Virus record (IMG/VR): IMGVR_UViG_3300031539_000368
Span: 1-21,303 of that record
Origin: a virus
DNA: 21,303 nucleotides
Direction: 5' to 3' (one strand)
The position numbers were made by a program, and so were the translations under genes. This document shows positions 1 through 21,303 of the stretch, piece after piece (the stretch's first letter is position 1; every line of letters begins with the position of its first letter). The notes under the pieces were generated by a model. It saw only the letters and a program-made list of their open reading frames with translations. It ran no database searches and was not told the DNA's origin.

Positions 1-2
1 TA

Positions 3-461
3 TCTGCTTCACAAAATAAATTTGAGAATATAGATATTAAAAAAGATGAGGTCACATTATTAATACAAGATTGCGGAATATCAATACTTGATGTTTTATT
101 ATTCAATACAGACCAATATATCAAACAATTATATATAACTACATTTCGAATAGGTAAAAAAGATTTAGATATTTTAAATAAACTAAAACAAGTTAATATC
201 ATAGGCGATATAACTTTATTAATAAGTGATAGTGTTAGAGCAATGACTAAAGGGGCTTTTAATCACATTGAATCTTTAGGATTTAATTTTAAAGAGTTAA
301 ATACGCATACTAAAATGATGTTTATTGAAAAGGAAAATGGAGAGCGAGTTAATTGTTTTTCATCAGGAAATTTCAATCCGGACGGTAAAATAGAACAATT
401 AGAATTTAATTATAATAAGAATGAATTTTCATTTTATGAAGATTGGATTAAAAATATATAA
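3..461 (+). CDS. Phospholipase D-like protein, C-terminal part (5' end outside window)
   Basis: The frame is open from the first bases of the window, so this is the last 152 residues of a longer protein; the ATG at 243 is only an internal Met. The visible part has a beta-strand and helix pattern followed by an HKD-like signature: HTK (window residues 102-104), an acidic residue nearby, then SSGNFN (120-125). This resembles H-x-K...[GS]-x-x-N of the phospholipase D superfamily, whose members are nucleases, lipid hydrolases or transferases. A second HKD half, if present, would lie upstream. It ends 2 bp before the small terminase gene, so it is probably co-transcribed with packaging genes; a nuclease role is possible but inferred. 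The spacing of the motif is not canonical, so the family call is moderate and activity is uncertain. Confidence 0.6.
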   Translation, partial: SASQNKFENIDIKKDEVTLLIQDCGISILDVLLFNTDQYIKQLYITTFRIGKKDLDILNKLKQVNIIGDITLLISDSVRAMTKGAFNHIESLGFNFKELNTHTKMMFIEKENGERVNCFSSGNFNPDGKIEQLEFNYNKNEFSFYEDWIKNI

Positions 462-463
462 TT

Positions 464-958
464 ATGGGCGGAGGGAAAGGCAATATTAAGCCAGAAGATG
501 GAAGGCAATTTAGTTCTGAATATCAGCCCCAAGAAAAATGGACTGAAACAAAAGCTCTTGAAGTAGGGAATAAGTTAATTGAATGGCTTCATGAAAAAGA
601 TGCTGAAGGTCAAGACAAAGGGAATATATTTTTTGAGGAATTTTTGTATTTAGAAAATAATTATTACTCGGAATTGATAGCATATTTAAGCAAAAAATTT
701 ACCTCGTTTTTAAAACTAATAGAAAGAGCTAAGAAAATTCAAGAAATAAAATTATATAAATACGGGGTAGGTGATAGATTAAACGCTAATATGACTAAGT
801 TTGTTTTAATAAACGAGCATAAGAAAGTTAGTGATAATAGTAAATTAGAGCACTCAGGAGAGATAAATCAAACTACACAATCAGACCTTTCAAAATTAAG
901 TTTAGAAACATTAAAGAAAGTACAACAAGAATTATTAAATAATGGAGATAAATCTTAG
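464..958 (+). CDS. terS: Putative terminase small subunit (DNA recognition)
   Basis: A 164-residue acidic, mostly helical protein directly upstream of the large terminase. The first 27 residues are Gly/Pro/Gln-rich and probably disordered, as in many small subunits. The central part is helical. Residues 105-134 (RLNANMTKFVLINEH, then SDNSKLEHSGEI) resemble the segment seen in small terminases where a non-mutant-like core is followed by a conserved 'hsGei' stretch before the C-terminal tail. Small subunits bind the packaging site on concatemeric DNA and regulate the large subunit. The start lies 2 bp after the previous stop, and the 3' end overlaps the next gene by 17 bp, suggesting translational coupling. 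Identity rests on position, size and the C-terminal motif; no clear helix-turn-helix was picked out by eye. Confidence 0.72.
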   Translation: MGGGKGNIKPEDGRQFSSEYQPQEKWTETKALEVGNKLIEWLHEKDAEGQDKGNIFFEEFLYLENNYYSELIAYLSKKFTSFLKLIERAKKIQEIKLYKYGVGDRLNANMTKFVLINEHKKVSDNSKLEHSGEINQTTQSDLSKLSLETLKKVQQELLNNGDKS

Positions 959-2351
959 AGATGTACAGATAGAACTTTCAAGGCGTGATTTTTGGGAATT
1001 TTGTAAGACTTTAGAGCCTGATTTTTACTTTGAATCTCGAACGCATTTAAAAGTTTTATGTAATATACTAAACGATTTCTATTATAATAATTTATATAAA
1101 GACACAGGAGAGGCATATAGTAAGTTGATGATTAGAATGCCTCCCCAACATGGTAAGAGCAGGACATTAGTAAATTTTACTAAATGGGCATTAGGCAAGA
1201 ATAACGAAGAACGTATAATTACAGGAAGCTATGGAGATTCACCAGCTACAGATTTTTCAAGATACACAAGGGATGGTATTAATGAAGTTGCTAACACGTT
1301 AAATCAAATAGTATTTTCAGATATATTCCCAACAACAAAAATTAAACAGGGTAACTCAAGCGTTCAAAAATGGGCTTTAGAAGGTCAACATTTTAATTAT
1401 TTGGGCGTTGGTTATGGTGGTGGAGTTACCGGTAAAGGTGCAACGCTTAGGATTATTGATGATTTAATAAAAGATTTAGAGGTTGCTTTAAATTCTGTTG
1501 CATTGAATAAGATTTGGAAATGGCTTGCAGGTACATTTTCAAGTCGTAATAGTGCAGAAGGTGGAGAGGTTAAAGAGATATTTTGCGCAACTCTTTGGGG
1601 TGAGGATGATCCACAAGCAATTCTAGAACGTACAGAGGGTGAAGAGTGGTATATACTAAGCATGCCAATTTACAACGCTGAAACAAACATAATGCTTTGT
1701 GATGACTTTATGAATTTAAAAGCATTTGAGAAGCTTAAGAAAAGAATGCTTATTGATAGTAAAACATCATTAATATTTCATGCCAATTACTTATGCGAGG
1801 CTATAGGAGATAACGAAAGTAAAGTTTTTGCTAAAAGTTCGCTTCAATACTATGATAAGTTACCGGATGAGGAATATTTTACAATTGGATTTGCAGACCC
1901 GGCAGATGAGGGCGATGACAATTTTTCAATGCCTATCGCTAGAGTTTACGGTAATTATGTTTACCTTGTCGATGCTTTATTTAATCAAGATAATTTAACA
2001 ATTCAGGAGCCGCGAATGCAAGATAAACACAAAGTACATAGGTTCGGTAAGATGATTATTGAAACTAATAATGCAGGGGCTTATTTTGCAAGAAGGGTAA
2101 GAGACTTAATGCCGGACTTAGAAGTGTTCGGTAAATGGTCTAAGGCAAATAAAATGGCTCGTATAATACAATATGCTGGACTTGTTAAATTATATTTTAG
2201 ATTCCCTAATAACCCTACCCCAGAACTTGAAAAACTAATGATTCAACTATGGAAGCTTAAGAGCTCAGATAAAAAGGATGATGATGCAGGTGATAGTGTA
2301 AGCGGTATGTGTGAGCATTTAGAAAAACATTATGGATTGTTTAACGAATAA
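942..2351 (+). CDS. terL: Terminase large subunit (packaging ATPase and nuclease)
   Basis: A 469-residue protein with both expected domains. ATPase domain: Walker A-like MPPQHGKS (residues 66-73), adenine-side residues in the N-terminal 60, Walker B LRIIDD (169-174), and a coupling-type CATLWGEDDP (215-224). RNase H-like nuclease domain: GFADPADEGDD (316-326) with the first catalytic Asp at 319, MIIETNNAG (371-379) supplying a second acidic residue, and DDDAGDSVSGM (446-456) supplying the third. The MPPQHGKS and GxGATLRIIDD wording is typical of the phage terminase family related to psiM2 ORF9. It pumps DNA into proheads through the portal and cuts the concatemer. The ATG at 942 lies inside the end of the small subunit gene. 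Full length, with no damage seen. Confidence 0.95.
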   Translation: MEINLRDVQIELSRRDFWEFCKTLEPDFYFESRTHLKVLCNILNDFYYNNLYKDTGEAYSKLMIRMPPQHGKSRTLVNFTKWALGKNNEERIITGSYGDSPATDFSRYTRDGINEVANTLNQIVFSDIFPTTKIKQGNSSVQKWALEGQHFNYLGVGYGGGVTGKGATLRIIDDLIKDLEVALNSVALNKIWKWLAGTFSSRNSAEGGEVKEIFCATLWGEDDPQAILERTEGEEWYILSMPIYNAETNIMLCDDFMNLKAFEKLKKRMLIDSKTSLIFHANYLCEAIGDNESKVFAKSSLQYYDKLPDEEYFTIGFADPADEGDDNFSMPIARVYGNYVYLVDALFNQDNLTIQEPRMQDKHKVHRFGKMIIETNNAGAYFARRVRDLMPDLEVFGKWSKANKMARIIQYAGLVKLYFRFPNNPTPELEKLMIQLWKLKSSDKKDDDAGDSVSGMCEHLEKHYGLFNE

Positions 2352-2359
2352 AACTAAAT

Positions 2360-2491
2360 ATGGCTAAATTAAGTGAAGAAGAATTAAAAGCTAAAAAGAA
2401 ATATCATAAAAAGAGATATAAATTTTATTCTCAAAAATTAGAATCGTTAGATAAAAAAGATAAAAGAATAGGTTTTAAACACTATGATTAA
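2360..2491 (+). CDS. Small lysine-rich protein, 43 residues
   Basis: ATG at 2360, eight bases after the terL stop, preceded by an A-rich stretch like other starts here. The product is 43 residues with about one third Lys or Arg, and begins MAKLSEEELKAKKKYHKKRY. It looks like a single charged helix with several aromatic residues (Tyr, Phe). No recognisable domain. The basic character would fit nucleic acid binding, but that is only inference. It sits in the short run of small genes between terL and portal. Support comes from its position, filling an otherwise empty 156-bp gap, from an unbroken frame, and from the sensible start context. A non-coding spacer is the alternative. Confidence 0.5.
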   Translation: MAKLSEEELKAKKKYHKKRYKFYSQKLESLDKKDKRIGFKHYD

Positions 2492-2507
2492 TTAAAACTA
2501 AATTATT

Positions 2508-2885
2508 ATGAAGTTAACAAAACAAGAATGTCATCACTTAAGAATTATTTATAGTAAATTAATGGAATTAGGTGAGTGTAAAGACTCTGATTATATGAAA
2601 GAGCTTCGAAGAATAGTTAACAAAGGGAATCAAGGTGACAAGATTGAAAAAGGAATGAATGAGAGTAAACTTCCAAAATATCAAGATCCACCACCACCAC
2701 CACCTCCAAAAGGTAGAAATATTAAAGAAGGTGGGCGTGGTATGTTTGATTTGATAACTAAAGATTTAAACGCTAAAGCTAACTTATTAAACGCTTACGC
2801 GAGATTATTAGAATACGATATGTTAGCCATAAAGCTTAGAGGATTAATAAATAATGCTATTAATGAATTAATTAAACCTAAATAA
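2508..2885 (+). CDS. Hypothetical protein with a heptaproline tract, 125 residues
   Basis: Not recognised. Residues 1-40 form a basic helical segment (MKLTKQECHHLRIIYSKLME). Seven consecutive prolines follow at 61-67, encoded by a CCA-rich microsatellite at 2688-2708. A Gly/Lys-rich linker leads to a helical C-terminal half (about 85-125). The two helical parts joined by a rigid polyproline spacer look like two small modules. Runs of proline stall ribosomes unless EF-P acts, so translation may be tuned here. Position between terL and portal would fit a packaging accessory, a scaffold or a non-structural small protein; nothing in the sequence decides between these. The ATG at 2508 follows an AT-rich leader (aaattatt), typical of this window. 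Confidence 0.8.
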   Translation: MKLTKQECHHLRIIYSKLMELGECKDSDYMKELRRIVNKGNQGDKIEKGMNESKLPKYQDPPPPPPPKGRNIKEGGRGMFDLITKDLNAKANLLNAYARLLEYDMLAIKLRGLINNAINELIKPK

Positions 2886-2886
2886 T

Positions 2887-3060
2887 ATGATAGTAATAAT
2901 CGACACTCATATAGATAAGGCATACCATTCAAAACATATATATAAAGCAGCTGATTTAATAGGCGTTCACAGAAACACTGTTTCAAGATGGATAAACGGG
3001 GGTAAGAAGAAAGAAAAATACAATCATTTTAAAGCATATTTTGAATCCGAAGAACTGTAA
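2887..3060 (+). CDS. Small helix-turn-helix DNA-binding protein, 57 residues
   Basis: ATG at 2887, one base after the previous stop. The 57-residue product carries a clear helix-turn-helix: HIYKAADLIGV, then HRNTVSRWING (residues 17-38). The second helix is a typical recognition helix of MerR/excisionase or Xis-like and small phage regulator type. A basic KKKEK patch follows, with a short aromatic C-terminus. It is probably a monomeric or dimeric DNA-binding regulator or architectural protein. It lies immediately before the only gap in the first 18 kb with a promoter-like box and repeats (3100-3166), so it may act on the portal promoter; this is inference. Alternatives are a packaging-site binding protein assisting terminase, or an excisionase-like factor. 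Confidence 0.75.
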   Translation: MIVIIDTHIDKAYHSKHIYKAADLIGVHRNTVSRWINGGKKKEKYNHFKAYFESEEL

Positions 3061-3099
3061 ATGGTGCAGAACTCCCGGCTGAATGCAACAATAAATATG

Positions 3100-3117
3100 G
3101 CATACAAATAGCATACA
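3100..3117 (+). repeat. Tandem GCATACA repeat, 11-bp period
   Basis: GCATACA occurs at 3100-3106 and again at 3111-3117, start to start 11 bp, about one DNA helical turn. It covers the place where a -33 element would be expected for the -7 box at 3139. No good TTTG or TTG -33 element is seen there. Two sites on the same face of DNA upstream of a promoter, just after a helix-turn-helix gene, suggest an operator or activator site. The repeat is short and could be chance in AT-rich DNA. Confidence 0.35.
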
Positions 3118-3138
3118 TCACTTAACATAACAAATTAG

Positions 3139-3146
3139 TATCTTTG
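3139..3146 (+). promoter_or_regulatory. Putative Bacteroidetes-type -7 promoter box for the portal/head operon
   Basis: TATCTTTG is an exact match to TAnnTTTG, the -7 element used by the Bacteroidetes primary sigma factor. It lies in a 103-bp gap, the largest in the first 18 kb. Transcription would start around 3152-3153, leaving only about 11 nt before the ATG at 3164. The -33 element is not evident, so activity may depend on a bound protein. The match is exact but short; confidence comes from its location and from the parallel arrangement at 18734. Confidence 0.6.
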
Positions 3147-3154
3147 CATAAACA

Positions 3155-3166
3155 CATTTGCAAATG
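3155..3166. promoter_or_regulatory. Perfect 12-bp palindrome over the portal start codon
   Basis: CATTTGCAAATG is a perfect inverted repeat whose last three bases are the portal ATG (3164-3166). It sits at or just after the expected transcription start of the box at 3139. It could be an operator for a dimeric repressor or, in RNA, sequester the start codon at the extreme 5' end of the transcript. TTTGCA also occurs 14 bp earlier (3143-3148) overlapping the -7 box. Function is inferred; only the symmetry is seen. Confidence 0.4.
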
Positions 3167-4513
3167 AGCGTTTGGAATTTTAAGAATTTATTTTCAAGTA
3201 ACAAAAACGGAATAAGTAGAGATGCTTCTACTCAAAGCCATTATCAATTCTTAATAGACAAACCAGCTTGGCTATCACTTTCTAATCCAACACAATTAAG
3301 ACAGGCAGTTCAAGACAACCCCGTACTAAACGGATGCATTTCTATTCTTGCACAAGCTGCAAGTAATGGAATTAAATACTTAACCGATTTAGAAGGAAAT
3401 GAGATTCCTTGGAGCGATAAGCGGCCAGCAGTTCAATCGGCTAAAAAGTTATTTGTTGACAGACCTAATCCTTTACAATCTCCTTACGAATTTAATTATG
3501 AGCGTTATTATTACCTAACTGTTTTTGGTAATAATTATGTATTTATGAATAATCCGTCAAACTTACAAACTGATATATTAACAGTAAAGTCATTAATGAA
3601 CTTGAATTCTGAGTTCGTAACAGTAAAGCAGACGGGGAAATTATTCGATCAGATTTCTATTGAAGGCATAATATCCGAATATGTTTTAACAAATTATAAT
3701 CCAGTAAAGCAATTTGAAACAAATAAGATAATGCATTTTAACGAGCTTAACTTATCAGGTGTTGGCTCATCAATAATGGGTTCATCAAGGTTACAATCAC
3801 TTTCACTTCCAATTGAAAACACACAATTAGCATTCGAGGCAATGAATGTTATATTGAAATCAAGAGGGATGCAAGGTATAATTAAAACAGCAAGCAAAGA
3901 TGGAATGGGAACGCAAATAGGCGTATCTAATGATATCAAGAAAGAAGTTGAAAATAAACTAAAAGATGGATATGGTATTTTAGATAGTCAAAAACAGTTT
4001 CTTATTGTTAATGCTGATATCGAATATATAAAAACAATAATGAACTCTGAAGAATTAGGAATTTATAAAGAGTTTCAAAATAACGCTATGATTATTAGTA
4101 ATGGCATAGGTATACCGCCCGAATTATATAAGATAAGTACAAATGGGTCTACATTTAATAATCAATCGCAATATGTTAAAAGCTTATATCAAGATAGAGT
4201 TATTCCTTTAGTTAATAATGACGATAAAATAATAACTGATAGATTAAGATTATTGGATTATGGAATTCAATTAAAAACATCATTCGACCACATTCCAGCA
4301 ATGCAGGAGTCATTCAAGGAAGAAGCGATCGCGCTTAATATGAATGTTAGAAGTGCCGAATTAGCTTACAATGCTAATACTATTTTTTTGAATAAATACT
4401 TAGAAATAATAGGACTCGAAGGAATAGGAGTTGAGGGAGATGTTTATAAATATGAACGCGATTTAATAACAACACCTAAATCAGAAGAAAATGGAACACA
4501 AGAAGTTGAATAG
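3164..4513 (+). CDS. Portal protein (HK97-like family)
   Basis: A 449-residue protein following the terminase genes and preceding the protease. Its N-terminal part has the typical segment of HK97-type portals: NPVLNGCISILAQAASNGI (about 52-70), then RPNPLQSPYEF (100-110) and YLTVFGNNYVFMN (117-129). Further on come NGIGIPPELY and the YVKSLYQDRVIPLVN stretch, which match the stem/clip and wing region of these proteins. Portals form a dodecameric ring at one capsid vertex through which terminase drives DNA. I chose ATG 3164 over a possible TTG at 3158 because the promoter box at 3139 predicts an mRNA starting a few bases upstream. The C-terminal 30 residues are acidic. No sign of damage. Confidence 0.92.
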   Translation: MSVWNFKNLFSSNKNGISRDASTQSHYQFLIDKPAWLSLSNPTQLRQAVQDNPVLNGCISILAQAASNGIKYLTDLEGNEIPWSDKRPAVQSAKKLFVDRPNPLQSPYEFNYERYYYLTVFGNNYVFMNNPSNLQTDILTVKSLMNLNSEFVTVKQTGKLFDQISIEGIISEYVLTNYNPVKQFETNKIMHFNELNLSGVGSSIMGSSRLQSLSLPIENTQLAFEAMNVILKSRGMQGIIKTASKDGMGTQIGVSNDIKKEVENKLKDGYGILDSQKQFLIVNADIEYIKTIMNSEELGIYKEFQNNAMIISNGIGIPPELYKISTNGSTFNNQSQYVKSLYQDRVIPLVNNDDKIITDRLRLLDYGIQLKTSFDHIPAMQESFKEEAIALNMNVRSAELAYNANTIFLNKYLEIIGLEGIGVEGDVYKYERDLITTPKSEENGTQEVE

Positions 4514-4583
4514 AGACTTTATAAAAAAACTTAAAGACAATAAGTTAAAGAAGCTGGAAGATAAAGAAGTGATTAAAAAATAA
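4491..4583 (+). CDS. Very small lysine-rich protein, 30 residues
   Basis: ATG at 4491 inside the last codons of the portal gene (23-bp overlap), stop at 4583, 4 bp before the protease start. The product is a 30-residue, highly charged predicted helix starting MEHKKLNRDFIKKLKDNKLK, about 40% Lys. It bridges an otherwise empty 74-bp gap between portal and protease, so it may be a real microprotein or simply a translational bridge that keeps ribosomes coupled between the two genes. No domain can be recognised. Length gives little statistical support. Confidence 0.35.
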   Translation: MEHKKLNRDFIKKLKDNKLKKLEDKEVIKK

Positions 4584-4587
4584 TAAT

Positions 4588-5442
4588 ATGATACACTGCA
4601 AAGAATTAAATAGAGATTTTACAACTAAAAAAGAAATGTTTTCTGCTTTGGTTGAAAATAAAGATACTTTGATGGCTCAGAAGAAAGCTGTTAAGAAAGA
4701 GGTTGATTGCGGCGTTGTCATTACTCCTATTATTGTACGAGATAAAAATATAGAAGCTAATAAAGAAGAAGGTAAAATTATTGATTCTATAAATACCAAT
4801 GAATTAAAAGTGGTTGTAATTATTAATACTACTAATTATCTAGATTTGCATGGAGATGTTCATTTGCCCGGCATATGGAATAAAAGTCTTAAGGAAAATA
4901 AAATGATAATGCATCTCCAAGAACATGAGATGGAATTTGATAAAATTATATCTGATGGAGACCAATTAAAAGCGTATGCAAAAAATTACACATGGGCAGA
5001 ACTTGGATATTCTTACGAAGGAACAACTGAAGGTTTGACGTTTGAATCTACTATATTAAGAAAGCGAAATGAGTTCATGCTTAATCAATACGCTAATGGA
5101 TGGGTTAAAAATCATTCAGTTGGTATGTATTATGTTAAAATGGATTTTGCTATTAATGACGAAGATTACCCGAATGAGTTTGAGGCATGGAACAAATACT
5201 ATTCTCAAATAGCCAACAAAGAGGTAGTTGATGAGCGTGGTTATTTTTGGTATGTATTAGAAGCTAAAGTAATCGAAGGTTCGGCTGTTCCATTAGGTAG
5301 TAATTCAGCAACACCAACATTAGAAATAGGAAATAAATCAGAGCCGTTTAGCGACACTCTGGAAATTATAGAGCCGGTTAATACCACTCACAAAAGTATA
5401 GACTATAATTATTTATTACAAAACTTAAAATTAAAAAAATGA
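4588..5442 (+). CDS. Prohead maturation protease (HK97-type serine protease)
   Basis: A 284-residue protein located between portal and capsid, the standard place of the HK97-like prohead protease. Residues 72-96 contain a beta strand (ELKVVVIINTTN) followed by DLHGDVHLPGIWNKSL, the beginning of the protease core. Candidate catalytic residues are His113 in QEHEMEF, Ser177 in NHSVGMYY and Glu230 in AKVIEGSAVPLGSNSAT. The last corresponds to the conserved 'E-x-S-x-V-x-x-P-A-N' region of the family. The enzyme would cleave the delta domain of the capsid protein and itself during maturation. The N-terminal 70 residues are extra, charged and of unknown role, and could act as a scaffold. ATGA overlap with the next gene implies coupled translation. 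The triad is assigned by motif, not by alignment. Confidence 0.82.
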   Translation: MIHCKELNRDFTTKKEMFSALVENKDTLMAQKKAVKKEVDCGVVITPIIVRDKNIEANKEEGKIIDSINTNELKVVVIINTTNYLDLHGDVHLPGIWNKSLKENKMIMHLQEHEMEFDKIISDGDQLKAYAKNYTWAELGYSYEGTTEGLTFESTILRKRNEFMLNQYANGWVKNHSVGMYYVKMDFAINDEDYPNEFEAWNKYYSQIANKEVVDERGYFWYVLEAKVIEGSAVPLGSNSATPTLEIGNKSEPFSDTLEIIEPVNTTHKSIDYNYLLQNLKLKK

Positions 5443-6779
5443 CACAAGAAGAAAAAGCACAAAAAGATTTGCTTTTACAAGAGATAAAAGCAGACGTGCA
5501 AGAGATTATTAATGATTCTCAAAAAGAGAATATTACTAAAGCTGAGCTAGACACAAAAGTTAATGAAATTAACGAGAAAATTAAAAAGTCTTTAAATAAC
5601 GAAGATTTAAAAACACTTAAAGAAAGTGTTGATGGACTTGTAAAAGCATCAGCAGACAATGCAGCCGCAATAGCAGCAATGACAGAAAAAGCATCTAAAA
5701 CCGTAGATGAAACTCCTAAAAGCTTAAGAAGTGCATTAAAGCAAGCTATCTTAGCTAAAAAGGATATGGTTCTTACTGAAAAGAATGATGATAACGGTCA
5801 GAGACTTTCTTTAAAAGACCATTTTACCGAAAAAGGAAATAAAACGACTCCTGTATTTAAGGTAGCCGTTGATATGCTTGAATCTAATATCGTTCAGTCT
5901 AATGTAAGCACTATTAGATTAACTGAACTTGACCCTAATAGGGTTGGCATTCCTTTAACTGTATATCCACACGTAATGGACTGGGTTCCTTCTAGGGGTA
6001 TTTCTAAGCCTAATATGTCTGTATTGGTTGCTTATTCTTATGAGGATGGGGTAGGAACAAAAACAGAAGGTTCGGCTCCAAGTAAATCAAGTTTCTTATT
6101 TAAAACTGTTTCTTTTGCATCTTTTACAATCGGCACGTATTTTACTCTGTCTGATGAAACGCTTGATGATTTAGAAGAGGCTTTAGATGAGATTTCTATC
6201 GTCGCACCTGATAAAATTCAAGATAATGTTGATAAGCAAGTATTAGGCTCAGTAGGAGATGACGCAACGGCTTTGGCTGGTCTTTTAACTGCAACTAAAA
6301 ATACGGCTTTTGTTCCAGCAACTTATGCAAGTTCAGTTTCAGGAGCTAATTTAATTGATGTATTTACAAAAATGAAGTTATCGGCTTTGACTAATAAATA
6401 CAGACCTAATACTATTATTCTTAATCCTAATACTATTGATAATATAGCAGCTATCAAAGACCAGCTTGATAACTCTATCATGGATAGAAGGATTAGATTT
6501 GATGACATGGGTAATCCTGTTGCAATAGCTGGAATGAGAATTATATCAGCAACTGATATGGTTGAAAACACAGGTGTTGTTCTTGATGCTATGCAGCTTA
6601 TAATAGGTAAGCGTAGAGAAATGACTATGACAATAGGATATAATGGTACTGATTTAACTGAGGGTCAAAAAACTGTTGTTATTAATGTTAGAATTGCATT
6701 TGCAGTAAGAGATAAAGCAGGGGTTATTTATTCAAGTGATTTAGAAGCTGCTAAGGATGTAATTAACGCAGGAGTATAA
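5439..6779 (+). CDS. Major capsid protein (HK97 fold) with N-terminal delta/scaffold domain
   Basis: A 446-residue protein right after the protease. Residues 1-85 form a charged coiled coil (heptad Leu/Ile pattern, Lys/Glu rich), the expected delta domain that serves as built-in scaffold and is cut off by the protease. A linker at about 86-125 leads to the HK97-fold core: TKTEGSAPSKSSFLFKTVSF (207-226), SFTIGTYFTLSDETLDDLEE (228-247), and a backbone-helix/A-domain part with TIILNPNTIDNIAAIKDQ (325-342). The C-terminal TVVINVRIAFAVRDKAGVIY stretch is typical of these capsids. Several hundred copies build the icosahedral head. The start overlaps the protease stop (ATGA). The cleavage site cannot be placed exactly from sequence alone. 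Confidence 0.93.
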   Translation: MTQEEKAQKDLLLQEIKADVQEIINDSQKENITKAELDTKVNEINEKIKKSLNNEDLKTLKESVDGLVKASADNAAAIAAMTEKASKTVDETPKSLRSALKQAILAKKDMVLTEKNDDNGQRLSLKDHFTEKGNKTTPVFKVAVDMLESNIVQSNVSTIRLTELDPNRVGIPLTVYPHVMDWVPSRGISKPNMSVLVAYSYEDGVGTKTEGSAPSKSSFLFKTVSFASFTIGTYFTLSDETLDDLEEALDEISIVAPDKIQDNVDKQVLGSVGDDATALAGLLTATKNTAFVPATYASSVSGANLIDVFTKMKLSALTNKYRPNTIILNPNTIDNIAAIKDQLDNSIMDRRIRFDDMGNPVAIAGMRIISATDMVENTGVVLDAMQLIIGKRREMTMTIGYNGTDLTEGQKTVVINVRIAFAVRDKAGVIYSSDLEAAKDVINAGV

Positions 6780-6783
6780 TAAT

Positions 6784-7245
6784 ATGAGAAAGTTAATTAT
6801 AATGTTAATTGCAGTTCTAGGAATTGCTATTAACGCACAATCGCAAACAAAAGCAACAGAAATCACACCTAATGGATATATATCTAATGAATATTATGGA
6901 TATATATTTGGCACTACAGCAGATTCTCTTACAAATGCTGATACTTTAACGTGGGTGGTAAGATGCAAAGGAAGTCACACTCAAGATTGGAATATTAAAT
7001 TATATCTTGATTGGGTATCTGGAACAGCAGGAGGCAATTTGTTTGTAACACAATCAATAGATGGTATTACTTATGTGCCGTTTGCAGGAGATACCATTAC
7101 AGCGAGTTCAGTAACAGCAGATATAATGGATACTCAAGTAATTAATAAGGTAGATTTTCTATATCCTTACTTAAAGTTTTATTACATTCAGACAGGTACA
7201 GCAGTTACAATTCCTAAAGTTTACATTTACACAAAAGCAGACTAA
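6784..7245 (+). CDS. Secreted-type beta-rich protein A, possible head decoration protein
   Basis: A 153-residue protein starting 4 bp after the capsid gene. It has a complete Sec signal peptide: MRK, a hydrophobic core of about 14 residues, then AINA with Gln next (residues 17-20). The mature part is Thr/Tyr/Asp rich with alternating hydrophobic residues, suggesting a beta sandwich. The central DSLTNADTLTW and the end YLKFYYIQTGTAVTIPKVYI resemble the same places in the protein at 7442, so the two look like diverged paralogs. Its place just after the capsid gene is where small decoration or head-stabilisation proteins usually lie, yet a cytoplasmic capsid would not meet an exported protein. 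Either the leader is used differently or the protein acts at the cell surface. Next gene starts within its stop (TAATG). Confidence 0.85.
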   Translation: MRKLIIMLIAVLGIAINAQSQTKATEITPNGYISNEYYGYIFGTTADSLTNADTLTWVVRCKGSHTQDWNIKLYLDWVSGTAGGNLFVTQSIDGITYVPFAGDTITASSVTADIMDTQVINKVDFLYPYLKFYYIQTGTAVTIPKVYIYTKAD

Positions 7246-7442
7246 TGATTGCTAAACTAAAAAGCGGTAAAATAATCAATGGCAGGTTGGCGGATACGTT
7301 CGTCAACCTCGGCATTGCCGTTGAGGTTAAAACTAAAACGGATGAACCTAAAAATTTAGATATTGATGTAAATCTAGATAAGCAAGTAAAGCGAATTCGA
7401 AGAACAAAAGCTGAAATAGAAGCTGATAAAAAAAATACATAA
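7245..7442 (+). CDS. Small head-region protein, 65 residues
   Basis: Starts by a TAATG overlap and ends by another TAATG, so it is tightly coupled to both secreted-type genes around it. The first 27 residues (IAKLKSGKIINGRLADTFVN, then LGIAVEV) have the beta-beta-helix rhythm common in small phage head proteins: a strand with 'lksGk', then a helix and 'GIAxEV'. The C-terminal half is basic and probably disordered or helical (VKRIRRTKAEIEADKK). Function unknown; a head-completion or capsid-linked role fits position. The coding region contains a locally GC-rich patch (about 7281-7328) able to form two alternative hairpins, unlike its AT-rich surroundings. Confidence 0.75.
   Translation: MIAKLKSGKIINGRLADTFVNLGIAVEVKTKTDEPKNLDIDVNLDKQVKRIRRTKAEIEADKKNT
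7285..7328 (+). other. Two mutually exclusive RNA hairpins inside a small coding gene
   Basis: GGTTGGCG (7285-7292) pairs with CGTCAACC (7301-7308) around an 8-nt loop, 8 bp including one G-U. AACCTCGG (7305-7312) can instead pair with CC (7318-7319) and GAGGTT (7323-7328), with a 3-nt bulge. The AACC at 7305-7308 is shared, so only one can form. No U-run follows, so it is not a standard terminator. It may be a translation-dependent switch or an accident of a GC-rich patch. Confidence 0.3.
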
Positions 7443-7867
7443 TGAAAAAAATATTATACATAATTATTATATCTATATCAGCAATTAGTTTTGCGCAAAC
7501 TACAGTATGCATTGATACCGATACAATAAAAGGAGCCGATACTTTGACTTTCACTACAAATAGGCTTAAGATACCGAATGGATTTGTTGGGCTAGAGGCT
7601 ACATATATAGAAATAACAGGTAGTTCGTCTAATGATTATATGGTCGCTCAAGCTTCACAGAGTGGATATACAGACGGATATGCAACATTAACAACTATAG
7701 ATAATAATGTTTATACTGCTGGAAATGATACAATAATTTTATCAGGTAATAAAGTAGGATTATGGGGTGTATCTATGTTACCATTTGATTATTTCCAGAT
7801 AAAAATGTTTGGAGTTGCTGGTGATACTGGTATTTGTAGAGTTTGTTATGTAGCAAAAAGATATTAA
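7442..7867 (+). CDS. Secreted-type beta-rich protein B, paralog of the protein at 6784
   Basis: A 141-residue protein with a strong Sec signal peptide: MKK, hydrophobic core ILYIIIISISAIS, then SFA with Gln at predicted +1 (residue 19). This fits the Bacteroidetes Q-rule for signal peptidase I substrates. The mature part is beta-rich (GADTLTFTT, then a Gly/Ser/Thr-rich middle) and has four Cys-type positions: VCIDTD near the N-terminus and ICRVCY near the end, so one or two disulfides are possible outside the cytoplasm. The end PFDYFQIKMFGVAGDTGICR aligns by eye with the end of the 6784 protein. Coupled to the preceding gene by TAATG and abutting the next start. A decoration, surface-display or host-modifying role is possible; function unknown. 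Confidence 0.85.
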   Translation: MKKILYIIIISISAISFAQTTVCIDTDTIKGADTLTFTTNRLKIPNGFVGLEATYIEITGSSSNDYMVAQASQSGYTDGYATLTTIDNNVYTAGNDTIILSGNKVGLWGVSMLPFDYFQIKMFGVAGDTGICRVCYVAKRY

Positions 7868-8473
7868 ATGAGTTTAATAACTAAATATTATTTTAAAGGC
7901 GATATCATGCTAACTTCCGGACAGTTGGAAAATATAACATCATGGATAACTATACACGAAGATGATATTTTAAATAAATTACTCGGGTATAAATTAAACA
8001 CATTGTTGCAGGCTGATTTAAACGGAACAAGTGAACCAACTTCGCAAAGATTTAAGGATTTAGTCGATGGGAATACGTTTACATTTAATTTTAAAGGTAA
8101 TTCAATTACTAAGAAGTTTAACGGCATACGAAATAAAACAATGCTAAATTCTTTAATATCTTATTATGTATATTATCAATATCGAAATGAAACTGAAGAT
8201 TTTAATTCAGGTTCAGGGCAAAAACATTCATCTACTGAAAATTCAATAGACGTAGATGTTCGGCCAAAATTGATAAGTAGCTGGAATAAGATTGTCGAAT
8301 TATATGGAGCTGTTCCATATAATTATTGCGATGCTGATTTTTTTATTAATTCAGATACTTATATACATTATAATTCTTATGCATCAGTATATAATTATTT
8401 ACTTTCAAATTTAGAAACATATTCGGAATGGGTTTTTGAACCTATTGAGAAACAAAATATCTGGGGAATATAA
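7868..8473 (+). CDS. Putative head-tail connector (adaptor) protein
   Basis: A 201-residue protein whose start directly abuts the previous stop. The N-terminal part, with ITSWITIHEDDILNKLLGYK (residues 23-42), fits the helical 'I...ye...L..LLGy.L' segment of Bacteroidetes head-tail connector proteins. It is followed by a helix-rich centre with SLISYYVYYQYRNETED, and an aromatic C-terminal half containing further helices and 'Y..Y.YLLSNLETY'. Such adaptors bind below the portal as a twelve-subunit ring, sealing the filled head and providing the tail docking site. Order (portal, protease, capsid, small proteins, then this) agrees. An internal Met at residue 14 could be an alternative start. The assignment rests on pattern and position. 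Confidence 0.62.
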   Translation: MSLITKYYFKGDIMLTSGQLENITSWITIHEDDILNKLLGYKLNTLLQADLNGTSEPTSQRFKDLVDGNTFTFNFKGNSITKKFNGIRNKTMLNSLISYYVYYQYRNETEDFNSGSGQKHSSTENSIDVDVRPKLISSWNKIVELYGAVPYNYCDADFFINSDTYIHYNSYASVYNYLLSNLETYSEWVFEPIEKQNIWGI

Positions 8474-8475
8474 TC

Positions 8476-9192
8476 ATGGTAACTGATACACGTATATTTG
8501 TAAATATTTTCGAGAATATAGTTGACTCAATGAGGGCGACAGGCAATATTACATCATCAACTGAGGTGTCAACAACATATACAATTATTACTACAAACAA
8601 TTTAAATGAAGGTGATTCAATATCAATAAATGATATAAATTATATAATTACTTCAGTAACAGCATCACAATTTAATATAACAGCAATAACAGGCATAGAC
8701 TTTACGGGTGAAGAATGGAAAGCATTAGCACCTTATTGTATATATGGTCATCCTAGAGAGATAGCTGGAAGGTTGTCGCTAAAAGACCAGTCGGATATAG
8801 ATAAATTTAGAAAATTTCCTTTAATAGTTTTAATTACAGATTTAAAAGAACAGCATGGAATAGAACCCCGTAATGTAGATTATATTGTACAGAATCCTAA
8901 AATAGTAATAGTAACGAATACAATTTCTACATATACATCATCAGAAAGATTAGAGGCTACATTTAAACCAACATTATTACCTTTATATTATCAATTAATC
9001 GAAAAAATAAAAAATTATCCGTATATAGTGTCTGAATATAATTTAATTAAACATGATAAATATGACAGATATTCTTGGGGGTCTGAGTCAGTATATGGCA
9101 ATCAAGGCCTTATATTTAATGATTTTTTAGACGCAGTTGAAATAAATATAGACACAATAAAAGTATCTGTACGTTACAACACTTGTTTATGA
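8476..9192 (+). CDS. Putative tail completion/terminator (neck) protein
   Basis: A 238-residue protein located after the connector and before tail genes. Residues 1-75 comprise a helix, then a Thr/Ile-rich beta segment (DSISINDINYIITSV). The part from about 110 has FPLIVLITDLKEQHG, and near the C-terminus DFLDAVEINIDTIKVSV. Both match a pattern shared by neck or tail-terminator proteins in Bacteroidetes siphophages, in which a 'P.I.L..d..e..g' strand opens an alpha/beta domain and a 'nDylD.iei....v' helix-strand closes it. It would cap the tail tube and join it to the head. The stop overlaps the next ATG (ATGA). Whether it is the terminator or a stopper is not resolved. Confidence 0.55.
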   Translation: MVTDTRIFVNIFENIVDSMRATGNITSSTEVSTTYTIITTNNLNEGDSISINDINYIITSVTASQFNITAITGIDFTGEEWKALAPYCIYGHPREIAGRLSLKDQSDIDKFRKFPLIVLITDLKEQHGIEPRNVDYIVQNPKIVIVTNTISTYTSSERLEATFKPTLLPLYYQLIEKIKNYPYIVSEYNLIKHDKYDRYSWGSESVYGNQGLIFNDFLDAVEINIDTIKVSVRYNTCL

Positions 9193-10112
9193 GCTTGAAT
9201 AAATACATATCAACATTTGAAAGAACCGGAAGAGGTTTTACTATAAACGAAAACTTTATTCATAACTGTAAAGGCGCATTTCTAACTAAGAAGGACTTTA
9301 CATTTATAGATTCTGATTTAGATGATGATGATTATTTTTTTCAAGCATTTGAAAATGGCGATATATTCCCCCTTCATTATGTTAATGATGTGATAATAAA
9401 CAATAAAGAAATAAATATTTTAGAATCAAATCAAGGATTCACATTTAAAGGCTCAAAGGGTGTTATAAGCCATGTGTTAAAATTTAATTGGGATTTAGCT
9501 TTTCATCAGATAATAGAAACCTATTCGGGAACAGACTTGAATATAATTTATTATGATGGGAATAAGAATTTAATTTATACGCAAGATGCTGGTGTTAATC
9601 GCGGCTTTAAAACCAATAGATTAATTCTTGAAAATTTTAATCCTATCAGTGACGGTAAAGAGTCGGTTAAAAGTGGATTGAACATAGAATGGTTTAACCC
9701 TGATGAAATTAATATAAATGGTCGCACTACGAAATTAAATTGGATTCCTTCTATTATAGATAAATTATTTATAAACATAGTTTTAGGATTAGTAACTTCA
9801 GACAAAATAACATTTACAGCTAAATTTAGAGGTGAAACTGTGGCTAATATATTAAATTCAGATATTGAATTGACAGATAATAAAAATGGAAATATATCAT
9901 TTGCATTCTTTACATTTTCGGGTTTATCTTATGAGATATCTAATTTTAATAAGACATTATCAAATGGTGTTTTAAAGATAAACAGTAATTCGCATCTTGG
10001 ATGTGCAAAATATAGAGTAACATCAATTATAAGCGTATCGAATAATGAGACTTTCGGAAGTGGTGATAATGAAATTTGGGGTGATGGGAATAATGCAATA
10101 TTTGGGAATTAA
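9189..10112 (+). CDS. Putative virion structural protein with C-terminal octapeptide repeat, 307 residues
   Basis: I take ATG 9189, overlapping the previous stop as ATGA, rather than TTG 9183. The protein is beta-rich and Asn/Ile/Phe-rich. Features: an N-terminal CKGAFLTKKDFTF, an acidic run DSDLDDDDYF (about 43-52), a central TNRLILENFNPISDG, and a C-terminal tail made of an eight-residue repeat (FGSGDNEI, WGDGNNAI, FGN). Proteins of this size with a similar start occur between the neck and tube genes of Bacteroidetes siphophages, but I know no assigned role. It could be a tail or neck decoration, or bind carbohydrate. It is followed by a 15-bp A/T-rich gap and another unassigned gene. Confidence 0.8.
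   Translation: MSLNKYISTFERTGRGFTINENFIHNCKGAFLTKKDFTFIDSDLDDDDYFFQAFENGDIFPLHYVNDVIINNKEINILESNQGFTFKGSKGVISHVLKFNWDLAFHQIIETYSGTDLNIIYYDGNKNLIYTQDAGVNRGFKTNRLILENFNPISDGKESVKSGLNIEWFNPDEININGRTTKLNWIPSIIDKLFINIVLGLVTSDKITFTAKFRGETVANILNSDIELTDNKNGNISFAFFTFSGLSYEISNFNKTLSNGVLKINSNSHLGCAKYRVTSIISVSNNETFGSGDNEIWGDGNNAIFGN
10053..10109 (+). repeat. Imperfect 24-bp coding repeat (octapeptide FG.GDNEI / WGDGNNAI / FGN)
   Basis: Units begin at 10053 (ttc), 10077 (tgg) and 10101 (ttt); the third is truncated by the stop codon. Pattern: aromatic, Gly, x, Gly, Asp/Asn, Asn, x, Ile. The DNA copies are diverged while the peptide pattern is kept, suggesting selection on the peptide. It may be a beta-roll edge or a docking tail. 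Confidence 0.6.
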
Positions 10113-10127
10113 AAAAATTATAATATA

Positions 10128-10628
10128 ATGGATCAGATATTAAGAAGAGATAAATCTCCGACAACAATTAGGACTGGGAAAGCTCTTAGGTTACAGTCAG
10201 CCGGGGCAGCTACACCTAGTACATATGATGACGAGTGGATATTACCAGATGATTTTTTAGCTCCTGAGCAATTAGCTATATCTGATAATGAAGATGCTAT
10301 TGCATTATTAGAATTAGAAGTAGCTGAAGTAAAAGAAACATCTTTCAAGAGATTGTATAAGAATAAAAATTCAGCATTTTCATTTACTCCTGATGTTGAT
10401 GAACATATAGACCATATAACATTTATGAAGGTATCCGGGAGCCCGACAATTAAAATCGGCACAACTTCAGGCGGTGATGATTTACTAGAAACTAGATTAA
10501 TGGATGATAATTACAGGGGGTTGGAATCAACAATATACCCAAAAACTGGACAAGTAATATATTTAGGTATAGTTTCTGGAATTGTTCACATAGCAGTCTA
10601 TTCAAGAATTAACGTAATGGAATTATAA
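10128..10628 (+). CDS. Putative virion structural protein, helix plus beta domain, 166 residues
   Basis: Not firmly recognised. Residues 1-50 are extended and Pro/Ala/Thr rich. Residues 52-75 form an acidic predicted helix (EDAIALLELEVAEVKETSFK) that could trimerise as a coiled coil. Residues 80-166 are beta-rich with a compact domain: SGSPTIKIGTTSGGDDLLET (about 103-122), then TIYPKTGQVIYLGIVSGIVH. A short helix followed by a small beta domain is common in trimeric phage decorations and fibre tips. It sits between the neck and tail tube genes with short A/T-rich gaps on either side. Role unknown; structural by context. Confidence 0.75.
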   Translation: MDQILRRDKSPTTIRTGKALRLQSAGAATPSTYDDEWILPDDFLAPEQLAISDNEDAIALLELEVAEVKETSFKRLYKNKNSAFSFTPDVDEHIDHITFMKVSGSPTIKIGTTSGGDDLLETRLMDDNYRGLESTIYPKTGQVIYLGIVSGIVHIAVYSRINVMEL

Positions 10629-10630
10629 TT

Positions 10631-10780
10631 ATGAGTACCTTTGAAGAATTAAATCAACAGCTAAGTGAACTTACTTTAAAAGTAAATAAACTTAAAGAAT
10701 CAATAGATATTTTAAATGAGATTCAGAAAAAAAGGGAAAAATTAGAGATAGGATTACAGAGATTAGTAGATAATAATTAA
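10631..10780 (+). CDS. Small coiled-coil protein, 49 residues
   Basis: ATG at 10631, two bases after the previous stop, with an A/T-rich leader. The 49-residue product is almost entirely a predicted coiled coil: Leu, Val and Ile recur every three or four residues in LNQQLSELTLKVNKLKESID and continue to residue 47, and no Pro or Gly occurs until position 41. Heavily charged. It probably oligomerises on itself or with the helix of the protein encoded just upstream (residues 52-75). Otherwise it may be a small tail assembly factor. It lies 17 bp before the tail tube gene. Function unknown; coding potential is supported by the clean heptad pattern and by position. Confidence 0.65.
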   Translation: MSTFEELNQQLSELTLKVNKLKESIDILNEIQKKREKLEIGLQRLVDNN

Positions 10781-10797
10781 CTTAAAAATTAAAAAAA

Positions 10798-11706
10798 ATG
10801 GCAGAATTAGGAACAAATTGCCCAGTTAGTGTTGACGGTGTTGGAATAAAAGGTTGTCTAAGTGGCAATCCTTTAACGATGCCGCATAAATTACTGCTCG
10901 GCAAGCCCGGATTTTTATTCAACACTTACGGGGATTTTATTGATGAGGATGAGATGAACGCAGCTATCGCGGCTGCTAGTATATTTCCTTTAGAAACAAT
11001 TGTCGATATTGAAGACACATCATCAGAAGACACGGAGGTTGAATCTGGAAATAAGCAAAAAAAAACAACAATGTTCGGTAAGCGTGGGTTCACAGCTTAT
11101 ATGGATATGACTTTAAAACAAAATGAAATTCTCAAAGGTTACGGAGGAATTGGATGGACTATTTTTATAGTAGGAATAAACAATTCTTTAGAGGGAACAA
11201 CTCCCGACGGTGTAACGGTTACGGGATACACGACATCGCGCGTTGATTTTCCGGGAATGAAAAGAAGCTGGGATACCGCCCAGATATCAAGAACTCCAAT
11301 AAAAGTTGAATTCGATGATGTTGACGAAATGGATTTGCAAATAGTTTTAGCGCAATACGATGATTTAGGTTACAATCCAAAATTATTAACGCCTACAACT
11401 TTAGTAGCAATTACAAATGCAACATTTGCAACCGACACACTTACAGCTACATTTAATGTTGTAAACAATAGGAGTGCGGCCTTAGAGTCAAGCCCTGTTA
11501 GTAACGTTGTTGTCGGGGATTTATCGATATACGACCAAGCGGGTGCGGCTATAACCCCATCGATTATTACTGAGTCAACAGTAACCCCTGGAGTTTATAC
11601 AATGACCGCGACAGCGAATGGAATGACAGGAGGAACAATTAAACTAAATGCTTCAGCTGATAGTTTGCTTTATTCTGAAACTACAGTTATGACAGCAGCG
11701 GTATAA
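10798..11706 (+). CDS. Putative major tail tube protein with C-terminal Ig-like domain
   Basis: A 302-residue protein placed where the tail tube gene belongs, upstream of the pre-tape-measure genes. Residues 1-195 are a beta/alpha body with TMFGKRGFTAYMDMTLKQNE (91-110) and ISRTPIKVEFDDVDEMDL (163-180), compatible with a tube fold made of stacked hexamers. Residues about 198-302 form a separate Thr/Ala/Val-rich module (TLTATFNVVNN, PGVYTMTATANGMTGGTIKL) that reads as a bacterial Ig-like fold, a common decoration on tail tube proteins thought to help hold onto host surfaces. Local base composition is somewhat richer in G+C than its neighbours. A strongly A-rich leader precedes ATG 10798. Tube identity is by position and architecture; another beta-rich structural protein is possible. 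Confidence 0.68.
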   Translation: MAELGTNCPVSVDGVGIKGCLSGNPLTMPHKLLLGKPGFLFNTYGDFIDEDEMNAAIAAASIFPLETIVDIEDTSSEDTEVESGNKQKKTTMFGKRGFTAYMDMTLKQNEILKGYGGIGWTIFIVGINNSLEGTTPDGVTVTGYTTSRVDFPGMKRSWDTAQISRTPIKVEFDDVDEMDLQIVLAQYDDLGYNPKLLTPTTLVAITNATFATDTLTATFNVVNNRSAALESSPVSNVVVGDLSIYDQAGAAITPSIITESTVTPGVYTMTATANGMTGGTIKLNASADSLLYSETTVMTAAV

Positions 11707-12128
11707 TGGCTGATGAACTAGATATATTTATAAACAAGATAAAGGGGCTCTCAATAGAGCTTCCTGCTCTTGTTACTCAAGCGGCAAAGAATGTAGAGGC
11801 TGAGCTTGCTGATTTAAATGTATCTCAAATGAATGAAGGAATATTATCGACAGGTGAAAAGATAACGCCTCAATATTCAAACGCATACGCAAATTTTAAA
11901 GGATTCAAAACTCCAAATTTAAAACTTGAAAGTGATTTTCACAGCGGAGTATTTGCTGATGCAAAAACTGATTATACAGAATTTGACTCAACAGACTATA
12001 AGACTGAGAAACTCGAAGATAAATATTCAAGTAATATATTTGGCATAGCACCAAAAAACGAACAGAAACAAGCAGATTTAGAAGACCCGTATTTATTAAT
12101 ATTAATTGATAAAAAACTAACAAGATGA
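11706..12128 (+). CDS. Conserved pre-tape-measure tail protein, 140 residues
   Basis: Starts by TAATG overlap with the tube gene and ends by ATGA overlap with the next. The pattern is an N-terminal helix (LDIFINKIKGLSIELPALVT), then VSQMNEGILSTGEKITPQYS (39-58), then LKLESDFHSGVFADA (72-86), then YSSNIFGIAPKNEQ (106-119). This order ('qln.GI...G..I.p.Ys', 'L.l.gdFh.g', 'y...IFGi...n') recurs in proteins just before the tape measure in Bacteroidetes phages and prophages, and loosely recalls the gp10-like minor tail/completion family. Likely role: tail joining or tube-associated assembly. Not a catalytic protein by its motifs. Confidence 0.65.
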   Translation: MADELDIFINKIKGLSIELPALVTQAAKNVEAELADLNVSQMNEGILSTGEKITPQYSNAYANFKGFKTPNLKLESDFHSGVFADAKTDYTEFDSTDYKTEKLEDKYSSNIFGIAPKNEQKQADLEDPYLLILIDKKLTR

Positions 12129-12418
12129 CACAAAAACATGAATTAGGACGCACTTTAGCAATTCAAACATCATTCAACTCTAAAGGTGATGCATGGCTAA
12201 CGAAACAATTGCAAGTAAAACAGATACATAATTTTTCAGGCGGTAAATTCTTAGAAAGATTCGAGTATAAAAACAATAAAGTTACTGTGTATGATTTTAA
12301 AGGTAAAGAAATCAAAATTATCGAAAGAACAAAAAAAGAAAGTAAAGAAGATAAAAAAACACAAAATATTTCGAAGCTGTCAAACGCTTCCGCTGATTCG
12401 ATTCGTAAACCTTCTTAA
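12125..12418 (+). CDS. Candidate tail assembly chaperone, short product (gpG-position), 97 residues
   Basis: ATGA overlap with the preceding gene. Residues 1-65 are beta-rich and tidy (ELGRTLAIQTSFNSKGDAWL, then FLERFEYKNNKVTVYDFKGK). The last 30 residues are Lys/Ser rich and look disordered. It overlaps the next ORF, in the +1 frame, by 128 nt. Two genes overlapping in different frames immediately upstream of the tape measure is the hallmark of the lambda gpG/gpGT arrangement, in which a minor share of ribosomes shifts frame to make a fusion. By this analogy, the present ORF would be the abundant short form. No homology to gpG can be claimed from the sequence; the argument is positional. Confidence 0.6.
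   Translation: MTQKHELGRTLAIQTSFNSKGDAWLTKQLQVKQIHNFSGGKFLERFEYKNNKVTVYDFKGKEIKIIERTKKESKEDKKTQNISKLSNASADSIRKPS
12255..12418 (+). other. Candidate recoding window (+1 or -2 frameshift)
   Basis: The frame of the 204-residue ORF is open from 12255 (after a TAG at 12252-12254), and the 97-residue ORF stops at 12416-12418, so any shift joining them must happen here. Two A7 tracts lie inside (12331-12337 and 12353-12359). Slippage deleting one A, or a ribosomal +1 or -2 shift, would make the fusion. The last sense codons CCT TCT before TAA are another possible +1 place. Confidence 0.4.
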
Positions 12419-12905
12419 CACTAGCGATGTTCGATGGATTTTAGATGTTCAAGAATTACCTGACAATTATCAAAGTGAAGATTTAAAACCTATAATTGAA
12501 CAGTTAATGATTGAAGACGAAAAACTATCTGGTAATAATTACTACACTTCATTTATTGAGGATGAGGATTATAAATTAAAAGAAGAAAGCAAAATAATTG
12601 CTTACACTACTTTTCAGATGTGTTTAAGTAATGGATTAATTGAGGAATCTGAAAAAATAAAAACCGCATGGAAATTTAAAATTAAAACGTGGGAGGATGC
12701 AAACAATAAAGTTCTTAACTTGCAACAGAAATTAAAGATACATGAATTTAAAAATAAAAAAGAAAACGAAGAAACAACGCAATTAAATTATGGTGCAATG
12801 ATTGCAAATCTTGTGTATTTCTTAAAAATTACACCTTATAACATGACAGTTGCACAATTTAGAGCGCATGAATTACAAGTTAAACAATTAAATACTAAAA
12901 AATAA
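12291..12905 (+). CDS. Candidate tail assembly chaperone, downstream part (gpT-position), 204 residues as an independent ORF
   Basis: If translated from its own ATG (12291), the first 40 residues are an odd Lys-rich run lying wholly inside the preceding gene in another frame. From about residue 42 (LNTSDVRWILDVQELPDNYQ) the protein becomes an ordinary acidic helical domain, with YTSFIEDEDYKLKEESKIIA, a Trp-rich centre, and an end with TQLNYGAMIANLVYFLKITP. That makes it likely that the natural product is a fusion with the 97-residue upstream protein by frameshifting, as in lambda gpGT. The fusion would bind tape measure and tube protein during tail assembly. The stop abuts the tape measure start (TAAATG). 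Exact start is not established. Confidence 0.65.
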   Translation: MILKVKKSKLSKEQKKKVKKIKKHKIFRSCQTLPLIRFVNLLNTSDVRWILDVQELPDNYQSEDLKPIIEQLMIEDEKLSGNNYYTSFIEDEDYKLKEESKIIAYTTFQMCLSNGLIEESEKIKTAWKFKIKTWEDANNKVLNLQQKLKIHEFKNKKENEETTQLNYGAMIANLVYFLKITPYNMTVAQFRAHELQVKQLNTKK

Positions 12906-15791
12906 ATGGCTAATGCTCAATTCCCTGAAACTACGGCTGCCGTTAGGGCTTTAATAGATATTTTAAAAGAACTTACTGCGCAAATGATATCAACAGCGAG
13001 TGAGAGTAAAAAATTATCTACAAGCGATGCTGATTTAGCTGCAAAAAAAAACGCAAATACAGCAGCATCAAGGAATTTAAAAACTGCTCTTACTGCTGAG
13101 GAAGTATTATTAAGAGAATTAATAAAGGCAGACGGGCAGATGTCAACTGCTGAAGCTAAACTTACTAATGAATACAAACAAGTTTTAAAAGCATTAATCC
13201 AGAAACAGGAAGCGCAAAAAAGAGCCGTTCAAGCGATACGTGATGAAATAAATGGAGTACAGCGATTAACAGCCGTTCAACGTGCAGAAACAGAAACTGC
13301 TAGACTAAGCACAGCACAGGGTAGAGCTCAAACATTAGCACAAGAAAGATTAAGAGAGGCAAGAAGATTATCAACTGAAGCAGCTAGACAGCAATTAGGA
13401 GTAAATAGAACAAATAATTTAAGTTTCAAGGGATTAATTAAAAGCTTAGGTACACTAGCAGTTGGATATCTAGGAATTAATACAATTGTGCAGGGGACAA
13501 TAAAATTAATAAAATCAGCTATAAATGTTAACAGGGAATTCGATAAATCTATAACAAATGTTCTAACATTACTTAGTGATGCTGAAAAAATAAAATACGG
13601 TGATTTTATAAAATCAGGAGCGATTGATATTGTAGCTGAATATGGTCTTGAAATAAAAGATGTTAATAAAGCGTTATTTGATGCGGTTTCGGCAGGCGTC
13701 CCAGCAGCTGAGGCTATTGATTTTTTAAGGAAAAATGCAGAGCTTGCAGTCGGTGGCGTTACATCACTAGGAACAGCAGTTGATGGTGTTACATCAATAA
13801 TGAATGCGTATGGTATTGAAACAGATAATACAACAGAGGTTACCAGTGCATTTTTTACGGCTCAGAAATTCGGTAAAACTACAGTTGAAGAATTATCTAA
13901 CTCGGTAGGAAAGGTTGCACCTATTGCGAAACAAGCAGGGGTAGGATATAAAGAATTATTATCCGTTTTTGCTGAATTAACAAAACAAGGTATAAACACA
14001 GATGAAACAGCAACTGCAATAAAAGCATCAATAACAGCATTAACAAGCCCTTCTGAGGATGCGCGAAAAACATTTAAAAAACTTGGAATTGAAACAGGAG
14101 CGACAGCGTTGAAGGCTAATGGATTAGCGAATACGTTAGGATTAATCTCAGCAGCCGCAGAAGGGGATGCTGATGTTTTAGCTGATTTAATCCCAAATGT
14201 CAGAGCATTAACAGGTGTTGGAGCACTAACTACTGAAAAGTTAGCTGAAATGGATAAAATCTTACAAGAGGTAAATAAAGATTTTGGCGAAGGCTCATCA
14301 TTAACATCAGCATTCAATTTACAGCAAAAAACAGGCGCGGCAATAAGTGCTCAATTGAGGGGGGAATGGGAAAAAACATTAATTATTATTGGAGGTGGTG
14401 AGAGTATTTTTAGAAAACTAGGCGATATTGTAAAAAATAGTTTAATAGAAAGTTTACAGAATCTTCGAAAATCATTCACAGCATTTTTTGATGGCGGATT
14501 AATAGATAAAATTAAAGTTGGTATAAATTCAATCATAGCCTTATTTAATAAGATTGTTCCTGTATTTTCATTAATCGAAAAATTAACAGGTAAAAAAATA
14601 GGCTTTGATATTAAAGAAATAGATACTGCAAAAATAAAAGAAGGTGCGGTTGAGATTGAGAATATTGAAGTAGAATTAACAGAACAGCAAAAAGAAGAGC
14701 AGGAATTAAGAACCGCAAAATTAAAAGAAGAAGAGGAAAAACGATTAAAAATAAAACAATTAGCTATAGATTTGGCTAAACAAAAAAACTCTGAGGAATC
14801 TAAAGCAATAAAAGCAGAAGAGGAAAAAAGAACAAAATTTATTAAAGAAGAATATGAACGTAGAGCTAAATTTCAAGAAAAGCTTAAAACAGATTCACTA
14901 ACGGATGAGCAAATAAAAGTTGAAGCATATAGGGATGCAGAAATAGACGCATTTGATGAATGGCTTGATGCTGAAAATGAACTAAGTTTTACAAAGCTAA
15001 ATGAGCAGATAAATTCTGAGGCTGAATTAAAGCTTAAATCTGACATGGAGGATGTCGATAGAGAAGCAACGAAACAAGAAATATTAGCAGCAACAAAAGA
15101 GGCGGCGTTTAATGCTGCTGAAAAAATAATTACAGATAGGGTAACATCAGGTTTAGATGAGAGATTAAATGAAACATTATCATCTTTAGATTCAGAGCAG
15201 GAATTATTGCAGAATAAGTTAGATAAAGGGCTAATCTCTGAATCTGAATTTACGAAGAAATCTCTTGCAATTGATAAAAAAAGAAAATACGAGGAAGCAA
15301 AAGCAACAAAGAAAAAAGCATTATTTGAAATAGGAATTTCAACATTAGTGGAAGTTGCAAAAGCTGGATTTATAAGTCCACAGGCGTTAATAGTCGCAAT
15401 ATCTGGGGCAGCATCTGCCATTGCCGTAGCGGCCAAACCTTTACCTGCATTTTTTAAAGGTGTTCAGAACTTCGAAGGTGGTTTAGCATATACAGGAGAG
15501 GAAGGAAGCGAATTAATAGAAATTCCAGGAAAGGAACCTATTTTATCGCCTGATACTAAAACTAAAATGTTTCTGCCAGCTGGCACAAATGTAATTCCTC
15601 ATGAAAAAACTAAAAAAATACTAGAAGATAGTAAAAATTCTAATTTAGAACTTAAAGTATTAAAATCAATTGACAATAAATTAGATAAACAGATTGTAAC
15701 TAATGAGACGAACATAACTCGCGGAGGTTACGAATTTATAGTTAAAACAGCAAATGAAAGAAGAAAATATATAGATAAACATTTCGGATGA
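12906..15791 (+). CDS. Tail tape measure protein (TP901-type core)
   Basis: A 961-residue, Ala/Lys/Glu-rich, largely helical protein, the longest gene present. Residues 1-165 are coiled coil. A hydrophobic segment occurs at 177-205 (LIKSLGTLAVGYLGINTIVQ). Residues about 210-400 match the conserved TP901-type core: EFDKSITNVLTLLSDAEK, VSAGVPAAEAIDF, TAQKFGKTTVEELSNSVGKV and QGINTDETATAIKASITALT. A highly charged coiled coil follows (about 580-780), then a second hydrophobic stretch (about 825-850) and the C-terminal FEGGLAYTGEEGSELI with LSPDTKTKMFLPAGTNVIPH, found at the end of many tape measures. It sets tail length and is ejected with DNA, the hydrophobic parts helping cross membranes. At about 1.5 angstrom per residue, the tail would be roughly 140 nm. 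ATGA overlap with the next gene. Confidence 0.93.
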   Translation: MANAQFPETTAAVRALIDILKELTAQMISTASESKKLSTSDADLAAKKNANTAASRNLKTALTAEEVLLRELIKADGQMSTAEAKLTNEYKQVLKALIQKQEAQKRAVQAIRDEINGVQRLTAVQRAETETARLSTAQGRAQTLAQERLREARRLSTEAARQQLGVNRTNNLSFKGLIKSLGTLAVGYLGINTIVQGTIKLIKSAINVNREFDKSITNVLTLLSDAEKIKYGDFIKSGAIDIVAEYGLEIKDVNKALFDAVSAGVPAAEAIDFLRKNAELAVGGVTSLGTAVDGVTSIMNAYGIETDNTTEVTSAFFTAQKFGKTTVEELSNSVGKVAPIAKQAGVGYKELLSVFAELTKQGINTDETATAIKASITALTSPSEDARKTFKKLGIETGATALKANGLANTLGLISAAAEGDADVLADLIPNVRALTGVGALTTEKLAEMDKILQEVNKDFGEGSSLTSAFNLQQKTGAAISAQLRGEWEKTLIIIGGGESIFRKLGDIVKNSLIESLQNLRKSFTAFFDGGLIDKIKVGINSIIALFNKIVPVFSLIEKLTGKKIGFDIKEIDTAKIKEGAVEIENIEVELTEQQKEEQELRTAKLKEEEEKRLKIKQLAIDLAKQKNSEESKAIKAEEEKRTKFIKEEYERRAKFQEKLKTDSLTDEQIKVEAYRDAEIDAFDEWLDAENELSFTKLNEQINSEAELKLKSDMEDVDREATKQEILAATKEAAFNAAEKIITDRVTSGLDERLNETLSSLDSEQELLQNKLDKGLISESEFTKKSLAIDKKRKYEEAKATKKKALFEIGISTLVEVAKAGFISPQALIVAISGAASAIAVAAKPLPAFFKGVQNFEGGLAYTGEEGSELIEIPGKEPILSPDTKTKMFLPAGTNVIPHEKTKKILEDSKNSNLELKVLKSIDNKLDKQIVTNETNITRGGYEFIVKTANERRKYIDKHFG

Positions 15792-17926
15792 ACAAAAACA
15801 GATATCAATACATAATTACTGATTTAGATACAACTAAAGAAAAAATAATAGATAATGCTCCTGACAGTTGGGCAGAAGTAGAAACTAGCTATGAAAGAGC
15901 TAAGACATACGGAACGCTATTAGTTCAGGATACGTTAAGCCTTAAATTTATGCGCGATGGTATATCGGCATTTGATAATGGGGCATATTATTTAATTAGT
16001 AATGCCTTAAAAAATAAAGGCACTAAAGCAAATATTCAGATTGAACGGAAAGAATTGAATGCATTTACAAATGAATATGATGATGACTTTATAGGTTTAT
16101 TAGATTTATCGGCAGATTCAGAATTTAGTGAAACTAGAGATTATATATCAGCAAAAACTATAGATTCAGGTAAGGTCGCTAAATTACTTTCACGTGACGA
16201 AATGGAATTGGATGTATTCAGCTTGAAATCAGTAGATGGTGAGACTATGCCAGATTTTCCAGTTTCAACAAAATCAATACTTTATAAGGCTATTGTATTA
16301 TTTAAATATGCCTACACATCAGGGGCACTTGGATATACTGAAACATTTACAACATCAGGAATTCATAAATACAACTATTATTCAGGCTCCGGGACAATAA
16401 ATTTATTAGGAAGTAGATATCAGGCCACAGATTTGAGTAATAATTTCACATATAAAAATAATTCTGAATCAGATATTCTAGCTAAAACAATAATTTCAGG
16501 AAGCTATAATATCTCTGTAAGTTTTAATAATATAGGCACATTTGTATTTAGTTTAAAATTAATTTATAGAAACAGTTTTGGAACAATAGATGAAACACTT
16601 ACACTTTTTACTGATACTGTAAATCGGTCAAGTATATCAACGCCATCATTTTATACAATTGCTGGAACATATTCTGGAAATATAGAGCGTAGCGTTGTCG
16701 TGAATGGAACAATTGAAATAGTATTGGACACTGATGTTAGCCTGATTGGAAATGTTTTTGTTTCTGCTTCAGTTCCTGCAACTGTAGATATAATTGAAAC
16801 ATATGAAGGGGCAGCTGATAGCAATGTGAGAGGATTATTATCTCATGAAGTAATTAGTAGAGGTGTTCAATTAACTACATCGGAAGCAGATACAACTAAA
16901 CTAGTAAGGTCTTCAGTGCTAGGTAAAGCAACATCATATTTTCAAAATTACACTGAATCAGGTTATTTATCTAATGAATTCACAACAAACGGTAAAAATA
17001 TAAGAGGTTTTGTAAGTCCTTTAACTATTACAATTCGAAGCTGGTTTAATAGTATGTCGGCAAGATATCCCTTGGGATTATGGTACGATAAGATAAATGA
17101 TATTTTTGTAATTGAAAAGCTTGAATATTTCTTTAAGAATGAACAGTTCCCAATACATTTAGGTGAGGTGGGTGAAGTTACGACTACATTTGCCACTGAT
17201 ATATTTTATAATTCAATTAAAGCGGGATATCCAACAACAAAATATAAAGAGCTGGAAGGAATAAACGAAATAAACGCGGGGGTAAATTATTCTGTGTCGA
17301 TTTCAACAAAAAATATTAAAGATATCAGTAGTGTTTATCACGGTGACAGTGTAGGTCAAGAGCTTGCAAGAAAATTATCTAAACAAGTTGCAGCAACACA
17401 AGATACAGATTATGATAATAATGTTTATATAACACACACAGACGGAACAGAAACATCACAAGGAGGAGGCGCATTTAATTTAGTGATTGCAGGCGGATTT
17501 TTAGGAATCGAACAAAGATATAATTTAGGCTATTCACCACGGCAGAATTTAACCAGATGGCAAAAGTTTTTAAGCTCTATTTTATTAACTGATTTATATG
17601 AAGAAACACAATTTAGGTCAGCAGATAAAAGCACTGAATTTAGTTATTATTATAACTATCAAGACGAAGGAGATTTAGTCAATGAGTCCGATAACGTGCC
17701 TCAAGAGTTAGCTGAAAATATAATACATGGATTTTGGTTTAAAGAATTCGAAGCACCTTGCACATTAGCAATAAGGAACGAGCTTAAATTAGACCCTCAC
17801 AGAATAATGTCATTTTATGATTTTGATGGGACGGAATATTCTGGGTATATTTGGAGTATAAAAATAAATGCTTATGACGGCATAGGTAATTACAAATTAT
17901 TAATAATAAATAAAGATAGATTATGA
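15788..17926 (+). CDS. Putative distal tail/baseplate protein with inserted beta domain, 712 residues
   Basis: Directly follows the tape measure (ATGA overlap), where distal tail or baseplate hub proteins lie. Residues 1-165 read as a mixed alpha/beta tail domain (YERAKTYGTLLVQDTLSLKF, YYLISNALKNKGTKANIQIE). About 185-345 is a Ser/Thr/Asn/Gly-rich beta segment that could be a carbohydrate-binding insertion. The remainder includes IRSWFNSMSARYPLGLWYD, FYNSIKAGYPTTKYKELEGI with NEINAGVNYSVSI, and a C-terminal LDPHRIMSFYDFDGTEYSGY. The 'Y.si..GY....y....G..E.n....y' pattern is common in Bacteroidetes phage baseplate proteins of about this length. Likely roles are closing the tube and organising fibres. 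No lysozyme or peptidase motif was seen. Confidence 0.65.
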   Translation: MNKNRYQYIITDLDTTKEKIIDNAPDSWAEVETSYERAKTYGTLLVQDTLSLKFMRDGISAFDNGAYYLISNALKNKGTKANIQIERKELNAFTNEYDDDFIGLLDLSADSEFSETRDYISAKTIDSGKVAKLLSRDEMELDVFSLKSVDGETMPDFPVSTKSILYKAIVLFKYAYTSGALGYTETFTTSGIHKYNYYSGSGTINLLGSRYQATDLSNNFTYKNNSESDILAKTIISGSYNISVSFNNIGTFVFSLKLIYRNSFGTIDETLTLFTDTVNRSSISTPSFYTIAGTYSGNIERSVVVNGTIEIVLDTDVSLIGNVFVSASVPATVDIIETYEGAADSNVRGLLSHEVISRGVQLTTSEADTTKLVRSSVLGKATSYFQNYTESGYLSNEFTTNGKNIRGFVSPLTITIRSWFNSMSARYPLGLWYDKINDIFVIEKLEYFFKNEQFPIHLGEVGEVTTTFATDIFYNSIKAGYPTTKYKELEGINEINAGVNYSVSISTKNIKDISSVYHGDSVGQELARKLSKQVAATQDTDYDNNVYITHTDGTETSQGGGAFNLVIAGGFLGIEQRYNLGYSPRQNLTRWQKFLSSILLTDLYEETQFRSADKSTEFSYYYNYQDEGDLVNESDNVPQELAENIIHGFWFKEFEAPCTLAIRNELKLDPHRIMSFYDFDGTEYSGYIWSIKINAYDGIGNYKLLIINKDRL

Positions 17927-18723
17927 GTGAGTTTTTCCCAGATATGAATCAATTAAGATTCCATGTATTAGGTAAAGAAATAGATTATATAACTAATTTA
18001 CCATCGTTTGATTTAATGTTTCCTAGAATTATTTATCAAAGAGGCGAATTTGCTACAGATTATTATCCGGTTTATCAGTTAAATGCTTCATTGGAAACTC
18101 AAGTATTAGTTGTTAGAGATAATGTTATTAGCGCAGGATTATATAATGAAGATGGAAGTTTGGCTGATGGTGACGAATATACAGACGTTAGAGAAGCCGA
18201 TAATTTCGCAACAATAATTAATATTCAAGCGGAAACATTAGGATTACATTATATAACTCTTGTTTTAAAGATAAATAATGTAAATGTTACATTTATATCA
18301 GAATTATTTAATGTTGTAAATTGGGCAGATAAGCAGGACTTAATAAAGATAAAATATTCAGACAATAATAATTCAAATGGTAGATTTTATTTAGAATCCG
18401 GAGAATCTATATGGTACGCTATAGCATATTACACTGGTAAAATCGATGTCGAACAACCTCAACTAGATAGGTCGGTATTTACTTCACAGCAAAATAATTT
18501 AAAGGTAATACGAAGCACGGTTAGATTAGTAGATAAATTATTCATATCATGCATACATCGATTATATTACGCGAATTTAGCGGCTCAATTATCATGTAAT
18601 GAAATTTATATAAACGATGTATCTTATTCAGTTGAGAGTTTTGGAAAACTTGATAAAAAAGATGATAATGTTGATGTTGGGGATGTTGAAATTATAATTT
18701 CTCGCAATAACAATAATAATTAA
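17923..18723 (+). CDS. Putative baseplate/minor tail protein, 266 residues
   Basis: Coupled to the previous gene by ATGA. Beta-rich protein with a helical C-terminal third. Residues 40-130 contain several strands (QVLVVRDNVISAGLYNEDGS, then TLGLHYITLVLKINNVNVTF); the domain from about 135 begins ELFNVVNWADKQDLIKIKYS and includes a conserved-looking STVRLVDKLFISCIHRLYYA, with NEIYINDVSYSVESFGKLDK near the end. Order and style match the short proteins that follow the large baseplate protein in Bacteroidetes siphophages. It ends in Arg plus five Asn encoded by an AAT/AAC microsatellite that runs up to the fibre promoter region. Function unknown; structural by context. Confidence 0.62.
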   Translation: MSEFFPDMNQLRFHVLGKEIDYITNLPSFDLMFPRIIYQRGEFATDYYPVYQLNASLETQVLVVRDNVISAGLYNEDGSLADGDEYTDVREADNFATIINIQAETLGLHYITLVLKINNVNVTFISELFNVVNWADKQDLIKIKYSDNNNSNGRFYLESGESIWYAIAYYTGKIDVEQPQLDRSVFTSQQNNLKVIRSTVRLVDKLFISCIHRLYYANLAAQLSCNEIYINDVSYSVESFGKLDKKDDNVDVGDVEIIISRNNNNN

Positions 18724-18733
18724 CAATTTTAAT

Positions 18734-18741
18734 TAACTTTG
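18734..18741 (+). promoter_or_regulatory. Putative Bacteroidetes-type -7 promoter box for the fibre genes
   Basis: TAACTTTG exactly matches TAnnTTTG and lies in a 32-bp intergenic gap. Transcription would start around 18747-18748, only about 8 nt before ATG 18756, repeating the short-leader layout of the portal promoter. No clear TTG or TTTG -33 element is seen about 20 bp upstream, where the DNA is AAT-rich. It would let the fibre genes be expressed separately from the tail operon. Confidence 0.6.
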
Positions 18742-18755
18742 TAAAAATAAAACTA

Positions 18756-21050
18756 ATGAAAAAATTAGCAATTACAATAATATTGATTATATGTAGCTTT
18801 AATATTTTCTCACAAGGCGACGTTCAATACAATTATGTTAAAGTTAATAAAGATTTGACGGTTACAAGACAAATCTATTTTCGAGGAGATACATTAGGCA
18901 AGTACATTGATAATCTAATAAGCGGTTCGAGCACTACAGCGTCAAATGGAGTAACTAAAATAGGTCAAGATTTCCAATTAGGCGCAGATTTAACTAAATC
19001 GACAACAATTTCGGGCGCTGGATGGCCTATTTATTTTGGTTCATCATTATCAAAACTTAGTACTTTTAATGTAAACACAACAGGAGTAATAACACTAACA
19101 ACTGATGGCACAGTTTCATTTGTAATTGATGGAATTCCGTGGACTTTCAACGGGAATACGTTTACAAATACTGTTACTGGTGAATACTTCATGACAAATG
19201 AAGACGTAAACACAGCAATAGAGGCGTTATTACCTTTTATGTCGTTTAATTTTAAGTATAATTTTAATTCGTTAATTGCTGACTCAAGACCCGGAATAGG
19301 TTCATTCAGACTAAACAACGCAACTTATTCACTTGTTGATGAAATCTATATAGATTATTACAACAGTGATAGCGAAGATAAGAGTTTATTTTTAGAGGCT
19401 GTTGATACGGGTAGCTATATAACTATTAATTCAGGGTCTAGTGATATTCTTTATCAATTGAATGGTGGAGTTATTGATGCTGGTAATTACTTCAAGTATG
19501 AAGTTGAATATATAGGGAATTCAGGTGTTATATCTGGATTATGTACTATAGATATTGAGTTAAATAATAATACAGGTAGTGGCGGTGGAACTGTAGATTC
19601 ATTATATTCAGCATATGCAAACAAATGGCTTTTAAACGGTGATACAATTCCGGACACTACTAATTTTTCAATAAATTCTGATACGGCTAATATAGTAAAA
19701 ACAACAATATGGGAAACGATATGGGTAGATTCGGTGCTTTCAAAAGAGGCTGCAGGGTCTATTGAGATAGGCGGAGGATTAGCAAACAATGTAAATGTAA
19801 AATCTGATGAAATTATAATTAACGCACAGGCAGGAGCATTAGATTTAATATCTAGCTCATCTATAAATATTGACGGTAATTTTCAAATAACAACGCTTGA
19901 CAATAAAGAATTCAGTGTAAGTGGTGATTCAATAAGTTCAGAAGATGGTAGAATAAGAGTTAAAACAATAATTGCAGGAATAGGTGGATTTATAGGCAAT
20001 TTATTTGGAAATAAAGCGGTTATAGATTCGCTTATTGTAAATGGAGATACAATTTTAGGAACATACTCAGCTAAAACCTATATTGAAAGTGAAAGTTTTA
20101 ATCAATTAAAATTAAGCGATACAACAATATCGACACATGTAAAAAACAGGATATATGTTGATAGTGCAACGCAGGGTTTAGTTTTTCAGGATGATATAAG
20201 CGGGAATTGGAATATAGGTTCAGAGGTTGGGGAGAGATACTACAACCCTTCTGGTTCAATTATAACTAACGGGAGTGTTGTTCGTTTAGATAGTTGTCAT
20301 ATTGCGACTAATGGGCATGCTTATGGTAGTGTATTTTTAGCTGGTAATTCAACATTCGACAGTACAATGGTTTTAGGTATAGCGACTACCGATTTACCAG
20401 CAACTGGATATGGTAGAGTGGTATTTTTAGGCCGGATAAATGATTTAAATCTTAGCGGATTTAGCGGGAGTGTATATTTAGGCAATAACGGAGTTAAAAT
20501 TGATACATCGCCAAATCCACCAAATATTAGTGTATTATTAGGGACAGTTATACGTCAACATGCGACAGAGGGTTCGATGTTCTTTAACCCCTCCCTCCCG
20601 GATTATTCACCACGACCTACTATTGCAGCAAGATTCACCGAAGAAACTGTAAATGTAACAAATCCCGGAGCTGGGCTTTACGGGTTAATCACTAACGGGA
20701 CAAATGATTTGTTTCAACCAACTATTGATGTAGGATTTTTATTAGTTGGTGATAGTGTACAAGTACTGCAATCTGGTGAGTACGCTATTGATATTGCTTT
20801 TTCATTATATAATTCGGCTACGCAAACAGATGACTACAGAACAGCTATATATGTCAATGGGGTAATAGAATTTTCAATGCTTCGTAGCGTATCTAATGTC
20901 TCAAAAGGTGTTAATTCTTATCCTATATCCATTTCGTTAAATGCTGGGGATTGGGTTAGTTTTAGGATAGCTAATCTAAATACAGGAATTAGAAATTCAG
21001 TGTTTAATGATGGTTCAATCAATATAATTTATTTAGGAGAGCAGCAATGA
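18756..21050 (+). CDS. Modular tail fibre with Sec signal peptide and C1q/TNF-like tip, 764 residues
   Basis: Residues 1-19 form a signal peptide (MKK, hydrophobic core, FNIFS) with Gln20 as predicted first mature residue. There is no in-frame ATG until residue 146, and the promoter lies just upstream, so the leader must be translated. Residues about 163-270 match a familiar tail-fibre module (PGIGSFRLNNATY, DEIYIDYYNSDSED, ILYQLNGGVIDAGNYFKYEV). Residues 494-600 match another: RYYNPSGSIITNGSVVRL, VLGIATTDLP, GYGRVVFLGRINDL, VSVLLGTVIR-like end. The C-terminal 625-761 reads as a C1q/TNF-like jelly roll (GEYAIDIAFSLYN, YRTAIYVNGV, LNAGDWVSFRIAN), often a trimeric receptor-binding head. The region between has strand-rich repeats with NGDTI. 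Why a fibre should have an export signal is unexplained. Confidence 0.82.
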   Translation: MKKLAITIILIICSFNIFSQGDVQYNYVKVNKDLTVTRQIYFRGDTLGKYIDNLISGSSTTASNGVTKIGQDFQLGADLTKSTTISGAGWPIYFGSSLSKLSTFNVNTTGVITLTTDGTVSFVIDGIPWTFNGNTFTNTVTGEYFMTNEDVNTAIEALLPFMSFNFKYNFNSLIADSRPGIGSFRLNNATYSLVDEIYIDYYNSDSEDKSLFLEAVDTGSYITINSGSSDILYQLNGGVIDAGNYFKYEVEYIGNSGVISGLCTIDIELNNNTGSGGGTVDSLYSAYANKWLLNGDTIPDTTNFSINSDTANIVKTTIWETIWVDSVLSKEAAGSIEIGGGLANNVNVKSDEIIINAQAGALDLISSSSINIDGNFQITTLDNKEFSVSGDSISSEDGRIRVKTIIAGIGGFIGNLFGNKAVIDSLIVNGDTILGTYSAKTYIESESFNQLKLSDTTISTHVKNRIYVDSATQGLVFQDDISGNWNIGSEVGERYYNPSGSIITNGSVVRLDSCHIATNGHAYGSVFLAGNSTFDSTMVLGIATTDLPATGYGRVVFLGRINDLNLSGFSGSVYLGNNGVKIDTSPNPPNISVLLGTVIRQHATEGSMFFNPSLPDYSPRPTIAARFTEETVNVTNPGAGLYGLITNGTNDLFQPTIDVGFLLVGDSVQVLQSGEYAIDIAFSLYNSATQTDDYRTAIYVNGVIEFSMLRSVSNVSKGVNSYPISISLNAGDWVSFRIANLNTGIRNSVFNDGSINIIYLGEQQ

Positions 21051-21303
21051 GAAAACTATTAATAATATTACTGTTGTTTCCTGTTATTTCGAGCGGGCAA
21101 AATTTACTATTAAGAAATAATACAGGAAAGGTTTTAAGTTTTGGCAATTTGGGGATAACTATTCCAACACCTTTTTCTGAAAGAATGTTAACCTCATATC
21201 TTGAGATAAATAGCGGAATTACATATACACAAGTAGAACAAGATACTATATTAAGCAGACTTTCTGAAGATTATATTGTTGAAACATTTGGCGTTGATGG
21301 GCT
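21047..21303 (+). CDS. Secreted-type protein, N-terminal part (3' end outside window)
   Basis: Starts by ATGA overlap with the fibre gene and runs off the window after 85 codons. Residues 1-16 form a signal peptide: MRK, a leucine/isoleucine core, PVISSG, then Gln as predicted first mature residue. The mature part (NLLLRNNTGKVLSFGNLGIT, then PFSERMLTSYLEINSG) is extended and beta-like, and could be a second fibre, a fibre-tip accessory or a surface adhesin. Coupling to the fibre suggests joint function. Only the start is visible, so no family can be given. Confidence 0.8.
   Translation, partial: MRKLLIILLLFPVISSGQNLLLRNNTGKVLSFGNLGITIPTPFSERMLTSYLEINSGITYTQVEQDTILSRLSEDYIVETFGVDG

Follow-up and report, generated by a model that had tools for sequence, protein, structure and literature searches.

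Four late proteins of a long-tailed phage, among them its tail fibre, carry predicted Sec leaders that end directly in front of a glutamine, and leaders of the same kind are found on fibre and spike proteins annotated as virion components in cultured Cellulophaga phages. Tailed phages are, in the accepted picture, completed inside the cytoplasm. On balance, and with some reserve, we favour the view that tailed phages of Bacteroidota, in several lineages unrelated to each other, divide virion assembly between two compartments, so that the receptor-binding appendages, and possibly head decorations, are exported and then attached at or after lysis.

Late genes of the window and predicted host

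The window, by which we mean the whole 21.3 kb stretch of DNA analysed here, carries an ordinary set of late genes for a phage with a long tail: terminase, portal, capsid, neck, tape measure and tail tip. The features on which the argument rests are the following (all on the plus strand):

5439..6779, +, major capsid protein, matching 'major capsid protein' of Flavobacterium phages; no leader; core virion
6784..7245, +, head-slot protein of family A, 153 aa, Sec leader and Gln; directly after the capsid gene
7442..7867, +, head-slot protein of family B, 141 aa, Sec leader MKKILYIIIISISAISFA, then Gln; beside the capsid gene
12906..15791, +, tail tape measure protein; no leader; core virion
15788..17926, +, virion structural or tail-tip protein (phrog_15220, 1e-39); no leader; directly upstream of the fibre module
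17923..18723, +, late protein of no assigned role, between the tail-tip gene and the fibre; no leader
18756..21050, +, tail fibre, 764 aa, Sec leader; predicted cleavage after residue 19 (IFS, then Q20)
18756..18812, +, fibre signal peptide MKKLAITIILIICSFNIFS, then Gln; mature start QGDVQY
21047..21303, +, partner protein, Sec leader MRKLLIILLLFPVISSG, then Gln; mature start QNLLLR

In an annotated phage collection the capsid gene matched Flavobacterium and Tenacibaculum phages only, which fits a Bacteroidota host for the window phage. No provirus was detected in 84,980 genomes with family A or capsid profiles. An overlapping pair of late ORFs (12125-12418 and 12291-12905) lies directly 5' of the tape measure gene and is kept in G001, a related 55.8 kb phage contig, at 31360-31665 and 31502-32143; it is a candidate frameshifted tail-assembly chaperone pair.

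Four leaders followed by glutamine

Leaders were detected with a set of hand-written rules, not with SignalP, requiring a positive n-region, a 9-residue hydrophobic core and small residues at -3 and -1. Exactly 4 of the 22 window genes were flagged, namely the fibre, its partner and the genes at 6784-7245 and 7442-7867, and glutamine occupied position +1 in all four. By the same rules the portal, capsid, tape-measure and tail-tip genes of the window had no leader. An earlier note on this DNA had reported leaders with glutamine at the predicted +1 on the fibre and the partner; both ORFs and both leaders were recovered here, the rule set serving as the signal-peptide prediction which that note had proposed, and the two genes beside the capsid gene are further cases that it had missed.

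When the residues of each window protein were shuffled in 2000 sets, leader-like starts arose at a rate of 0.0099 per gene and leader-like starts followed by glutamine at 0.0005. Not one of the 2000 shuffled sets reached four genes with leader and glutamine, and chance was consequently rejected as the source of the window leaders.

The fibre and its partner

The fibre gene follows the tape measure and tail-tip genes, the usual position of a tail fibre or receptor-binding protein, and segments of it weakly match annotated tail fibres of other phages. Together with the leader-bearing fibre that G001 encodes at the corresponding position, these observations support the earlier identification as a tail fibre. 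The C1q/TNF-like tip ascribed to the protein was not borne out: the fibre had no match in Pfam or NCBIfam even at E<=1-10, a sequence search against the PDB gave nothing meaningful, and an AlphaFold model of residues 489-764 was unusable (pLDDT 31). The partner gene starts 4 bases before the end of the fibre gene, with which it overlaps, and runs beyond the end of the window, leaving 85 aa readable.

A leaderless form started at an internal ATG was also considered and rejected. The first 120 codons of the fibre past its start contain no in-frame ATG (TTG occurs at codons 10 and 34, and the next Met is residue 146), and the sole later in-frame ATG of the partner within 120 codons is ATG47, so that a short ATG-started form is unlikely in either case. 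Upstream of the fibre, TAACTTTG at window positions 18734-18741, 14 bases 5' of the ATG, fits the Bacteroidota -7 consensus TAnnTTTG; as a promoter it is weak evidence, since such motifs abound here (17 sense matches in an AT-rich window).

Proteins encoded beside the capsid gene

The search for family A gave eight records, the lowest identity being 51%, and all eight members carry a leader and glutamine. Q21-T22 is invariant among them, so that the signal peptide is predicted to be cut most likely before Q21 rather than before Q19. No match to family A was found among annotated phages. Its predicted model is a beta-sandwich of low confidence (pLDDT 59), and in a fold search the best viral matches (best TM about 0.6) were largely uncharacterised proteins of Caudoviricetes, several of them 110-150 aa long. 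A resemblance of this model to the turret of Haloferax tailed virus 1 is only suggestive.

The family B homolog in contig L015 keeps a functional leader and the glutamine at a leader identity of 7/18. By eye, families A and B are alike in an ADTL near the start and in a similar last pair of strands, and they may be paralogs of one beta-sandwich fold.

Conservation of the leaders among relatives

Relatives of the window were retrieved from viral contigs when the capsid protein, family A or profiles served as queries, and none when the fibre, family B or the tail-tip protein was scanned on its own. G001 has the same layout as the window and carries leader and glutamine on family A, fibre and partner, so that the conservation in homologous phages which the earlier note had named as a check holds in three of these slots. 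The G001 fibre (843 aa) begins with MKRIFIILGLFIFILNSYG, then QQDGEF, and the G001 partner (524 aa) with MKKLFIILAFLPLFGFG, then QKSLLG, each in the same slot as in the window. In G001, holin-like and peptidase-like genes come after these slots, as expected of a fibre position ahead of the lysis genes. Six smaller relatives keep leader and glutamine on the capsid-adjacent family A protein, and two of the contigs, L004 and L016, have two extra genes each with leader and glutamine between the neck and tail genes, one of the two being weakly similar to a tail-protein family. Altogether, glutamine directly follows the leader in 18/18 late proteins of the window's clade (A, eight; B, two; C, two; D, two; fibre, two; partner, two).

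Alignment of the window fibre with that of G001 is confined to residues 1-311, at about 40% identity, so that the N-terminal part is conserved and the C-terminal part variable, as for receptor-binding proteins. Within the conserved part the leaders share 6/19 residues and the mature part 117/290. The leader was less conserved than the mature protein in the fibre, in family B and in 2/3 family A comparisons, the exception being family A against contig L017. Divergence of the leader with retention of the glutamine is, on these alignments, the behaviour of a predicted signal peptide under functional, not sequence, constraint.

The window partner had no match among the relatives, and the mature partners of window and G001 show no detectable homology; both have leader and glutamine. 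The G001 partner (L009:4544-6118) contains a sialic-acid-specific acetylesterase (SASA) carbohydrate-esterase domain (PF03629, E 1e-15), and spikes often carry domains of the carbohydrate-esterase type. G001 also has an ORF that by eye is HNH-endonuclease-like (24512-25027), between its protease-slot and capsid genes, which is absent from the window.

Leader-bearing proteins annotated as virion components in cultured Cellulophaga phages

Leader and glutamine were found on three to five consecutive fibre or spike genes in Cellulophaga phages of three families, Pachyviridae (phi18:3, phi46:3), Assiduviridae (phi10:1, phi19:1, Nekkels) and Duneviridae (Ingeline). These clusters resemble the window in that consecutive late fibre/spike genes carry a Sec leader with glutamine at +1, and differ from it in that no capsid-adjacent leader-bearing protein was seen in the parts examined. 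The proteins have no detectable sequence homology to the window fibre.

Virion status was taken from GenBank records that annotate a protein as structural on the basis of experimental MS/MS. Leader-bearing proteins annotated in this way are gp085-087 of phi18:3, gp091-094 of phi10:1 and gp101-104 of phi19:1, which form one contiguous fibre/spike cluster in each of the three phages. They make up 11/34 of the MS/MS-annotated virion proteins tested in these phages, ten of them with glutamine; the remaining one, the phi19:1 fibre gp104, has Lys at +1. In phi40:1 and phi13:1, leaders were detected in 0/27 such proteins. The five phages served as a check on the specificity of the detector: it made 11 leader calls among 61 MS/MS-annotated virion proteins, only 1/51 outside the ten with leader and glutamine, and none among the annotated capsid, connector, tape-measure and other core proteins.

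Two small proteins of phi18:3 with leader and glutamine, encoded outside the fibre cluster, have no MS/MS annotation, which makes blanket periplasmic contamination of the preparation less likely, a point weakened by the harder detection of small proteins. Co-purified vesicles or periplasmic proteins may still contribute to the virion MS/MS lists. In phi10:1, gp095, a pectate lyase PelZ-like protein with leader and glutamine, is also without an MS note.

In phi46:3, gp081 has the body of phi10:1 gp093 (93% over 707 aa) and another leader, both leaders being of the Sec type with glutamine, and fibres with differing C-terminal parts share the first ~118 aa of gp086 of phi18:3. Shared N-terminal modules, and one body behind two leaders, are signs that in Cellulophaga fibres the leader may be required and that an N-terminal anchor may follow it. 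Three leader-bearing Cellulophaga phage proteins that are otherwise weakly related (L028:17814-19154, L029:9696-10946 and L031:19194-20498) share a short C-terminal tail of about 14 residues, ...NQ(K/N)LIYWRY.

A proposed two-compartment model of virion assembly and its alternatives

We consider it probable that the core of the particle is built in the cytoplasm and that the appendages are exported by Sec, cut, capped as pyroglutamate and docked at or after lysis. Capsid, portal, tape measure and tail tip would be made and assembled in the cytoplasm, and the fibre, the partner spike and, judging by position, the two capsid-adjacent proteins would be exported by Sec. Signal peptidase I would cut their leaders in front of the glutamine, and host glutaminyl cyclase would cap the new N-termini as pyroglutamate. 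The exported appendages would fold and wait in the periplasm until the cell is opened by lysis, and would then dock on the particle. Since the cores of tailed phages assemble in the cytoplasm, exported fibres should meet them only at or after lysis, and docking should be late. Addition from outside is possible in principle, as tailless P22 heads accept tailspikes in vitro.

The steps differ in strength. Export and cutting of the leader-bearing window proteins are well-supported predictions, and pyroglutamate on these proteins and docking at or after lysis are both putative. The proposal of the earlier note that fibres are exported and added outside the cytoplasm gains support from the Cellulophaga fibre and spike proteins with leader and glutamine that are annotated as MS/MS-detected virion proteins; for the window's own proteins, membership of the virion would follow by analogy with these phages.

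The strongest alternative is that the exported proteins act mainly off the virion, coating the infected cell or its glycans, blocking receptors, keeping out related phages or loosening the matrix before lysis, and that their detection in virion preparations reflects co-purification. Glycan-active domains, such as the SASA esterase of the G001 partner, would suit such a role, as would the PelZ-like gp095 with no MS detection note. Porphyromonas gingivalis phages also offer a parallel, in five genes with a Sec leader and glutamine at +1 to which no function was assigned; they belong to one proposed family (Nixviridae) and were read as possible modifiers of the outer membrane, not as virion appendages (Matrishin et al. 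2023, PMC10367356). The genes studied here, however, lie beside the capsid gene or, downstream of the tail-tip gene, in the fibre slot, and their constant N-terminal modules and variable C-terminal domains are the usual layout of anchor and tip. Furthermore, the MS/MS lists of phi18:3 include the large fibres and not its other proteins with leader and glutamine. A type IX secretion tail domain was not found either, and cargo of that system was rejected, the C-terminal sorting domain family being absent in Pfam and NCBIfam scans. We therefore regard a mainly off-virion function as unlikely, and receptor masking, glycan binding or matrix degradation before lysis are possible as roles added to assembly.

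It is far less probable that the leader stays uncut as a membrane tether, either for maturation at the face of the inner membrane or as a membrane-active segment of the fibre used in infection. The leaders are strongly hydrophobic, as a tether would be, but 18/18 leaders of the clade end in a signal-peptidase site followed by glutamine, which would be purposeless if uncut; the same ground speaks against the suggestion of the earlier note that the leader is retained for anchoring. Least probable of all is a recent origin of the genes from secreted adhesins or enzymes of the host, in which case the leader would be a passive relic and play no part in the phage cycle: the Q-rule leaders are host-like and the fibre bodies fit no known family, but syntenic slots retain leaders despite deep divergence, bodies found behind two different leaders always keep one, and even a relic would send the protein for export.

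If export and late docking do take place, the adhesion proteins would mature under periplasmic conditions, virions would bear pyroglutamate ends and completion of the particle would await lysis. The annotation and production of such fibres would change, as fibres expressed without being exported may be misfolded or retain a leader. Split assembly would also offer a reason for the secreted-enzyme look of some Bacteroidota phage fibres.

Relation to known systems

Virion proteins made with cleavable Sec leaders are familiar from the coat proteins of inoviruses, whose particles are put together at the membrane and leave the cell by extrusion, without lysis. The window, in contrast, comes from a tailed phage and encodes terminase, portal, capsid and tape measure. 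Among cellular proteins of Bacteroidota, those following the Q-rule have a leader, a signal peptidase I site and glutamine at +1, and pyroglutamate capping stabilises the exported proteins (PMC5837995, PMC10653852); their Q value averages 71% across species, against 18/18 in the window's clade. For the lyase proteins of Ingeline and Nekkels, 'signaling peptides' were mentioned in passing and were not tied to virion assembly or to the Q-rule (Bartlau et al. 2021, PMC8776804). No report of Sec-exported fibres in tailed phages was found in the literature searched, nor one that connects leader, fibre slot and virion proteome or describes this connection as recurring in unrelated phage lineages.

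Distribution of the trait

Fibres with leader and glutamine are not universal. Tenacibaculum phage JQ and Flavobacterium phage snork6-1, which are closer cultured relatives, have fibre slots without leaders, the tail fibre of B124-14 and the tail/baseplate genes of FCL-2 also lack one, and the trait is missing from the fibre-slot or MS/MS-annotated virion proteins of phi40:1 and phi13:1. Outside Bacteroidota phages, the tail fibres of Pelagibacter phage HTVC010P and Pseudomonas phage Rollin weakly match parts of the window fibre and start without a leader, whereas the window fibre starts with one. FCL-2 does encode, far from its tail genes, a small protein (L032:45363-45806) with the leader MKTIVITLLLSISTYS, then QVGIAT.
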